Shown here piece by piece: positions 1 to 64,000 of a DNA stretch of 64,000 nt; position 1 is the stretch's first letter, and each line of letters starts with the position of its first letter. A program made the position numbers and the translations under genes. A model generated the notes under the pieces. It ran no database searches and was not told the origin of the DNA. It saw nothing but the letters and a program-made list of their open reading frames with translations. The stretch is from Hymenobacter sp. YC55. Lineage in GTDB: Bacteria; Bacteroidota; Bacteroidia; Cytophagales; Hymenobacteraceae. Location of the stretch: the NCBI RefSeq assembly GCF_029433095.1, contig NZ_JARNTX010000001.1:2790001-2854000 (forward strand). The letters run 5' to 3'.

Positions 1-1462
1 CCGGATGGTAGGTACCATTGAAGCCTATTCCAGTGTAGCGGGCTTCCCAAAGCTGCTGGCCGGTAGCGCTGGCATATTTCACGGTTGCTAAATTACTACC
101 TAGTGCACTAGACGTGACACTGGAATAACCCGTTACGTACACATCGCCGGCGGCATCTAGGGCGAGACTGTATGCCTGTTCAACACCGTCATTTTGCACT
201 CCGCCGTACAGGGCTGCCCATTGCTGTTCACCAGTGGCTGAATACTTCACGGTGGCATAGTCGAAGCGGGTTGGGCCACCGTAAGCGGTGCCGGTTACGA
301 ACACGTTGCCAGCCGCATCTACAGCCAGATCCGTGGGTTGATCATCGCTGAAAAGGTTGGGCGAATTATAGCGCGCAGCCCAGAGTTGCTGCCCACTGGC
401 CGAATACTTCACCGTGGCGTAGTCGTTGGCGCTAGTTATACTTTTGGAGGCGCCGCTCACGTACACGTTGCCGGCCGCGTCTACTGTCACGCTTGTGGCA
501 TTATCGATACTGTTATCGGGGCCATTGTAGCTGGCGGTCCACTGAAGTTGGCCAGCAGCCGAGTACTTGCGAGTGAAATAATCAGAATTGCTGCTCCCAA
601 CTACATAAAAATTGCCGGCGGCGTCAAGGGCTAAGCGAGAGCCAAAGCCGTAGTTTTCGTCTCCCGTAAATATGATTGTACCAAGGATATTGCCACTCGC
701 GGAGTACTGCAAAGTGGTGTAGTAATAGCGCCGTTCGGCGGAGTAGCCACTGCCGGTCACGTACACCGTGCCCGCTGCGTCCACGACCACATCGGTGGGT
801 CGGTCATCTACGATGATGCTACTAACGGTGCCAAGACTAACCCACAGTTGCTGACCATTGGCCGCGTACTTGATGGTAACATAGCGCGAAAGCCTACTGC
901 CACCTTCGGCCGAGTATCCTGTTACGTACACGTTGCCGGCGGCATCCACGGCCATGTCAGTGGCCACATCATTGCCATTGCCAGCACTGTTGTAGCGGGC
1001 GCTCCAGAGTTGCTGGCCATCCGACGAGTATTTGACCGTAGCAAAGTCGTTGCTACCATTTCGGAATGAATAACCCGTTACATACACATTTCCGGCGGCG
1101 TCTACCACCATGTCCTTTGCCTCGTTTTCAACGGTACCCGATTCACTGAAACGGGCTACCCACGCTTCCGTGGCTGAGCCGGTTGTGCTAGACTGAGCGT
1201 TTGTTCCTCTTGCTGATGCGCCTATTTTCTGGGGGGGCCTAGCAGGTGCTGGCCGGTTGGCTGATAAGGACTCGTTGGCACCGGGTAGCGGGTGGCGCAA
1301 AGCGGGCACTCCGGCGGGCAGTGCCACCTGCGGCCGCAACGCGGGTAAGGTTCGTTGCACTTTGCTGGAAAGTTGAGGCGAACCAACCTGCGCTAAGGTG
1401 CCCGATGGGTGCAGCAGTAAGCTTGCAGCCAAGAATAGCAACCACGTAAAAGCCTGTTTCAT
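1..1462 (-). CDS. Secreted SBBP beta-propeller protein, 3' part cut by window edge
   Basis: The reading frame is open from an ATG at 1462 to the window edge, so only the N-terminal ~487 residues are visible. It begins with a signal peptide (MKQAFTWLLFLAASLLL, cleavage near LAQV). A short variable region follows, then SBBP propeller repeats of about 50-55 residues with the core DAAGNVYVTG...DYATVKYS..GQQLW. Seven complete repeats are visible and an eighth begins. It is the most downstream visible member of five tandem paralogues. By analogy with its neighbours the missing end should carry a T9SS sorting domain, but this cannot be seen. It is probably exported to the cell surface or medium. No catalytic residues are evident. 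Confidence 0.9.
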   Translation of the reverse strand, partial: MKQAFTWLLFLAASLLLHPSGTLAQVGSPQLSSKVQRTLPALRPQVALPAGVPALRHPLPGANESLSANRPAPARPPQKIGASARGTNAQSSTTGSATEAWVARFSESGTVENEAKDMVVDAAGNVYVTGYSFRNGSNDFATVKYSSDGQQLWSARYNSAGNGNDVATDMAVDAAGNVYVTGYSAEGGSRLSRYVTIKYAANGQQLWVSLGTVSSIIVDDRPTDVVVDAAGTVYVTGSGYSAERRYYYTTLQYSASGNILGTIIFTGDENYGFGSRLALDAAGNFYVVGSSNSDYFTRKYSAAGQLQWTASYNGPDNSIDNATSVTVDAAGNVYVSGASKSITSANDYATVKYSASGQQLWAARYNSPNLFSDDQPTDLAVDAAGNVFVTGTAYGGPTRFDYATVKYSATGEQQWAALYGGVQNDGVEQAYSLALDAAGDVYVTGYSSVTSSALGSNLATVKYASATGQQLWEARYTGIGFNGTYHP

Positions 1463-1827
1463 AGAGAGTGGGTTAGGGTTGAAAAAGAACAAAAGCAAGC
1501 CATAGCCCGCCGGGCACACAGCGGGTCGTACTACTTCTAATTACTTCTAGTGGCTCCTAGCTACTGCTGAGCTTCCGGTAGCAGGCCACTGCACTATAGC
1601 AGCAAGCCTCAGTAAATAAGTGAATTAAATCTACAGACACTGTATATGTGCTATATCTTATACACGCTGTTTCCCGGCAGTTCGTGGCCCTCGACCCCGT
1701 AAGCAAGAGCCGTGAGAAACTTGAAAAGCAAGCTCCACTCAACGGGCAGGCGCTTCTACTACCTACAAAAAAGCGCCTCCCGCACAAGGCAGAAGACGCT
1801 TTTCAAGCGTATTACTAAACTATGAAG
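1463..1827. other. Intergenic gap between SBBP genes
   Basis: This gap holds the terminator of the 1828-5028 gene at 1767-1803 and, on the other side, the promoter and leader region of the gene starting at 1462. I see no convincing open reading frame and could not place a clear TAnnTTTG box. Confidence 0.5.
1767..1803 (-). terminator. Intrinsic terminator of SBBP gene 2
   Basis: Read on the minus strand this is a 12-pair stem (arms 1792-1803 and 1769-1780, including two G-U pairs) with a loop of about 11 nt, followed by a run of U (A run at 1767-1772 on the plus strand). It lies 25 bases after the stop of the 1828-5028 gene. Confidence 0.85.
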
Positions 1828-4800
1828 TTAGTGGCTGACCACTACGCGCACGGTTTCGCGCTGGCCGTTGACGAGCAACGAGCAAGTGTAGAGGCCTGCG
1901 CTCAGCTTCTCACTGTGGAGCGGCAACTCGTAGTGCTGGCCTTGGCGCACTTTGCCCTCGTACAAGGTGGCGACCTGCTGGCCGAGCTGGTTGTAAACGC
2001 TTACCTGAGCAGATCCGTCGAGCACCGGACGAAAGCTCACGGTAGTCGGGCCGGAGGCCGGGTTGGGATACACGGCTAGCTCGTGCAGTTGCCTGGTAGG
2101 GCCCGCTACGGCTAGCGGCGCACTGAGGGTTGCCGCGGGGGCTACACCCACCAGCGCCACCGGTCCTACGCCGGTGTTCTGGCCGTACTTAAGCGTGGCG
2201 AAATCATAGCCGGTGCTGGCGCCGAACGAGAAACCGGTGATGCACACGTTGCCAGCGCCGTCGAGGGAAAGAGCGGCGGCCTCGTCGTAGCTATTGCCGG
2301 GTCCGTCGTAGCGCGCTTCCCACAGCTGCTGCCCACTGGTACCGGAGTATTTGAGCGTGGTATAGTCGTCGGTGCCGTCGCGGTTGAACGACGAGCCCGT
2401 CACGTACACGTTACCGGCCGGGTCGATGGCGAGAGCCGCGGCTTGGTCGTAGCTATTGTCGGGCCCGTTGTAGCGGGTGGCCCACACTTGTCGGCCGCCA
2501 TAGTAGGGCGCAATGTAGTCGTACTTCACCGTTGCATAGTCGTAGGTGCCACCCGTGCCAAACGAGAAGCCCGTCACAACGGCGTCGCCTGTGGCATCCA
2601 AGGCAATGCCCGTCGGAATATCATCGCTGTTGGCAGTTCCATTGTAGCTGCTGAAGACCACTGCGGCCCCGTTTTCACCGAGGTATTTGATGGTTACGTA
2701 ATCGTAGTTGCTACGCCCGTTGGTGGCAGCGCCCGTTACTATTACGTTGCCCGCATCGTCCACCACCATGGCCGTTGGCACTTCATTGCTGTTGCCGCTG
2801 CCGGTGCCAGTGTAGCGGGTCTCCCACAGTTGGCGGCCGCTAGCGGCTGCGTACTTGAGGGTGGCATAGTCGTAGTCGTTTGGGGTGGCATTGGTGGCCG
2901 CGCCGGTCACGTACACGTTGCCGGCCGAATCGAGGGCCACGGCCGATACTACCTCGTTGCTGTTGCCGATTCCGGCGTAACGCGCTTCCCATACGGGCTG
3001 CCCGGTGGCGGCAGCATACTTGAGCGTGACGTAGTCGTAGTCGCGAAAATTGGCGGCTATGGCGGTGCCCGTCACTACCACGTTGCCGGCGGCGTCTATG
3101 GCCAGAGCCGTTGCGGCTTCGTCGCCGTTGCTGTTGTAGCGGGCTTCCCAGATCTGCTGGCCCGTAGGTGAGTATTTGACGGTGGCATAGTCGAACCCAC
3201 TAATACTATCGTAGGCGGTGCCCGTCACGTACACGTTGCCGGCGCTGTCCAAGGCCAGGGCTTCGGGTATCTCGTCGCCATTACCCCGGCCGTTGTAGCG
3301 GGCTTCCCAGAGCTGCTGCCCACTGGCGGCGTACTTGACGGTGGCGTAGTCGTAGTTGCGTCCGTTGTAGGCGTAGCCCGTCACGTACACGTTGCCCGCC
3401 GCGTCGGCTGCCTGGCTAATGGCCACCTCGTTGCTGCTGCTGGCGGGCGGGGTAAAGCGCGCCTCCCACACTTGCAGCACATTATTTTGCTCGTATTTGA
3501 TGGTAGCGAGCACAGAGTTGGTGGTTATGATAATGTTGTTGGACGAAGCGCCGGTGACGTACACGCTGCCGGTTGGCCCTACCACCACCGCTACTGCTAC
3601 CTCACTGGTGGGCAAGGGCCCTGTTCCGGCGTAGCGCGTTTGCCAAACCTGTTGGCCACTGGCGCCATTGTACTTGAGTGTGGCGTATTCGCTGATGGAT
3701 TGCGTGAGGCCCGAGTAGCCGGTCACATATACATCGCCGGCTGCATCAACCGCCAACGCGTAGGCTTCGTCGACGCTAATCCCGCCGTTGCCGTTGTACA
3801 AGGCTTGCCACACTTGCTGCCCGCTGGCCGAATATTTCACCGTGCCATAGTCGTAGCTGCTCAGAAAGTTATTGAAAGACGTACCGGTCACAACCACATT
3901 GCCGTCGGCGTCTACGGCTAAGGCAGTGGGCACATCCAAGCTGGTGCTGGAACCACTGAACCGACTGCTCCACAGCTCTTGGCCACTAGCCGAATATTTG
4001 AGGGTGGCGTAGTCGGAAAGCTGACCGACTAGCTCGGACCGCCCCGTCACGTACACGTTGCCTACCGCGTCCACGGCAATTTCAGTGGCCTGATCGTCGC
4101 TATTGCCCGGTCCCGAGTTGTAGAGGGCGCTCCACTGCTGCTGTCCCGCGGGCGAGAACTTTACCGTGCTATAGTCGTTGCCCGTGCCGTTGCCCGTAGC
4201 CGTGCCGGTTACGTAGGCGTTGCCGGCCGCATCTACGGCCAGATCCTTCACCGAGCCAAAGAGCGATAGCAGCCACAATTGCTGGCCGGTGCTTGCGGCG
4301 TATTTGACGAGGTTGTTGGCGCCGCTGCCCACGTATACGTTGCCGGTGGCATCGAGCGCCAAAGAAGCGCCTACGCCGCCACCGCTGTAGCTGGCCGTCC
4401 ACAACTGCTGGCCGGTAGCCGAGTATTTGACGGTGGTCCCCACGGAGTTGTTGCTGTTGCCACGGGTGGCGTAGCCCGTTACATACACGTTGCCGGTGGC
4501 ATCCACAGCCAGATCCGTCGCCCGGTCATCGGTGTTGCCGGGCCCGGAGTTAAACAAAACGCTCCAGAGCTGCTGGCCACTGGGCGAGTACTTGATGGTC
4601 ACGTAGTCGTTGCCGCGGCCGGTAGTGATAGCCGTTGTAGAGTAGCCGGTCACGTAAGTATTGCCGGCCGCATCCACTACCAAGTTGCTGGCCACATTGA
4701 TGCTAGGCCCATCGTAGAGGGCCACCCAGGCCTCGGTGACCGAACCGGCGGTGACGCCCTGGGTGCTCGTTCCCCTTGCGGATGTAGCTGGTTGCTGGAC

Positions 4801-5028
4801 GGACCTGACAGGTGTGGGTCGGCGCGTCAGTAGCGCGGCCTTGTCGCCAGGCCGCGCGTGGGATAAGGACGGGGCTCCCGGTGACAACAGCAGCGCTTGA
4901 GGCAGCGGGGGCAGTTGCCGCTCGACGCGCCTCGACGCCCGAGTTAGGTCCGCCTGCCCCTGGGCAGTTGACACATGGAACAACAGGCTTGCCACCAGCG
5001 GCAGCAAACGCGTAAAAGCTTGTTTCAT
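1828..5028 (-). CDS. Secreted SBBP beta-propeller protein with T9SS sorting domain (1066 aa)
   Basis: The signal peptide is MKQAFTRLLPLVASLLFHVS, ending near AQGQA. A conserved pro-like region of about 90 residues follows, then 16 SBBP repeats, counted by the NVYVTG-type strand followed by YDYATVKYS and GQQLW. Repeat 3 is shortened. Repeat 8 departs from consensus (KYEQNNVLQVW), which may mark the end of a first eight-bladed propeller. The last ~85 residues form a type A T9SS sorting domain (LAVYPNPASGPTTVSF, VYNQLGQQVATLYEG, LSAGLYTCSLLVNGQ). The protein should be secreted through the type IX system and anchored or released outside. The function of the propellers is unknown; ligand or polymer binding is the usual guess. 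The gene is monocistronic, with a terminator directly behind it. Confidence 0.93.
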   Translation of the reverse strand: MKQAFTRLLPLVASLLFHVSTAQGQADLTRASRRVERQLPPLPQALLLSPGAPSLSHARPGDKAALLTRRPTPVRSVQQPATSARGTSTQGVTAGSVTEAWVALYDGPSINVASNLVVDAAGNTYVTGYSTTAITTGRGNDYVTIKYSPSGQQLWSVLFNSGPGNTDDRATDLAVDATGNVYVTGYATRGNSNNSVGTTVKYSATGQQLWTASYSGGGVGASLALDATGNVYVGSGANNLVKYAASTGQQLWLLSLFGSVKDLAVDAAGNAYVTGTATGNGTGNDYSTVKFSPAGQQQWSALYNSGPGNSDDQATEIAVDAVGNVYVTGRSELVGQLSDYATLKYSASGQELWSSRFSGSSTSLDVPTALAVDADGNVVVTGTSFNNFLSSYDYGTVKYSASGQQVWQALYNGNGGISVDEAYALAVDAAGDVYVTGYSGLTQSISEYATLKYNGASGQQVWQTRYAGTGPLPTSEVAVAVVVGPTGSVYVTGASSNNIIITTNSVLATIKYEQNNVLQVWEARFTPPASSSNEVAISQAADAAGNVYVTGYAYNGRNYDYATVKYAASGQQLWEARYNGRGNGDEIPEALALDSAGNVYVTGTAYDSISGFDYATVKYSPTGQQIWEARYNSNGDEAATALAIDAAGNVVVTGTAIAANFRDYDYVTLKYAAATGQPVWEARYAGIGNSNEVVSAVALDSAGNVYVTGAATNATPNDYDYATLKYAAASGRQLWETRYTGTGSGNSNEVPTAMVVDDAGNVIVTGAATNGRSNYDYVTIKYLGENGAAVVFSSYNGTANSDDIPTGIALDATGDAVVTGFSFGTGGTYDYATVKYDYIAPYYGGRQVWATRYNGPDNSYDQAAALAIDPAGNVYVTGSSFNRDGTDDYTTLKYSGTSGQQLWEARYDGPGNSYDEAAALSLDGAGNVCITGFSFGASTGYDFATLKYGQNTGVGPVALVGVAPAATLSAPLAVAGPTRQLHELAVYPNPASGPTTVSFRPVLDGSAQVSVYNQLGQQVATLYEGKVRQGQHYELPLHSEKLSAGLYTCSLLVNGQRETVRVVVSH

Positions 5029-5447
5029 ACGGTGGGATAATGGTTAGGAAAACAAAAAGCAGGTCGAAACCTGCGGAATGGCAAAAACTCAACGTCTCAT
5101 TTCGGCGCTTCAGTTGGAAGTAGGCAGCACCGGGTATGCAGGGGCAGCTAGCGGCGGTACAAAGGCGGGTACCGGTCTACCAGTAAATTAACGAATTAAT
5201 ACTAATTATTCTATATATACTACGACATCAATTATCTTCTTGTTTTCTGGCAAGTCGTACAATTACCTATACTAGAGGCTGTTTCTCTTTCCTTAGGGCA
5301 GGAAACCGCCTTCAAAAAAGAAAAGAACTATTTCTAGGCCACGCCTAGACCTAAATTGGCAGCTACAGTCGTGCTGCTACGCCGCAAAAAAGCGCCACCA
5401 GAAAAAGTCTGGCGACGCTTTTTTCACGAAGCGAAATACAAGCTTGG
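5029..5447. other. Intergenic gap between SBBP genes
   Basis: The part near 5180-5280 is AT-rich and probably contains the promoter of the gene starting at 5028. The terminator of the next gene lies at 5386-5424. No coding sequence was seen. Confidence 0.5.
5386..5424 (-). terminator. Intrinsic terminator of SBBP gene 3
   Basis: Arms 5386-5402 and 5408-5424 match over 15 of 17 bases, giving a long stem with a 5-nt loop and A/T-rich ends that supply the U tract on the minus strand. It begins 24 bases after the stop at 5448. The outer part resembles the terminator of gene 2, in keeping with tandem duplication. Confidence 0.9.
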
Positions 5448-8400
5448 TTAATGCGTTACAACCAGCCGTACCGCTTCGCGCTGGCCGTTGACGAGCAAGG
5501 AGCAGGTATAGAGGCCCGCGCTCAGCTTCTCACTGTGGAGCGGCAGCTCGTAGTGTTGACCTTGGCGCACCTTGCCTTCGTACAAGCTGGCCACTTGCTG
5601 GCCGAGTTGGTTGTAAACCCGCACCTGTGCCGCCCCATCCTGCACCGGCCGGAAGCTGATGGTGGTTGGGCCAGCCGTTGGGTTGGGGTACACGGACAGT
5701 TCTTGGGCCCCTCTCTTGGAGGCCGCAACGGCTAGTGGTGAACTAATGGTTCTTACAGGAGCCGTTGAAGCTGAGCCGCCAGCTTGGTTATACTTAATAG
5801 TGGTATAACTCCCACTAGAACTTCCGGCCACATATACATTGCCCGCTACATCGACAGCTAGTGCTGCCGCGTAATCTCCACCGGCATCGTAGCTGGCTTG
5901 CCATTCTTGCTGGCCACTAGCTCCGGCATACTTAATTGTGACGATGTTATAGTCAGGATACAAGAACCGGGTGATAGTCCCGGTTATGTACACGTTGCCA
6001 TTTGCATCCAAAACCAAGTCCTTCACATCATCATTATTACTTCCCTCACCGTTGTAGCGAGCCTCCCACAACTGCTGGCCGTTGGGGGAATACTTCACTG
6101 TAGCATAGTCATGACCTGAATAAGTAGTCTGGTCGTAATTATAAGTATAGCCGGCTACAACCACATTGCCCGCGGCATCCACGGCAATTTTTGTGGCTTC
6201 ATTCTCAATAATACCTGGTCCATTGCCCGCGTAGTAGGCCACCCACATTTGCTCACCACTAGCCGAGTATTTGAGGGTAGTAAAGCTAGAAGAGAGGCGG
6301 CCTGTTGAAGAGGTGCCGGTTACGTATACGTTGCCCGCGGCATCAATTACGATGTCATTAACATTACCATAGCCAGATACGGCGGATGTGTAGCGGGTTA
6401 CCCACAGTTGCTGGCCGCTATTCGCGTCGTACTTGACCGTGGCGTACGCGTCGTGCTCAAGAATACCGGGGCTGATGATCCTATAGGAGTTGCCGGTTAC
6501 GGCCACGTTACCAGCCGCATCCACCGCGAGGCTAATGGCACGTTCAGTGCGATTGTCCGGCCCATTGTAGCGCGATTCCCAAAGCTGTTGCCCATTAGTT
6601 CCATCATACTTGAGCGTGGCGTAGTCGCCATCGTCCGTAGCTTTGAAAGAAGTACCTGTCACGACCACATTGCCCGCCGCATCCACGGCTATGCTACTAG
6701 CCAAATCATTTTGATTGCCACCTCCGTTGTAGCGGGCTATCCACAGCTGCTGGCCATCAGTTGAATACTTGATGGTGGCGTAATCATAGCCGCTGCCGCT
6801 ACCCTCGGAAGAGCCCGTTACCACCACATTATTCGCTTTATCCAAGGCTATGGCGGTAGGATTATCGGACCCATTGGCAGGTCCATTATAGCGGGCCACC
6901 CAGAGTTGCTGACCACTGGCCGAGTACTTGATAGTGACGTAGTCGTAGCGGTTATTGCTTTCCAAATTTCTGCCTGTTACATATACGTTGCCGGTTGCAT
7001 CCACAACCATGTCGGCCGCTTCATAGTAGGAGCTGATATATTCATTGAAGCTAGCCTCCCATACTCGTTGCCCACTGGCGTTGTATCTGATGGTGGTATA
7101 GTTGGTGTCGTTGAAGCCTTCGCCGCTGGAGGCCCCCACCACAAACACGTTGCCGGAGGCGTCGCCGGTTATAGCGGCCGGTGCGTCATCGCCAAGACGC
7201 GTGCCGTGGTAGCGGCTAGCCCAGAGTTGCTGGCCAGAGTTACTGTACTTTACGGTGGAGAAGTCACTGGTACCGCTGCTGTTATAGGAGCGGCCTGTCA
7301 CGGTTACATTACCTGATCCGTCCACGACTATATCCCGGGCTTCATCGTAGCTGTTGGCTGGGCCATTGTAGCGCGCTTCCCACAATTGCTGACCGCTAGC
7401 GCCGGCGTACTTGAGCGTGACGTAGTCCCAGTTGCCACCGCCAATGTCGGCATAGCCCGTCACGGCCACAGTACCTGTCGCATCCACGGCTACGCTGGTA
7501 GCTTCGTCGTAGCTGTTGCCGGCGCCATTGTAACGGGCTGCCCAGAGCTGCTGACCGCTGGTCGAGTAGCGCACGGTGGCATAGTCGTAGTTGCCGGTGC
7601 CGTCGTCGCTAGTACCCGTCACGGCCACATTGCCACTGGCGTCTACAGCCAGGTCCCGCGCTAAGTCCCAACTGTTAGCTGGTCCATTGTAAAGTGCTTG
7701 CCATTGCTGCACACCGGTAGTCGAGTACTTGATGGTAGCATAATCGCTCTGATTCGCCGTAGAGGTGGTACCCGTCACCACTACATTGCCCGTGGCGTCC
7801 ACGACTAAATTAGTAGGTACTTCATCGCTAGTACCTGTGTTGTTGTAGCGCGCCTGCCAGAGCTGATTGCCACTGGGAGTGTACTTGAGCGTAACGTAGT
7901 CGTAGCTACTGCCGCTGCTATTAGAGGTACCGGTGACATACACGTTCCCGGATCTATCCACCGCTACATCTGTTGCTACATCCTCCTTGTTATTGATGTT
8001 ATAGCGCGCGGTCCAGAGCTGCTGTCCACTAGGCGAGTACTTGACGGTCAGATAATCGTACGTCCGTCCGTTGGCATTATAGGAATACCCCGTCACTAGG
8101 ACATTGCCGGCCGCATCTACCGCAATACTGGCCGGCACATCATCATCACCAACGCCCGGATAGTTGGGTCCATCATAGCGAGCTTGCCAGAGTTTCTGAC
8201 CATTAGGCGAGTACTTGATGGTAAGGTAATCATAACGGGTAATACTACCGAAGGAGTAACCTGTGACGTACGTGTTGCCCGCTGCATCCACTGTTACGTC
8301 GGTAGCTGCGTCGTAACTGTTGCCCGGCCCGGCATAGCGAGCTACCCATTCTTCGCTGACTGGTCCATCGACAACCCCTGAAGTTTTTGCCCCAACTGCA

Positions 8401-8657
8401 CTTACCTCATCCCGACGAACTACCGGCCGCTCTAGCTTCTTGGCTATTTTGCTGGTCCCTACTTCCCGCTTGGTACCAGGCAACGCGTGTTGCAAAGCCG
8501 GGGGACCGAGTGGCAGCAATAAGTTCTGTATTTGGGTCGGCAGGGCCCTTGTAGCTCTGCCCGCCGCTTGGGGTTGATAAACCTGAGCCTGACTGACAGG
8601 CACAGAGAGGAGTACGCCTGCTGCTGCTGGCAGCAAGCGAGTGAAAAGGTGTTTCAT
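5448..8657 (-). CDS. Secreted SBBP beta-propeller protein with T9SS sorting domain (1069 aa)
   Basis: The signal peptide is MKHLFTRLLPAAAGVLLSV, with cleavage near SQAQV. A pro-like region of ~85 residues follows (LPTQIQNLLLPLGPPALQHA), then 16 SBBP repeats counted from the sequence. Blades carry the pattern DAAGNV.VTG..., YDYATVKYS, SGQQLW.ARYNGP. The C-terminal ~80 residues are a T9SS sorting domain (LSVYPNPTAGPTTISF ... LVNGQREAVRLVVTH). At DNA level the last ~190 bases are about 95% identical to the next paralogue, much more than the blades are. It is expected outside the outer membrane. No enzymatic motif was seen; it could be an adhesin or a polymer-binding protein. Confidence 0.93.
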   Translation of the reverse strand: MKHLFTRLLPAAAGVLLSVPVSQAQVYQPQAAGRATRALPTQIQNLLLPLGPPALQHALPGTKREVGTSKIAKKLERPVVRRDEVSAVGAKTSGVVDGPVSEEWVARYAGPGNSYDAATDVTVDAAGNTYVTGYSFGSITRYDYLTIKYSPNGQKLWQARYDGPNYPGVGDDDVPASIAVDAAGNVLVTGYSYNANGRTYDYLTVKYSPSGQQLWTARYNINNKEDVATDVAVDRSGNVYVTGTSNSSGSSYDYVTLKYTPSGNQLWQARYNNTGTSDEVPTNLVVDATGNVVVTGTTSTANQSDYATIKYSTTGVQQWQALYNGPANSWDLARDLAVDASGNVAVTGTSDDGTGNYDYATVRYSTSGQQLWAARYNGAGNSYDEATSVAVDATGTVAVTGYADIGGGNWDYVTLKYAGASGQQLWEARYNGPANSYDEARDIVVDGSGNVTVTGRSYNSSGTSDFSTVKYSNSGQQLWASRYHGTRLGDDAPAAITGDASGNVFVVGASSGEGFNDTNYTTIRYNASGQRVWEASFNEYISSYYEAADMVVDATGNVYVTGRNLESNNRYDYVTIKYSASGQQLWVARYNGPANGSDNPTAIALDKANNVVVTGSSEGSGSGYDYATIKYSTDGQQLWIARYNGGGNQNDLASSIAVDAAGNVVVTGTSFKATDDGDYATLKYDGTNGQQLWESRYNGPDNRTERAISLAVDAAGNVAVTGNSYRIISPGILEHDAYATVKYDANSGQQLWVTRYTSAVSGYGNVNDIVIDAAGNVYVTGTSSTGRLSSSFTTLKYSASGEQMWVAYYAGNGPGIIENEATKIAVDAAGNVVVAGYTYNYDQTTYSGHDYATVKYSPNGQQLWEARYNGEGSNNDDVKDLVLDANGNVYITGTITRFLYPDYNIVTIKYAGASGQQEWQASYDAGGDYAAALAVDVAGNVYVAGSSSGSYTTIKYNQAGGSASTAPVRTISSPLAVAASKRGAQELSVYPNPTAGPTTISFRPVQDGAAQVRVYNQLGQQVASLYEGKVRQGQHYELPLHSEKLSAGLYTCSLLVNGQREAVRLVVTH

Positions 8658-8760
8658 AGAAAAGGAAAGGTTGGAAATAATAAAGGCACTTAATTGGTGT
8701 GGCGGCGTAGTTAAGAAGCAAGCACAAACAAGCGCTGCAGCTACGGGCGGCTTACAGGTA

Positions 8761-8793
8761 TGCAGGCGCTGGCTATAGGTGCCAGCGCCTGCA
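8761..8793. terminator. Perfect 13-bp hairpin after SBBP gene 4
   Basis: Arms 8761-8773 and 8781-8793 are perfectly complementary (TGCAGGCGCTGGC) around a 7-nt loop, 15 bases after the stop at 8808. There is no A/T tract on the downstream side. It is therefore either a factor-assisted terminator or a 3'-end stabilising hairpin, not a textbook intrinsic terminator. Confidence 0.65.
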
Positions 8794-8807
8794 GCAGCGA
8801 TAGAGTT

Positions 8808-11800
8808 TTAGTGAGTTATAACCAGCCGTACTGATTCGCGTTGGCCATTGACGAGCAAGGAGCAGGTATAGAGGCCCGCACTCAGTTTCTCGCTGTGGAG
8901 CGGCAGCTCGTAGTGTTGACCTTGGCGCACCTTGCCCTCGTACAAGCTGGCCACTTGCTGGCCGAGTTGGTTGTAGACCCGCACCTGTGCCGCCCCGTCC
9001 TGCACCGGCCGGAAACTGACGGTAATCGGGCCTGTGGTCGGGTTCGGATACACGCTTAGCTCGTGTAACTGCCGACTTGGAGCCGCCACTGCAAGTGGTG
9101 AACTAATGGATCCGACGGAGGCCGTGCTGGTGGCTAGCGCCAGTGGCCCGCCGCCGTTGTTCTGGCTGTACTTGAGCGTGGCGAAGTCGTAGCCCGTATC
9201 TGTGCCTTGCGAGTAGCCACTCACGTACACGTTGTTGCTCGCGTCTACCGTGATGGCCGCCGCTTCGTCGTAGCTACCAGTTCCGTCGTAGCGCGCCGCC
9301 CAGAGTTGCCGACCGGTCTGCAGACTAGGATTAGCATTTGGCCAGACGGCATACTTGACGGTCGCATAGTCATCGGTGCCATCGCTGTTGTACGACAGAC
9401 CCGTTACATAGGCGTTGCCAGCCGCGTCTACGGCTACGGCCTTGGCTTCCTCATAGCTATTGTCGGGACCATTGTAGTTAATCGTCCATGCGAGGCGCCC
9501 GGTTCCCATCTGGTACATCATAGTAACATAGTCAGCGCCCGTGCTGCTGAACGAGGTACCTACTACATACGCAAACTCATTACGCAGGCCCGTCACCATA
9601 TCCGCTACCACATCATCACCATTGCTGGGTCCATTGTAGCGGCCTACCCATTGCTGCTGGCCCGTGCTTCTGGTGTATTCGCTGGTGGCAATGTCGAAGC
9701 CCGTGCTAGTGCCCCCATCGGAGGTGCCGGTCACCACGACACTGCTTTGAAAACCGTTGGCAAGGGCAATTCTAGCGGCCTCATCATAGCCGTTGGCCGG
9801 GCCATTGTAGCGCGTCTCCCACACCTGCTGCCCATTGGCGTCGTACCTAACGGTAGCATAGTCGCTTTGTGTGTCGGTGTAAGTGGTGCCGGTCACGTAC
9901 ACGTCGCCCGCCGGGTCCACCACCAAGTCCGCCGCGAGGTCGAAGCTGTTGGCCGGGCCGTTGTAGCGGGTGGCCCACTGCTGCTGGCCATTCGTATCAT
10001 ATTTGACGGTGGCGTAGTCGTAGCTGCTGGTGCTGCCGTTGTCGGAGGAGCCGGTCACGTACACGTTGCCTGTTCCATCAACCTCCACTTTGGAAGCTAA
10101 GTCATAGCCATTGGCGGGGCCGTTGTAGCGCTTCACCCACAACTGCTGGCCCGTGGGCGAGTACTTGATGGTGGCGTAGTCGCTCTCGGTGGCACTGTAC
10201 GATGTACCTGAAACGTAGACGTTGCCCGCGGCATCGACTACCACGTTGGTAGGCAGGTCCTCATTGTCGGCCGGGCCATTGTAGCGCGCCTCCCATTGCT
10301 GCTGCCCGTTGGCATTATACTTCACCGTGGCGTAGTCGTAGTTGCGCCCGTTGTAGGCGTAGCCCGTTACGTACACGTTGCCGGCCGCATCACTGACTAC
10401 ATCTTTGGCTACTTCGGCGCTGTTGCCCGTGCCCGTGAACCGTGCCTCCCACGCCTCCTGTACGCTGTTTTGTTCGTATTTGACGAGCGTAAAGCTAGTT
10501 CCATCGGGAGCCTTTCCAGAGTCGCCGCCCACGTACACGTTGCCGGCGGTATCTAGGCCGATGTGCTTAGCCATATCCGCCCTGTTGGCCGGGCCGTTGT
10601 AACGAGCCTCCCATACCTGCTGGCCACTAGCCGAGTACTTTACCGTCGCATAGTCGTTGTTGGTGCTCAGGCCCTGCGAGGTTCCGGCCACGTATACGTT
10701 GCCAGCTGCATCGAGCACCATATCAACGAGCACATTATCGAAGCCTTGAGCGCCGTTACCGGTCGGACCGTTATAGCGTGCCAGCCAGAGTTGCTGGCCG
10801 CTCGGCGAATACTTGATGGTGGCAAATTCGTCTTTAGCGCCGCTACTCGAGGAGCCTGTTACAAACACGTTGTTGTTGGCATCCACAGCCAGGGCCGTGG
10901 GCTCGTCTGCGCCGTTGGCGGGGCCGTTGTAGACTGCTTCCCACAATTGCTGCCCGGTGGCCGCAGCGTACTTTCGGGTGGCATAGTTGGTGCTGCTAGT
11001 GGTGGTGGCGTAGTAGCCGATAGCAAGCAAGTCGCCGGCGCCATCTACCATTAACTTATCAAGAACAGGAAAAATGTTTCCCTGGTTGGAGGCAGTCCAT
11101 ACCAGTTGGCCGGTAGCTTTGTCGTACTTGAAAATAGTCCGGTCCCGCGATACGTACGCATTGCCGGCGGCATCCGCGGCTACGGCATTAGGTCCTCCGT
11201 TGTTACTAGTATACGCAGTGCTCCACAACCGTGTGCCGTTGGCCGAGTACTTGACCGTGACCATATCGGCGTTGCGGGGGGGGTTGGTGCCGGCAAAAAT
11301 AATAGTGCCCGTCACGTACACATTACCCGCCGCGTCTACGGCCAAGGCTTCCGCTACATCATTATTGCTTTCTCTATCAAAGCGATTAACCCACAAGGTT
11401 TGACCACTAGGTGAATACTTAACTGTAAGAAAGTCTGCACGGGAAGTTGGAGTACCACTCGTGGCAGCGAAAACGGTAGAGGTACCGGTTACAATCACGT
11501 TCCCCGCTGCGTCGAGCACCAGATCAACGGGGCGGTCGACGCTGCCGTATCGGCCGGGCGAGTTGTAGTACTCTTCCCAAACCAGCTGGCCACTAGGCGA
11601 GAACTTTGACGTCACGTAATCTTCGCCCGACGAATTATGGCCTAGCACATACGTGTTACCAGCAGCGTCCACCTCCATGTCGACCCGAGTGAAAGCCGCG
11701 GAGTTGGCCCCTTCCCGGTAGCGAGTCGCCCACACTTGGCTGGTTGTTTCGGCAGCGCTGGTCCGGGCTTGGCTTTGCACGGCCCCAGCTAGGGCTACTT

Positions 11801-12044
11801 GCTTGCTGCCAGAACGGACGAGGCCGCGCTGCTGAGCCAGGCGCTTCGTGGGTCCTACCCCTAGAGTAGTGATGGCGTGGCGCAGGGTTGGCGCACCAGC
11901 TGGCAGCGAGAACTGGAGCTGCGTAGGCAGGCCTTTTGGGGCTTTGCTAGCCGAGATTGAGGGTGTTACTTGGGCCTGACTGGCAGGCACACACAGGAGC
12001 AGGCCTGCTGCCAGCGGCAGCAAACGGGTAAACGTCTGTTTCAT
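8808..12044 (-). CDS. Secreted SBBP beta-propeller protein with T9SS sorting domain (1078 aa)
   Basis: The signal peptide is MKQTFTRLLPLAAGLLLCVPASQAQ. A pro-like region follows (LPTQLQFSLPAGAPTLRHAI), then 16 SBBP repeats by count. Repeat 4 is short (NAYVSRDRTIFKYDKATGQ), repeat 8 is aberrant (KYEQNSVQEAW), and repeat 9 (NVYVTGYAYNGRNYDYATVK) is the same as repeat 9 of the 1828-5028 paralogue, so the two genes are collinear blade by blade. The final ~80 residues are a T9SS sorting domain ending SVRLVITH. Its 5' leader is nearly identical to that of the 5448-8657 gene for about 30 bases. Secreted; function unknown. Confidence 0.93.
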   Translation of the reverse strand: MKQTFTRLLPLAAGLLLCVPASQAQVTPSISASKAPKGLPTQLQFSLPAGAPTLRHAITTLGVGPTKRLAQQRGLVRSGSKQVALAGAVQSQARTSAAETTSQVWATRYREGANSAAFTRVDMEVDAAGNTYVLGHNSSGEDYVTSKFSPSGQLVWEEYYNSPGRYGSVDRPVDLVLDAAGNVIVTGTSTVFAATSGTPTSRADFLTVKYSPSGQTLWVNRFDRESNNDVAEALAVDAAGNVYVTGTIIFAGTNPPRNADMVTVKYSANGTRLWSTAYTSNNGGPNAVAADAAGNAYVSRDRTIFKYDKATGQLVWTASNQGNIFPVLDKLMVDGAGDLLAIGYYATTTSSTNYATRKYAAATGQQLWEAVYNGPANGADEPTALAVDANNNVFVTGSSSSGAKDEFATIKYSPSGQQLWLARYNGPTGNGAQGFDNVLVDMVLDAAGNVYVAGTSQGLSTNNDYATVKYSASGQQVWEARYNGPANRADMAKHIGLDTAGNVYVGGDSGKAPDGTSFTLVKYEQNSVQEAWEARFTGTGNSAEVAKDVVSDAAGNVYVTGYAYNGRNYDYATVKYNANGQQQWEARYNGPADNEDLPTNVVVDAAGNVYVSGTSYSATESDYATIKYSPTGQQLWVKRYNGPANGYDLASKVEVDGTGNVYVTGSSDNGSTSSYDYATVKYDTNGQQQWATRYNGPANSFDLAADLVVDPAGDVYVTGTTYTDTQSDYATVRYDANGQQVWETRYNGPANGYDEAARIALANGFQSSVVVTGTSDGGTSTGFDIATSEYTRSTGQQQWVGRYNGPSNGDDVVADMVTGLRNEFAYVVGTSFSSTGADYVTMMYQMGTGRLAWTINYNGPDNSYEEAKAVAVDAAGNAYVTGLSYNSDGTDDYATVKYAVWPNANPSLQTGRQLWAARYDGTGSYDEAAAITVDASNNVYVSGYSQGTDTGYDFATLKYSQNNGGGPLALATSTASVGSISSPLAVAAPSRQLHELSVYPNPTTGPITVSFRPVQDGAAQVRVYNQLGQQVASLYEGKVRQGQHYELPLHSEKLSAGLYTCSLLVNGQRESVRLVITH

Positions 12045-12464
12045 AGAAAAGGAAAGGTTGGAAATAAATAAAGCGGAACTACCCTGCTAATCAGCCAAAT
12101 AGATATAATAGGAAAACAAGAAAGCACAAGGCTACTACCCCGTCTTTCCCTAAAGCTTCGCAGTGCCTGCAATTACCGAACAAGCGCGCAGATTTTAGCA
12201 TTGAATTCTGTAAAAAAGTAAAATTATCCATGAATTAATAATAAAATAATCTCGGCCTTATACAGATAATTACAAGATTTTGTTGCAGCCTATTTGTTGA
12301 ATTTCAAATTGTAAATATTAAAGTTTAGTCAACTCGCTTATCCAGCTAATGCAACACAAAACTTAAATAATATAGAAGCATAGTAGAAGCTTCTCGTAAT
12401 ACATACAAAAGGCGCCTTCAAACTCGAGTTTGAGGGCGCCTTTTTCGCAAGCAGTTGACTAAGG
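12045..12464. other. AT-rich intergenic gap
   Basis: This is the most AT-rich stretch of the array (about 12180-12370). It probably contains the promoter of the gene starting at 12044. The terminator of the next gene lies at 12407-12444. No coding sequence was seen. Confidence 0.5.
12407..12444 (-). terminator. Intrinsic terminator of SBBP gene 5
   Basis: A long near-perfect stem is formed by AAAAGGCGCC at 12407-12416 and GGCGCCTTTT at 12435-12444, with an inner stem TCAAACT/AGTTTGA. It lies 21 bases past the stop at 12465, with U-rich ends in either direction. Confidence 0.92.
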
Positions 12465-14117
12465 CTAATGCGCGACGTGTAACCGAACAGATTCGCGTTG
12501 GCCGTTCACTAGCAAAGAGCAGGTGTACAAACCCGAAGCCAGCGTCTGGCTATTGAGTGGCAGCGTGTAGCGCTGGCCTTGGCTCACCGTGCCCTGATAC
12601 AAGGTGGCTACTTGTTGCCCAAGCTGATTGTAGACTTGCACCTGCGCCGCCCCACTCGCAAGCGCGCGGAAACTCACAGTGGCTTGCGTGGCAGTTGGGT
12701 TGGGGTACACCGCTAGTTCCTCTAGCGACTTCTGTGCCGGGGCAGCCGCCAGCGGGGAAGAACCCGTCTGAGCGTATTTGACGGTGATATAGTCGGAGTT
12801 GGTGCCGCTGCTTACCGAGGAGCCGGTTACGTACACGTTGCCCGCGGCGTCTACTACAATGCTGTTGGCTTGGTCTACGCCGTTGCTGTCGCCGTTGTAG
12901 CGAATGTGCCAGAGTTGCTGGCCGCTGGTAGCAGCATATTTGAGCGTGGCATAATCGTAACTGTCGCTGTTGCTGCTGTCGGAGTAGCCGGTTACGTAGG
13001 CGTTGCCGGCCGCGTCTACGGCGAGGTCGGTGGCTACATCGGCGCCGTTGCCCGAGCCGTTGTAGCGGGCTTCCCACAGTTGCTGACCGTTAGCCGAATA
13101 CTTGAGCGTGGCGTAGTCGGAGGAACTCAGACTGGCGCCGCTGTAGGAGCGGCCCGTCACGAACACGTTGCCGGCGGCGTCTACGGCGAGGTTGGTGGCC
13201 CAATCGTTGCGGCCGTTGGTTCCGTTGTAGCGGCTCGCCCACTGCTGTTGGCCGGTAACCGAGTACTTCACCGTAACGTAGTCGTAGCCGGTGCTGCTGC
13301 CAAAGGAATAGCCCGTCACGTACACGTTGCTAGCGGCATCTACGGCCATGTCGGTAGCCGAGCCCCCGCCGTTGCTGATGCCGTTGTAGCGGGCTTCCCA
13401 CAGCTGTTGGCCAGTAGCCGAGTACTTAAGCGTCACATAATCGGAGTAGCCGTAGGAAGAACCCGTCACGTACACGTTGCCAGCGGCGTCGAGCGCCAGA
13501 GAGCTGGCTTGATCTTCGCTGCGGCCCGCGCCGTTGTAGCGCGTAACCCAGAGCTGCTTGCCGCTAACGCCGTCGTACTTGAGCGTGGCGTAGTCGCTGC
13601 CGCTACCAGCTCCAACCGAAGCGCCCGTCACGTACACGTTGCCGGCCGCATCTAGGACCAGGTCAGTAGGCTCATCGTTACCGTTGCCAGGGCCGTTGTA
13701 GCGGGCGGTCCAGAGTTGCTGACCGATAGTAGAATATTTGATGGTAACATAATCGGTGTGGCTGGCACCCGTCACGTACACATTGCCTGCCGCATCTACT
13801 ACCACGCTAGTTGCCTTATCGTAGTGGCTGCCGGGCTCGTTGTAGCGGGCTTCCCACAGTTGCTGGCCGTTGGCCGAGTACTTGGTGGTGATAAAGTCGT
13901 ACAGGTTGTCGCTGCCGAGCGAGTAGCCGGTCACGTACACGTTGCCGGCCGCGTCTACGGCCACATCTTTGGCCACGTCGTTGTTGTCGCCTGCCTTGCT
14001 ATTGGTATAAGGAGTAGCCCAAACCTGCTGGATGCCAATGGACTGGGCCTGTAAGGTTGATACAGAAACCAACAAGCCGGCTGCTAACGATAAAAAGTGG
14101 GTAGAAAAGTGCTTCAT
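12465..14117 (-). CDS. Short secreted SBBP beta-propeller protein with T9SS sorting domain (550 aa)
   Basis: The signal peptide is MKHFSTHFLSLAAGLLVSV, with cleavage near LQAQS. There is no long pro-region. Exactly eight SBBP repeats follow, all close to consensus (DAAGNVYVTG, DYATLKYSANGQQLWEARYNG), then a linker rich in Ala and Pro and a T9SS sorting domain (LAVYPNPTATQATVSF, LASGLYTCSLLVNGQ). It has half the repeat number of its three complete neighbours, which fits one eight-bladed propeller versus two. Its sorting domain is the most diverged of the set. It is first in the array, and its upstream gap 14118-14458 is AT-rich. Secreted; function unknown. Confidence 0.93.
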   Translation of the reverse strand: MKHFSTHFLSLAAGLLVSVSTLQAQSIGIQQVWATPYTNSKAGDNNDVAKDVAVDAAGNVYVTGYSLGSDNLYDFITTKYSANGQQLWEARYNEPGSHYDKATSVVVDAAGNVYVTGASHTDYVTIKYSTIGQQLWTARYNGPGNGNDEPTDLVLDAAGNVYVTGASVGAGSGSDYATLKYDGVSGKQLWVTRYNGAGRSEDQASSLALDAAGNVYVTGSSYGYSDYVTLKYSATGQQLWEARYNGISNGGGSATDMAVDAASNVYVTGYSFGSSTGYDYVTVKYSVTGQQQWASRYNGTNGRNDWATNLAVDAAGNVFVTGRSYSGASLSSSDYATLKYSANGQQLWEARYNGSGNGADVATDLAVDAAGNAYVTGYSDSSNSDSYDYATLKYAATSGQQLWHIRYNGDSNGVDQANSIVVDAAGNVYVTGSSVSSGTNSDYITVKYAQTGSSPLAAAPAQKSLEELAVYPNPTATQATVSFRALASGAAQVQVYNQLGQQVATLYQGTVSQGQRYTLPLNSQTLASGLYTCSLLVNGQRESVRLHVAH

Positions 14118-14458
14118 AGAATAAAGGCTAAAGGAATACTATCGTTCGAGGGCGTATACGGATTGCAAAAAGAAAGTTGTCTTAAATCCAATCTTCCTAC
14201 ATAAGTACAATATAATAAGGTGATATACTAGGATCAAAGTAAGAATAAAAATCCGATTAGGACAAAATCACGAATGTTTATACACAGCTTAAGCCCAACA
14301 GTATACTGGATTAATACAACTCATACCCTCATATAGAGCATTAAAAAGAATTTTACTCCTACAGAATCACATTCTAGATTCTTCCAATCAAATACCTTGA
14401 TTTTGTCTATCCCTTCTCACTGCAATTCAGCGCACTAGAGCTGTTGAGTGCCGAAAAC
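14118..14458. other. AT-rich gap upstream of the SBBP array
   Basis: No open reading frame or strong hairpin was seen. The region is AT-rich throughout and must contain the promoter of the gene starting at 14117, and probably the 3' end signals of the DUF3891 gene. I could not assign a definite promoter box. Confidence 0.45.
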
Positions 14459-15271
14459 TCAGACGGGCCTGTAACAACAAGCTTCACTGTCCCAAGCCTG
14501 CCCTGCGATATGTACTTCCAACACCTGCGTTGGTGCTTGTTGAAAACAGTCTGCTAGTCCCACGGCAGCGAGGTGCTCTTTCGGCAATTCCTTGTAGCGA
14601 AGCTTGATGCTGAAAGGCTCGTCGAAGGGGAAGGGCTGTACTCGCACTTGGTTGCTGCTTAGCCAATGCGCCTGCACCAGTTGGTGATGGGTGAAGGGAA
14701 AGAAGTCGGAAAACGGAATACCGTCGCGGTACCAGGGGTGCTCGTGGGCTTTGTCGGCGCCGGGCTCATTGAGGCAGAAGTAAAGCGACAACCGGTCGGC
14801 GAACTTCAGGAGTTGCACATGGAAGTCGAGAATATGCTGCTGCGCGTTTGTGCTCAGGCCAAGCGCCTGCTGCAAGCGTTGCTGGCGCTGCTCCTCGGCT
14901 GCAAGAAAGTGCTGGCCTACTTCGGTTTTGGCTAGGTCAGGGAAGCTTGTGTAGTGCAGGCTGCACAGCAGCCCGGCGTAGGGCGACATGTCCTCTACCT
15001 CGGTGATGCCCTGCTGGTAATGGCGGACTTTGGGTTCCGCCGGAAAATCAAGAAAGGAATAAGGCGCTTGGGTTTGCTCGTTCCAGCTTGGCGCGGCATC
15101 CAGCGGAATCCACCCCCGGTCGTGTTGCTGAATTGCCAGCTCCACTTCGGGCCGCAGCGCCGCGCCTTCGAAGTAGGCGGGTTGCCAGTGCTCGATCAGC
15201 ACACCGGCCACCCGCGCATGATCGTGCTGGTTGATGTAGTAGAAGCTGGAAGGGGTTTCCCTGACAATCAT
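14459..15271 (-). CDS. DUF3891 family protein
   Basis: This is a soluble protein of 270 residues starting MIVRETPSSFYYINQHDHAR and matching the DUF3891 family, whose members begin with MIVR and carry an early QHDHA motif. A second His/Asp cluster (QHDRGWIPLD, near residue 47) and a later HxxQLLKFADRLSLY segment resemble HD-type metal-binding proteins, but no activity is known. A TTG start 18 bases upstream (15289) is possible; the ATG at 15271 fits the family start better. It stands alone on the minus strand, upstream of the SBBP array. Confidence 0.75.
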   Translation of the reverse strand: MIVRETPSSFYYINQHDHARVAGVLIEHWQPAYFEGAALRPEVELAIQQHDRGWIPLDAAPSWNEQTQAPYSFLDFPAEPKVRHYQQGITEVEDMSPYAGLLCSLHYTSFPDLAKTEVGQHFLAAEEQRQQRLQQALGLSTNAQQHILDFHVQLLKFADRLSLYFCLNEPGADKAHEHPWYRDGIPFSDFFPFTHHQLVQAHWLSSNQVRVQPFPFDEPFSIKLRYKELPKEHLAAVGLADCFQQAPTQVLEVHIAGQAWDSEACCYRPV

Positions 15272-15328
15272 ATGGGATGTTGCTGGCAAAACCAGTTACG
15301 CAGAGGCAGACCAGTTGCCAACGCTTCG

Positions 15329-15820
15329 TTAGGCCTTCTCCCCCATCGTCCAGCCTTCGCGGGGCACGGGCGTTTGGTCAGGACCAGGAATAAGCTTGTC
15401 GAGAACAGCGCCGGTGGTAAAGGCGTAGATGCCTTTGTGGAGTAGGTCGATGGCTTGCTCGTCGCGGGGCCAGGTCCAGGGCAGCGCGCCTACGCCGGTG
15501 GCATTTTCCAGCGTCTGGTCGTTGAGCAGGCGCAAATTCATAAACAGGAAGGAGCCTACTGGCCCGCGCAGGCCGCGCTCGGCCATCATAGCCCGCGCAA
15601 TTCCCATCAAAATGCCCTGGCCCCAGTGCATGGTCCAGTTCAGCCCCAGCCGTTGTTCGTCGGGCTTGTGTTGCAACCCGAGTAGCTTTTCCAGCACGTG
15701 AGCAGGCACGTACGAATCGGGGCGCTTGGTGAATTGCTGCTCGATTTTTTCGGCCAGCGTCATGGCGGCCACTCCGGCAGCACCGGCTGCCAGCCCGTAA
15801 AGAATGTTTTTGCCTGTCAT
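15329..15820 (-). CDS. Conserved hypothetical protein with one N-terminal membrane segment
   Basis: The 163-residue protein has a glycine/alanine-rich hydrophobic N-terminus (ILYGLAAGAAGVAAMTLAE, residues 6-24), a charged middle, and a second weakly hydrophobic stretch (GIYAFTTGAVLDKLIPG) near the end. I do not recognise the family. The composition suggests a small membrane-associated protein. It starts at the ATG at 15820 and lies 57 bases upstream of the DUF3891 gene on the same strand, so the two could be co-transcribed. Confidence 0.7.
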   Translation of the reverse strand: MTGKNILYGLAAGAAGVAAMTLAEKIEQQFTKRPDSYVPAHVLEKLLGLQHKPDEQRLGLNWTMHWGQGILMGIARAMMAERGLRGPVGSFLFMNLRLLNDQTLENATGVGALPWTWPRDEQAIDLLHKGIYAFTTGAVLDKLIPGPDQTPVPREGWTMGEKA

Positions 15821-16073
15821 AATACCTTGTTCTCGCCCGGCTTTCGCCCAACGTTATGCGTGGATAAGGAGCTTTGAGAGTATCGAATGTTGCCGTCGTG
15901 CTCGTCGCTGATTCAACACTCTGCCTGTTGTCCTCTACGTCGACACGTCCCGGTAGTTTAGATAAAAACACTGCTAACCCGCTAGCGTCCAGCTTGTAGC
16001 AGAACCAGAAGCACGCTCAGCGTTTAGCTTCAACTAGGCTTAACCCCGGCGCTAAAAGATTGGAGTCGGGCTT

Positions 16074-16706
16074 TCAGCTACCTGCGTTGCTGCTCACCAG
16101 TTTTTCCTGTTCTGCCCGGGCCGGAGCAGTTGGCACCTCAGGAGTTGGCTCGTACACCAGCACGTAAGCCGGAGGTAAATTGAGCAGGACATGGGCCTCA
16201 TCGAGCTGATGGAAGAACTTACCGAACAGTCTCTTATTCTGGAGGGAATACTGAAAAAGGATAAGCTTGCCAGACGGCAGCAAGATCTGGCGGGTGTGCT
16301 CGAGAATGCGCCAGCCTAAGCGCCGGGGCAGCGACGAAAAAGGCAGGCCGCACAACACATAGTCGACCTGGCCGACGAAGCCTATCTTCTGCAAATACTG
16401 CCCGGTTTGGTCGGCGGAACCGTGGAAGACGTGCACATTCGGTTGGCCGGCGTACCGTTCCCGGAGCAGCTGCGCAAACCGCCGGTTCACTTCAACCAGC
16501 ACAACCACCGTTTCTGCTTTGCGGCGCTGGATAAGAATGTCGGTAAATACCCCCGTGCCAGGGCCGTACTCGACGATGCAGCTAGCATTGGCAAAGTCGA
16601 TGGGCTCGGTTACTTTATTGGTTAGCTCCTTGGAACTCGGTATCAGGGAGCCGACCGTGGCGGGGTTGCGAAAAAACTCGCCTACAAAAGAAGGTATGGG
16701 TAGCAT
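16074..16706 (-). CDS. Class I SAM-dependent methyltransferase, phospholipid N-methyltransferase-like
   Basis: The 210-residue protein has a Rossmann methyltransferase fold: SAM motif I EYGPGTGVFT at residues 46-55, an acidic residue after strand 2 (LVEVNRRF), and motif IV-like LCGLPFSSLP. The N-terminal FxxNPATVGSLIPSSKELTN is typical of the PmtA-like COG3963 group and of rRNA adenine dimethylase relatives. It probably methylates a lipid amine such as phosphatidylethanolamine, at the membrane, but the substrate cannot be read from sequence. Monocistronic on the minus strand. Confidence 0.78.
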   Translation of the reverse strand: MLPIPSFVGEFFRNPATVGSLIPSSKELTNKVTEPIDFANASCIVEYGPGTGVFTDILIQRRKAETVVVLVEVNRRFAQLLRERYAGQPNVHVFHGSADQTGQYLQKIGFVGQVDYVLCGLPFSSLPRRLGWRILEHTRQILLPSGKLILFQYSLQNKRLFGKFFHQLDEAHVLLNLPPAYVLVYEPTPEVPTAPARAEQEKLVSSNAGS

Positions 16707-17022
16707 GCGTGGCAGTGACTAGAGTGGATGACAGCCAGCAAAGTGGCCTCAGCAGCTTGTACGGCCTATTTTACTTGGAGGTATAGGGTTCAGCTTGCCA
16801 CGCGCGCCATCCTTAGCAGCTACTGTCTAGCTCAAGCACCTACCACGCTTGTGCTTGAAAAAGTCTTCCGTCACGGACACAACTCGTTACAAAACCTACT
16901 TTTCCACAGCAGAAAACGGGGTTGAGGTTTCCGTAATCCGCAAGCAGGGCCAGCCGATATGCAAGGGCACCCACATAGAGTACCCTTGCGTATCGACCGG
17001 CCCTGCCGGCGGCGCAGCACCG
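16707..17022. other. Intergenic gap with one long hairpin
   Basis: The gap holds the hairpin at 16944-17006 behind the amine oxidase gene. A 65-codon open frame at 16728-16925 has no family resemblance and no start signal, so I do not call it. Nothing else was recognised. Confidence 0.5.
16944..17006. terminator. 27-bp imperfect hairpin behind the amine oxidase gene
   Basis: Arms 16944-16970 and 16980-17006 match over 23 of 27 positions, the mismatches being transition-type (G-U compatible on one strand). It starts 17 bases after the stop at 17023 and has no T tract. It probably acts as a terminator or 3'-end protector. Confidence 0.7.
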
Positions 17023-18717
17023 CTATACTAGTGCCGACTTCCGCTGCCTCAGCCGACGCTGCAAGGCGGTGCGGGTACCACGCAACGCGGCTTGTACATC
17101 ATCGGCGGCCATGCGGCCGGTTTCGGCGGCACCGTTCATGTAGCCTTGGTACCAGGCGCTGCAATGCTCCCCGGCAAAAAACAGGTTGCCGACGGGTTTG
17201 CGCTCGGCCCCGGCAATGGTGCTGAACTGCCCGGGCCGGTAGCAAGCGTAGCTAGCCAGCGTGTACGGGTGCGTAGGCCAGTGCATACGCTCCACTCGTT
17301 TATTGTACTGCCCTTTAGCGGCTGGCCAGGCAGCTTCCAGTGCCGGCAAGTAGCGGCTCACTTGCGAATCTGGTGTGCCTTGACCTACTGCTAGCCCTTC
17401 TTGCCCACCCAAGTACACCGTGTAGGCCGACTGCGTGGTGGGCTGCAATTGCCCCGAGTCCCAACCGGTTTGCACGGGTGTATCGGAAAAGAGGTAGCCC
17501 GTGTACCCGTTTTTGCGCCAGGGGCGGCTGTTGAAGCCAAGGAACAGCTTGGCGTTGGTGCCGTAGCCGAGGTGTTGGATGGCGTTGGTTTTCCAACTCG
17601 GTAGCGGCACTTGCAAATTCACTTGCCGGAGCACCGTAAACGGGATGGTAAGCACCACGTAGTCGGCTACCACTAGGGTTTGGCTGGAGCCCGCTTGGAA
17701 AGTCAGCACGTATTCCTTGGCCGCGTTCTGCGTGATTTGCAGCAGCTTGTGGTTGAGCTGGATTTGGTTGGGGAGCTGCTGCGTCAGGGCATCGGTGAGG
17801 CGCTGGTTGCCGCCCTGAATCTTGTACCGCTCGTCGCTTTCCCCGAAGATGTCGAAGGTGCCCTTGTGCGTGTCGGAGGAAAACAGCCACAGGAAGTTGA
17901 TGGCCGACTGCTCGGTTATTTCCAGGCCGTATTCGGTGAGGTAGGCTACGTCCAGCAGCTCCCGAATCAAGCCGGTCATCTGCAATGAATTGAAATAGCC
18001 AGCAATGGAGAGTTGGTCGAAGCGGGCCGCGGCGGGGGTTAGCTTGTCGTAGGTGATGGTGTTGGGCAGGGCGCGGATATCGGCCGTTATCTGGCGGGCA
18101 TACGGCTGGAATGCCTGAATCACCTGCGCTACGGTGTAGTGCTGGCCGTTGAAAAAGTAGGCATCCTTTCGGAGTACGGTTTCGCTGGGGGCCTCCACGT
18201 CGAGGAGCGGCAGGCTGAACTCCCGGACTAGTTGCAGCATGTCGCGGTGGCCGCTGTCGATGAACTCGCCGCCTAGCTCGGTGGTGAGGCCGGGGGCCAT
18301 TAGGTCGGTCTGGGTGAAGATGCGCCCACCGGTACGGTTGCTGGCCTCGTAAATCTGGGCGCGCAAACCGGCTTTGCGCAGCTGGTAGGCACAGTTCAAG
18401 CCGGCCATACCGGCCCCTACAATCACAATGCGCGGCTGCAATCCTTTGGCATCGAAGGTAGCGTGTGTATCGAGCCCAGTAGGTTCTGCTACCTCGGCTT
18501 CGCAAGCGGCCAGCAGGCCTCCGGCACCTACCAGCAGGCCCAGTTTGGCGGTAGTGGCCAGAAAGTCGCGCCGGCTTTGGCTAGTGGCCAGGTCGGCCAG
18601 CTCTTCGGCTGTGGGGGCGCCCGGTTCGTTGGCGGCCACAGCCAGCCCGAAAGCCCGTTGCAGGGCCCGTAGCAAAGGAGTACGGGCTTTGAAGTTGGGG
18701 GTAGAAGGTTGCTCCAT
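17023..18717 (-). CDS. Flavin monoamine oxidase family protein with Tat/lipoprotein signal
   Basis: The FAD-dependent amine oxidase has 564 residues. The ADP-binding motif VGAGMAGLNCAYQL is at residues 100-113, followed by the EASNRTGGRIFT motif of the family, and a C-terminal FAD-contacting segment LFFAGEHCSAWYQGYMNGA. The N-terminus has a twin-arginine motif SRRDFLATT (Arg49-Arg50), a hydrophobic stretch and a possible lipobox LLAAC (Cys72). It is therefore probably exported folded and lipid-anchored. It should oxidise an amine to an aldehyde or imine with H2O2 release; the substrate is unknown. The start at 18717 is preferred over a 26-residue hydrophobic extension from 18795 because the Tat motif already lies unusually far inside. 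Confidence 0.87.
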   Translation of the reverse strand: MEQPSTPNFKARTPLLRALQRAFGLAVAANEPGAPTAEELADLATSQSRRDFLATTAKLGLLVGAGGLLAACEAEVAEPTGLDTHATFDAKGLQPRIVIVGAGMAGLNCAYQLRKAGLRAQIYEASNRTGGRIFTQTDLMAPGLTTELGGEFIDSGHRDMLQLVREFSLPLLDVEAPSETVLRKDAYFFNGQHYTVAQVIQAFQPYARQITADIRALPNTITYDKLTPAAARFDQLSIAGYFNSLQMTGLIRELLDVAYLTEYGLEITEQSAINFLWLFSSDTHKGTFDIFGESDERYKIQGGNQRLTDALTQQLPNQIQLNHKLLQITQNAAKEYVLTFQAGSSQTLVVADYVVLTIPFTVLRQVNLQVPLPSWKTNAIQHLGYGTNAKLFLGFNSRPWRKNGYTGYLFSDTPVQTGWDSGQLQPTTQSAYTVYLGGQEGLAVGQGTPDSQVSRYLPALEAAWPAAKGQYNKRVERMHWPTHPYTLASYACYRPGQFSTIAGAERKPVGNLFFAGEHCSAWYQGYMNGAAETGRMAADDVQAALRGTRTALQRRLRQRKSALV

Positions 18718-18860
18718 AGAGTTCGGAATAAGGGTGGGGTATAGAAAAATAAAAATAAATAATCCTTGAATGAATAGACCTAAGCAAAGGCACAAATAGT
18801 GTCAGCTTCTTCGAATTGTAATTCTATGCCGGTTCAGCAACGCGGCGCTACCACGGCCAG

Positions 18861-20069
18861 TTAGCGGGGTAGGTAGATGCGGAATGTGCTGCCCTGCCCC
18901 ACCGTGCTATCCACCTCCACGCGCCCGCCTGCCTGATTTACCAAGCGGTTGACCAAGTATAAGCCCATACCGGCCCCCGCTACCTCGGGGTGAAAACGCC
19001 GAAACAACTGGAACAGCTCCGACCCGTGGCGGTTCAGGTCGATGCCGCGGCCGTTGTCTTGCACGCTGAGCACCGAAACTCCGTCGGCCAGCGCCGTGCT
19101 TACTTGGATGCTTGGGGGGCGGCTGGGCTCGGCATACTTGAGGGCATTGCTGAGCAAGTTGTAGAGCATGCTGTGCAAGCTGGGTCGGGCCAACCGCAGC
19201 GTGGGCGCGGCCGTGAAGTCCAGCGTGAAAGCCCCGCTTTGGCCTTGGGGCTGCAACACACGCACAATTTCTTCGGTAAGGGGCTGCAAGGCTACGGCCT
19301 CTTCGGGCACCTGCTCTAGCTCCCGCTGCTGCTGCACCACGGCCGTTAAGCTCTCAATGGTGCCCAGAATCTGTTGCAGAGCGTCTTCAAACATCTTCAT
19401 CATGCCCGCGGCCTCGGCATCATGAATGGTGGCGCTGCGCTTGAACTCGGCAAAGAGCCCCGCCATGTTGTCGATGGGTTGCCGCAAATCGTGCGAGGCC
19501 GTGTACACAAAGCTGTCGAGGTCGGCATTGATGCGGGTGAGCTGCTCGTTTTTCACCAGCAGTTGCTCGTTGACGCTGGCCAGCTGCTCGTTGGCCCGGG
19601 CTAGTTGCTCGCGTTGTTGCTCGGCTTCCGCTTTCGCTCGCAGTAGCTCCTGCTCGTACTTGCGCCGGTCGGTAATGTCGAACAAGGTGACGCGCACGAC
19701 TAGCGGCTGGTCGTTGGTATCACGCAGCAGCACCGAGTTCATCAGGACGGGCAGCGTGGTGCCGTCTTTGCGCCGCAGCATGTAGCTGAGTTCCCGCACC
19801 TGGCCCTTCAACAGCAGCAAGGGCGCGCAGTGCGTTTCGTAGTGCAAGCGCCCCCCAATAGTCAGCAGCTGCTGCAAACACTGACGAGCTATTAAATCCT
19901 GGCGCGTATAGCCGAGCCAATCGAGCAAGGTTTGGTTGACCTTTACGAGCGTACCATCGGGCAGGCAGGAACAGTAGCCACAGGGTGCGTGCTCGTAGAA
20001 ATCATTGAGGTTCTCCTCCGTTAGGCGTAGGTCCAACTCGGGTAGCCGCTCATCGTCAGCGTTACTCAT
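18861..20069 (-). CDS. PAS-domain sensor histidine kinase
   Basis: The 402-residue cytoplasmic kinase has a PAS domain (about residues 20-137), a coiled coil (138-182, repeated EQLA.xNEQL), a HisKA dimerisation domain with phospho-acceptor His193 in TASHDLRQP, and an HATPase domain with the N box (NALKYAEPSR), the G1 box (VQDNGRGIDL) and the G2 box (GAGMGLYLV). No transmembrane segment and no neighbouring response regulator were seen. Its ATG at 20069 lies inside the last codons of the upstream hydrolase, giving an 8-base overlap, so translation is probably coupled. The pairing suggests that the hydrolase supplies or modifies a ligand for the PAS domain. Confidence 0.92.
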   Translation of the reverse strand: MSNADDERLPELDLRLTEENLNDFYEHAPCGYCSCLPDGTLVKVNQTLLDWLGYTRQDLIARQCLQQLLTIGGRLHYETHCAPLLLLKGQVRELSYMLRRKDGTTLPVLMNSVLLRDTNDQPLVVRVTLFDITDRRKYEQELLRAKAEAEQQREQLARANEQLASVNEQLLVKNEQLTRINADLDSFVYTASHDLRQPIDNMAGLFAEFKRSATIHDAEAAGMMKMFEDALQQILGTIESLTAVVQQQRELEQVPEEAVALQPLTEEIVRVLQPQGQSGAFTLDFTAAPTLRLARPSLHSMLYNLLSNALKYAEPSRPPSIQVSTALADGVSVLSVQDNGRGIDLNRHGSELFQLFRRFHPEVAGAGMGLYLVNRLVNQAGGRVEVDSTVGQGSTFRIYLPR

Positions 20070-20877
20070 AGGTAGGGATACGCGTGAAATCGATAAAACG
20101 ACTAACTGCCGAGATTGTAGCCTCCGGCGCACTCAAATGCGGACAGTGCCCCGAGGTGTCGATTATCACTAATTCGCTGTCAGGCAGTTGCTGGTGCATA
20201 TACTTGCCCACCGCCAAAGGCGCTAGCGCGTCGTTGGCGCATTGCAGAATCAGGCTCGGCGTCTGCACCAAGGGCAGATCGGCGCGGTTGTCGGACAGGA
20301 ACGTGACGCGGGCGAAATGCCGAGCAATGGTGGGGTCGGTGCTGCAGAAGCTGTTGTTGAGCTCGGTAGCCAGCTCGGGCCGGTCGGGGTGGCCCATAAT
20401 AACCGGGGTTATGGTACTCGACCAGCCCAGGTAATTGTCGTTCATGGCGGCCAGCAGCTCCTCGATGTCGGACCGCTCGAACCCGCCGTGGTAGCCCACA
20501 TCATTGATGAAGCGGGGCGAAGGCGCTACCAGCACCAGTTGGCGGAAGCGCGCTGGCTCTTCGATAGCGGCCAGCATAGCAATGGTGGCGCCAACTGAAT
20601 GGCCCACCACTACCACATCGTGCAGGTGTAAGTGGCGCAGCACGGCTAGCACATCCTCGGCATGCGCCACCAAGGAACTGTAGCGCTCGGGGTCGTAGGC
20701 TTTCAAGTTTGACTTGCCTGCCCCCACCAAATCGAGCAGCACCACTTGGTAATTGCTCTCAAAAGCCGGCGTCACGCGCCGCCACATCCGCTGGTCGCAA
20801 CCAAAGCCGTGCACAAACACCATCGTCTGTGTTCCCGCCCCGGAAATGGAAACATGATGACGCTTTAGAATATCCAT
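20062..20877 (-). CDS. RsbQ/KAI2-like alpha/beta hydrolase
   Basis: The 271-residue alpha/beta-hydrolase has the oxyanion segment HGFGCDQRMW (residues 23-32), the nucleophile elbow GHSVG with Ser94, acid Asp216 in CANDALAP and His244 in SGHCPHLS. Length, the GFGCDQ.MW motif and triad spacing fit the RsbQ/D14/KAI2 family, whose members bind and hydrolyse small hydrophobic ligands. In Bacillus, RsbQ works with the PAS phosphatase RsbP. Here the partner gene is a PAS histidine kinase overlapping by 8 bases (20062-20069). Function as a signal generator or receptor is inferred from this context. No signal peptide, so cytoplasmic. Confidence 0.87.
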   Translation of the reverse strand: MDILKRHHVSISGAGTQTMVFVHGFGCDQRMWRRVTPAFESNYQVVLLDLVGAGKSNLKAYDPERYSSLVAHAEDVLAVLRHLHLHDVVVVGHSVGATIAMLAAIEEPARFRQLVLVAPSPRFINDVGYHGGFERSDIEELLAAMNDNYLGWSSTITPVIMGHPDRPELATELNNSFCSTDPTIARHFARVTFLSDNRADLPLVQTPSLILQCANDALAPLAVGKYMHQQLPDSELVIIDTSGHCPHLSAPEATISAVSRFIDFTRIPTYE

Positions 20878-21140
20878 CTTCCCTTAATCCGCATAACAAG
20901 TCCTTGAAGCCTGACGGCGCTACGACCGAGGTTGGCGGCACCATCTCTCGGCCCTAAGGTAGCAGTTACAATTAGTTACGTATTGCCGCCTAACGCAACA
21001 CTGCCAGGCGGCAGGCGCCAGCGCTCGACTATTTGCCACCGGTTTGATTTAAAAAATGATGCCGCAAGTGGCTGCTCGGCTACAACTCGAGCACGAAGCA
21101 TGCGGTATACAACGGACGTCTTACTTGGCTTTCTCAGCGT

Positions 21141-22169
21141 ATGAAAAACAACTCTTTGCACCACACCACCGTGGTTATCACCGGCGCTTCCAGCGGCATT
21201 GGGCGGGCAACGGCCCTGGCTTTTGCGCGCCAGGGGGCTCGTTTGGTTTTGGCCGCCCGGCGGGCCGCCGTTCTGGCCGAAGTGGTAGCCGAATGTGAAG
21301 AGGTAGGCGCCGAGGCCCTGGCCGTTCCCACCGACGTTACGGATGCCAACGCCGTGCAGCGCCTGGCCGAAGCCGCCGTTGCGTTTGGGGGGCGGGTTGA
21401 TGTGTGGGTCAACAACGCCGGAGGGGGCGCCATTGGGCCGTTTGAAGCTATTCCGCTGGCGACCCACGAGCAGGTGTTGCGCATCAACTTGTTTGGCTAC
21501 CTGTACGGCGCCTACGCTGTGCTGCCCATCTTCCGGCGGCAGCGCCAGGGCACGCTCATCAACGTCATATCGTTGGGTGCCTGGCTGCCCGAGCCCTACA
21601 CCGTGGCTTACAGCGCCAGCAAATACGGCTTGCGCGGCCTCATGGATACTTTGCGTACCGAGCTAAGCACCGAGCCGCACATCCACGTCTGCGACGTACA
21701 CCCCGCCTACATCGACACGCCCGGCTTTCAGCACGGCGCCAACTATACTGGTCGCGTCATCAAGCCTGCCCCACCCGTTTTTCCGGCGCAGAAAGTAGCC
21801 GATACCATCGTGAAGCTGGTTCGTCACCCCCGCCCTACCACAATGGTCGGCTGGACAGCTTCGGCGTTTCGGTTGATTTACAACCTAGCCCCTGCCGCCA
21901 CCCGCTGGAGCGGTATGCGGCTGCTTAAGCTGTATCTGCAGCAAGCGGAGCGTGCACCCATCTCCGACGGCAGCCTCTTCACGCCTACTCCCGCCCGCCA
22001 CGGCACAGACATATCAGGCGGCTGGCGACGGCCAGCTTCCTCTTCCGGTAGTTCCAACTCGAAGTGGCTAAACGCCGCCGTAGCTCTGGCAACCGCCGCT
22101 GCAGGCTTCTACGCCTTGCGGCAACGTTCAACTTCACCCTCGCCAGCAGCAACCACTTCTGCGGAATGA
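21141..22169 (+). CDS. SDR family oxidoreductase with C-terminal membrane segment
   Basis: The 342-residue protein is a classical short-chain dehydrogenase/reductase over the first ~250 residues: cofactor motif TGASSGIG (14-21), NNAG (91-94), Ser144, and catalytic Tyr157/Lys161 in YSASK. It is longer than typical SDRs (about 250): a Ser/Pro-rich linker leads to a hydrophobic C-terminal segment (AAVALATAAAGFYAL, about 312-326) that could tether it to the membrane. Arg at the end of strand 2 (AARR) suggests an NADP preference. Substrate unknown. It is divergent from the RsbQ-like gene. Confidence 0.88.
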   Translation: MKNNSLHHTTVVITGASSGIGRATALAFARQGARLVLAARRAAVLAEVVAECEEVGAEALAVPTDVTDANAVQRLAEAAVAFGGRVDVWVNNAGGGAIGPFEAIPLATHEQVLRINLFGYLYGAYAVLPIFRRQRQGTLINVISLGAWLPEPYTVAYSASKYGLRGLMDTLRTELSTEPHIHVCDVHPAYIDTPGFQHGANYTGRVIKPAPPVFPAQKVADTIVKLVRHPRPTTMVGWTASAFRLIYNLAPAATRWSGMRLLKLYLQQAERAPISDGSLFTPTPARHGTDISGGWRRPASSSGSSNSKWLNAAVALATAAAGFYALRQRSTSPSPAATTSAE

Positions 22170-22258
22170 GACAGGCTACAAACCTTAGTCTACTATGCTT
22201 CGGTCATCAACCTGAGCTAGCCTGTGAGAACAGCAAATAGCAAGTAAAACGCTCGACC

Positions 22259-22495
22259 GTCATGCTGAGCATGTGGCGCATCAAGCCAAGGATAAGCAGT
22301 AGACAAAATCAATGAATCTCGCGTGCTGACGTTGTAGCGGTATTGTCATGCTGAGCGCAGCCGAAGCATCTCGCTAGTGTGGTACACCCTTTAGCCATTG
22401 CAACGAGTCGAGCGAGATGCTTCGGCTGCGCTCAGCATGACCGATATAGTTTGGCAACCTCAGCACGCGAGATGCTTCGACAAGCTCAGCATGAC
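22259..22495. repeat. Dispersed inverted-repeat cluster 1 (convergent gap)
   Basis: Copies of the unit GTCATGCTGAGC(n)CGAAGCATCTCGC lie at 22345-22375 forward, 22412-22441 and 22467-22495 reverse, with a degenerate copy at 22259. The pair 22345-22441 forms a hairpin with a conserved loop. It fills the 386-base gap between convergent genes ending at 22169 and 22556. Nothing else was seen there. Confidence 0.9.
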
Positions 22496-22555
22496 AAATG
22501 TTTTACGTAGACTAAAATCCTTCTACACAGCTGCAAGGGGGCCCTTACGTGTACC

Positions 22556-25108
22556 CTAGCTCTGGTTTCCTAGGAAACGCGCCAGGTACGGGGCGGTGCG
22601 GCTGCCTTTGGTGTTGATGACTTGCTTGGGCGTGCCGGCGGCTACCACTTGGCCGCCTTCGTCGCCGGCACCGGGGCCCATGTCGAGCACATAGTCGCTG
22701 CCGGCTACTACGCGCATGTCGTGCTCCACCACAATGACGGTGTTGCCGACTTCTACCAAGCCGTTGAGTTGGACCAGCAGCTTTTCCACGTCGGCGGGGT
22801 GCAGGCCAGTGGTGGGCTCGTCGAGGACGTAGAGCGAGTTGCCGCGTTGGGCGCGCTGTAGCTCAGTGGCCAGCTTGATGCGCTGCGCTTCGCCGCCCGA
22901 TAGCTCGGTGGCGGGCTGGCCGAGGCGCAGGTACCCCAGGCCGACTTCGCGCAGCACCGTGAGGGCGCGGTGTACGGGCGGCTCATCGGCGAAGAACTCC
23001 CAGGCGGCATCCACAGTCAAGCCCAATACTTCCGCAATGTTTTTGTCGCGGTACGTGACTTCTAGGGTTTTGGCGTTGTAGCGCGCGCCGTGGCATACGG
23101 GGCACGGCGCGTACACACTCGGCAGAAACAGCAGCTCCACCATCACAAAGCCTTCGCCCTGGCAGTTCTCGCAGCGGCCTTTCACTACGTTGAACGAGAA
23201 GCGGCCAGCGTCGTAGCGGCGCTTGCGGGCGGCGGGGGTAGCGGCGAACAGCTTGCGTACGTGGTCGAAGAGGCCGGTATAGGTGGCCATATTGGAGCGC
23301 GGCGTGCGGCCAATCGGCTTCTGGTCGACGCGCACTAGCCGCTTGATGTGCTCCATGCCGGCCACGATGCGGCCCCCGGTTTCGGGAAGTGCGGCGCGCT
23401 CCAGCGGGTCGGCCTCGTCTTCTTCGCTGGCTGTCACGTCGAGGCCCAGTTGCTCGGCCACCAGCTCCACCAGCACCTGGCTTACCAAGCTCGACTTGCC
23501 GGACCCCGATACGCCCGTGACGGTGGTAAACACGCCCAGCGGGAAGGCCACGTCAAGCTGCTGCAAGTTGTTGCGCGTGACGCCTTGCAGTTGCAGCCAG
23601 CTGGTAGGGGTGCGCGGCCCATGCGCTGTCGATTTGTTGTCGGCAGTGAACAGGTAGCGCCGGGTCTGCGAGGGTTGCACGTCGGCCAAACCAGCGGGTG
23701 GGCCGCTGTAGAGCACCTCCCCTCCCTGCTCGCCGGCGGCTGGCCCCACGTCTACTAGCCAGTCGGCCTGCCGGACCACGTCCAGGTTGTGCTCGACCAC
23801 AAACAACGAGTTGCCCGCCCGCTTCAGCGCGGCAAGAGCCGCCAGCAAGGCTTCCGTGTCGGAGGGGTGCAGGCCAGCCGAGGGTTCATCGAGTACATAC
23901 ACCACCCCAAACAAGTTGGAATACAACTGCGTGGCCAGCCGCAGCCGCTGCAATTCACCCGGCGACAACGTGGGCGTACTGCGCTCCAACGCCAGATAGC
24001 CCAGCCCCAAATCCAGCAGCACGGCCAGCCGGGCGCACAGGTCAGCGGCGATGCGCTGCGCAACAATAACTTGCTCGGGGTGCGCAGCATCGTGCTTTTT
24101 TCGGCTCGCCGCCGTACCATCAGCGTAGGGCTTCAGCAAGCCTGCCACCCGCTTCAGCGGCAGATACGACAGCTCGGCAATATCCAGTCCCGCAAACGTC
24201 ACCGACAACGACTCGGGCCGCAGGCGCTTGCCGTGGCAAAGCGGGCACTCGGTGCTGAGCATGTACTGCAAGGCCCGCTTTTTCATGAGCGGGCTTTGGG
24301 TATTGGCGAAGGTGTGCAGCACGTGCCGCTTGGCGCTCGTGAAGGTGCCCATGTAGTTTGGCGGCTCCCGGCGCTTAAGGGCCCGCTGCGTTTCGGCGGG
24401 CGAGTAGCCGGGGTACACGGGCACCACCGGTTGCTCCTCGGTGAACAGAATCCAGTCCCGGTCCTTTTGGGGTAAATCGCGCCAAGGGCGGTCTACATCG
24501 TAGCCGAGCGTGACCAGGATGTCGCGCTGGTTTTGGCCGCCCCAGGCTTGCGGCCAGGCCGCAATGGCCCGCTCCCGAATCGTGAGCGAGTCGTCGGGTA
24601 CCATGGAGCGTTCGGTTACCTCGTAGATGCGGCCCAGGCCGTGGCAGGTGGGGCAGGCGCCTTCGGGCGTGTTCGGCGAAAAGGCTTCGGCGTAGATGAT
24701 GCCCCGCCCCGCCGGGTAGTCGCCCGCCCGCGAGTAGAGCATGCGCACCAGGTTGGAAAGCGTGGTGACGCTGCCCACCGACGAGCGGGTGGTGGGCGTA
24801 CCGCGCTGCTGCTGCAAGGCCACGGCCGGTGGCAGACCGTCAATGGCATCCACTTCGGGCACCGCCATCTGGTGAAACAGCCGCCGCGCGTACGGCGACA
24901 CCGACTCCAAGTAGCGGCGCTGCGCCTCGGCATAGAGTGTCCCGAAAGCCAACGACGACTTGCCCGAGCCCGACACGCCCGTAAACACAACCAGCGCGTC
25001 GCGGGGAATGTCGACGTTGATATTTTTCAGATTGTGCTCACGCGCCCCTCGAACGTGGACGAAGCCGCTAAACTCTTGTGGGATATTGGGTTGAGTGTTT
25101 TTCGCCAT
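22556..25108 (-). CDS. UvrA-like excinuclease ATPase lacking the UvrB-binding domain
   Basis: The protein of 850 residues has two ABC ATPase modules: Walker [10 protein letters not shown] near residues 44-52 and a second copy in the middle, signature [12 protein letters not shown], Walker [14 protein letters not shown] and SAGLHP. Cys pairs of the zinc modules are present ([30 protein letters not shown]). Canonical UvrA has ~940 residues with an insertion of over 100 residues between ATPase I and the first zinc module that binds UvrB. Here that region is collapsed to a short link ([20 protein letters not shown]). It thus resembles the UvrA2 class, linked elsewhere to damage tolerance or drug resistance rather than standard repair. 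Monocistronic. Confidence 0.88.
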
Positions 25109-25226
25109 AAAGTGCCGCGCAACTTAAAAGTAGCCAGTGCACTCTGGTACGCAAAAACAAGCAACGCTGCCGAGGAACAACCCACCGGATTGATTGTCCG
25201 GGCCTCGCTGAGGCTTCAAACCAAGC

Positions 25227-26189
25227 TTACTCGTCGTCGCTTTTGCCAGGTCTTTGAGGGCCACCTCCAAACATGATGGCCAACGTTTTGGCCCCTATTT
25301 GCATGACATCCTTGCCGTAGTCGAGAACTTGGCCGGTGGTTTTGATTTGCATGTTTTGCGGCGTGACGGGCTTCAGCTGCACGCTCGCAAACTCATAGAG
25401 CAGCTTGTGCTTGCGCTCCTTGTCAAAATAAACGACCAGCTTCGTGATGCCCTGCTTTTCCTTGACGTATACCGGGTGAGCAAAATTCAGCATCTGCGGT
25501 ATCTGAGGCGAGGTCCAGACGTCCAGAGCTTCTGGCTTCTCCGACATCCCTCCAAGTGCGGGGTCGGCGGGTGCCGAAGAGGCGTTCGGCTTGAGCGTGT
25601 AGGTAGTTTTCGTGCTCGGGTAGCCTGCTACCAGCGCCGTTTCGGCGGTGGTTTTCATGGTGTAGTCCGCTTCGGTGACGGATATGCTTTGCCACACATT
25701 CTTGACGCTACCCGCATTATAGGTGTAGGCTACTTGGTCGGGGCGACCTTGGGCAGCCATCAGCAGCAAGCCGGTGTTTTTGGTACCGTTGAAGTAATTT
25801 TCGAGGTGGTACATTAGGGCGTCGGTGATGACGCGGGCCTCCTGGTTGCGGCAATAGATGGTGCCTTTGCGGGGGAGCATCATGGCCCCCATCGTCATAG
25901 CGGGCGGACTCTTCTCGGCCGAAGCCTGCATTTGCTGCTGTTCGGCCGGCGACATGGCGCCAATAATGCCTTGCATCTGCTCTTGCGGGTTGCCCTTCAC
26001 CGGATCGAGTTGGCTTAGCACTTTGTCGAAGGGGTTGCCGGGTAATGAAACACGGGTGGTGATAATACCTTCGGTGAAGTTTGCGGGTGCAGGCGCTACT
26101 GTGGGCTGCCCCGGCAAATAGTTGGCCGCAGCCATAGAAGCTGTAAGAAGAAACAACACGGCTGCAAAAGGGTGACGGCTGGGGTGCAT
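25227..26189 (-). CDS. Secreted protein of unknown function, possibly DUF4412-like
   Basis: The 320-residue protein has a signal peptide (HPFAAVLFLLTASMAAA). The mature part contains a region rich in Met and Gln (PQEQMQGIIGAMSPAEQQQM) and a beta-rich domain with GTIYCRNQEARVITDALMYH, TKTTYTLKPN and a late LVVYFDKERKHKLLYEF. The layout recalls periplasmic proteins of the DUF4412 type, but I do not recognise it with confidence. The C-terminus is Gly/Pro rich and charged. The start at 26189 is chosen because it gives a signal peptide; a longer frame from 26270 would hide it. A promoter box lies at 26268-26275. Confidence 0.7.
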   Translation of the reverse strand: MHPSRHPFAAVLFLLTASMAAANYLPGQPTVAPAPANFTEGIITTRVSLPGNPFDKVLSQLDPVKGNPQEQMQGIIGAMSPAEQQQMQASAEKSPPAMTMGAMMLPRKGTIYCRNQEARVITDALMYHLENYFNGTKNTGLLLMAAQGRPDQVAYTYNAGSVKNVWQSISVTEADYTMKTTAETALVAGYPSTKTTYTLKPNASSAPADPALGGMSEKPEALDVWTSPQIPQMLNFAHPVYVKEKQGITKLVVYFDKERKHKLLYEFASVQLKPVTPQNMQIKTTGQVLDYGKDVMQIGAKTLAIMFGGGPQRPGKSDDE

Positions 26190-26267
26190 AAACGGTTGAT
26201 GAAGGAAAGGGTGTGAATTATTGGCTCCTACTCCACATTCTAGCTCGATGCGGGAGTAGAATCCGCA

Positions 26268-26275
26268 CAAATATA
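26268..26275 (-). promoter_or_regulatory. Bacteroidota -7 promoter box (TATATTTG)
   Basis: On the minus strand this reads TATATTTG, an exact match to TAnnTTTG. It lies about 80 bases upstream of the ATG at 26189, giving a leader near 70 nt. No clear -33 TTTG was found at the expected spacing. Confidence 0.5.
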
Positions 26276-26527
26276 TATGCTCCTATGTAGCATGGCTTAG
26301 CATAGACTTTCCTTGAATCGGTAGGAAGCAGTCGGCTTTTCTTACTTCAACAGGGCCAAATCCTGTATCAGGTTGAAAGCAGCTTCAGGGGCAATAGCAT
26401 GAATCTTCCGCCTCCAGTAAAGCTACTCCCACAACTCCGTGTAGCCACATTTTGCGTGCAACAAGAGCTATATCAGCTGGTTTGCCGAAGTTGCGTACAC
26501 CACTTTCACTTAACCGCATCAGCAGCT

Positions 26528-27010
26528 ATGGAACAGCAAATCCGCGAACGTATGGTTGAAGAATTGAGCAACTTGCTCGTGCAGGGCAATGCCCACGTTA
26601 CTTTCGAGGATGCCTGCGCGGATGTTCCGCCACACCTGTTGAACGAGGCTGTTCCGGGCCTGCCGTACACCGTTTGGCAATTGGCCGAACACATTCGGAT
26701 TGCCCAGTGGGATATTGTTGAATTCTCTCTCGATCCGAATCATACCTCGCCCAAGTGGCCTGATGACTACTGGCCCGCGACCGAATCGAAAGGTGACGCG
26801 GCTAGCTGGCAGGCCACGCTAACGCAAATCAAGCACGACCGGGACCGGTTTATCGGCGTGCTCGAAGACACTTCGCAAGACTTGTTTGCACCCTTTCCGC
26901 ATGGCACCGGCCAGACGCTTTTCCGGGAAGCCCTCTTGATTGGCGACCACACTGCCTATCACACCGGCCAGATCATCTTGCTGCGGCGCATGCTCAAAGA
27001 TTGGGAATAA
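26528..27010 (+). CDS. DinB family protein
   Basis: The 160-residue protein is predicted to form a four-helix bundle of the DinB/YfiT type, with the three metal-ligand histidines in the expected places: LAEHIRIAQWD and the C-terminal GDHTAYHTGQ (H-x3-H). Members are metal-dependent thiol transferases or have unknown roles, in the cytoplasm. The ATG at 26528 matches the family start (MEQQIRERMVEELSNLL); an in-frame extension from 26399 is not family-like. The upstream gap 26190-26527 holds the promoter of the divergent secreted-protein gene and nothing else recognised. Confidence 0.82.
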   Translation: MEQQIRERMVEELSNLLVQGNAHVTFEDACADVPPHLLNEAVPGLPYTVWQLAEHIRIAQWDIVEFSLDPNHTSPKWPDDYWPATESKGDAASWQATLTQIKHDRDRFIGVLEDTSQDLFAPFPHGTGQTLFREALLIGDHTAYHTGQIILLRRMLKDWE

Positions 27011-27119
27011 GCCCATATGCGCTTAGAGCATATTGAAAGCCGCTTAGTTGTGCCGTCGGGTTGTTTTGATCACCGTTTTGCCAGTCAAGCAACATAAATA
27101 GTATTGTCAAACTATACCG

Positions 27120-27272
27120 GTCATGCTGAGCGCAGTCGAAGCATCTCGCTAGTGTGGTATATACCACTCCTACATCAGCACGCGAGATGCTTCGGCTTCG
27201 TTGCACTGCGCTCAGCATGACAATAGCACTGCAACGTCAGCACGCGAGATGCTTCGGCAAGCTCAGCATGAC
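27120..27272. repeat. Dispersed inverted-repeat cluster 2
   Basis: A forward unit at 27120-27149 and reverse units at 27182-27221 (with a ~10-base internal insertion GTTGCACTGCG-type) and 27244-27272. It begins 110 bases after the DinB stop and is ~285 bases before the next gene. The rest of the gap 27273-27556 shows no hairpin or frame I can support. Confidence 0.88.
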
Positions 27273-27556
27273 GTTCTAACGAACTGTTCAGATAATGGTC
27301 AACCATCCCTGCCCCCTCCTTGCTAGATGCGCATCAGCAACTGAGGAAGACTAGCTTTAGAGCTAGTGCCCTCCTAGAACAGTCTAGCCAATCAGTCTCA
27401 GCAACGCCGAGACGCGACCTGTTGCGTTTCTACAGCGCTTCACAGGAGGGTGCAGGACGGAATGGCCGCGCAAGGTGGCGTCTTTAGGTAGCTGGTAAGC
27501 AGGCGGTACCTGTGCCCTCACGAACCGGCAAAGGCCCCACCCCAAAAATGCGCGCT

Positions 27557-28978
27557 ATGAAAAGCAACTCTGTACTCTTGTTTGCGGCGCTTGGCACCGC
27601 TCTGCTATGGGCGGCGCCGGCTTCGGCCCAGATTGGCACCCGGTTTCCCTCGGAGCGCAAAGTGGTGAAAGACCCTGTCACGGGTACCATGCTCACCTTC
27701 CTGACCAGCACCCCCAAAGGCGACGCCAAGATTTATCAAACCCACAACCAGTGGACTTCCGATGGGCAATGGCTAATTTTTCGCTCGGGCCGCGTGCCCA
27801 AGGAAGCCATGGCCGTGAACGAGAAGACCGGCGAGATGGTGCAAGTGACGGAAGGCAGCTACACGGGCATGCTCAACATAGCTCGCAAGTCGATGAAGCT
27901 CTACTTCATGCGCAACGTGGGCGCCGAAACAGCACCCAACGCCGCCCCCGATCCTGCCCGTAGCGTGCAAATCATAGAGGTGGACCTGGCCAAGCTGTTC
28001 GCCGACAGCAAAGCCGGCAAGATGCAGCCTGCCTCGGTGTACCAGCGGGTGTGCGGCACCACCCCACCCGAAATCGGCGCCGGCGGCGACATGGCCCTCG
28101 ACGGCAACGAAGACGTGGTGTACTTCCGGGTAGGCAAAGCCGAAGCCGCCAAGCATCTGCCTCCCGACACCAAAATTGCCAGCGCCTTTGGGCCGCGCAA
28201 CATGGGCGCGGGTCCGGCGGGGCTGGCTAGCATGAACATCAAAACCGGGGCCATCAAACACGTGGTGTCGGTGCCGTTCCAGATTGGGCACGTGCAAACC
28301 AACCCTTGGGTGCCCGGCGAGATTATCTTCTGTTGGGAAACGGGCGGCAAGTCGCCCCAACGGACCTGGACGGTGCTGGCCGATGGCACTGGCCTGCGCC
28401 CCCTCTACCCCGAAGCCGACTTTGAATGGGTGACGCACGAGGCGGTTATTGCGCCCGATGAAGTGGCTATTGCCATCATGGGCCACCGCAAAATCAACTT
28501 CAACAAAGAAACCGCCAACGCCACGGCCAGCACCAGCGCCCAAGCTACCACCCCCGACCAACGCAACCCCGGCCAGGAAAACGCCTGGGGCCCCTCGGGC
28601 ACCCGCGAGAAACCCACTGGCCTCGGCATCGTGAACCTGCGCACCCGCGAGATGACCATTGCTGGCCAAACGCCGAGCGGCAGCGGCCTCTGGCACGTAC
28701 ACGGCTCCTCGGATGGCCGCTGGGCCGTCGGCGACGATTTCTCGCGCAGTCTCTACCTCATCGACCGGCACACCCGCGAAATGCTGCTGCTGACCACCGG
28801 CCACAAAGAAACCGCCGCCGACCACCCCCACCCCACCTTCAGCCCCGACGGCACCAAAATCCAGATCCAATCGGCCATGCTCTCGGCCGACAACCGCTCG
28901 ATGAATATCTGCATTGTGCCCGTGCCGGAAGCCTGGCTGAAACGCAAATACCCAGCTCCGGCAACTCCGGCTAAGTAG
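27557..28978 (+). CDS. Secreted oligogalacturonate-lyase-like (PL22-like) propeller protein
   Basis: The protein of ~473 residues has a signal peptide (MKSNSVLLFAALGTALLWAAP, cleavage near ASAQ). It has TolB-like propeller repeats (THNQWTSDGQWLIFRS, HPHPTFSPDGTKIQIQS). The segment IGHVQTNPWVPGEIIFCWE followed by FEWVTHEAVIAPDEV resembles the metal-binding and substrate region of oligogalacturonate lyases (PL22), which cleave unsaturated pectin oligomers. A low-complexity Ala/Thr/Asn insertion lies near residues 320-350. Alternatives are a generic PD40 periplasmic propeller. An ATG at 27548 and a GTG at 27512 are in-frame alternatives; 27557 gives the cleanest signal peptide. Confidence 0.72.
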   Translation: MKSNSVLLFAALGTALLWAAPASAQIGTRFPSERKVVKDPVTGTMLTFLTSTPKGDAKIYQTHNQWTSDGQWLIFRSGRVPKEAMAVNEKTGEMVQVTEGSYTGMLNIARKSMKLYFMRNVGAETAPNAAPDPARSVQIIEVDLAKLFADSKAGKMQPASVYQRVCGTTPPEIGAGGDMALDGNEDVVYFRVGKAEAAKHLPPDTKIASAFGPRNMGAGPAGLASMNIKTGAIKHVVSVPFQIGHVQTNPWVPGEIIFCWETGGKSPQRTWTVLADGTGLRPLYPEADFEWVTHEAVIAPDEVAIAIMGHRKINFNKETANATASTSAQATTPDQRNPGQENAWGPSGTREKPTGLGIVNLRTREMTIAGQTPSGSGLWHVHGSSDGRWAVGDDFSRSLYLIDRHTREMLLLTTGHKETAADHPHPTFSPDGTKIQIQSAMLSADNRSMNICIVPVPEAWLKRKYPAPATPAK

Positions 28979-28992
28979 AAGTCAATTTAAAA

Positions 28993-29044
28993 ACAGCGCC
29001 CACGGGCCGCCATACGCATGCGTGTGGCGGCCCGTGGGCGCTGT
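28993..29044. terminator. Near-perfect 20-bp palindromic hairpin
   Basis: Arms 28993-29012 and 29025-29044 are perfectly complementary (ACAGCGCCCACGGGCCGCCA and its reverse complement). The loop itself contains the palindrome ACGCATGCGT. It starts 15 bases after the stop at 28978. It has only a weak T tract, so it is a probable terminator for the plus-strand gene. Confidence 0.8.
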
Positions 29045-29061
29045 AGGGTATTAAACCGGCC

Positions 29062-29281
29062 GTCATGCTGAGCGCAGCCGAAGCATCTCGCGTGCTGACG
29101 TTGCCCTAACGCATCTCATTCCTGTCATGCTGAGCGGAGTCGAAGCATCTCGCGTGCTGGCGTTGCCAAACTAACGGTCATGCTGAGCGTAGTGCAACGA
29201 AGCCGAAGCATCTCGCTCGACTCGTTGAACTCATAAGGGTTTACCACACTAGCGAGATGCTTCGGCTGCGCTCAGCATGAC
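29062..29281. repeat. Dispersed inverted-repeat cluster 3 (convergent gap)
   Basis: Forward units begin at 29062, 29123 and 29177 (the last with the ~10-base insertion AGTGCAACGA), and a reverse unit lies at 29251-29281. The 29177-29281 pair is a complete fold-back element with the conserved asymmetric loop TCGACTCGTTG...GGTTTACCACACTA. It lies between convergent genes ending at 28978 and 29352. Confidence 0.9.
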
Positions 29282-29351
29282 CGTTACTATAGATAAGGCG
29301 TTAATGTTTATAGCGTTGAAAGTCACTTCTTTTAACCTCTAATTTCAGAGG

Positions 29352-30446
29352 CTAGGTCAGCACTTTTTTGCTATTAGTTTCTTTGACTTTGCGTGGCCGG
29401 TCGTCGTCGCCGAGCAGCATACCCCAGGGCTTGAGGGCTTCTATCCGGTCGAACACAATCTTAAGGATGGCCATGCCGGGCAGCGCCAAAAACATGCCCG
29501 GAATGCCACCGATGGCATTACCAACCAGTACCCCTACCACGGCGGCCAAGGCATTCACCTGTACTTTGCCGGCCACGATGCGTGGCACCAGCAGGTTGTT
29601 ATCAATAAACTGAATGACCATGTACACCCCCACTACCCCGAGCGGATAGAGGTAGCTTTCTTTGGTGATAAATGCCATCAGCACGGGCAGCAGAATGGCA
29701 ATCAGGCCACCTACGTACGGAATAAAGTTGAGCAACGCGCCTAGCACGCCCAGCAGCAGTGCATACGGAATACCCAGAATCAGCAGCCCCGTTACGTTGA
29801 GCACGGCCACAATAGCGCCTTCAATTAGCAGGCCCGTCATGTAGCTTTGGATAGTGCTTTTGCTTTCGTGCAGCACTTCCTCCACCTCCGGGTCGTGCCG
29901 CCGACCCGAAAACACCTGAATCAGGAAGTTAACGAGCCGCTCGCGGTACAAAAGCAGCAAGAAGATATACACCGGCACCAATGTAGACACTACCAGCAGC
30001 CCCGATACCGTGGAAAGGGCCTGCCCCGCCAGAGCCGTAGCGCGGCTTGTGGCTTGTTGGAGCCAGCCGAGCAGCCGCTCGTTGGTGATGCCAAACCGTG
30101 CATCGAGCCACCCCACCAGTTGCCGCTGCGCTTGTAGCAGCTTGGTTTTGAAGAGTGGCATCTGTGTGGCTAGCTCCCCGGCTTGCAGGTAGATGAAGTA
30201 AAGTATCCCTAGCAACACCGCCACTCCCAGCAGTACGGTTAGGGTGATGGCCAGCAGCTCGGGCACCCGGCGCCGCAGCAGCCATTGCTCGATGGGGAGC
30301 AGCAAAATGGCGAAGATGGCGGCAAAGAACAGCGGAAACAGGATGTCGCCGGCTAGGTAAATCGTTAGTACAAACAACGCCAGGCCCAGGAGCACCAGGG
30401 GTGCTTTGGCGTAAAAGGGCAGTTCTATTTTAGGGTTCTCGTTCAT
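29352..30446 (-). CDS. AI-2E family transporter (PerM-like permease)
   Basis: The 364-residue integral membrane protein has about eight hydrophobic segments: a paired cluster at the N-terminus (APLVLLGLALFVLTIYLAG, LFFAAIFAILLLPIE), a soluble central domain, and C-terminal helices with the family signature region (GLLILGIPYALLLGVLGALLNFIPYVGG; QFIDNNLLVPRIVAGKVQVNA). The AI-2E/UPF0118 family includes TqsA and PerM and sodium/proton exchangers; the substrate cannot be inferred. The C-terminus is basic and cytoplasmic. Monocistronic. Confidence 0.92.
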   Translation of the reverse strand: MNENPKIELPFYAKAPLVLLGLALFVLTIYLAGDILFPLFFAAIFAILLLPIEQWLLRRRVPELLAITLTVLLGVAVLLGILYFIYLQAGELATQMPLFKTKLLQAQRQLVGWLDARFGITNERLLGWLQQATSRATALAGQALSTVSGLLVVSTLVPVYIFLLLLYRERLVNFLIQVFSGRRHDPEVEEVLHESKSTIQSYMTGLLIEGAIVAVLNVTGLLILGIPYALLLGVLGALLNFIPYVGGLIAILLPVLMAFITKESYLYPLGVVGVYMVIQFIDNNLLVPRIVAGKVQVNALAAVVGVLVGNAIGGIPGMFLALPGMAILKIVFDRIEALKPWGMLLGDDDRPRKVKETNSKKVLT

Positions 30447-30954
30447 TGGTTAAGGTGGCCTCTAGTGGTATGCCCCTTGATACGCAACCCCGGGCGGAAA
30501 GTACAGGCTTTGCCCCCCGCAATCAGCACAGTTAAGGCCCTAAAAATCAGCTAGCTCAACCTTAGCAAGCCCTACCCAGCTGAAGTGTAGCATAGCCGAT
30601 AGATCAGCTTGGCTATTAGCCCAACCACGCGTTGCTAGACTTCACCGGCAAGTTTCTCGGCCAGTACCGATGTAGGCAACCGAAGTATAAAATGAGGTGC
30701 GTACACGGGCCGCGCCACGCGTGGCCACGCCTTCAAACCTTATTCGTGTCGCGCAAAGAAGGATTTCACTGGACGCAGGAAATTTCTTAACAGGCTTTTG
30801 TCACGCTATTTCCAGACTGTGCGCTCGTTCTTTCGTACCCTGACTTCATCTACGTTGCACGGGGGCGCAGTCTGGAAATAGCTTCAGCTTACCAGTTGCG
30901 GTACTTTTGCAGAAAATTCAGTTAACGGCGCACTACAAGCACGCGGTAGAATTC
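30447..30954. promoter_or_regulatory. Divergent regulatory gap with 15-bp inverted repeat
   Basis: This 508-base gap separates divergent AI-2E and Bcr/CflA genes. It contains a perfect 15-base inverted repeat GCTATTTCCAGACTG (30805-30819 and 30868-30882) with the arms 48 bases apart, ending 20 bases before a -7 box at 30902. The position fits an operator for the efflux gene or a looped leader structure. The rest shows nothing recognisable. Confidence 0.5.
30902..30909 (+). promoter_or_regulatory. Bacteroidota -7 promoter box (TACTTTTG)
   Basis: TACTTTTG is an exact match to TAnnTTTG, 45 bases upstream of the chosen ATG at 30955, leaving a leader near 40 nt. No clear -33 box is present, which would suit an activated or repressed promoter next to the inverted repeat. 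Confidence 0.55.
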
Positions 30955-32184
30955 ATGTCCAAGCAGAAATACATTTTCCTCATTCTGATTTTAGGTAGCC
31001 TCACGGCACTCGGTCCTTTTTCCATTGATATGTACCTGCCGGGCTTTCCGGCCATTGCCACCGACCTCAATACCACCGCGGCCCGCGTTGCGCTTTCCTT
31101 ATCGAGTTTCTTTATCGGGATATCGGCGGGTCAGCTCTTGTACGGCCCCTTGCTCGACCGATTCGGCCGGAAAAAGCCGCTTTACATCGGGCTGGCCGTC
31201 TACATTGTCGCCTCAGTTGGCTGCGCGGCCGTCCGCACCATCGACGGGCTGATTGCGCTACGATTGGTGCAAGCCGTCGGGAGCTGCGCCGCGGGCGTAG
31301 CCTCGGTAGCCATGGTGCGCGACTTGTTTCCGGTAAAAGACAGTGCCAAGGTATTCGCGACGCTGATGCTGATAGTAGGCCTCTCACCTATGCTGGCCCC
31401 CACCATCGGCGGCTACGTTACCGAGGCCTTCGGCTGGCAGGGCGTGTTTATTGCCTTGGCCTTCATGGGTGCTGCCATGCTGGCCGCCTGCGTGCTGTGG
31501 CTGCCCGACACCTATACCCCCGACACCACGCTTTCCCTAAAGCCTCTGCCCATTCTGAGGGGTTTCTGGACGGTGCTACGCGAGCCGCAGTTCTACACCT
31601 ACACCTTCACAGGGGCCATGGCGTTTTGCGGACTCTTCGCCTACGTGGCCGATTCGCCGCTGGTATTCATGGATATTTTCGGGGTTGATGGCAAAACCTA
31701 CGGCTGGATCTTTGCCTTCCTCTCCATCGGCTTGATTGGTGCCAGCCAAGTGAATAGTGTGCTGCTGCAGCGCTTCTCCAACGAGCAACTGGTGTACACC
31801 TCCCTTGTTTGTCAGGTTCTGGTCAGCGTGGTATTTCTGGTGCTGACCCTCAACGGCTGGATCGGCTTGGCGGGCACCATTGCGCTGCAATTCCTTTTCA
31901 TGTGCTGCCTCGGTTTCAGCAACCCCAATACCTCGGCCTTGTCATTGGCGCCATTCGAGAAAAATGCGGGTAGTGCCTCCGCCCTGCTGGGCGCCATTCG
32001 CATGGGCATGGGAGCCTTGGCTTCAGTAGCCGTAAGCGCGCTCAACAACCACACGGCCGTGCCGATGGTGGGGGTCATGGCAGGCGCCTCCGTCTTGGCG
32101 TTGCTCATCCTGTTGATTGGCCGCAAGAATATCACGGCACCCGTTACGGTAGCAGAAGGGCAACTCGCCGAAGCTGTGCATTAA
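30955..32184 (+). CDS. Bcr/CflA family multidrug efflux MFS transporter
   Basis: The 409-residue protein has 12 predicted transmembrane helices. The N-terminal helix contains the DHA1 Bcr/CflA motif TALGPFSIDMYLPGFPAIA, and loop 2-3 has the MFS motif A variant GPLLDRFGRKKPL. A helix 5 motif C equivalent (GLSPMLAPTIGGYV) is also seen. It exports drugs such as bicyclomycin or chloramphenicol, or dipeptides, by proton antiport in the inner membrane. The ATG at 30955 (MSKQKYIF) is preferred; the upstream TTG at 30907 overlaps the promoter box. Probably controlled by the inverted repeat at 30805-30882. Confidence 0.93.
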   Translation: MSKQKYIFLILILGSLTALGPFSIDMYLPGFPAIATDLNTTAARVALSLSSFFIGISAGQLLYGPLLDRFGRKKPLYIGLAVYIVASVGCAAVRTIDGLIALRLVQAVGSCAAGVASVAMVRDLFPVKDSAKVFATLMLIVGLSPMLAPTIGGYVTEAFGWQGVFIALAFMGAAMLAACVLWLPDTYTPDTTLSLKPLPILRGFWTVLREPQFYTYTFTGAMAFCGLFAYVADSPLVFMDIFGVDGKTYGWIFAFLSIGLIGASQVNSVLLQRFSNEQLVYTSLVCQVLVSVVFLVLTLNGWIGLAGTIALQFLFMCCLGFSNPNTSALSLAPFEKNAGSASALLGAIRMGMGALASVAVSALNNHTAVPMVGVMAGASVLALLILLIGRKNITAPVTVAEGQLAEAVH

Positions 32185-32314
32185 TTAGAGTGGAGCTATA
32201 AGCTAGTTTCCCTCCTCATCTGAGGGGCTAGGGGTGGTTGAACCTAACCCACGTCTAGGACCTAATGAGAAATGGGACAGTAGCGTCTCGCCTGCTGACG
32301 TTGTCAAACTAACG

Positions 32315-32525
32315 GTCATGCTGAGCGCAGCCGAAGCATCTCGCTAGTGTAGTACCCCTTTCATCCGTTCAACGATTCGAGCGAGATGCTTCGACTCCGC
32401 TCAGCATGACGGTTAGTTTAGCAACCTCAGCACGCGAGATGCTTCGACTTCGTTGCACTGCGCTCAGCATGACAATAGCACCACAACGGCAGCACGCGAG
32501 ATGCTGCGCTTGCGCTCAGCATGAC
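32315..32525. repeat. Dispersed inverted-repeat cluster 4 (convergent gap)
   Basis: A forward unit at 32315 and reverse units from 32381, 32434 and 32496. The first pair (32315-32410) is a complete fold-back element with the loop TAGTGTAGTA...CAACGATTCG. It fills the gap between convergent genes ending at 32184 and 32701. The flanking ~170 bases on either side show nothing else. Confidence 0.9.
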
Positions 32526-32700
32526 AGTCCTTTAAGTTGCTCTAGCATTACCTTATAGCCCCACTTCTTTGATGCTCAACAGCAACTGAGGGAACTAGTG
32601 CTCTAACCTATAGCTCTGATTTTAGAATTGAAATGCGCTCTTAGCATGCAGGTTTTGTAGGTAGGGCTGCCGTTGTTCTTTGCGCTGTCCTGCTACTCTT

Positions 32701-33396
32701 TTAAGACAAATGGGCCAGCGCTTCTTTAAGAGACGCAACTTCATGGAAAGTTACTTTCCCTACTTCGTCGGCGGGTACTTGCTCGTAAATCCAGGTGGTG
32801 TAGAAGGGTACGTAAATTGCCCGCGCCCCTAGTTTAGCTACGGGCAGAATATCGGATTTCAGCGAGTTGCCGATCATCACAAAGTTTTCGGCCTGCACTT
32901 GGTAGCGGTTCAGAATGCGGCGGTACGTGGCTTCGTTTTTCTCGCTCACTATTTCCACGTAGTCGAAATAGTCGCCGAGGCCAGAGCGGGCCAGTTTGCT
33001 TTCCTGGTCGAACAAGTCGCCTTTGGTGAGAAGCATCAACGGTATGCCGCGCTCTTTCAACTCATTTAGCACCGCATCTACGTGCGGGAGCAACTCGATG
33101 GGAAAGCTAAGCAGCCGCTTGCCGCTGTCGAGGATTTGCTGGATTTCGGTACCCGTTACGCTGCCATTGGTAAGCTGAATCACGGTTTCGATCATGCAGA
33201 GCATAAACGACTTGGCCCCGTAGCCAAACAAATGCATGTTCTGGCGATGCACCTCATTGAAACGGTTGGACAGCGTTTCGGCATCGGCATAGTGAGTGAG
33301 CAGGGCCGAAAGTTCGGCCTCGGCCTGATCGAAGTGGGGCTGATTGGGCCACAGCGTATCGTCGGCGTCGAAGGCAATAAGTTGAGGAGTAGTCAT
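32701..33396 (-). CDS. HAD family hydrolase
   Basis: The 231-residue HAD phosphatase has motif I FDADDTLW with nucleophile Asp10 and Asp12, motif II in LMLLTKGD (Thr), a conserved Lys (near YVEIVSEKNE), and motif III IGNSLKSDILPV with the acidic residue. The helical cap between motif I and II is of the YjjG/phosphoglycolate-phosphatase type. It dephosphorylates a small phosphorylated metabolite in the cytoplasm; the substrate is unknown. Monocistronic, divergent from the DUF1080 gene. Confidence 0.9.
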   Translation of the reverse strand: MTTPQLIAFDADDTLWPNQPHFDQAEAELSALLTHYADAETLSNRFNEVHRQNMHLFGYGAKSFMLCMIETVIQLTNGSVTGTEIQQILDSGKRLLSFPIELLPHVDAVLNELKERGIPLMLLTKGDLFDQESKLARSGLGDYFDYVEIVSEKNEATYRRILNRYQVQAENFVMIGNSLKSDILPVAKLGARAIYVPFYTTWIYEQVPADEVGKVTFHEVASLKEALAHLS

Positions 33397-33671
33397 GAGC
33401 AGTTAGCGGCAGATATAACCCGCACCTATTTTTAGCTGCCACCGCAGGCAAACGGGCCCGCGAAATTAAGTAGCCGCAATCAAACGTCCTTGACTGCGCT
33501 GCCACGCATCTCTTGCCTACATACGCGGTTTTCCAGGCTCACATTTTCACTTTTCAGAGAAGCATTTTGTGTACGCCACACGAAGAGCAGGTCTAGACTT
33601 ACCCGCGAAATAGGCTGTTACCGTGAAATCGTTAGATTTAGCCTCCACTATTCTTAAATTCCCTCACATTT

Positions 33672-34553
33672 ATGAAGACTATTACTGCGTTGCTGCTCGG
33701 CGCCACTCTCCTCTTCACCTCTACCTCTTCGAAAGCCCCCGATGCCTGGGTGCCTCTGCTGGACAAGAACTTGAGCAAGTGGCGCAACTATGAAAGCTAC
33801 CGGCACCAAGTCGGCTATAAAGGCAAGCAGCCCCTCGATGCCCAAGGCAAGCCCATAGCTCCTATCGGCTACGACAAAAACGAGGCAAACGTGTTTTCGG
33901 TGGTGATGCAGGACGGTGAGCCGGTACTGCGCATCAGCGGCGAAATCTACGGCTGCGTCTTCACCAAGCAAGATTTCAGCAACTACGACCTGAAGCTGAA
34001 GGTGAAATGGGGCACCAAAAAGTGGGTACCCCGCCTCGATGAGCCCCTGGACAGCGGCATCCTCTACAACAGCCAGGGCGAGTGCGGCGTGGACTACTGG
34101 CGCAGCTGGATGCTCAGCCAGGAGTTTCAAGTATCGGAATACGCTGCTGGCAACGCCATGGGCGACTTCTGGTGCATTGCCAACTCATCGGCCGACATCC
34201 GGGCCACGAAGGCGCCAGGGCAGGAAGCTTACAAGTACGACCCCAAGGCCGCGCCCGTGAAAATGGGCAGCGGCGGCGCCAACTTCTGCCAAGCCGCCGC
34301 CAATTACGAAGTACCCAACGGCCAATGGAACGAGTTGGAGTTGATTAACGTCAACGGCAAAAGCGTGCACATTGTGAATGGCCATGTGGTACTGGCCGTG
34401 GACAACTCGCGCTACGTGGTCAACGGGCAGCCACAGCCGCTCACGCACGGCAAAATTCAGTTGCAAAGCGAGGCCGCCGAAGTGTTCTACAAAGGCATTA
34501 TGATCAAGGAAATCGACGCCATGCCCGCCCAATACGCGCAGTACTTTAAGTAG
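33672..34553 (+). CDS. Secreted DUF1080 (3-keto-disaccharide hydrolase) family protein
   Basis: The 293-residue protein has a signal peptide (MKTITALLLGATLLFTSTSS). The DUF1080 concanavalin-like domain is recognisable by WVPLLDKNLSKWRNYES, FTKQDFSNYDLKLKVKWG, the substrate-site segment SGILYN, and a C-terminal HGKIQLQSEAAEVFYKGIMI. The family includes 3-keto-glucoside hydrolases and other carbohydrate-binding enzymes, acting in the periplasm or outside. It is one of several secreted carbohydrate-related proteins in the window. A 23-bp perfect hairpin closes the gene. Confidence 0.88.
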   Translation: MKTITALLLGATLLFTSTSSKAPDAWVPLLDKNLSKWRNYESYRHQVGYKGKQPLDAQGKPIAPIGYDKNEANVFSVVMQDGEPVLRISGEIYGCVFTKQDFSNYDLKLKVKWGTKKWVPRLDEPLDSGILYNSQGECGVDYWRSWMLSQEFQVSEYAAGNAMGDFWCIANSSADIRATKAPGQEAYKYDPKAAPVKMGSGGANFCQAAANYEVPNGQWNELELINVNGKSVHIVNGHVVLAVDNSRYVVNGQPQPLTHGKIQLQSEAAEVFYKGIMIKEIDAMPAQYAQYFK

Positions 34554-34563
34554 AATTCATTAA

Positions 34564-34629
34564 ACACAGAAAGCCACTAGCGGCGGCAAGGGTAAGCATA
34601 CCCCTACCGCCGCTAGTGGCTTTCTGTGT
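34564..34629. terminator. 23-bp perfect bidirectional hairpin between convergent genes
   Basis: Arms 34564-34586 and 34607-34629 are perfectly complementary over 23 bases, with a small inner stem GGGTA/TACCC (34590-34602). It lies 10 bases after the DUF1080 stop and 82 bases before the stop of the convergent LRR-kinase gene, and can serve both strands. Confidence 0.88.
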
Positions 34630-34711
34630 TGTAGGTACGCATCGGGCATAGTGTAGCGTCTCGACAGTGTATTGGCGCGCAAGTGCACCACAGATGGACC
34701 CACTACACGAG

Positions 34712-36034
34712 TTATTGCAACCCCGCCAGTACCTGCTGAATTGCTGGAAACAATGGCCGGGCTGCAACCTCTGGCTGCGCGCACTGCTGTTGCAAATTCC
34801 GAAGGGCTTGTACCGTAGCGGAGGTATCTGGCTCGGCGCAGTGCGTCAGCAAATCGTCGAGCAGGCAGGCGAAGGCCCGCACCTCCAGGCGCTGCAAGGA
34901 CTGGGCCGTTTCTGGCTGGTCGGGAGTGAAGAAACAAGCGGCCCCGAAGTCGCCGAGCAGGCACTGGCCGTCATCGGTGGTTAGGATATTGTGAGCGTAC
35001 AAGTCGCCGTGCATAATGCCGCGGCTGTGCAAATGCTGGGTAGCACTGGCAATACCGCGGGCAACGCGCAGTATCATTTCCAGGGAGAAACTGGTGCCAG
35101 TTGCATATACGTCGCGGGTGCAGGAAGCTAAGCTGGGCGGGCCGCCTAGGTTGCGAAACTCGGGCGCTATCAGTTGCAGCACCAGCCCGTCGGTGCCCTC
35201 GGGATGGTTGCTGATTTTGCCTTCCACCGCAATCAGGTTGGGGTGCGTGCCAGCACTCAGACAGGCGGCCATTTCGCTGCCGGGTAGGCCGTCGCTGGTG
35301 CGGGCCCCTTTGAAGAGCTTGACGGCAACCGGCTGCAGATTGACCTCCGAGCGTTGCCACTGCGCCTGATAAATAACACCCGACGCGCCTTCGCCTAACT
35401 TCTGCTGTACCTCGAGGCTGCTCCATTCTATGGTGCGGGCAGCGGCAGATGCTACTGCCGATGCTTCGGCCGGGGCGCTGAACGGGTTGCCCGCGTACGC
35501 CAGCCACGACAGCCGGGGCAGGGCAAGCAGCCACGCCGGCAAGGCCGTGAATTGGTTGTCGGCGATGCGCAATAGCTCTAGGTTGGTGCAGGCTTGCATG
35601 GTTTCGGGCAGATGCCGAAGCTGGTTGCCGGCCAGCATCAGCTTTTGCATGGCCGTGCAGGCGCCTATTTCCGCGGGTAGTTCGCGCAGTTGGTTGTCGG
35701 TGAGAATTAGCCAGCGCAAAGCCGGGGTCAGGGCCGCGGCAGGCAACGTATGAATTTGGTTGGCTTTAAAGCCTACCATGCTCAGCTGCGGGCACTGACC
35801 AAGCACTTCGGGCACGGTAGTGAACTGATTGTCGGAGCAGAACAGCACCCGCAGCTTGTGCAGCCGGGGCAGGTCGGCAGGCAGTTCCGACAGCGCATTG
35901 CCCGATAGATTAAGGATTTCCAGGGAGTCGGCTAGGTCGAATATCTCGGCAGGAAATTCGGTGAGGCCACAAGACAAGTCGAGGCGTTGGACACCGGCTA
36001 GCTGCCCGGCGCGGAGCTGTTCAAGAGTATGCAT
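34712..36034 (-). CDS. Leucine-rich-repeat protein kinase
   Basis: The 440-residue protein joins about seven leucine-rich repeats (residues 15-185, pattern LxxLxLxxNxLxxLP) to a eukaryotic-type protein kinase. Kinase motifs: G loop GEGASG 214-219, Lys239 in VAVKLFK, catalytic HGDLYAHN with Asp344 and Asn349 (HGD in place of HRD), and DFGA 362-365. The kinase is short (~235 residues), lacks an evident APE motif and has no membrane segment. It probably acts as a cytoplasmic Ser/Thr or Tyr kinase whose LRR half recruits a partner. The HGD form may lower activity or mark an atypical subfamily. The ATG at 36034 lies just 5 bases after a TACCTTTG promoter box. Confidence 0.9.
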   Translation of the reverse strand: MHTLEQLRAGQLAGVQRLDLSCGLTEFPAEIFDLADSLEILNLSGNALSELPADLPRLHKLRVLFCSDNQFTTVPEVLGQCPQLSMVGFKANQIHTLPAAALTPALRWLILTDNQLRELPAEIGACTAMQKLMLAGNQLRHLPETMQACTNLELLRIADNQFTALPAWLLALPRLSWLAYAGNPFSAPAEASAVASAAARTIEWSSLEVQQKLGEGASGVIYQAQWQRSEVNLQPVAVKLFKGARTSDGLPGSEMAACLSAGTHPNLIAVEGKISNHPEGTDGLVLQLIAPEFRNLGGPPSLASCTRDVYATGTSFSLEMILRVARGIASATQHLHSRGIMHGDLYAHNILTTDDGQCLLGDFGAACFFTPDQPETAQSLQRLEVRAFACLLDDLLTHCAEPDTSATVQALRNLQQQCAQPEVAARPLFPAIQQVLAGLQ

Positions 36035-36038
36035 CGGG

Positions 36039-36046
36039 CAAAGGTA
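36039..36046 (-). promoter_or_regulatory. Bacteroidota -7 promoter box (TACCTTTG) abutting the start codon
   Basis: On the minus strand TACCTTTG matches TAnnTTTG exactly and ends 5 bases before the ATG at 36034. If used, the LRR-kinase mRNA would be leaderless or nearly so. Confidence 0.5.
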
Positions 36047-36259
36047 GGACCAGCAGCGCAGCTCTGGCAGCAAAACAAAGCGCCACAGCTCTGCATTTAA
36101 ACAAGATCAGGTGAGTTGACGTCCAACGCAGCGTGCTGCTCCTAACCCATCTGGAAAAACGCGTGGCCGCCAGCTGGAAGTGAAGCGCAACGCATCCCGC
36201 CACCAGCAAACTGCGTTGACGCAAGCACGATTGGCTTTTCTCTTCTGTATTTCGATTCC

Positions 36260-36661
36260 ATGAGATTAACTAACTCCGAACTGGCCTTTGTGCTGGGCCG
36301 CCTGCTAGTGGGCGTGGCTTTTCTAGCGCATTTCTTGGTGCGGCTGCCCAAGCTGGCCGCGTTTCAAGCGGGCATCGTAAAGCAGTTTGCTGTCTCTATG
36401 CTACCCGAAGTGCTGGTGCGGCCGTTTGCGGCGGTGTTGCCGTTTGTGGAAGGCGGCATTGGCTTGCTGCTGATTATCGGCCTATTTACTCGACCTGCCC
36501 TGGCGGCCGCTATGCTGCTGATGACGGCGCTGGTATTCGGCAGTAGCATGCTGGAGCAGTGGGACACGGTGGGCACGCAGCTGGTATACGGGCTGTTTCT
36601 TTTCGCGCTTCTCTTGCATTGCCACCACAACCGCCTATGCCTCGACCGTACGGCCGGGTAG
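36260..36661 (+). CDS. DoxX family membrane protein
   Basis: The 133-residue protein has four hydrophobic segments (LAFVLGRLLVGVAFLAHFL; FAAVLPFVEGGIGLLLIIGLF; ALAAAMLLMTALVFGSSML; LVYGLFLFALLLHC), typical of small DoxX-like integral membrane proteins with an early R-x-L-x-G and a central FVEGG/ExxxG motif. The role is generally unknown; members occur in quinone- or thiosulphate-oxidation contexts. It lies 78 bases upstream of the CAT-like gene on the same strand. Confidence 0.83.
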   Translation: MRLTNSELAFVLGRLLVGVAFLAHFLVRLPKLAAFQAGIVKQFAVSMLPEVLVRPFAAVLPFVEGGIGLLLIIGLFTRPALAAAMLLMTALVFGSSMLEQWDTVGTQLVYGLFLFALLLHCHHNRLCLDRTAG

Positions 36662-36739
36662 AATTGCGCTCCGGCATAGCTGAAACAAGTTGATCTAGCC
36701 CGCGAGGAGAGCCGGCAAAGTTGCCGAACTTGCGCCTCT

Positions 36740-37375
36740 ATGAAGCAACTGATTGACCTTACGACCTGGCCCCGCCGCGAGCATTTCACTTTCTTTTCCG
36801 CCTTCGACGAACCCTTTTTTGGTTTAGTAGTCGATGTAGATTGCACCCAGGCACAAGCCGCCGCCAAGCAGTCGGGGGTTTCGTTTTTCCTGTATTACCT
36901 GCACTGCGCACTGCAAGCCGCCAACGAAGTAGAAGAGTTTCGCTACCGCATCGAGCAGGGCCAAGTGTACCGCTACGACCGGATCCACGCCTCCGCCACC
37001 CTCGGCCGCCCCGACCGCACCTTCAGCTTCTCCTTTATCGAGCAGCGGGATAGCCTGGCCGATTTCGTGGTAGGCGCTAACGCGGAAATCGACGCGACGC
37101 AGAACAGCACCGGCCTGCGCCTAAGCGAGCAAACCGCCCGGCCCGATGTCATCCATTTCTCGGCTATTCCGTGGGTGCGTTTCACGGGCCTCACCCACGC
37201 CCGCAGCTTCCAACACCCCGACAGTTCCCCCAAAATTTCGGTGGGCCAAACCTACCAGGACGGTGCCATTACACGAATGCCAGTATCCGTGAATCTGCAC
37301 CACGGCTTAGGCGACGGGTATCATGTGGGGTTGTTTCTGGAAGCCTTCCAGCGCCGCCTAAACTTCACCACGTAG
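36740..37375 (+). CDS. Chloramphenicol acetyltransferase-like protein (type A CAT fold)
   Basis: The 211-residue protein matches the type A CAT family in length and motifs: N-terminal WPRREHFTFFSAFDEPFFG, FFLYYLHCALQAANEVEEFRYRI, and the active site LHHGLGDGYHVG with catalytic His188 and Asp192 (HHxxxDG). It transfers an acetyl group from acetyl-CoA to chloramphenicol or another hydroxyl acceptor, in the cytoplasm as a trimer. Chromosomal homologues are common in Bacteroidota and not always resistance enzymes; no mobile element adjoins it. Confidence 0.87.
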   Translation: MKQLIDLTTWPRREHFTFFSAFDEPFFGLVVDVDCTQAQAAAKQSGVSFFLYYLHCALQAANEVEEFRYRIEQGQVYRYDRIHASATLGRPDRTFSFSFIEQRDSLADFVVGANAEIDATQNSTGLRLSEQTARPDVIHFSAIPWVRFTGLTHARSFQHPDSSPKISVGQTYQDGAITRMPVSVNLHHGLGDGYHVGLFLEAFQRRLNFTT

Positions 37376-37449
37376 CGCAGTTCGCAGCCGGCAAATACAG
37401 AGTTGGATCGAACAGCTTACACAAACAAGTCAGCTACCTTTCCGCTTCC

Positions 37450-37563
37450 CCTCGTCTGTCATCCTGAGCTTGCGAAGGACCTTCTCCCACCGGCACGAGT
37501 CGTTGGTATGCCAGTTGTTCTAGTGTGAGAAGATCCTTCGCAAGCTCAGGATGACAGACGAGG
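37450..37563. repeat. 37-bp inverted repeat of a second intergenic family (GTCATCCTGAGC...GAAGGA)
   Basis: Arms 37450-37486 and 37527-37563 match at 36 of 37 bases around a 40-base loop. The core TCATCCTGAGC..GCGAAGGA differs from the CATGCTGAGC family but has the same architecture. A degenerate reverse copy of the main family follows at 37589-37618. It lies between convergent genes ending at 37375 and 37649. Confidence 0.9.
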
Positions 37564-37648
37564 TGGGGCGTTATTTAGCAACATCAAGCGAGATGCTGCG
37601 GCTACGCTTCTGCATGACGTTCTTCTCTAGGCTACAGAGCGCCGGATA

Positions 37649-38035
37649 CTAACAACTAATTAGTTGCGCATAGAGCCGGGCCAGGGTGTCGGCGGGGTCT
37701 TGGCAGAGGCCGGGGTGCACGGGCGAGGTTTGCACAATGGTGCTGCGCGTGGCAGTGAGCCAGCGGAAGCGGGAGGCAACGGGCAACTGCCCAATAACAC
37801 CGCCCTCTCTGCGGCCCGCGCAAATCCGCTCGAAAGCGCGCAGCCGCTCGTGCAGCTCCGGCAAGTCTAAGTCGGCGGCAAAGGCGAGCAGCCGCGCTTC
37901 GTTTAGCTCGAACTTGGTTTGCAGAAACCCTTGCCCGGCGCAATACAAAATGACTCCAACATTCAGAAACTCTTCGCGTTCCACCCGAGGCATGACGCGA
38001 ATCACGGCATACTCAAACAAGTGCTTTTCTGGCAT
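37649..38035 (-). CDS. DUF3037 family protein
   Basis: The 128-residue soluble protein starts MPEKHLFEYAVIRVMPRVER and matches DUF3037, with the conserved EFLNVGVILYC segment. Function unknown. Its start lies inside the upstream HipA-like gene (overlap 38013-38035), so the two are very likely co-translated. An ATG 18 bases upstream (38053) is also in frame. The conserved pairing points to a shared role, possibly as accessory or antitoxin-like partner, which is inference. Confidence 0.83.
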   Translation of the reverse strand: MPEKHLFEYAVIRVMPRVEREEFLNVGVILYCAGQGFLQTKFELNEARLLAFAADLDLPELHERLRAFERICAGRREGGVIGQLPVASRFRWLTATRSTIVQTSPVHPGLCQDPADTLARLYAQLISC

Positions 38036-38810
38036 GCTGCGCGGCATTAACAAAGATTTCGGACGCCGCGAGGCGGGTCTCTAAAAACTGAACATACGCT
38101 TGGCGGTGCTCCTCCACCGAGGCAAATGGCGAATCGCCGGTCAGCCACTCGTCGGGAATCAACGCCACAATATCCCGGATCCGCTCCGGTGTGAGAATGG
38201 CGCGGTATTCGGCATCGACAGCCTCTAGCTCGGTGGCTTGGGGCAGCAGCACATGATCTTTGACTTGGGCGAATGGGCGGCGGGCCTGTTCTGCCACATC
38301 GGACCATGCATGATGGAAGTAGAACGCCGCGCCGTGGTCGATTAGCCACAGCTCCTTGTGCCACATCAGCATGTTGGTGTTGCGCGGGGTGCGGTCAACG
38401 TTGGTAACCAGGCAATCTAGCCACACAATTTGGGACGCCAGCTTGGGCTCCACGGTGGTCACCAGCGCATCGAAGGTAATGGCCCCGGACAGGTAGTGCA
38501 GGGCCAGGTTGAGGCCTTCGCTGGCACGCAGCAAATCCTGAATTTCCTCGTCGGGCTCGGTGCGGCCAAAGGCTTCGTCGAGGGTGATGAATACGATTTC
38601 GGGCACCCGCAGGCCGAGTGCGCGCGCCAACTCGCCAGCCAGGAGTTCGGCAATCAGTGCCTTGGCGCCTTGCCCGGCGCCCCGGAATTTGAGCACGTAC
38701 AGGAACCCGTCTTCGGCCTCTACCAAGCCCGGCAAAGAGCCGCCCTCGCGCAACGGTTTCACATACCGCGTCACCTCCACGGTGCGCAGTTCAGGTGGAC
38801 TATACTTCAT
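38013..38810 (-). CDS. HipA-like kinase
   Basis: The 265-residue protein has a compact HipA/PI3K-like kinase layout: Lys41 in LYVLKFRG, an early helix (ALIAELLAGELARALGL), catalytic loop NVDRTPRNTN with Asp139 and Asn144, and metal-binding Asp158 in WLIDHGAAF. HipA kinases phosphorylate glutamyl-tRNA synthetase or other targets. This one is much shorter than HipA (~440) and lacks the N-terminal HipA domain, and there is no HipB-type helix-turn-helix partner. It overlaps the DUF3037 gene. The target is unknown. Confidence 0.85.
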   Translation of the reverse strand: MKYSPPELRTVEVTRYVKPLREGGSLPGLVEAEDGFLYVLKFRGAGQGAKALIAELLAGELARALGLRVPEIVFITLDEAFGRTEPDEEIQDLLRASEGLNLALHYLSGAITFDALVTTVEPKLASQIVWLDCLVTNVDRTPRNTNMLMWHKELWLIDHGAAFYFHHAWSDVAEQARRPFAQVKDHVLLPQATELEAVDAEYRAILTPERIRDIVALIPDEWLTGDSPFASVEEHRQAYVQFLETRLAASEIFVNAAQHARKALV

Positions 38811-38925
38811 GGCGCGAAATTCAACATTTATTTTTCTTACGCCTGGTGATAGGTCAGCAATTGCAAAGCCGCCGTTAGATTAAAAGGACGGGCATGCCGC
38901 CGATTCATTATGGTTAAAAGGGACG

Positions 38926-39076
38926 GTCATGCTGAGCGCAGCCGAAGCATCTCGCTCGAGTCGTTGAATTTAGTGTTGCAATGTCAGCACGCGAGATGCT
39001 TCGACTGCGCTCAGTATGACGTTCTGGTTGGTGTTAGCTACGGCAGCACGGTCAGCACGCGAGATGCTTCGACAAG
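38926..39076. repeat. Dispersed inverted-repeat cluster 5
   Basis: A forward unit at 38926, a reverse unit from 38991, and a truncated reverse half-unit at 39059-39076. It lies 40 bases past the stop of the amidohydrolase gene, inside the 305-base gap to the HipA-like gene. Nothing else was seen in the gap. Confidence 0.88.
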
Positions 39077-39115
39077 AGGAAACTACATCAAGCATACAAG
39101 TAGTGTCAGTTCCTT

Positions 39116-40729
39116 TTATTGGTGGCCCGGGCCGTAGAGGATCTGGCCGGCGCGGCGCTTGGTGTGCTGGCCTTCGCGGACGGTGAGTTGGCCGTTGACC
39201 AGCACGTAACGCATGCCCACGCTGTACTGGTGCGGCTGCGTAAACGTGGACCGCTCGGCTACTTCTTTGGGGTCGAACACCACTAGGTCGGCGGCGAGGC
39301 CGGGGCGTAGAAGGCCTCGGTCGGTGAGGCCGAAGGTTTGGGCGGGCAGCGAGGTCATGCGGCGGACAGCTTCTTCCAAACTGATGACGTGCAGCTCGCG
39401 CACGTAGTGGCCGAGCACCCGGGCGTTGGAGCCGTAGCCGCGCGGGTGCGGCACCCCCTCTTGCCATACCCGAATGCTGGCGTCGGAGGCCACCATGTTG
39501 AAGGGGTAGCGCATGATTTGCTGCACATCGGGCTCCCCCATGCCATGAAATACCATGCCCGCATCGTGCTGGAGCACCAAATCCAGAATGGTCGTTACTT
39601 CGGCGCGAGCCTTGTGCGGACGGTTCATGCGCTGGTTGATGGCCTCGATGCTGAGGCCGTTGTAGCTCGGGTTGGGCGGGAAGCTGGCTACCACGGCGTA
39701 GGCGAAGTGGCGCAGCTTCTTTTGGCGCAGGCGCTTGAGCATGGCCTCCTCCACGGCTGCCCGCACTTTCGGGCGGGCCAGCCGAGCTTGGAGCGAGTCG
39801 CGGCCATCGGCCTGCACAGCGTCGGGGAGCAGGGTGCTTAGGGAAGTGGAACTGGCGGTGTAGGGGTATTGGTCGATGGTGACTTCCTGGCCGTTTTGGC
39901 GGGCCGTTTCCAGGAGTGCCAGCAGGTCGGCGGCGTGGCCCCAATTCTGCTGGCCACCTAGTTTGAGGTGCGAAATTTCCACCGGCAGGTTGGCTTCGCG
40001 CCCGATTAGCAAGGCCTCCTGAATGGCCTGTTTCACACTGTCGCTTTCGTTGCGCATGTGGGTGGCATAGAGGCCACGGTAGCGGGCGGCCATGCGCGCT
40101 AGGCGTACCAGCTCAGGCGTGCGGGTGTAGGTGCCTGGTATGTAAATCAGCCCCGACGACATGCCCACGGCCCCGGCCTGCATGGCTTGTTCCACCAAGG
40201 CTTCCATTTGCCCTAGCTCCGCTTCGGTGGGGCCGCGGTTGGCGCGGCCCATTACAGCTTTGCGCACTGAGCCGTGCCCAATTAGCGAAGCCACGTTTAC
40301 GGAAAGATGCAGGCTGTCGAGGAAGGTGAAATAGCGGCGCAGGTCGGGGCGCGAGGAACCGCAGTTGCCGGTGATAACCGTTGTTACGCCGTCGTAGATA
40401 AAGTTGTCGGCGGTGGGCTGGCGTACTTCATCGTCTTCGATGTGGGTGTGCACGTCGATGAAGCCGGGCGCCACCATCAGGCCGCGGGCATCGAGGACGG
40501 TATCAGCAGGATAGTTTTTGGGGAGTCGGCCCACGGCCAGAATGCGGCCCGCTTGCACGGCCACGTCGGCGTAGAACCAGGCATTGCCAGTGCCATCGAG
40601 CACGCGGCCATTGCGGATAAGCAAGTCGGCGCGCTGCTGCGCAGTGCTCGGCTGCGCCAAAAGCACTGCTCCTATCCATATTATTACTACACGCCACATA
40701 GCCAGCCAGAATTGATGGAGTTTCACCAC
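39116..40729 (-). CDS. N-acyl-D-amino-acid deacylase-like amidohydrolase, secreted
   Basis: The 537-residue protein has an N-terminal signal peptide (WRVVIIWIGAVLLAQPSTAQ) and then the D-aminoacylase/urease-superfamily fold: ADLLIRNGRVLDGTG, metal motif DVHTHIE, GNCGSS with the metal-bridging Cys, the SSGLIYIPG loop, the metal His in ATHMRNE and ISHLKLGG, and Asp in MVASDASIR. It should hydrolyse N-acyl-D-amino acids or D-dipeptides in the periplasm. Two in-frame starts (40729, 40699) both retain the signal peptide. Monocistronic. Confidence 0.9.
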   Translation of the reverse strand: MVKLHQFWLAMWRVVIIWIGAVLLAQPSTAQQRADLLIRNGRVLDGTGNAWFYADVAVQAGRILAVGRLPKNYPADTVLDARGLMVAPGFIDVHTHIEDDEVRQPTADNFIYDGVTTVITGNCGSSRPDLRRYFTFLDSLHLSVNVASLIGHGSVRKAVMGRANRGPTEAELGQMEALVEQAMQAGAVGMSSGLIYIPGTYTRTPELVRLARMAARYRGLYATHMRNESDSVKQAIQEALLIGREANLPVEISHLKLGGQQNWGHAADLLALLETARQNGQEVTIDQYPYTASSTSLSTLLPDAVQADGRDSLQARLARPKVRAAVEEAMLKRLRQKKLRHFAYAVVASFPPNPSYNGLSIEAINQRMNRPHKARAEVTTILDLVLQHDAGMVFHGMGEPDVQQIMRYPFNMVASDASIRVWQEGVPHPRGYGSNARVLGHYVRELHVISLEEAVRRMTSLPAQTFGLTDRGLLRPGLAADLVVFDPKEVAERSTFTQPHQYSVGMRYVLVNGQLTVREGQHTKRRAGQILYGPGHQ

Positions 40730-40791
40730 GGGACATTTTATCCCTGTTGGAAATATAGCATGGCTTCAGGCTTTATAAGTCTGCACACAGA

Positions 40792-41008
40792 TGTAGAGAC
40801 GCCATACTTGACGTCTCGTCGTTGCTGAGGTTGTTTAGCCTGCATAGATTGGTTGCTCGAACCAATCGTTCAACGACGAGACGCCAAGTATGGCGTCTCT
40901 ACACCTGTTCTTGTAGTACCAACCCTGACATTGTCCTTCCGACGAAGGAGGAATCTGGGTATCACCGTTGAATGGTTTAACTCAGATTCCTCCTTCGTCG
41001 GAATGACA
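40792..41008. repeat. Two further inverted repeats: 33-bp and 26-bp arms
   Basis: The first pair has arms 40792-40824 and 40871-40903 (32 of 33 match; core GTAGAGACGCCATACTTG) with an inner hairpin ATTGGTT/AACCAAT. The second has arms 40932-40957 and 40983-41008 (25 of 26; core TCCGACGAAGGAGGAATCT). Neither shares the core of the CATGCTGAGC family. Both sit in the 309-base gap just behind the SelO stop at 41039. Confidence 0.9.
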
Positions 41009-41038
41009 GCGCTCTGCTCTAGTTAGATAGGCTTGATG

Positions 41039-42640
41039 CTACGAGCTGCACGAAAGCGTTGCGCAGCCGGGTTTGTCACTGGCCCAGGCGGGGCGCTTGG
41101 CGGCGAGGTCGTCGTGCTCGGGCTGCTCGTCGTAGGGGGTTTTGAGTACTTGCATCAACCGGTTCAGGAACGATAGGTCGCCGGCTTCTGCAGCCTCAAT
41201 GGCTTGCTGCGCGAGGTAGTTGCGCAGCACGTACTTGGGGTTCGCGCGCAGCATCGTTTCCCGAATAGCGTCCGCGCCAACAAATTCTTGCCGTAGCCGG
41301 CTGCTGTAGCGGTGGAGCCAGTCGAGCAGGGGTTGCTGCTGGCCCCCTAGCTCGGGGTAGCCCGCGGCCGCCAACAATTCCTGAAACAACCCATCCTCGT
41401 TGCCAGGGTTAGTCACCAAGTCATAGGCTACGTGAGAAAGGCGGCGGAAGAAGATGGTCATGTCCACCTGCGACTCGGCCAGGGCTTCGTGCAGGCTCTC
41501 GACGAGGGCGCGGTCTTCTTCCTCGGCTTGCGTGGTCAGGCCGAGCTTGCGCAGCATCATCTGGTGTTGCGTGTCGGCCATGGTGGTGCGGTATTGTTCG
41601 AGGCCCTGGTTCAAGCCCTCCACATTCTCGACGATTGGGGCCAGCGCCCGCGCCAACTGGTATAGGTTCCAGAGGCCAACGTGCGGCTGCTGACCGAAAG
41701 CGTACCGCCGCGAGCCAAAGTCGGTGGTGTTAGGCGTCCAGTCGGGGTCGTAGGGTTCCAGCCAGCCATACGGGCCGTAGTCGATGGTGAGGCCGAGAAT
41801 GGACATGTTATCGGTGTTCATCACGCCGTGCACAAAGCCCACCGACATCCAGTGCGCAATCATGACGGCGGTGCGGCGGCATACTTCCTCGAACCAGCGC
41901 AGGTACACTTCCGGCCCTGGCTCCCCAAGCTCGGGGTAATGGTGGCGAATCACGTAATCGGCTATGGCGCGCAGGTTGTCCATTTCGCCGGTGGCCGTCA
42001 TGATCTGGAAGTTGCCGAACCGAATAAAGGTCGGGGCCACGCGGGCCACCACGGCGCCGGGCTCGGGGCGAGGGTTGCCGTTGTAGAACATGTCGCGCAC
42101 CACAATGTCGCCGGTGGCCACCAAGCTCAAAGCCCGGGTGGTAGGCACGCCGAGGTAGTACATGGCTTCGCTGCAAAGAAACTCCCGCAACGAGGAGCGC
42201 AATACGGCCCGGCCATCGGCCCGGCGCGAGTACGGCGTGGGGCCGGCGCCTTTCAGCTGAATTTCCCAGGTGGAATTGTCGGTGGCCGTTACCTCGCCCA
42301 GCGAAATAGCCCGCCCGTCGCCGAGTTGGCCGGCCCAGCTACCAAACTGGTGCCCGCCGTACCGGGCCGCAAAAGGCTTCATGGTATCCGTGACGCGGTT
42401 GCCGGCCAGCGCCTCCACGGCCGGGCCACGCTCTGGCGGCCGGTGCAGCCCCAGATACGAGCCCAAGTCATCGGACCAGGCCAGTAGATGCGGATCGGGT
42501 ACGGGCGTGGGTTCCACGCGGGAGTAGTGGTAGCCCGGCACTTGGCGCGGCCGTTTATCGGGGGCTACTTCGCCGCGCAGCTCCTCCACGAAAGAGTTGT
42601 GAAACGTAACTTGCTCTAGAGGTTCAACGTGTGTGGCCAT
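41039..42640 (-). CDS. selO: Protein adenylyltransferase SelO (YdiU family)
   Basis: The 533-residue pseudokinase-fold AMP transferase shows family motifs RYGGHQFGSWAGQLGDGRA, nucleotide-site Lys130 in IQLKGAGPTPYSR, ADGRAVLRSSLREFLCSEAM, and the metal-binding NTDN (275-278) and IDYGP (Asp287). The protein ends in CATLSCSS; this C-terminal Cys-Ser-Ser corresponds to the selenocysteine or cysteine tail of SelO and can form a redox disulphide. It adds AMP to hydroxyl side chains of metabolic proteins and links to redox stress. Length is slightly above the bacterial ~480. Monocistronic. Confidence 0.95.
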   Translation of the reverse strand: MATHVEPLEQVTFHNSFVEELRGEVAPDKRPRQVPGYHYSRVEPTPVPDPHLLAWSDDLGSYLGLHRPPERGPAVEALAGNRVTDTMKPFAARYGGHQFGSWAGQLGDGRAISLGEVTATDNSTWEIQLKGAGPTPYSRRADGRAVLRSSLREFLCSEAMYYLGVPTTRALSLVATGDIVVRDMFYNGNPRPEPGAVVARVAPTFIRFGNFQIMTATGEMDNLRAIADYVIRHHYPELGEPGPEVYLRWFEEVCRRTAVMIAHWMSVGFVHGVMNTDNMSILGLTIDYGPYGWLEPYDPDWTPNTTDFGSRRYAFGQQPHVGLWNLYQLARALAPIVENVEGLNQGLEQYRTTMADTQHQMMLRKLGLTTQAEEEDRALVESLHEALAESQVDMTIFFRRLSHVAYDLVTNPGNEDGLFQELLAAAGYPELGGQQQPLLDWLHRYSSRLRQEFVGADAIRETMLRANPKYVLRNYLAQQAIEAAEAGDLSFLNRLMQVLKTPYDEQPEHDDLAAKRPAWASDKPGCATLSCSS

Positions 42641-42770
42641 AACTCAAGGGCAATTAGGGTGCTTGATGGGAGAGAGTGATTTCAGGTCGCCGCGGGCAGT
42701 GCGCGGCAAGTTGGCTAACGCTGATTAGGCGCGCATGTTTCCGGTTCTTCACCTTAGCGTCATAAAATCA

Positions 42771-42804
42771 AAAAAGGCTCTGGCAATAGCTGCTGAGCCT
42801 TTTT
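42771..42804. terminator. Terminator-like hairpin upstream of selO
   Basis: AAAAAGGCTC (42771-42780) pairs with GAGCCTTTTT (42795-42804) around a 14-nt loop, with T/A tracts on both sides. It lies 130 bases upstream of the selO start and ~500 bases from the stop of the next minus-strand gene. It would block read-through into selO. A second 10-bp perfect hairpin (GCGTTGAGCT) follows at 42811-42843. Confidence 0.7.
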
Positions 42805-42989
42805 GCTGTAGCGTTGAGCTTATCGAACGAGCAAGCTCAACGCTTGAAAATGGTAGGTGAGGCTGTGATTGTGGTAGCTATTTAGACGAAGTGCACACTC
42901 GCATCACTGTAAGACCGTCCTGCTTGACCTAGCGTCCGCTTGAAGAAGCAGCTCATGTGCCGATGTTGTCCTAACTCACCAAATTTCCT

Positions 42990-43213
42990 GTCATGCTGAG
43001 CGAAGCCGGAGGCGAAGTCGAAGCATCTCGCGTGCTGATGTTGTGCTACTATTGTCATGCTGAGCGCAGCCGAAGCATTTCGCTCGACTCGTTGGGCAAG
43101 CGTTAGAGTTTACCACACTAGCGAGATGCTTCGGCTTCGTTGCACTGCGCTCAGCATGACGGGTACTTTAGCAACGTCAGCACGCGAGATGCTTCGACTG
43201 CGCTCAGCATGAC
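42990..43213. repeat. Dispersed inverted-repeat cluster 6
   Basis: Forward units begin at 42990 (with an internal expansion GAAGCCGGAGGCGAAGTCG) and 43053; reverse units at 43121-43160 (with the ~10-base insertion) and 43184-43213. The middle pair has the conserved loop TCGACTCGTTG...GTTTACCACACTA. It begins 87 bases past the stop at 43300. The remainder of the 659-base gap holds only the hairpins at 42771-42843. Confidence 0.9.
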
Positions 43214-43299
43214 AATACCGCTACAATGTCACCTGTGTAACAACTATATCGTCAAGACGACTACAGCATACCAGTTAAGGTTCCATCTTGAAGTACCTC

Positions 43300-44373
43300 C
43301 TATGGCAGCTTCATTTTGTAGAGCCGAAACGGGTACTGCACTCGGTCCTGGCCGTTGTTCCACTTGGGCGTGCGCTCGATTTGGGCGGCGGTGAGGTAGA
43401 GGTAGCCGTCGGGGCCGAGGCCGAACGAGTCGGGCCAAAGCAGGCGCGGGTCGCGGGCTACGGTTTCGAAACGGCCCTCGGGCGTGACACGGCGCACGGC
43501 GTGGTTGGGCGAATCGGTGAGGTAGACGTTGCCCTTGGCATCGGCTATCATGCCGTGCGAAATGCCGGTTTCGCCTACTTCTTCTACGCGGGCGGCTACC
43601 TCGGTGGGCTTGAGGGCAGCATTGCGCAATGCTTCGGTTTCGATGCGGTAGAGTTTGGTTTGGTTGATGGCGCGGTAGTACAGGTACTTGAAGTCGTGGG
43701 TGAGGGCAATACCGTTGACGTTGCTGCTGAAGGGTTTACCGGCTTTGTCGCGCACTTCCTTGCCGTCGATGCGCAACACGAAGCCCGGCGCCGCAGCCGT
43801 CGATTTGTGGCCCTGGAGTTGAAGGCGGCTCTTACCCGTGCGCAGGTCGAGCACCACCAGCGCGGCCAGTTTGGGGTCGGAAAGGTACGCCACTTGGTTG
43901 CGCGTGTCCACCTGCACGTCGTTGAGGCCGGACCGCTCGCGCGGCAAGTCGTCGAACCGGTAGATGCGCTCTACTTTGTTGGTGGCGAGGTTGATTTTCA
44001 GCAGCTTGATGCCCGCCAACATCGGCGGCTCATCGGCGGGATTGGCCGGGTCGAGCACCCACAGCGCATCGGTCTGGTCCACAAACAGCGCCTGCACATT
44101 CACGAACCGGCTGGTAGCTTGCAGCGAGTCCCACTGGTTCCACTCCGCGTTTGGGTAGGGCTGCCGCTTGCCGTTCACGATTTCTGCTAGGCCATAGTCG
44201 TAGTCGGTCTTGCGCTTTGGAAACGTAACGAAGATGCGCCCCTTTTGCGACACCGCTAACCCGATGGGCTGGTGCCGTCCGAATTCGGCAACCTCGATTA
44301 CCGGCGTTTCTGTGTTTTGCGCGAAGGCAGCGTGGCCGGCCAGAGTCAAAAGCAGCAGGAAGAAGTATTTCAC
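43300..44373 (-). CDS. Secreted MRJP/yellow-family (L-dopachrome tautomerase-related) propeller protein
   Basis: The 357-residue protein has a signal peptide (MKYFFLLLLTLAGHAAFAQ) and the six-bladed propeller pattern of the major royal jelly/yellow family: GLAVSQKGRIFVTFPK, LWVLDPANPADEPPMLAG, a LNDVQVD segment, FSSNVNGIALTHDFKYLYYR, and SHGMIADAKGNVYLTDSPNHAVRRV. Bacterial members are periplasmic with mostly unknown substrates. It is divergent from another secreted propeller gene starting at 44580. Confidence 0.87.
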   Translation of the reverse strand: MKYFFLLLLTLAGHAAFAQNTETPVIEVAEFGRHQPIGLAVSQKGRIFVTFPKRKTDYDYGLAEIVNGKRQPYPNAEWNQWDSLQATSRFVNVQALFVDQTDALWVLDPANPADEPPMLAGIKLLKINLATNKVERIYRFDDLPRERSGLNDVQVDTRNQVAYLSDPKLAALVVLDLRTGKSRLQLQGHKSTAAAPGFVLRIDGKEVRDKAGKPFSSNVNGIALTHDFKYLYYRAINQTKLYRIETEALRNAALKPTEVAARVEEVGETGISHGMIADAKGNVYLTDSPNHAVRRVTPEGRFETVARDPRLLWPDSFGLGPDGYLYLTAAQIERTPKWNNGQDRVQYPFRLYKMKLP

Positions 44374-44579
44374 AGTGAGAAGTAGTCAATGGGTATGGTT
44401 GGCCGGGGTACGGCCCAAAGCTTGCGCTACATTTAGCGCGCAATACAATGCGTGTGCAAGCAGCGTGAAATGCAGACTTGGTGCTTTATCGTACGCTTGA
44501 GGTCCAGCTAGGTTAAGTGCTTGTTCACAACCTTCCCGGCAACGGTTAGTTGGAACAAGCAGCCTCTACCCTACTGCTC

Positions 44580-45599
44580 ATGCGCCTTTCGTTGCTTTTG
44601 CTGCTTTTCTTATCGAGTTTCTATTTTGCTGCGGCCCAAACTCCACCACCCCGGTTTACCACCATAGGCCGCATCATCCGCCAAGCGCCCGGCCTAGACC
44701 AGCTACTGGCGCCTGATGCCCGCATCGAGATTGTAGCGGCCGGGCTCGGCCACACCGAAGGGCCCGTGTGGGTACCCGACAGCAGCATGCTGCTTTTCAC
44801 CGATGCGCCCACCCGCACCGTGTACCGGTGGTCGGCAACGGGTGGGCTAAGTAAGTTTCTGGAGCACACCGGCTATACCGGCCGCATGCCCTACGGCAAA
44901 GAGCCCGGCTCGAACGGCCTCGCCCTCGACGGCCGCGGCAACCTACTCATCTGTGACCACGGCGACCGGCGACTGGCCCTACTGCCCCTGGGCGGCAAAA
45001 GCGGCAAACGCACCCTCACCGACAACTTCGAGGGCAAGCGCTACAACAGCCCCAACGACGTGGTCGTGCATCCTACCAACCGCAGTATCTACTTCACCGA
45101 TCCGCCCTACGGCTTACCCCAGCAAACCCAAGATGTGGCCAACCGCGAGCTACCCGTTTGCGGCGTGTACCGCCTAGCGCCCGACGGCAAAGTGTCGCAG
45201 GAAATCAAGGAACTGGCGTTGCCCAACGGTCTTGCTTTCAGCCCCGACGGGCGCACCCTCTACGTTTCGCAATCCGACTCCTTGCGCCCGCTCATCATGG
45301 CCTACGACGTGCGCGCCAACGGCCAGCTAGGCAAAGGGCGCGTGTTCTTCGACATGAGCAAGCTCGACCGGCCACGGCCCAAAGAAACTCCTGATGGGTT
45401 GAAAACCGACCGCAACGGCAACGTATGGGCGGCCGGCTTCGGTGGAATAGTAGTGGTGTCGGCGCGGGGGCAGCACCTGGGCACCATCGATACGGGTGAG
45501 GTGGTATCTAACTGCGCCTGGGGCGACGACGGCCGCACCCTCTATATTGCCTCCGGCAGCTTTCTATGTCGCGTGCAAACCTTGGTTCAAGGCTTTTGA
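44580..45599 (+). CDS. Secreted SMP-30/gluconolactonase-like protein
   Basis: The 339-residue protein has a signal peptide (MRLSLLLLLFLSSFYFAAAQ). The mature protein is a six-bladed SMP-30/LRE-type propeller: HTEGPVWVPDSSMLLFTD with metal Glu, GSNGLALDGRGNLLICDHGDRR, RYNSPNDVVVHPTNRSIYFTDPPYG with metal Asn/Asp, and LPNGLAFSPDGRTLYVSQSD. It probably hydrolyses a sugar lactone in the periplasm. The ATG at 44580 is chosen for the signal peptide; an upstream TTG (44550) is less likely. No terminator was seen behind it. Confidence 0.92.
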   Translation: MRLSLLLLLFLSSFYFAAAQTPPPRFTTIGRIIRQAPGLDQLLAPDARIEIVAAGLGHTEGPVWVPDSSMLLFTDAPTRTVYRWSATGGLSKFLEHTGYTGRMPYGKEPGSNGLALDGRGNLLICDHGDRRLALLPLGGKSGKRTLTDNFEGKRYNSPNDVVVHPTNRSIYFTDPPYGLPQQTQDVANRELPVCGVYRLAPDGKVSQEIKELALPNGLAFSPDGRTLYVSQSDSLRPLIMAYDVRANGQLGKGRVFFDMSKLDRPRPKETPDGLKTDRNGNVWAAGFGGIVVVSARGQHLGTIDTGEVVSNCAWGDDGRTLYIASGSFLCRVQTLVQGF

Positions 45600-45897
45600 A
45601 ACCTACAACCTTCCGCAAGATGGCTATATAGAGGAGGCATCGAAACAACCTAGACCGTAGAAGGTTCTTCTAGCAAGTCTAGCGGGCGCGTTTCTGAATT
45701 GCTCGTATATGCATTGCCAATGCCGTTGCGTTTAAGCTGAACGCAGCAACCAACACTTCGGCTTAGGCCTCTGATGCCTTCTGCTGGCAGGCTAGACAAC
45801 AACCTTTCTGCCTACAGAGAAGTATTTCGCTGTATCCGATGAGCTTGAGCTTCCCACCAAGCCTTGTTGGTTAGTGCTTAAAGTAGCTCACCTGGTT

Positions 45898-48800
45898 ATG
45901 TCTATTGTGTCATCGTCACCGGATTATCAGCTCATATTTCGCTCCTTACCCGGCAACTATTTGCTGTTGAACCCCGATGGTACAATAGTGGAATGTTCGG
46001 CTGGCTTCGCTTCGGTAGCTAGGCGCCCACCCGAAAGCTTGGTCGGCGGCAGTATTGCCGCCGTCTGGTCGCACGCGCCCGAGTTGGTGGTGCGCCTAAC
46101 TGACCTGTTGGAGCAAGCCCGCCGTACCAGCCAACCCCAAACTCTCTCGCTTTCCACCGAAGCCTCCCCCATTGTCCGCTCCCCGCGCTTCACGTGCAGC
46201 CCGTTGGTTGATGCGCAAGGCCAGTTGCTTCACTTTTTGCTTTCTCTAGAGCCTGAAATAGCGCCCTTAACTCCGCCCGTTGCGCCCATCGACAGTGCTT
46301 CCTCCCTGTTGGGATTGCAGCAGCAACTCGATTCCACCAACCTGACGCTGCAACAAGCTCTGACTAATGTAGACGTACAGCGTGACCGTCTTCATACCTT
46401 GTTTATGCAGGCACCGGCCGCCGTAGCCAGTTTGGTAGGCCCCGAGCACGTGTTGGAATTAGTTAATCCCCGCTTTCAGCAGCTGGTAGGAACTCGGCCT
46501 TTGCTCGGCAAAACCTTCCGAGAAGGAATCCCCGAGTTGCAGGGCCAATTGTTTTTCGACCAGCTCGATATGGTTTACAAAACCGGCGAAACCTTCTATG
46601 GGCGGGAACAGCAAGCCTACATTGACCGGAACAATACCGGGCGCCTTTCTCCCTACTACTTCGATTTTATTTATCAGGCCATTCGCAACGCAGCGGGCCA
46701 GGTGGAAGGCGTACTCGTGTTTGCCTACGAGATTACCGAGCAGGTACTGGCGCGCGAGCAGCTAAAGCAAAGTGAGCTGGAATTGCAAAGCGCCAACGAA
46801 GAACTTGCCACCACCAACGAGGAGCTAGCTACCACCAACGAAGAGCTGTACGCTTCTAATGAAGAGTACCTGGCTAGCAACGCCGAGCTTTCCAGCACCC
46901 AGCAGGAACTGCGCATTCTCAACCAGGAACTGGAGCTGCGGGTAAGACAACGAACCCAGGAGTTGGAAGTGGCGCAGAGGGAAGCTGAGCGTCAACGGGC
47001 GCGGCTGGAACGCTTTTTTATGCAGGCACCGGCCGCCATCTGCGTTCTGGAAGGTCCCAACTTTGTGTTCGACTTAGTTAATCCGATTTACCAGCAGCTG
47101 TTCCCGCACCGCCGGTTGCTGGGCCGGCCTCTGGAAGAGGCCCTACCGGAATTGGCCGATCATACGGCCATGCACACGCTGCGTCAAGTCTACAAAACCG
47201 GCGTAACCCACGAAGAAAAAGAGCTGCCCTTTACAGTACAGTCCAAGAATGACGGTCCGCCGAAAACGGTCTATTTCAATTATATCCAGCAGGCCCGCTT
47301 CAACGTCAGTGGTGCCATTGACGGCATCTTGGTATTTGCCTACGAAGTGACTGCCCAGGTGCAAGCCCGGCAGCAAGAAGCGCAAAGCATGCGCGCCCTC
47401 GAAACTCTAACCAATGCCATTCCGCACTTGGTATGGGCTAGTACCCCAACTGGCGAAACCGAATACTTCAACCAGCAATGGTACACCTACACGGGTAGCA
47501 CACTCGAACAAGCGCAAGGCATAGGGTGGCAGCAGTACATTCACCCCGACGACCTACCGGCTGTGCAGGAGCAGTGGGCGTTTGCCCTGGAAACCGGCAA
47601 GCCGTACCAGATAGAAGCCCGATTGCGCAGCGCGGCGGGTACCCACCGCTGGTTTTTGATACGCGCCACCCCGGCGCGCAACGAGCAGGGCATCATCACC
47701 AAGTGGTACGGAGCCGACACCGACATTCACGACCAGAAGCGCTTGGAACAGGCACTGCTGGAAAGTGAACAGTATTTCCGCGTGATGGCCGACCGGGTAC
47801 CGGTGGTTATCTGGATAACCCGCGCCGATGGCCGTTGCACCTACCTCAACCAGCAGTGGTACGAATACACCGGCCAAACCGAGGCACAGGCACTCGACTT
47901 TGGCTGGCTCGATGTGGTTCATCCCGAAGAAGTTGCGCAGGCCCGTACGGTATTTTGGGATGCCAATACGCGCCAGGTGCCGTTTAATTTTGTGTATCGC
48001 CTCAAATGCAAGGATGGCTCCTACCGTTGGTTTGCCGACATGGGCCAACCAAAATTCAATTCCGCGGGCGAGTACGAAGGTTTTGTAGGTACGGTAGTCG
48101 ATATTCATGAGCGCAAAATGGCCGAACAGGCCCTGCGGCTTGCCAGCCAAAAGCTGGCTACCACCAACAAGGAGCTGCGCACCGCCAACCGGCAAAGCGA
48201 ACAAGCCAACGCCGAGCTGGCCCTCACCAACGAGCAGCTCACGCGCATCAACCAAGACCTCGACAACTTCGTCTACACTGCCTCGCACGACCTGCGGCAG
48301 CCCGTCAACAACCTGGCGGGTGTGTTCGAGGAGCTAAAGCGCACGGCTACGTTTCACGACCCCGAGGCCGAGCAACTGGTGGAAATGTTTGAAGGGGCCC
48401 TCAACCAGATTCACAGCACCATCCAGGGGTTGGCGGAAGTCGTGCACGTAGAGCGCCGCAACGATGATACCCCGCTCGAGCCAGTGGCCCTGCTCCCGCT
48501 CACCAACGGCGTAATCCAGAGCATGCAAAGCCAGGTAGACGCGGCCCAAGCCGAATTTATCTTGGATTTTGAAGCTGTGCCCTCCATACGGTTTGCGCAG
48601 TTGAACTTGCAAAGCATCCTTTACAACTTACTCAGCAACGCCCTCAAGTACGCCCACCCCGACCGCAAGCCAGTAGTCCGCGTCAGCAGTGAATTGGCGG
48701 CAGATGGTACGCCTGTGCTGCTTGTGCAAGACAACGGCCTCGGGCTTGATATGTCGCGCTACGGCGAAGATTTATTTAAGATGTTCCGCCGCTTCCACGA

Positions 48801-48933
48801 CCACGTGGCCGGTTCCGGCATGGGCCTCTACCTCGTCAACCGGATTGTGCAGCAAGCCGGCGGCCACATCGAAGTCGATAGCACCGTGGGCGTCGGCACT
48901 ACTTTCCAGCTGTATCTGAAAGTACCAGAGTAG
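45898..48933 (+). CDS. Multi-PAS sensor histidine kinase (1011 aa)
   Basis: This large soluble kinase has an N-terminal PAS (about 10-110), a second PAS-type domain (165-285), a coiled coil with the repeat ELATTNEEL (290-365), a third PAS (375-490), two PAS_3 domains with PAC motifs (500-615 and 625-740; YFNQQWYTYTG, YLNQQWYEYTG), a second coiled coil, HisKA with His797 in TASHDLRQP, and HATPase (N box SNALKYAHPDRKP, QDNGLGLDM, GSGMGLYLV). The kinase core is a close relative of the one at 18861-20069. No transmembrane helix, no receiver domain and no adjacent response regulator were seen. The ATG at 45898 is preferred to a GTG at 45874. Confidence 0.93.
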   Translation: MSIVSSSPDYQLIFRSLPGNYLLLNPDGTIVECSAGFASVARRPPESLVGGSIAAVWSHAPELVVRLTDLLEQARRTSQPQTLSLSTEASPIVRSPRFTCSPLVDAQGQLLHFLLSLEPEIAPLTPPVAPIDSASSLLGLQQQLDSTNLTLQQALTNVDVQRDRLHTLFMQAPAAVASLVGPEHVLELVNPRFQQLVGTRPLLGKTFREGIPELQGQLFFDQLDMVYKTGETFYGREQQAYIDRNNTGRLSPYYFDFIYQAIRNAAGQVEGVLVFAYEITEQVLAREQLKQSELELQSANEELATTNEELATTNEELYASNEEYLASNAELSSTQQELRILNQELELRVRQRTQELEVAQREAERQRARLERFFMQAPAAICVLEGPNFVFDLVNPIYQQLFPHRRLLGRPLEEALPELADHTAMHTLRQVYKTGVTHEEKELPFTVQSKNDGPPKTVYFNYIQQARFNVSGAIDGILVFAYEVTAQVQARQQEAQSMRALETLTNAIPHLVWASTPTGETEYFNQQWYTYTGSTLEQAQGIGWQQYIHPDDLPAVQEQWAFALETGKPYQIEARLRSAAGTHRWFLIRATPARNEQGIITKWYGADTDIHDQKRLEQALLESEQYFRVMADRVPVVIWITRADGRCTYLNQQWYEYTGQTEAQALDFGWLDVVHPEEVAQARTVFWDANTRQVPFNFVYRLKCKDGSYRWFADMGQPKFNSAGEYEGFVGTVVDIHERKMAEQALRLASQKLATTNKELRTANRQSEQANAELALTNEQLTRINQDLDNFVYTASHDLRQPVNNLAGVFEELKRTATFHDPEAEQLVEMFEGALNQIHSTIQGLAEVVHVERRNDDTPLEPVALLPLTNGVIQSMQSQVDAAQAEFILDFEAVPSIRFAQLNLQSILYNLLSNALKYAHPDRKPVVRVSSELAADGTPVLLVQDNGLGLDMSRYGEDLFKMFRRFHDHVAGSGMGLYLVNRIVQQAGGHIEVDSTVGVGTTFQLYLKVPE

Positions 48934-49354
48934 CCCAGCAACACAAAAACGAGCACCGCATATTTGCTTCGGTAGTGGATTGGTTTGCTGCGTACTGCTC
49001 GCCGCATCAGCACGCAATACAGTTTTTTATTCCTACCCCGACGGCTTTTGATGGCAACTAGCGGAAAGGCAAAAACTTCTGTTTTACGGGGTTAGGCGGC
49101 CTATGTTAAGCCCGAATTTTTTATTTCACCTCGAAACAGTAGTTAGCACTCACTCATCATGGAATAATTTAAATTATTTACTGACGAGTTTCAGCAAACA
49201 AAAAAGGACTTTACAGCATCTCAGTGTCTATTTTAAGCTCAAGGATAAGCGTTTGACTATACTTGTTTAGTCCAGTAGTTATTTTTTAGCTAACAAAAAT
49301 TACATATAAAATACTTGAAACTCACCATTTGGGTCGGCGTATAGTCTCATCCAA
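48934..49354. promoter_or_regulatory. AT-rich gap upstream of YsnF-type stress genes
   Basis: This 421-base AT-rich region contains a perfect 16-bp palindrome AATAATTTAAATTATT at 49163-49178. It is the likely control region of the two downstream stress genes. No coding sequence or exact TAnnTTTG box was found. Confidence 0.45.
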
Positions 49355-49831
49355 ATGGATACCTCAACCAACCCTTTATCCGCCGACGCTTCTGATCGGC
49401 TACCTGACACTCCTCTGACCACTCCGTTAGTGGTTCCGGTTATAGAGGAGCATGCTGTAGTTCACCGCGAAGTGGTGGAAAGCGGGCGGGTGCGCTTGTC
49501 TAAAACCGTGCAAGAGCACGAGGAAGCCATCGACCTTGCTTTGCAACACGAAGAAGTGAATGTAGAGCGTGTGCCCCTCAACCAGTACGTAGCTGATGAG
49601 GCTGCTGCTCCTGCCGTCCGCTACGAAGGCGACACCTTGGTAATTCCGGTGGTGCGCGAAGTCGTAGTAAAGCGTCTGCTACTTGTAGAGGAGCTGCGCG
49701 TAACCAAGCACCGAGTGGAAACCCACGAAACGCAAAACGTTACGCTTCGGAGCGAGCAAGTCCATGTGGAGCGTATAGCTCCCGATAATACAACGTCTTC
49801 CCTTCCCAATTCCCCTAACCAAACCCTTTAA
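49355..49831 (+). CDS. YsnF/AvaK (DUF2382) domain protein
   Basis: The 158-residue protein is composed almost entirely of the DUF2382 pattern: VVPVIEEHAVVHREVVESGR, VRLSKTVQEHEE, EEVNVERVPLN, then VIPVVREVVVKRLLLVEELRV and LRSEQVHVERI. The domain is a charged beta/coil repeat found in stress proteins such as Bacillus YsnF; the biochemical role is unknown. It precedes a second DUF2382 gene by 23 bases, clearly as one operon. Probably cytoplasmic and stress-induced, by family. Confidence 0.87.
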   Translation: MDTSTNPLSADASDRLPDTPLTTPLVVPVIEEHAVVHREVVESGRVRLSKTVQEHEEAIDLALQHEEVNVERVPLNQYVADEAAAPAVRYEGDTLVIPVVREVVVKRLLLVEELRVTKHRVETHETQNVTLRSEQVHVERIAPDNTTSSLPNSPNQTL

Positions 49832-49854
49832 TTGTTCACTAATCTTCCAAAGCA

Positions 49855-50748
49855 ATGAGCCAGACAGTAGTAGGAATTTTCGACACAGCTGCCGAAGCGC
49901 AGAACGCCGCCCAGCAACTTCAAGCCGCTGGTTTCAGCCTCGATAGTGTAGACGTATCTAACCGCGGCTCGCAATCCGCTTCAAGCTCCGATTCAAGCAA
50001 CTATACCAACACGAGCGGCACCGCTACGGAAGGTGTTGCTGACGCAGCAGGCCGCACCGGCGATGGTATCAGCAACTTCTTCAGCAACCTGTTCGGTGGC
50101 GACGAGTACGACGATACGCACCGCTATTCGCACGTAGCTCGCTCGGCGGGTTCTATTGTAACCGTGCATGCTCATTCCGCTGAAAACGCACAACGCGCCG
50201 CCGAAATCTTGGACGCTGCTGGTGCTATCAACGTAGACGAGCGCGCTTCCCAGTCAGGCTACCAGTCTACGGGCGGTCAGGCTTACACCGGTGCTACTAC
50301 CGCTGACACCGGCGACACAATGTCGGCCAAGGTTATCGAAGAAAACCTGCAGGTAGGCAAGCGGGTAGAGCAAACGGGCGGTGCTCGTCTGCGCAGCCGC
50401 ATCGTGGAGCGTCCAGTAGAAGCCAGCGTACGTTTGCGCGAAGAGCACGTAACGGTACAGCGCAACCCAGTGAACCGTCCGGCTACAGAAGCCGACTTCA
50501 ACACCTTCCGGGAAGGCGATATTGAAGTAACGGAAAGCGCTGAGCGCGCTGTAGTGGGCAAAGAAGCCCGCGTGGTAGAAGAAGTAACCCTCGGCAAAGA
50601 AGTAACCGAGCGTGAAGAAACCATCCACGACACCGTACGCAAAACTGAAGTAGACGTAGAGCGCATCGAAGGCACTACGGGTACGACCGGCACTACCGGC
50701 ACCACCGGTACTGCTTACGACGCTGACGATTTGAACACTCGCCGCTAA
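49855..50748 (+). CDS. Stress protein with GsiB/17M-like N-domain and YsnF (DUF2382) C-domain
   Basis: The 297-residue protein starts with a general-stress-17M-like fold (TVVGIFDTAAEAQNAAQQLQAAGF, residues 4-27, and GSIVTVHAHSAENAQRAAEILDAAGAINV, about 98-126), linked by a Ser/Asn/Thr-rich stretch. A DUF2382 domain follows (KVIEENLQVGKRVEQTGGAR, LREEHVTVQRNPVNR, EVTLGKEVTEREETIHDTVRKTEVDVERI). The tail is a perfect four-fold GTT tripeptide repeat (near 50677-50712), then DADDLNTRR. This is the second gene of the stress operon, closed by a bidirectional terminator at 50770-50799. Confidence 0.87.
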   Translation: MSQTVVGIFDTAAEAQNAAQQLQAAGFSLDSVDVSNRGSQSASSSDSSNYTNTSGTATEGVADAAGRTGDGISNFFSNLFGGDEYDDTHRYSHVARSAGSIVTVHAHSAENAQRAAEILDAAGAINVDERASQSGYQSTGGQAYTGATTADTGDTMSAKVIEENLQVGKRVEQTGGARLRSRIVERPVEASVRLREEHVTVQRNPVNRPATEADFNTFREGDIEVTESAERAVVGKEARVVEEVTLGKEVTEREETIHDTVRKTEVDVERIEGTTGTTGTTGTTGTAYDADDLNTRR

Positions 50749-50769
50749 TCCAGCGAGCCTATAAAACGC

Positions 50770-50799
50770 AAAAAGGTGACCCATATGGGTCACCTTTTT
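50770..50799. terminator. Bidirectional intrinsic terminator
   Basis: A perfect palindrome centred on ATAT with the stem AAAAAGGTGACCC / GGGTCACCTTTTT. It lies 21 bases after the plus-strand stop at 50748 and 27 bases from the minus-strand stop at 50827. It has A/T tracts on both sides, so it serves both convergent operons. Confidence 0.95.
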
Positions 50800-50826
50800 T
50801 GTTGTGTCCTTACTCTACGCTACGTC

Positions 50827-52017
50827 TTACACCACAGCAAGCCGGCTGATGGGCTGGTAGCGCGTAAACTCTATTCCGGGAGCTAGGTATCCGGCACGAA
50901 TAGGCTCCTCGCGCAACAAATCGGTGCTTAGGTACTTCTTGTTGCTGTCGCAAAGCAGCGTAACCACAGTGGCATCCGGGCCAAGCTCCGCGGCCAGTCG
51001 GATAGCGCCTATGACGTTGGCCCCCGACGATATGCCGACCGCTAAGCCGAGTTGCGTGGCTAACTTTTGCGCCATCAGAATAGCGTCGCCATCGTTGGCT
51101 TGCACCACGGCATCTAGCTTGTCGAGGTGCACCAGGGCCGGAATAAATTCGTCGGAAATGCCCTGAATGCGGTGCGAGCCTACTTTATAGCCGGTAGTAA
51201 GCGTTGGCGACTCGGCCGGCTCTAAGGGATGAATGCGCACCTTCGCGTCCTTGCCCCGCAAATAGCTACCCACTCCCATTACGGTGCCGCCCGTGCCCAC
51301 GCCCGCCACAAAAGCGTCGGGGGTGCGACCCAAGCCGCTTAGCTGCTGCCATATCTCGACGCCCGTGGTGCGGGCGTGCGCTTGGGCGTTGAGCTTGTTC
51401 TCGAATTGCCGGGGCAGAAACACGTCGGAGCGCGAAGCCGCTATTTCCTCGGCCAGTTGAATGCTGCCCAGAAAACCACCTTGAGCTTTGCTAATCAAGG
51501 TTATTTCGGCACCCAAGCTCCGGATGATGTTGACCCGCTCGGCGCTCAGCCAGTCGGGCATCAGGATGCGGACCGGGTGGCCCAGCGCCCGCCCGATGGC
51601 GGCAAACGCAATGCCCGTGTTGCCGCTAGTAGCTTCCACAATGGTGTCGCCGGGCTTAATGTCGCCGCTTTTGTAGGCTTCCTGCAAGATGTGCAGGGCC
51701 ATCCGATCCTTGAGGCTACCCGTCAGGTTGTAGTGCTCGCACTTTACGTAGATGCGGCCGGGCTGGCCCTGGTAGTGGTAGTGCAGTTCCAGCATGGGCG
51801 TGTTGCCCACCAAATGCCACAAGTGGTTGAACTTCTCGGCTAACTCAGGAGACAGACAACAGGCAGTGGCCGGATGCTCCAGCTCTTCTGCCCGAACGGC
51901 CTTGGGGCTAGCAATGAACTCGGTTCCGCCCTTGGATGACCATCGGGCGGAGGTGGCGCGCACGCCGGTGAGAAAAGAAACGGGTACAGCTTGAGGGGCG
52001 CAGGTAGCAACGGACAT
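50827..52017 (-). CDS. PLP-dependent cysteine synthase family protein, SAM-riboswitch controlled
   Basis: The 396-residue type II PLP enzyme contains the substrate-loop motif [12 protein letters not shown]-Lys segment [12 protein letters not shown], the [10 protein letters not shown] loop, the phosphate-binding [12 protein letters not shown] and a late [11 protein letters not shown]. It belongs to the cysteine synthase/cystathionine beta-synthase family and should join a sulphide or thiol to O-acetylserine or a related acceptor. About 70 extra N-terminal residues (Ala/Ser/Cys-rich) precede the catalytic domain, which is unusual. The ATG at 52017 is chosen; a 21-residue upstream extension would run into the leader. 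A SAM-I riboswitch and terminator precede it, tying the gene to methionine/SAM status. Confidence 0.9.
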
Positions 52018-52101
52018 ATCGGCAAGAATTAAGGTGGTTGACAACTTAAAACGCCTCTTTTCCTGCAAGCACTCGATCAAGAAAGCTTATCGAAAGAGCA
52101 T

Positions 52102-52132
52102 AAAAAAAGCCCTCCCGACAAGTCAGAAGAGC
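52102..52132 (-). terminator. Riboswitch expression-platform terminator
   Basis: On the minus strand a stem of 7 pairs (52126-52132 with 52110-52116 region) is followed directly by seven U (52102-52108). It lies between the riboswitch aptamer and the ATG at 52017. This is the expected OFF switch when SAM is bound. Confidence 0.82.
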
Positions 52133-52159
52133 AGCGCCGTTTCGATGAGCATCTTTCAA

Positions 52160-52270
52160 CTTATCTTCTCCCAAACCGGCCGCAGCCGTCTTGGAACAGG
52201 ATTTAGCACCTGGTATCACTACTGGTTGCTAAGGCATCATAGGGCCTGTCCCTCCGCCTTTCTTGATAAG
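52160..52270 (-). ncRNA. SAM-I (S-box) riboswitch
   Basis: Read on the minus strand from 52270, the sequence shows the whole S-box consensus in order. P1 5' strand CTTATC is followed by AAGAAAGGCGGAGGGA, GGCCCTATGATGCC, TTAGCAACC, then after a P3 loop the GGTGCTAAATCC element, a P4 stem (CCAA...TTGG) and the P1 3' strand GATAAG ending at 52160. Conserved aptamer nucleotides are present. It lies 143 bases upstream of the cysteine synthase ATG with a terminator between. SAM binding should turn the gene off by early termination. A small stem GCGTGCC/GGCACGC lies upstream at 52286-52308. Confidence 0.95.
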
Positions 52271-52401
52271 TGCTCCGGTGAAGGAGCGTGCCGTAAATAT
52301 AGGCACGCAATGTTACTGCGCAAGAAACCGTTGTAAAAAAGCCATACTTATATACACGTCCCTCGCTAGGCTGTGTGCTTATTAATCCTAGCCGAAAAAC
52401 C

Positions 52402-52552
52402 GTCATGCATAGGCGCAGCCAAAGCATCTCGCGTGCTGATGTTGCTAAAGTAACTGTCATGCTGAGCGGAGTCGAAGCATCTTGCTCGAATCGTTGCACT
52501 TCTAAGAAGGTTTACCATACTAGCGAGATGCTTCGACTCCGCTCAGCATGAC
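52402..52552. repeat. Dispersed inverted-repeat cluster 7
   Basis: A degenerate forward unit at 52402, a forward unit at 52456 and a reverse unit ending at 52552. The 52456-52552 pair is a complete fold-back element with the conserved loop. It lies 80 bases past the GH2 gene stop. The rest of the gap carries the riboswitch. Confidence 0.9.
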
Positions 52553-52632
52553 GGTTTAGAGCCTTCTACTTACGCTAGCAGGCAAGGCTGTGGTCTTACG
52601 AAGCCCTGCGAGCAAGTCGTAGGACTACAGTA

Positions 52633-55600
52633 TTACTTCGCCAGCTGGCCGGCTGCTTTTTCGTAGGCTTCCACTTCCACAATGCCTAATGTGGCCTTCG
52701 CTTTTGGTTGGTCGCCACCGGCGGCAGGGTCTTTTTGGCCCGTTATTTCCACAATGTTGTAGGCGTCCTGGCTTTTGCTGGCACCGGTCAGTTCGATGCG
52801 CAATGTCTTTCCGGTTTGGGCGGGGAAGGTGGCCGTGAAATACCCCAGGTTGCGCTCCGTGGTACCCGCAAAAGCTTGCTTCCCATCGACAAGAATGCGG
52901 ATCGGATACTGGCTAGAGCGCCAGTCCACGAGTTTCATGGCGACTTCACTTATGGCGGCGGGGCGCTCCAACTCATACTGAATCCAAGCGGCGGCAACGG
53001 GGCCCTCGCTGTTCCACTCCGATAGCTCGTTGTCGTCGAACGTAAGCTTGGCCTTGTCGGCATTGGAACCGGCCGTGACGCTGGTAATGGCCACCGGGAA
53101 GCGCGATGCGGTGAAGGAAGGCGTGACGGGCGTGGGGCCACGTTGCAAGCTACCGGCCAAGTCAGCGCCGGGCAGTTGCTCGGCCAAGCCGTTTTTCTGG
53201 GGCATGGCTTTGGATTTCAAGCTTGCTTCGGCGGTTTTCAACCCCGTAGCAGTGGCTTTGAGCTTGATGGTGCCAGCTTGGGTGGTAGTCCGAACGAGTA
53301 CGCGGTTCACGCCACCTTCCACGGGCAGGCTTTTAGCCAGAATATAATTGTCGGGGCCCTGAGCGAGGCCGCCGCGCCATTCGGCGGGGCCGCTGAGCGC
53401 GAAGTGTACTAGGTCGAGGGCGGTGGGGCAACGGCGGCCCTGGGCGTCCACTACTTCCACCTGCACCAGGGCGAGGTCGGCGCCGTTGGCTTGCAGGCCG
53501 GCGGGGTGCGTGAGGGTGGTTAGCTTAAGGGCCACGGGGGCGCCAGTGGTTTGGTGCTCGGCCTCGCTTACTTTCTGGTTGCGTGCGTCGTAGCCAACGG
53601 CCCGCAGGGTACCGGGCTGCCATACCACGTCTTTGAACGTGTAGAGAAACCGGTGGCTCTGTGTGCCAAAGCCCAACGACTTGCCGTTGAGAAACAACTC
53701 CACTTTGTCGCCATTCGACACCACAGTTATGTCTTTCTTGACGCCATCCTTGTAGTTCCAGTGGCCAATGATGTGCGTGCGCGGTTTCTCGGTTTCCACC
53801 CAGCCGTCCCATATCACCTGGTGGGCATAGAAGCCGTCTTTGGCAATGCGCAAGGCATCCACCTCGCCGCTGCGGCGGTAGTTTTCGGCGCCGCGGTAGT
53901 GGGTGTTGGTATCACTGAACACGATGTTGACGCCGCCCGAATTCACCCGTTTGCCGGTGCCGGGCCGCTCGTGCCAGTAGTCGTACCAGCGTTTCACGTC
54001 CTCCATGGCATGCGTGTCTTGGTTGCGGTTGTATTCGGCGGCGCTGGCGTTTTTGTAGAGCGGCCCGTCGCCGTCTTTATGGAAAGGCGGCGAGAATTCG
54101 TCCCAATACTTGCGCAGGCCTTCGTCGCGCGAGTACTCCATGGACCACATGGGATGCTTGGCGCTCTTGTTGATGTACAGCATTTCGCCGCCGTACTCGG
54201 CCACGTCGATGTCGAGCATTTCGCGCGAGCCGATGGCGCGGCCACCGTAGGGGTCGTACGCGTTACGCAGGGCTTTCATTTCCTGCATGTGCTCGGCACT
54301 GATTGACTCGTTGCCGGACTCGTAGAAGACCACGCTTGGGTTGTTGCGGTTGTAGATGATGGCGTCGCGCATTAATTCGGTGCGCTGCTCCCAGCGGCGA
54401 CCCGTCACGTCTTTCTCGGCGTCGCCGGCAGGCATGGCTTGCAGCAAGCCCACTCGGTCGCACGACTCGATGTCCTGTTTCCAGGGCGTGACGTGCATCC
54501 AGCGTACCAGGTTGGCGTTGCTTTCCACCATCAGGCCGTTGCTGTAGTCCGACAGCCAGGCCGGTACGGAGAGACCCACGGCGGGCCATTCGTTGCTGGT
54601 GCGCTGCGCGTAGCCGTGCATCTGCATCACTCGGTCGTTGAGTTTCACCACGCCATTGCCGAACTCGGTTTTGCGAAATCCGGTTCGGGTGCGCACCACG
54701 TCCAGCGGCTTGCCGTTTACTTTGAGCACGGTGTATACGTTGTACAGATAGCCGTAGCCCCAGCTCCAGAAGTGCAGGCCGCTTAGGCGGGCGCTGGCCG
54801 AAACTGTTTTGGTTTCGCCGGGCTGCAAGGTGGTGGCACTGCCCGCAAAGGTTTTCACTAGTTTGCCGTCGGCATCTTCCACTTGCACTTCGTACTCGAA
54901 GGTGCGGGCGGTAGCATCCTCGTTGACCACTTGCGCTTCGGCCGTAACCGTGGCCTCGCGGGTTGGGATGCTGAAGTCGCGGGCATAGACGTAGACGCCC
55001 GTGGTGCCCAAGCCCGAGAACAGCGGCAGGGTTTGATGCAGGGGCTCTACTACGTGCAGAAACACATTTTTGGGAATGCCACCGTAGTTGGCGTTGAAGT
55101 TGCGGTTGCTCCATTGGTAGGTTTGGCCGCTCTTTTTCTCTTTATAGTCCCAGTCGTTGTTGGTGCGCACGGCCAGCACGTTTTCCTGCGGGGCGGGCTT
55201 TAGATACTTGGTGATGTCGAAGCCAAAGGCCATTACACCGTTTTCGTGCTCCCCCACCAACTGGCCATTCACGTAAACCTGACCGTGTTGCCGTACCCCC
55301 TCAAATTCGACTAGCACTTTCTTGCCGGCATCTTTGGCAGGTAGCCGGAAGTGCTTGCGGTACCAAGCAATACCCGTAGACAGGTCCTTGATGTCCTTTT
55401 TGAAGGCGTCGTTTTCGTTCCAGGCCCAAGGCAGCGTCACCGTTTTCCAGCGTTTGTCGTCGAAAGCTGGCGCCTCGGCACCCGTTGCTTCCCCCACGTA
55501 CACCTTCCAGGCCGGATTGAAGTTGTATTTGGTGCGCGCACTGGTGGGCTCCGCTCCTTGCGCCTGCCCGGCAACCGCCAGCAAACAAACCATAGCTAAC

Positions 55601-55644
55601 CAATAGCGTCTTGAGTGTGGTTCAGGGTAGTAAGCTGAAGACAT
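52633..55644 (-). CDS. Secreted GH2 glycoside hydrolase (beta-galactosidase/glucuronidase-like)
   Basis: The protein of 1003 residues has a signal peptide (RRYWLAMVCLLAVAGQAQG). Jelly-roll sugar-binding domain: AWYRKHFRLPAKDAGKKVLVEFEGV with VYVNGQLVGEH. An Ig-like domain and the GH2 TIM barrel follow: VVFYESGNES with acid/base Glu446 and WSMEYSRDEG with candidate nucleophile Glu503. Further Ig-like/DUF4982-type domains and a C-terminal discoidin-like (F5/8 type C) domain close the protein. It removes a terminal sugar from plant or microbial glycans outside the inner membrane. The exact sugar cannot be told. The start at 55644 is chosen for the signal peptide; a 38-residue extension is possible. 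No SusC/SusD pair adjoins it. Confidence 0.9.
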   Translation of the reverse strand: MSSAYYPEPHSRRYWLAMVCLLAVAGQAQGAEPTSARTKYNFNPAWKVYVGEATGAEAPAFDDKRWKTVTLPWAWNENDAFKKDIKDLSTGIAWYRKHFRLPAKDAGKKVLVEFEGVRQHGQVYVNGQLVGEHENGVMAFGFDITKYLKPAPQENVLAVRTNNDWDYKEKKSGQTYQWSNRNFNANYGGIPKNVFLHVVEPLHQTLPLFSGLGTTGVYVYARDFSIPTREATVTAEAQVVNEDATARTFEYEVQVEDADGKLVKTFAGSATTLQPGETKTVSASARLSGLHFWSWGYGYLYNVYTVLKVNGKPLDVVRTRTGFRKTEFGNGVVKLNDRVMQMHGYAQRTSNEWPAVGLSVPAWLSDYSNGLMVESNANLVRWMHVTPWKQDIESCDRVGLLQAMPAGDAEKDVTGRRWEQRTELMRDAIIYNRNNPSVVFYESGNESISAEHMQEMKALRNAYDPYGGRAIGSREMLDIDVAEYGGEMLYINKSAKHPMWSMEYSRDEGLRKYWDEFSPPFHKDGDGPLYKNASAAEYNRNQDTHAMEDVKRWYDYWHERPGTGKRVNSGGVNIVFSDTNTHYRGAENYRRSGEVDALRIAKDGFYAHQVIWDGWVETEKPRTHIIGHWNYKDGVKKDITVVSNGDKVELFLNGKSLGFGTQSHRFLYTFKDVVWQPGTLRAVGYDARNQKVSEAEHQTTGAPVALKLTTLTHPAGLQANGADLALVQVEVVDAQGRRCPTALDLVHFALSGPAEWRGGLAQGPDNYILAKSLPVEGGVNRVLVRTTTQAGTIKLKATATGLKTAEASLKSKAMPQKNGLAEQLPGADLAGSLQRGPTPVTPSFTASRFPVAITSVTAGSNADKAKLTFDDNELSEWNSEGPVAAAWIQYELERPAAISEVAMKLVDWRSSQYPIRILVDGKQAFAGTTERNLGYFTATFPAQTGKTLRIELTGASKSQDAYNIVEITGQKDPAAGGDQPKAKATLGIVEVEAYEKAAGQLAK

Positions 55645-55864
55645 AGGAACGGGTAGTTGAGTGGCAGGGTGTGTTCCAAGAAAATGATGCGCAACAACGC
55701 TTCCCTCCTGTACTCTGCGGCTTACCCGTAATTTTTTCTTCCTGGCTGCTAAAGCCAAGGAGAAAACTAACTACAAGCCTAGCAGGCAATTTGCCTCCTC
55801 AGCTGTTGTGCGTCGAGCAAGCAGGGCTTAGGTGAATGTGAGGCTGCTAGAACGACAACTAGGT

Positions 55865-56073
55865 CGTCATGCTGAGCGGAGTCGAAGCATCTCGCATGCT
55901 GACATTGTAGTGGTATTGTCATGCTGAGCGGAGGCGCAGCCGAAGTCGAAGCATCTCGCGTGCTGATGCAGGAGTAGTGATTACCACACTAGCGAGATGC
56001 TTCGACTGCGCTCAGCATGACAATACCGCTACAACGTCAGCATGCGAGATGCTTCGACTCCGCTCAGCATGAC
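55865..56073. repeat. Dispersed inverted-repeat cluster 8
   Basis: Forward units begin at 55865 and 55918 (the second with an internal expansion GAGGCGCAGCCGAAGTCG); reverse units begin at 55991 and 56044. It lies between the GH2 start and the SDR terminator at 56195-56228. Nothing else was seen in this 625-base gap. Confidence 0.9.
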
Positions 56074-56194
56074 AAGCGCAAGTTGTTCTACGATTGGTCA
56101 ACCACTCCTAGGCCGCTTTGCTAGATGCACAACAGCAGCTGAGTTGAACTAGCTTGCAGGCTTCTAGCTCTTTCTCCACCCGCCTAGAGCAGCA

Positions 56195-56228
56195 AAAAAA
56201 GGCTCTGGCAGGTGCCAGAGCCTTTTTT
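56195..56228. terminator. Intrinsic terminator of the SDR gene
   Basis: A perfect 16-bp stem (56195-56210 with 56213-56228, AAAAAAGGCTCTGGCA) around a 2-base centre, with T/A tracts on both ends, 42 bases after the SDR stop at 56270. The inner sequence GGCTCTGGCA recurs in part in the hairpin at 42771-42804. Confidence 0.93.
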
Positions 56229-56269
56229 ATATCTGATTATATAACACTTAACAGTGTTTACAGAAGCTG

Positions 56270-57070
56270 CTACTTGCTTTCGTCTACGGGTTTGCCTTGC
56301 TGGTGCATGTTGGCGGCTACTAGGTCGTCGGGCATTAGGTTGCTGCTGTACACCATGGCCTTGTTTTTCAGGCCCGAAATGATTTTGTCTTTGCCAGCCA
56401 GCAGAGCCTCGTAGCCGTCTTTGGCTACTTCGGCGGGGTCGGCTTTGCTGCCTTCAGCTACCAGCTTCGACTGGTTCATGTCGGCTTTGTTGAAGAAGTC
56501 GGTGTCGGTTACGCCGGGCAGCAGGGCCGTGATAGTTACGCCCTTGTCTTTGGTTTCCTCCCGAATGGCTTCTGTAAACGACGTTACGAAGGCTTTGGTG
56601 GCGTGGTACACTGCTTGCAATGGCCCCGGCAACTCACCACCGATGCTGGATACTTGCAGAATCTTACCATAGCCACGGGCCACCATTTCCTTTAGGAAGC
56701 ATTTGGTTAAGACCACGTAGGCCCCAATGTTAAGTTGAATGATGTCCAGTTCGCGGTAGATATCCGTCTCCACAAACTCGCCATATTGGCCTTGGCCGGC
56801 ATCATTTACCAAGGCATCTATCTGAATGCCTAAGCCTTGTACCTGCTCGTACACCTGAAAAGGAGCTTCCCGCTGAAACAAGTCCCGGGCAATGGGCACC
56901 ACTTCTACACCGTATTGCTGCCGAAATTCAGCGGCCTTGCTTTCCAATTCTTGCTCGTTGCGGGCCACCAACACGAGGTTGTAGTTGTCCTGCGCGAAAA
57001 GTTTGGCGAGTTCGTAGCCAATGCCACTGGTTGCCCCGGTTATGAGGGCGTATTTTTGGTTGTCTGTCAT
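56270..57070 (-). CDS. SDR family oxidoreductase
   Basis: The 266-residue classical SDR has cofactor motif TGATSGIG (11-18), NDAG (89-92, a variant of NNAG), Ser142 and catalytic Tyr155/Lys159 in YHATK. VARN after strand 2 suggests NADP. It belongs to the DltE/YqjQ-like group of acyl- or keto-reductases; substrate unknown. Cytoplasmic and monocistronic, with a strong terminator behind it. It shares only the fold with the SDR at 21141. Confidence 0.92.
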   Translation of the reverse strand: MTDNQKYALITGATSGIGYELAKLFAQDNYNLVLVARNEQELESKAAEFRQQYGVEVVPIARDLFQREAPFQVYEQVQGLGIQIDALVNDAGQGQYGEFVETDIYRELDIIQLNIGAYVVLTKCFLKEMVARGYGKILQVSSIGGELPGPLQAVYHATKAFVTSFTEAIREETKDKGVTITALLPGVTDTDFFNKADMNQSKLVAEGSKADPAEVAKDGYEALLAGKDKIISGLKNKAMVYSSNLMPDDLVAANMHQQGKPVDESK

Positions 57071-57464
57071 AGCGTTTTGGTTGTTGGGTTCAGTCAGACT
57101 TTGGTTTACGACGAGTGGCTAATCCTCGTTTAGCACATCGGAAAGGCATTTATTAGCGTATAAGCCTACAGGTGACAGGGAAGCTAAACCGTAGCTAACG
57201 GGTTGTGAGAACAGCGGGGAGTGTCGGCAAGAGCCGGTTGTGGCTTCAGCGGCTCCGCAGGGTGTTCTAAGTGCTCCGGGAGCTTCGTGTCAGACCGTAT
57301 TTTCCCCGGCGAGCATGCGTGTTGTGCTAGTGCATAGGCTATCTACCAAACAGAAAAATCAGGGTTTGTTCAAGCAGAAACCCGTACTAATCCGGGACCT
57401 AAACCCCTGGTTCTGGCCGTTGAGGTAACTATCTTATCCTTCCATTCCTAGGTCCTTGCTTTCC
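57071..57464. other. Divergent gap without recognised elements
   Basis: This gap separates the minus-strand SDR and the plus-strand small gene at 57465. Short open frames here have no family resemblance. No hairpin, repeat unit or exact promoter box was seen. Confidence 0.4.
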
Positions 57465-57785
57465 ATGCCACCTTACCAACCAACTCCTATGCTTACACCT
57501 ACTCAAAACTCAACAGCAGTACTGCAACTTCATTTGGTGCCGGCTGGTCGTCGCCTCGACTTCGAGGTTGTGCCTGGTTGCTTTGCCTACGTCTACCGCC
57601 GCCAGCACCAGCAGGCGTGGCAGTGCGTAGCCCGCAATGCGTGCAGTCCTTACTTCGACCACACCCCTATTGCTAGAGATTCGCAACCCGAATACGTAGT
57701 TTGCTACTGCGATGCGGCGGGCAACATCAAAGCAGCCACCTCTATTGCGGCTACGCCCGCGGCAACACCTCAACATACAGCTTAG
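57465..57785 (+). CDS. Small hypothetical protein
   Basis: The protein has about 106 residues (98 if the ATG at 57489 is used). It has a beta-rich core with FEVVPGCFAYVYRRQHQQAWQCVARNA and YVVCYCDAAGNI, containing four Cys residues, and an Ala/Thr/Pro-rich tail. I do not recognise the family. It is followed 59 bases later by another small gene on the same strand. Both may belong to one transcript. Coding status rests on plausible codon use and composition only. Confidence 0.5.
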   Translation: MPPYQPTPMLTPTQNSTAVLQLHLVPAGRRLDFEVVPGCFAYVYRRQHQQAWQCVARNACSPYFDHTPIARDSQPEYVVCYCDAAGNIKAATSIAATPAATPQHTA

Positions 57786-57844
57786 CCCTGCCGCGCCGAC
57801 ATGCTCCCGTAGCTTTTCTTCTCATCACCTTAACCGTCTGCGCT

Positions 57845-58105
57845 ATGACAACTTCTTCCAGCCCCGACATCAACCCAAGCCAGTTACTACGCTACATCGT
57901 GCAGGTAGACGGTCTGGACACGCCCGAGCGTATCGGTGAGGCGCGCGAGCAACTCACGGGTCTGGGGTTGTTGGTCGACCGCATCGAGCAAGGCGAGATT
58001 GAAGTTGCCGTAAGCCAGGGGGTTAATCCGGGAGCAGATGGCATTCACGACACGTTGGAAGCGGCCGGTTTTTCGGTGATTAACATTCAGGCCGACGCCA
58101 GCTAA
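57845..58105 (+). CDS. Small conserved-looking protein with a ferredoxin-like/HMA-type pattern
   Basis: The 86-residue protein reads as beta-alpha-beta-beta-alpha-beta: LRYIVQVDGL, PERIGEAREQLTGL, LLVDRIEQGEIEVAVS, DGIHDTLEAAGF, SVINIQAD. This resembles the heavy-metal-associated fold, but the metal-binding CxxC of loop 1 is absent. It may be a protein-interaction or regulatory domain. The start at 57845 follows a short gap after the small gene at 57465; the WYL regulator follows 99 bases later. Confidence 0.65.
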   Translation: MTTSSSPDINPSQLLRYIVQVDGLDTPERIGEAREQLTGLGLLVDRIEQGEIEVAVSQGVNPGADGIHDTLEAAGFSVINIQADAS

Positions 58106-58204
58106 AGACCGATTATCTGCTCCGGTGGGTAACCGCCGAGACACGTTCTTATAATAGCCATTGCTGCCTCTAAACTGGCTGGCAATGGCTATTTTGCTGG
58201 GGCT

Positions 58205-59161
58205 ATGAATCGTTTTGATCGAATAACGGCTATTCTGATACAGCTCCAGGCCCGGCGCATGGTGAAGGGGCAAGACCTGGCGGAGCGGTTTGGGGTTAGC
58301 CTGCGCACCATTTACCGCGACTTACGCACCCTAGAAGAAGCTGGCGTGCCGCTGTGCGGCGAGGCGGGCGTAGGCTACTGCCTGGCCGATGGCTATCGGC
58401 TGCCGCCCGTCATGTTTACGCGCGAAGAAGCCACGGCCCTCGTCACCGCCAAAAAGCTGGTAGCACAGCTCACCGACGCGCATACCGCGCAGCTCAGCCG
58501 CGGCGCCATGGACAAGCTGCGCGCCGTGCTGCGCCGCACCGACCGAGACTATATCGAAGAAGTGAGCCCGCGCATCACCATTCTGGCAAACCGGACGCAG
58601 CCGACAGCTATGCCGCTGGCCCCTAACGTTCATCAGTTGCTGCTCACGGGCATTGTGAGCCGGCAAGTGGTTTCGCTGGATTATCGAGCGGGCTACCACG
58701 GGGCGGCCACCCAGCGCGAGGTCGAGCCTATTGGCATCTATTTCGGGCAGAACTGGCACGTGGTAGCGTTTTGCCGCCTGCGCCAAGAGTACCGCGACTT
58801 TCGCCTCGACCGGATAGCACAGCTTCGCCTTCTCGACGAGCAGTTTGCACCCCGCCCCGAAACGCTGCACTCGTACTGGCAGCAGCTAGCGGAACGGCGC
58901 CAGCAGTACCCTGCCGTGGTGCGCTTCGCGCCGGATTGCCTGCCTCATTTCCACGAAAACAAGCACTACTACGGTTGGGCGCACGAGCAAACCCTGCCCG
59001 ACGGCTGGTTGGAAGTCACGTTCCTAACTGGTCAATTAAAGAGTTTGGCTTGCTGGCTGCTTCTCTTCACTGGCCGGGCCAAAGTGGTGTCGCCGCCGGC
59101 CTTGCACCAGCAATTACGCGAGCTAGCGGTGGCCGCCTACGAGTCGTTTGGGCAAGAGTAG
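58205..59161 (+). CDS. YafY-type HTH/WYL transcriptional regulator
   Basis: The 318-residue regulator has an N-terminal winged helix (RITAILIQLQARRMVKGQDL, SLRTIYRDLRTLEEAGVP, residues 5-50), a linker, and a WYL domain (VSLDYRAGYHG, REVEPIGIYFGQNWHVVAFC, YRDFRLDRIAQLRLLDEQF) that senses small ligands or nucleic acid. A C-terminal WCX-like extension follows. In Bacteroidota such genes often sit next to DinB or glyoxalase-like genes they control. Here a DinB gene follows 114 bases later on the same strand. Confidence 0.9.
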   Translation: MNRFDRITAILIQLQARRMVKGQDLAERFGVSLRTIYRDLRTLEEAGVPLCGEAGVGYCLADGYRLPPVMFTREEATALVTAKKLVAQLTDAHTAQLSRGAMDKLRAVLRRTDRDYIEEVSPRITILANRTQPTAMPLAPNVHQLLLTGIVSRQVVSLDYRAGYHGAATQREVEPIGIYFGQNWHVVAFCRLRQEYRDFRLDRIAQLRLLDEQFAPRPETLHSYWQQLAERRQQYPAVVRFAPDCLPHFHENKHYYGWAHEQTLPDGWLEVTFLTGQLKSLACWLLLFTGRAKVVSPPALHQQLRELAVAAYESFGQE

Positions 59162-59237
59162 CCGGAGAAAGTGGAGCGCTCAAATAAAGTTGACTGGCGG
59201 CATTTCCTACTGACATAGGGCTGTCAGTGGTGGCTAG

Positions 59238-59245
59238 TAGGTTTG
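59238..59245 (+). promoter_or_regulatory. Bacteroidota -7 promoter box (TAGGTTTG)
   Basis: TAGGTTTG matches TAnnTTTG exactly and lies 30 bases upstream of the DinB ATG at 59276, giving a leader near 25 nt. This allows the DinB gene a promoter separate from the WYL gene. Confidence 0.5.
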
Positions 59246-59275
59246 GAATATCATTCACCAAACCTCTTTTCCGTT

Positions 59276-59800
59276 ATGCTAACCGACACGCTAGCCCCCT
59301 TTGCCCAAGCCCTGGTAACTGAACTCGACGACGAGTTGCAAACCACCCGCCGCGTGCTGGAGCGCGCCCCCGAAGCACACTTCTCCTGGCAGCCTCACCC
59401 CAAGTCGATGGCTCTCGGGCACTTGGCTACACACATTACCGACCTGATAGGCGGCATTGCCCACACCCTCCATACCACCGAGGTAGACCTGGCTCACTTT
59501 CTGGAACAGGAAGAGCACCCGGCCACTACCACCGCCGAGCTACTCCAACGCCTCGACACCCAGGGCGCTGCCGCTCGGGCCGCCCTTCTAGCAGCCACCC
59601 CCGATGATTTCGAGCAGCTCTGGACGATGCGCCACGGCGAACAAATACTCATGACCAACACCCGCGCCGAGGTTGTGCGGCACCTCATTAGCCACACGGC
59701 CCACCACCGTGGTCAGCTCAGCGTGTACCTGCGTTTGCTCGATGTACCCGTACCCGCCATCTACGGTCCTTCCGCCGACGAGCCCATGTTTCCCGGTTAG
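59276..59800 (+). CDS. DinB family protein
   Basis: The 174-residue four-helix-bundle protein has metal histidines in GHLATHITDL and the C-terminal HTAHHRGQLSVYLRLL (H-x3-H), typical of the DinB superfamily. Its end, VPAIYGPSADE, is a common DinB ending. Cytoplasmic, possibly a bacillithiol- or glutathione-type transferase; activity not known. It is the likely regulatory target of the preceding WYL regulator. The ATG at 59276 is preferred to a TTG at 59243, which overlaps the promoter box. Confidence 0.9.
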   Translation: MLTDTLAPFAQALVTELDDELQTTRRVLERAPEAHFSWQPHPKSMALGHLATHITDLIGGIAHTLHTTEVDLAHFLEQEEHPATTTAELLQRLDTQGAAARAALLAATPDDFEQLWTMRHGEQILMTNTRAEVVRHLISHTAHHRGQLSVYLRLLDVPVPAIYGPSADEPMFPG

Positions 59801-59826
59801 CACTTTGATTAAGTGAACTACATCCG

Positions 59827-59858
59827 AAGCCCCAACTACTGCTTGTAGCTGGGGCTTT
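59827..59858. terminator. Hairpin between convergent DinB and TIGR02594 genes
   Basis: AAGCCCCAACTA pairs with TAGCTGGGGCTT (11 of 12) around an 8-nt loop, 26 bases after the plus-strand stop and 32 bases from the stop of the convergent gene. The T tract is short. Confidence 0.75.
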
Positions 59859-59890
59859 CGCGCAACTGCGCAAACCTTGCTAGCTCTTTA

Positions 59891-60445
59891 TTAAGCTTCG
59901 CTGTGCGACATGACACCCGTGGCAGCCAAAAGGATGGGGCGCACATTGGCGGGTTGCACTTTGTAACTCGGGCGGCGGGCCGTGTAGAGGCGTTGTTTGG
60001 GCATGCGGGTCACGCATACACAATCGCCTTGGTTGCCGCCGAGCACGTGGTAGGCGGTTTCATCTTCGCCCACGTACAAGCCGACGTGACCGGCGCGGCT
60101 GCCATCGGCAGTACGCCGCACGAATACCAGCACGTCGCCGAGCATGGGCGTTTTGGTGAATACACCGAACGTGCCCCAGTTCAGGGCCCACAGCGGGTCC
60201 TTTACCGGTGATTTAGCGGCCCGCCTGGCTACTACCGCCATAAACAGCCCACACCACGGAATACTGTCGGCCACGTACATCTGCGCTACGCTTTTGATGC
60301 CCGTTTCTTGTGCCCAGCGGATGATGGTAGGGTTGTTGGCTGCCCCCGCCAACTCGACGGTGCCTAATTCGGCCAGCGCTTCTTTAATCATGCGGGGCCC
60401 GGTTTCTTCTCTTAACCACTGATACTTCTGGGGAAGCGTTGCCAT
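59891..60445 (-). CDS. TIGR02594 family protein (CHAP/NlpC-like amidase fold)
   Basis: The 184-residue protein matches the TIGR02594 family: NNPTIIRWAQETGI, SIPWCGLFMAVVARRA with candidate nucleophile Cys65, LNWGTFG, GDVLVFVRR, and AGHVGLYVGEDE with candidate His120. The Cys/His pair and fold are those of papain-like peptidoglycan amidases, often phage- or T6SS-related. No signal peptide and no phage gene nearby. It might be a cell-wall hydrolase released by lysis, or a domesticated one. Confidence 0.87.
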   Translation of the reverse strand: MATLPQKYQWLREETGPRMIKEALAELGTVELAGAANNPTIIRWAQETGIKSVAQMYVADSIPWCGLFMAVVARRAAKSPVKDPLWALNWGTFGVFTKTPMLGDVLVFVRRTADGSRAGHVGLYVGEDETAYHVLGGNQGDCVCVTRMPKQRLYTARRPSYKVQPANVRPILLAATGVMSHSEA

Positions 60446-61015
60446 AGCATAAGTCGGTATGTAAACTGGATATCAACACAACAGGTCAGCAGCATCCAGA
60501 TCAGTCGCAATACCTTATATTCCAAGTGCATACTTAATATTAGAAAAAATCAATATTTAAAGCAATACTTAGCAAGCAATTTTATGTTGTGCAGCCACGA
60601 CAGCAACACAAACCATATAACAACCCATCATATAAAGCTTATCAAAGCATCAAGCCTACTGACACGACCAAAATAACGGTCATGCTGAGCACAGTCGAAG
60701 CATCTCGCGTGCTGACGTTGCCAAACTAACGGTCATGCTGAGCGCAGTGCAACGAAGCCGAAGCATCTCGCTCGACTCGTTGCAATGGCTAAAGGGTTTA
60801 CCACACTAGCAAGATGCTTCGACTGCGCTCAGCATGACGGTTAGTGTTGCAACGTCATCTGTACAACCTTAGCACGTGAGCTGCTTTAGTCCCAGTCCCT
60901 GGCTTGATGCGCTACATGCTCAGCGGACCGGTACTTTGGCAGTATCAGTACGCTTGATGCCTCTAGCGGGCTCAGTAGGACGGTTTTGTGCTTTATATTT
61001 CTACCTGGCTCACGG
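60446..61015. repeat. AT-rich gap with dispersed inverted-repeat cluster 9
   Basis: Forward units at 60679 and 60732 (the second with the ~10-base insertion) and a reverse unit at 60809-60838. The element 60732-60838 has a loop that is 39 of 40 identical, in opposite orientation, to that of the element at 22345-22441. Degenerate half-units continue to about 60985. Positions 60446-60660 are AT-rich with no recognised element. Confidence 0.88.
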
Positions 61016-62041
61016 TCACGAGAGCAAAGCGCTGCGTTTTTGGTAACCGCCCGGTGTGTGGCCGGTCCAGCGTTTGAAGGCTCTAGAGAAAGCACTTAAC
61101 TCATTATAGCCAAGCATGTATGACACCTCTTTGAGCGGATGCGCGCTGGTGTGCAAGTAGTGCAAGGCTAATTCCTTGCGCACATCGTCGGCTAGCTGCT
61201 GGTAGGTTAGGTTTTCCTCACGCAGCTTGCGCTGCATGTTACGGACGCTGGTGTTGAAGTTGGCAGCAATATCTTCTAGCGTAGGGACACCCATGTTGGC
61301 ATTGGCCAGCAGATACCGGCTTATTCGGTCGCCTATTGGTTGGTGCTCGGCGAAGGTCGTTTGCAAGGAGGCCGCCTTTTCCAGCAGAAGCCGCTGCAAT
61401 TCATAATTAGCCGTCAGGATGGGCTCGTGCCAGTAGTGCTCCTCGAAAACCAGGCTGATGTCGTCAATGGCGGCGGTTATGGTTTCGCAACGCAATACCC
61501 GCTGGTATTCCGGCAGTTCGGCGGCGCTGACTGGCAGCCGCACTTGCCGCGGCTGGATTTTGGCCAGCACCAGCCCGTTTACTTCGTGCAATACGAGGGC
61601 CAGCAGCACATCACGCAGTTGCCGCACCACAAATGTGTCTTCTTGCTCCTGTTCAGAGGTGGGCACTAGTTGTACTTCAAAACTGCCTGCCGTAGTGCGC
61701 ACTTCCATCGTGAACAGGTCGGTGAGCAGGTGGATGTAGACAGCCGCATGCGTTAGGGCTTCACCTACGGTGCGGCTGCTGCGCACCAACTCGCCGACAA
61801 TGCCTAGCGCAGCTACTTGCAGTGCTTCACCTAAGTGTAGCCCCAGCAGCTCGTCGCCGCTTAGGTGTACCGCGTTGCGCCACAAGTCGCTGATTTGCTT
61901 GGAGGTTAGGGTGGGACCTTGGCCTTGCTTTAGCGCTTCAAATTCGATGCCGGCCAGTTGGCAGAGCCGGGTTACGGGCACGTCCTTTTGCGCGGCGTAG
62001 GCTAGCAGTTGCAGGGCCACTCGTTGGTGATTGTCTTGCAT
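61016..62041 (-). CDS. AraC family transcriptional regulator
   Basis: The 341-residue regulator has an N-terminal AraC_binding_2/OruR-like ligand domain (DLWRNAVHLSGDELLGLHLG, residues 50-69; a region like this is typical of the GadX/OruR group) and a C-terminal double helix-turn-helix: VPTLEDIAANFNTSVRNMQR and LKEVSYMLGYNELSAFSRAF followed by KRWTGHTPGGYQ. It probably activates or represses the divergent SnoaL-like gene at 62154 across a gap of ~110 bases. Effector unknown. Confidence 0.92.
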   Translation of the reverse strand: MQDNHQRVALQLLAYAAQKDVPVTRLCQLAGIEFEALKQGQGPTLTSKQISDLWRNAVHLSGDELLGLHLGEALQVAALGIVGELVRSSRTVGEALTHAAVYIHLLTDLFTMEVRTTAGSFEVQLVPTSEQEQEDTFVVRQLRDVLLALVLHEVNGLVLAKIQPRQVRLPVSAAELPEYQRVLRCETITAAIDDISLVFEEHYWHEPILTANYELQRLLLEKAASLQTTFAEHQPIGDRISRYLLANANMGVPTLEDIAANFNTSVRNMQRKLREENLTYQQLADDVRKELALHYLHTSAHPLKEVSYMLGYNELSAFSRAFKRWTGHTPGGYQKRSALLS

Positions 62042-62140
62042 GGTTTGAAGATATCAGTTGCTAACACGACCTGTATGCGCTTGTCGTGAAGTGGTAAGAG
62101 GTTGGCGCCCAAGGGTAAGATGGCCGGCCAGGGTCTGCTA

Positions 62141-62148
62141 TACCTTCG
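62141..62148 (+). promoter_or_regulatory. Bacteroidota -7-like promoter box (TACCTTCG) next to the start codon
   Basis: TACCTTCG fits the relaxed TAnnTTYG form and ends 5 bases before the ATG at 62154, in the divergent gap with the AraC gene. The same geometry is seen at 36039-36046. It would give a leaderless transcript, or make the ATG at 62283 the real start. Confidence 0.45.
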
Positions 62149-62153
62149 CTGTC

Positions 62154-62681
62154 ATGGAAACACTCACTATCGCGCTGCTGGTGGCTGTACACGGCCTCTT
62201 CGCGCCCCCATCGTCCAAGGCTGCTTCTGACCAGGCTGCCTACCCTTCATTCCTCATTTCTTCGCCCCAACCCCTTACCTCCATGGAACAACAAGCCGAG
62301 CAAACCGTCCGCAAATTCCTTACCGCCGTGCAGAAAGGCGACCAAGCGCAACTCGCATCCTCCCTCCACGACAACGTTGAGTGGCATCAGCCCGGCAACA
62401 ACAAGTTTGCGGGACTTAAAAAATCGAAAGCAGAGGTGTTTCAAATGGTGGGCGGCATGTACGAAATGTCGGCCAATACGCTGGCTCTTACCGCTGTCGA
62501 TGTGATGGCCGTGAACGGCAACCGGGTTGCTTGCCTGCTGCACTGGAAAGGCGCCCAACCTCCCGGCGACGTGCTGGACGTCGATAACATCGACGTCTAC
62601 ACTGTAGAGAACGGCCAGATTACGCAAGCCACCGTGTATTCCGCCGATCTTACGCAGGAAGACCGGTTCTGGGGCAAGTAA
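62154..62681 (+). CDS. SnoaL-like/NTF2-fold protein
   Basis: The 175-residue protein has a C-terminal NTF2-like cone fold of SnoaL type: EQTVRKFLTAVQKGDQAQLA, LHDNVEWHQPGNNKFAGLKK, and NIDVYTVENGQITQATVYSAD. Such domains are isomerases, hydrolases or ligand binders. The first ~43 residues are hydrophobic then low in structure (LTIALLVAVHGLFAPPSSKA) and might be a signal peptide; if not, the ATG at 62283 (MEQQAEQT) begins the domain directly. It is divergent from the AraC gene, which may control it. A GC-rich hairpin follows at 62701. Confidence 0.82.
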   Translation: METLTIALLVAVHGLFAPPSSKAASDQAAYPSFLISSPQPLTSMEQQAEQTVRKFLTAVQKGDQAQLASSLHDNVEWHQPGNNKFAGLKKSKAEVFQMVGGMYEMSANTLALTAVDVMAVNGNRVACLLHWKGAQPPGDVLDVDNIDVYTVENGQITQATVYSADLTQEDRFWGK

Positions 62682-62700
62682 GCGGCAGTCAATAACCGTA

Positions 62701-62753
62701 CTTGCCCCCGGCTGACACTACCGCAGCGTTTCGTGGGGTCGGCCGGGGGCAAG
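62701..62753. terminator. GC-rich hairpin after the SnoaL-like gene
   Basis: CTTGCCCCCGGC (62701-62712) and GCCGGGGGCAAG (62742-62753) pair perfectly, extended by GAC/GTC inside. It starts 20 bases after the stop at 62681. There is no T tract. Confidence 0.75.
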
Positions 62754-62911
62754 GCGTGAAGACAGGTAGCAGAACGGGGTGGGCATAATTTGCTAGAGTC
62801 CGTTTTGTGGCATTGTTTAAGTTACTAAGAGTCAGCGGTAAGCCTTGGATTTTGTGCGCAGCCCCAACAATTACTGGCTCGGGACGGTAGCTAGCGCATA
62901 AAACAAGTTGT

Positions 62912-64000
62912 ATGACTGATACAGTGCTTATTGTTGGGGCCGGCGCCGCCGGGTTGTATGCCGCCCGTACGCTAGTCCAAGCGGGCCGCAGCGTGGTGGT
63001 GCTCGAAGCCCGCAACCGCCCCGGCGGCCGGATTCACACGTTCACCGACGCGGGCTTTTCGGCCCCCACCGAGGCGGGAGCCGAATTTATGCATGGGGCC
63101 GTACCCCTGACGCGAGGCTTGCTCGACGAAGCCGGCTTGACCAGCTTCCCTACCACCGGCTCCACTTACCAAGTAATCAAGGGGCACCTCCACGAATCCG
63201 AAGATTTCATTCAGGAGGTGCCACAGCTACTCGAACAGTTGCACGCCCTGCCCCACGACATGCCCCTAGCCGACTTTCTTACCGAATACTTCGGCGAGGA
63301 ACAGTACGCCCCTATGCGCGAGCAAGTCACGCGCTTCGCGGAAGGCTATGACGCCGCCGATGCCCAACGGGCCAGCTCGTTTGCTTTGCGCGAAGAACTA
63401 AGCGGCGGCGGCTTCGACGATTCGCCCCACCCCGAAGGCACCTACGGCAACCTGATGGCACGACTCGTTGCAGAAGTGGAGGCAGCAGGAGGTACATTCC
63501 ACTTCTCCACCGTCGTGCAAGAAATACGCTGGCAGCCCGGCCAAGTGGACATTCGCACCGCCGACGGGCGCCGCCTTCAGGCGGCACAGGTGCTGCTTAC
63601 TGTGCCGCTAGGCATCTGGCAAGCACCACCCGACAGCCCGAGCTACATCCGCATCGAGCCGGAATTGCCGGAGCACCGGGCAGCAGCGGCCAACTTGGGA
63701 TACGGGGCCGTTATCAAGGTGCTACTAGAATTCAAGGACGCTTTCTGGCAGCAGGCCTCGCCGCAGCTAACGCAACCGATGCCCGATTTGAGCTTTCTGT
63801 TTTCGGATGCGCCCTTCCCTACTTGGTGGTCGCAATTGCCCGACCCGCGCCCCTTGCTCACGGGTTGGCTGGCTGGTCCCGCCGCCACTCGCCTCCGCAC
63901 CACCCCCGCCGAAACACTGCTTGCCCAGGCGCTGGACTCGTTGGCCGGTCTGCTCGGTACTACGCCTGCGTTTTTGCGCAGTCAGCTTCTAGCGCACCGC
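62912..64000 (+). CDS. Flavin monoamine oxidase family protein, cut by window end
   Basis: An ATG at 62912 opens a frame that runs to the window edge (363 codons seen). The N-terminus has the FAD-binding VLIVGAGAAGLYAARTL (residues 5-21) and the EARNRPGGRIHTFTD motif; later parts (GAEFMHGAVP, GTYGNLMARLVAEVEAAGG, VLLTVPLGIWQ) fit the amine oxidase family. No signal peptide, unlike the Tat-exported homologue at 17023-18717. The C-terminal FAD segment is outside the window. Substrate unknown. Confidence 0.9.
   Translation, partial: MTDTVLIVGAGAAGLYAARTLVQAGRSVVVLEARNRPGGRIHTFTDAGFSAPTEAGAEFMHGAVPLTRGLLDEAGLTSFPTTGSTYQVIKGHLHESEDFIQEVPQLLEQLHALPHDMPLADFLTEYFGEEQYAPMREQVTRFAEGYDAADAQRASSFALREELSGGGFDDSPHPEGTYGNLMARLVAEVEAAGGTFHFSTVVQEIRWQPGQVDIRTADGRRLQAAQVLLTVPLGIWQAPPDSPSYIRIEPELPEHRAAAANLGYGAVIKVLLEFKDAFWQQASPQLTQPMPDLSFLFSDAPFPTWWSQLPDPRPLLTGWLAGPAATRLRTTPAETLLAQALDSLAGLLGTTPAFLRSQLLAHR

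What the first reader, a model, noticed from the sequence alone, without database searches (positions are those of the whole stretch)
1..14117. SBBP paralogues carry repeat numbers in multiples of eight (16, 16, 16, 8)
Counting the NVYVTG-type strand in each complete protein gives 16 repeats in the genes at 1828-5028, 5448-8657 and 8808-12044, and 8 in 12465-14117. In two of the long proteins repeat 8 is aberrant (KYEQNxxxxxW) and repeat 9 returns to consensus with the same sequence, as if one propeller ends and another begins. This suggests eight-bladed propellers, single or in tandem, although the Pfam SBBP name implies seven blades. Copy number may change by whole-domain duplication or loss.
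Basis: partly seen in the sequence, partly recalled or inferred. Interest (0 to 1): 0.65.

Follow-up and report, generated by a model that had tools for sequence, protein, structure and literature searches.

The report
Surface proteins built from eight-blade rings
A bacterium carries a row of secreted proteins made of small wheel-shaped domains with eight blades each, and its relatives appear to gain or lose whole wheels rather than single blades, which suggests the wheel is the unit that evolution counts in.

Summary
The counts are right: 16, 16, 16 and 8 repeats, and 16 in the gene cut by the window start. AlphaFold closes the 550-aa protein as one eight-bladed propeller (pLDDT 81) and, in a weaker model of the 1066-aa protein, closes ring 1 after repeat 8; ring 2 shows the same strand pattern but was not tested alone. 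Of 80 intact relatives of this short-blade class (about 53 aa), drawn from ranked hit lists in Hymenobacter, other Bacteroidota and one Calditrichota, 43 have 8 blades, 36 have 16 and one has 24 (74 counted without gap filling). The one clear exception is a broken gene with about 11. A longer-blade class peaks at 7 and 14, less cleanly. The sequence itself shows closure: the outer strand sits before blade 1 and is missing from the last blade. A tree of single rings places the 550-aa gene among second rings of two-ring paralogues, most simply a loss of ring 1. Clustering at whole rings is known for WD40 proteins, with intermediates; here it is octal and nearly strict. Function (surface protein exported by T9SS, perhaps binding polysaccharide) is inferred.

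The parts
2..1519 (-). SBBP gene cut by window start; signal region and blades 1-7 of a 16-blade (two-ring) protein continued in L031
   Evidence: 7 blades here, 10 in L031 sharing one
1828..5028 (-). Two-ring SBBP protein, 1066 aa, 16 blades, T9SS C-terminal tail
3481..4749 (-). Ring 1 of the 1066-aa protein (residues about 94-516)
   Evidence: strands; rows span about 93-516 of the model
2179..3474 (-). Ring 2 of the 1066-aa protein (residues about 519-950)
   Evidence: strand pattern 1+7x4+3; not searched on its own
5448..8657 (-). Two-ring SBBP protein, 1069 aa, 16 blades, seamless ring junction at about residue 526 (by sequence)
8808..12044 (-). Two-ring SBBP protein, 1078 aa, 16 blades, KYEQN junction at about residue 526 (by sequence)
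12465..14117 (-). Single-ring SBBP protein, 550 aa, 8 blades, most simply a two-ring paralogue that lost ring 1
12768..14030 (-). The eight-bladed ring of the 550-aa protein (residues 30-450)
   Evidence: strand 30-36, 7x4 strands, 3 strands
12465..12710 (-). Por_Secre_tail (T9SS sorting domain), residues 470 to the end
   Evidence: residues 470-540, 37.7 bits over cut-off 27

Best explanation
Each gene makes a secreted, T9SS-sorted protein of one or two (in one relative three) closed eight-bladed beta-propellers. Blade = strands A (DLAVDA), B (VYVTG), C (DYATVKY), D (QLWEARY). A ring is written as [D8][ABCD]x7[ABC]: the first strand of the ring completes its last blade (a Velcro closure), so a ring cannot gain or lose one blade without leaving an open or misfitted wheel, and copies survive as whole rings. 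Ring number then changes by losing or adding a ring, and paralogues exchange sequence in register. Shown: counts, the closure pattern in sequence, a predicted eight-bladed ring for the 550-aa protein and ring 1 of the 1066-aa one, the tree placement. Inferred: selection on closure as the cause of the quantisation; ring 2 structure; direction of the ring loss; function as a surface binder, perhaps of polysaccharide (about 0.4).
For: Counts: 80 of 80 intact countable short-blade proteins are 8, 16 or 24 (43, 36, 1), 74 with no gap filled in, in 58 clusters at 60% identity and 11 at 40%. AlphaFold 550 aa: 32 propeller strands = 1+7x4+3; VIA-align best rows Fbw7 Z 37.5, Sqt1, designed Cake8 with 312 aligned residues of a 320-residue chain at 2.1 A. 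1066 aa: the 50 rows shown all span one ring, starting at model residue 67-112 and ending at 485-516; Tako8, called eight-bladed in its title, 313 of 319 residues at 1.9 A. Sequence closure: a W lies in the 27 residues before blade 1 in 75 of 80 proteins, at the same median distance (14) as in interior blades, against 7 of 60 in the next window upstream; W after strand C in 708 of 796 interior blades but 2 of 76 last blades. Ring loss: window 12465 and its G509 orthologue sit with three second rings (100/99 support), 64% identity to ring 2 plus tail of L031_14192 against 46-52% for other placements. In-register exchange: L031_3657 and L031_14192 are 84-97% DNA-identical in blades 2-8 but 60% in blade 1 and 53-66% in 9-16. 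Constraint despite scrambling: L151 has 16 blades at 77% mean aa identity with no offset-8 register.
Against: L162, a gene broken into two frames, counts 5 + 6 blades (about 11; the sixth of the second piece read by eye), not a multiple of 8; its 159-bp units are 86-93% alike and its genome is in about 480 contigs, so real slippage and misassembly cannot be told apart. The 1066-aa model is weak (pLDDT 65.5, pTM 0.47, three sequences) and its ring 2 was not searched alone. Only 4 of 36 two-ring proteins show ring1-ring2 register at p<0.05, so duplication of a whole ring is not shown for most. Orthologue comparison shows no sign of diversifying loops (BC loop 0.194 changed against 0.248 in the CD turn). 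Places were picked from ranked hit lists, not at random, and many proteins are close paralogues. Ten low-scoring rows first labelled short class were set aside (see Tried and rejected).
Confidence: 0.83

Rival explanations
1. The multiples of eight are inherited, not enforced: a few ancestral 8s and 16s were copied to all relatives, and nothing prevents other numbers.
For: 30 of the 36 two-ring proteins are Hymenobacter array-type proteins that fall in a few lineages; paralogue arrays make many copies of one event.
Against: Two-ring proteins occur in separate places of the ring tree (G396, G207, the G011/G457 pair and the main Hymenobacter set; starred branches force at least 5 changes of the ring1 label, quick method). 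G396 L151 has ring 1 and ring 2 as each other's closest kin (98). G231 has 24. Blades in L151 are out of register yet still 16.
Confidence: 0.17
2. The repeats form seven-bladed or open structures and the number eight is an accident of counting.
For: The best sequence relative of known structure, CylK, is seven-bladed and is Foldseek's first hit; the Pfam name is recalled to mean seven-bladed.
Against:: eight blades and closure at repeat 8; CylK ranks below eight-bladed folds by Z (34.3 against 37.5). The long-blade class that peaks at seven is a separate group by profile.
Confidence: 0.03
3. 16-blade proteins fold as one large 16-bladed ring or as an uneven pair, not 8+8.
For: A published model of a 15-blade WD40 protein splits 7+8 (PMC9218822, section 14 part 1), so an uneven split is possible; ring 2 was not tested alone here.
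Against: Ring 1 of the 1066-aa model closes at about 93-516; terminal-type Gln lies in 11 of 35 inner eighth blades against 9 of 796 others; single-ring relatives have 8.
Confidence: 0.05

Closest known systems
Pfam SBBP (PF06739) proteins
   Same: All four complete window proteins match over the cut-off.
   Different: The window class has about 53-aa blades and eight per ring; the long-blade class (about 62-65 aa) peaks at 7 and 14.
CylK beta-propeller domain (PDB 7fh6, 7fh7, 7fh8, 7ron, 7roo)
   Same: Closest known structure by sequence (E 5e-15) and first by Foldseek.
   Different: Seven blades, fused to a calcium-binding domain, an enzyme (PMC8916777, passages seen). Whether the blade-junction calcium sites are shared was not tested; an Asp in the D-A loop is 86% conserved where aligned.
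Highly repetitive WD40-like propellers with peaks at 7 and 14 blades (PMC9218822)
   Same: Repeat numbers cluster at whole rings; two-ring proteins exist (section 14 part 1 read; passages).
   Different: There a continuum of intermediate numbers and a 47-blade extreme are reported, among highly identical blades; here 80 of 80 intact countable proteins are 8n, at lower blade identity.
Designed eight-fold propellers Tako8, Cake8 (PDB)
   Same: Near full overlap with the predicted rings.
   Different: Symmetric and artificial; the blades of the four window proteins are on average 45-62% alike and lie in one or two rings.

Membership tests
SBBP (PF06739) | Profile match over curated cut-off | tested here: met
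   122, 122, 107 and 125 bits on the four complete proteins, cut-off 20.5
SBBP (PF06739) | Seven blades (implied by the name as recalled; not part of the Pfam model, so not a condition of membership) | tested here: not met
   eight per ring in this class
Eight-bladed beta-propeller fold | Eight four-stranded blades closed in a ring, 550-aa protein | tested here: met
   (prediction, not experiment)
Eight-bladed beta-propeller fold | Ring 1 of the 1066-aa protein closes after repeat 8 | tested here: met
   (weak model)
Eight-bladed beta-propeller fold | Ring 2 of the 1066-aa protein closes after repeat 16 | tested here: inconclusive
T9SS substrate | C-terminal sorting domain (Por_Secre_tail) | tested here: met
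   4 of 4 complete window proteins over cut-off
T9SS substrate | Secreted and anchored in vivo | not testable with these tools
   needs experiment
CylK-type propeller | Seven blades | tested here: not met
CylK-type propeller | Calcium at blade junctions | not tested
   Asp of the D-A loop 86% conserved where aligned; coordination not examined

The most novel reading that the evidence does not exclude
In this family the eight-bladed ring is the quantum of selection: blades are exchanged and homogenised, but only chains that close into whole rings persist, and two-ring proteins were made more than once, by adding a ring in front (fusion with a retained terminal blade, KYxQN) or behind (seamless). 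Seven-blade and eight-blade quanta coexist in one genome (7, 14 and 8, 16), so ring number is set by blade sequence class.
Probability: 0.5. Interest if true: 0.62.

Novelty: new variant of a known kind. Interest (0 to 1): 0.5.

Why it matters
Propellers are thought to arise by amplifying single blades, and a published survey finds a continuum of blade numbers around each family's favourite. A natural family with an 8, 16, 24 series next to a 7, 14 series in the same genome lets one ask directly what fixes ring size: the same arrays contain similar blades, in-register exchange between paralogues and an apparent ring loss, all open to expression and folding tests in laboratory strains.

Tried and rejected
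Whole-ring duplication as the source of all 16s: rejected as general; blade i against i+8 register is significant in 4 of 36, and the register signal between single rings and rings of two-ring proteins is near zero (0.7 and 1.0, against 10.9 among first rings).

Ring-1 swapping among the 11 proteins that share a ring-2 clade: not supported; their first rings do not reject one clade (p-AU 0.41).

Blade length alone sets blade number: rejected; a third class (DGGYIIAG type, about 52 aa) has seven blades in 5 of 5 counted with their own profile (L171, L174, L176, L178, L179).

Fast-evolving binding loops: six orthologue pairs show no excess in the BC loop, though it is the most variable part among all blades.

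Rows dropped before the count of 80: 89 short-class rows with mean blade score 26 or more, less 5 that run off a locus or contig end (two are pieces of the gene cut by the window start, one is a piece of L077_3519 which is counted, and L161 and L035_16920), and 4 with odd numbers: two pieces of L162, one piece L188, and L155, which reads 7 with the class profile but 8 and with its own profile. Six of the 80 have 1-3 blades filled in from spacing (L168, L040, L110, L170, L166_11129, L186). Ten rows labelled short with mean under 26 were set aside as other families or too degenerate: L169 (14 counted), L172 (15 counted), L153_4435 (7), L175 (6), L181 (8) and the five DGGYIIAG rows. Fourteen and fifteen may be undercounts, since repeats fade in the sequence; they are not resolved and could be real departures.

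Long-blade class is less clean: of 56 closed rows, 38 have 7, 2 have 14 and 16 read 3-6; of 26, 19 have 7, 3 have 14 and 4 read 4-6; of 19 (rows with mean score under 20 left out), 12 have 7 and 7 read 5-6. In several of the low ones a double spacing or a weak last blade suggests a missed repeat; others are a 1,100-1,300-aa subfamily with five detectable repeats. The three 14s came from six proteins of about 950-1,200 aa fetched in the hope of finding 14s (the other three read 7, 6 and 7). Plasmid proteins of other phyla: Gloeothece 7, Deinococcus 7 (one filled in), Paludisphaera 7, Nostoc 6.

Literature: 'SBBP' with 'beta-propeller' gave 2 papers, 'SBBP repeat' 1, 'Hymenobacter' with 'SBBP' none, tandem eight-bladed terms 1, seen as a listing only, eight-bladed with tandem and blade 28 (20 listed), blade-number terms 4, T9SS terms 15 (8 listed). 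Nothing on blade quanta in SBBP was seen in these listings; the library lacks most subscription journals. PMC8078820 was seen in two passages only.
Full report
What was checked. Five minus-strand genes at 2-14117 encode SBBP proteins. A blade profile built from the 550-aa protein and iterated over the own-genome proteins finds 16, 16, 16 and 8 blades in the four complete genes, repeated with class profiles made from up to 250 blades each out of 653 short and 237 long ones. The gene cut by the window start has 16 (7 in the window, 10 in L031, one shared).

It holds 12 short-class proteins with 16 blades and 4 with 8, one of the latter running off a contig, plus a 279-aa ORF at C12:1425-1763 that looks like a fragment. 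Nine of the genes form one tandem array, of which the window holds the upstream end.

Structure. AlphaFold2 on the 550-aa protein with 11 sequences gives pLDDT 81.4, pTM 0.74 and 32 propeller strands arranged 1+7x4+3. VIA-align against the PDB ranks Fbw7 (Z 37.5), Sqt1, Cake8 (312 aligned residues of 320, 2.1 A), Scone and Sif2 on top, with the aligned range starting at the N-terminal strand in most of them; CylK follows at Z 34.3. That Fbw7, Sqt1, Sif2, BamB and the Cake and Scone designs are eight-bladed is recalled; Tako8 is called eight-bladed in its title. Foldseek's own first hits are CylK, the closest by sequence, a seven-bladed protein according to its paper (PMC8916777, passages seen). 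The 1066-aa protein, with three sequences, gives a weaker model (pLDDT 65.5, pTM 0.47) with strands in two sets of 1+7x4+3. The 50 rows shown of its VIA-align run all cover one ring, ending at 485-516; Tako8 matches 313 of 319 residues at 1.9 A over 97-515. No row covers ring 2: one range is reported per chain. The single-ring 550-aa protein, itself nearest to second rings, stands in as its model by homology.

Sequence evidence of closure, independent of modelling. In the 80 intact proteins a W lies in the 27 residues before blade 1 in 75, at the same median distance (14 residues) as between interior blades; the next window upstream has a W in 7 of 60. A W follows strand C in 708 of 796 interior blades and 31 of 35 inner eighth blades, but in 2 of 76 last blades. 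So the chain is [D][ABCD]...[ABC], the pattern of a ring closed by its first strand. Gln two residues after KY marks last blades (56 of 76) and inner eighth blades of multi-ring proteins (11 of 35) and few others (9 of 796). Ten of those 11 two-ring proteins belong to the one ring-2 clade of 11, which suggests that this lineage arose by end-to-end fusion, keeping the terminal blade of ring 1, while the other lineage has a seamless junction.

Counts in relatives. Regions were picked from hit lists of Hymenobacter (61 genomes; 120 genomes), the phylum (395 genomes), the class (247 genomes), plasmids and named genomes. The lists themselves were cut off and I fetched only part of them, mostly the better matches. 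Of 89 short-class rows, 80 were intact and countable: 43 with 8, 36 with 16, one with 24; 74 of them needed no gap filling. They form 58 clusters at 60% identity and 11 at 40%. If any number from 8 to 24 were equally allowed, 11 independent draws would all be multiples of eight with chance (3/17)^11, about 5e-9 (my arithmetic; the clusters are not truly independent). The long-blade class peaks at 7 (38 of 56, 19 of 26, 12 of 19) with five proteins of 14; three of the five came from six proteins fetched because of their length. The one clear exception in the short class is L162, a broken gene with about 11 blades in a fragmented assembly. Two degenerate proteins set aside, L169 and L172, read 14 and 15 and are unresolved.

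How rings change. A tree of 118 rings (quick) and a careful one of 65 Hymenobacter rings show: the 550-aa gene and its G509 orthologue sit with second rings of three two-ring paralogues (100/99), and protein homology starts at the Velcro strand QQ[VL]W, so ring 1 was most simply lost, though the reverse direction is not excluded. Ring 2 of one lineage (11 rows, 99/97) is sister to ring 1 of the other (19 rows; fork 85/89 in the careful tree, 96 in the quick one), as if a ring had been added in front in one lineage and behind in the other. G396 L151 has both rings as nearest kin (98), a separate origin. Paralogues also exchange sequence in register: L031_3657 and L031_14192 are 84-97% identical at DNA level in blades 2-8 and 53-66% in blades 9-16; window 8808 and L040 the reverse, 86-90% in blades 9-11 and 46-72% in blades 1-8. 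Such exchange may explain why repeat 9 of two window proteins reads the same, although those two proteins are only 73% identical at DNA level there.

Function. The tail is a T9SS sorting domain. Single-ring relatives carry malectin with or without a PKD-like domain, cadherin-like or nidogen-like domains (four of the eight proteins scanned). One H. volaticus orthologue lies among pectin and xylan genes, and its own-genome counterpart L040 lies next to a GH67 ORF. A polysaccharide-facing surface role is the best guess, about 0.4. Loops joining strands B and C are the most variable among all blades, but orthologues show no speed-up there.

Verdict. Clustering of repeat numbers at whole rings is known for WD40-like propellers, with intermediates (PMC9218822, section 14 part 1). 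What is new here, as far as the listed searches show, is the near-strictness, the octal unit in a family named (as recalled) for seven, and the coexistence of 7/14 and 8/16 series in one genome.

Noticed in passing
L035:8444-11500, L091:3289-6309, L215:2812-5814, L216:2679-5657, L217:2451-5471: Long-blade SBBP proteins with 14 blades, apparently two seven-bladed rings (in one search one blade of L035_8444 is filled in).
   Followed up: partly
L160:4626-9014: 24-blade protein with T9SS tail, the only triple ring seen.
   Followed up: partly
L169:3817-6963 and L172:3977-7213: Degenerate relatives with 14 and 15 repeats counted, lengths like the 16-blade proteins; true number unresolved.
   Followed up: partly
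L040:6474-8417: One ORF of the own genome reads GH67 middle and C-terminal domains followed by a histidine-kinase ATPase domain; odd fusion or a join error.
   Followed up: no
L188:5025-8457: H. volaticus plasmid SBBP gene beside a malectin ORF, apparently broken into two frames.
   Followed up: no
L162:3769-6070: Broken SBBP gene with 159-bp units 86-93% alike and about 11 blades, one lacking its B strand by eye.
   Followed up: partly
L171, L174, L176, L178, L179: A related DGGYIIAG-type repeat family, about 52 aa per blade yet seven blades.
   Followed up: partly
L031, L076-L077, L195-L196: Tandem arrays of the short class occur in three Hymenobacter genomes (G000, G039, G509); the seven array genes of G039 that were fetched are all two-ring.
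   Followed up: partly
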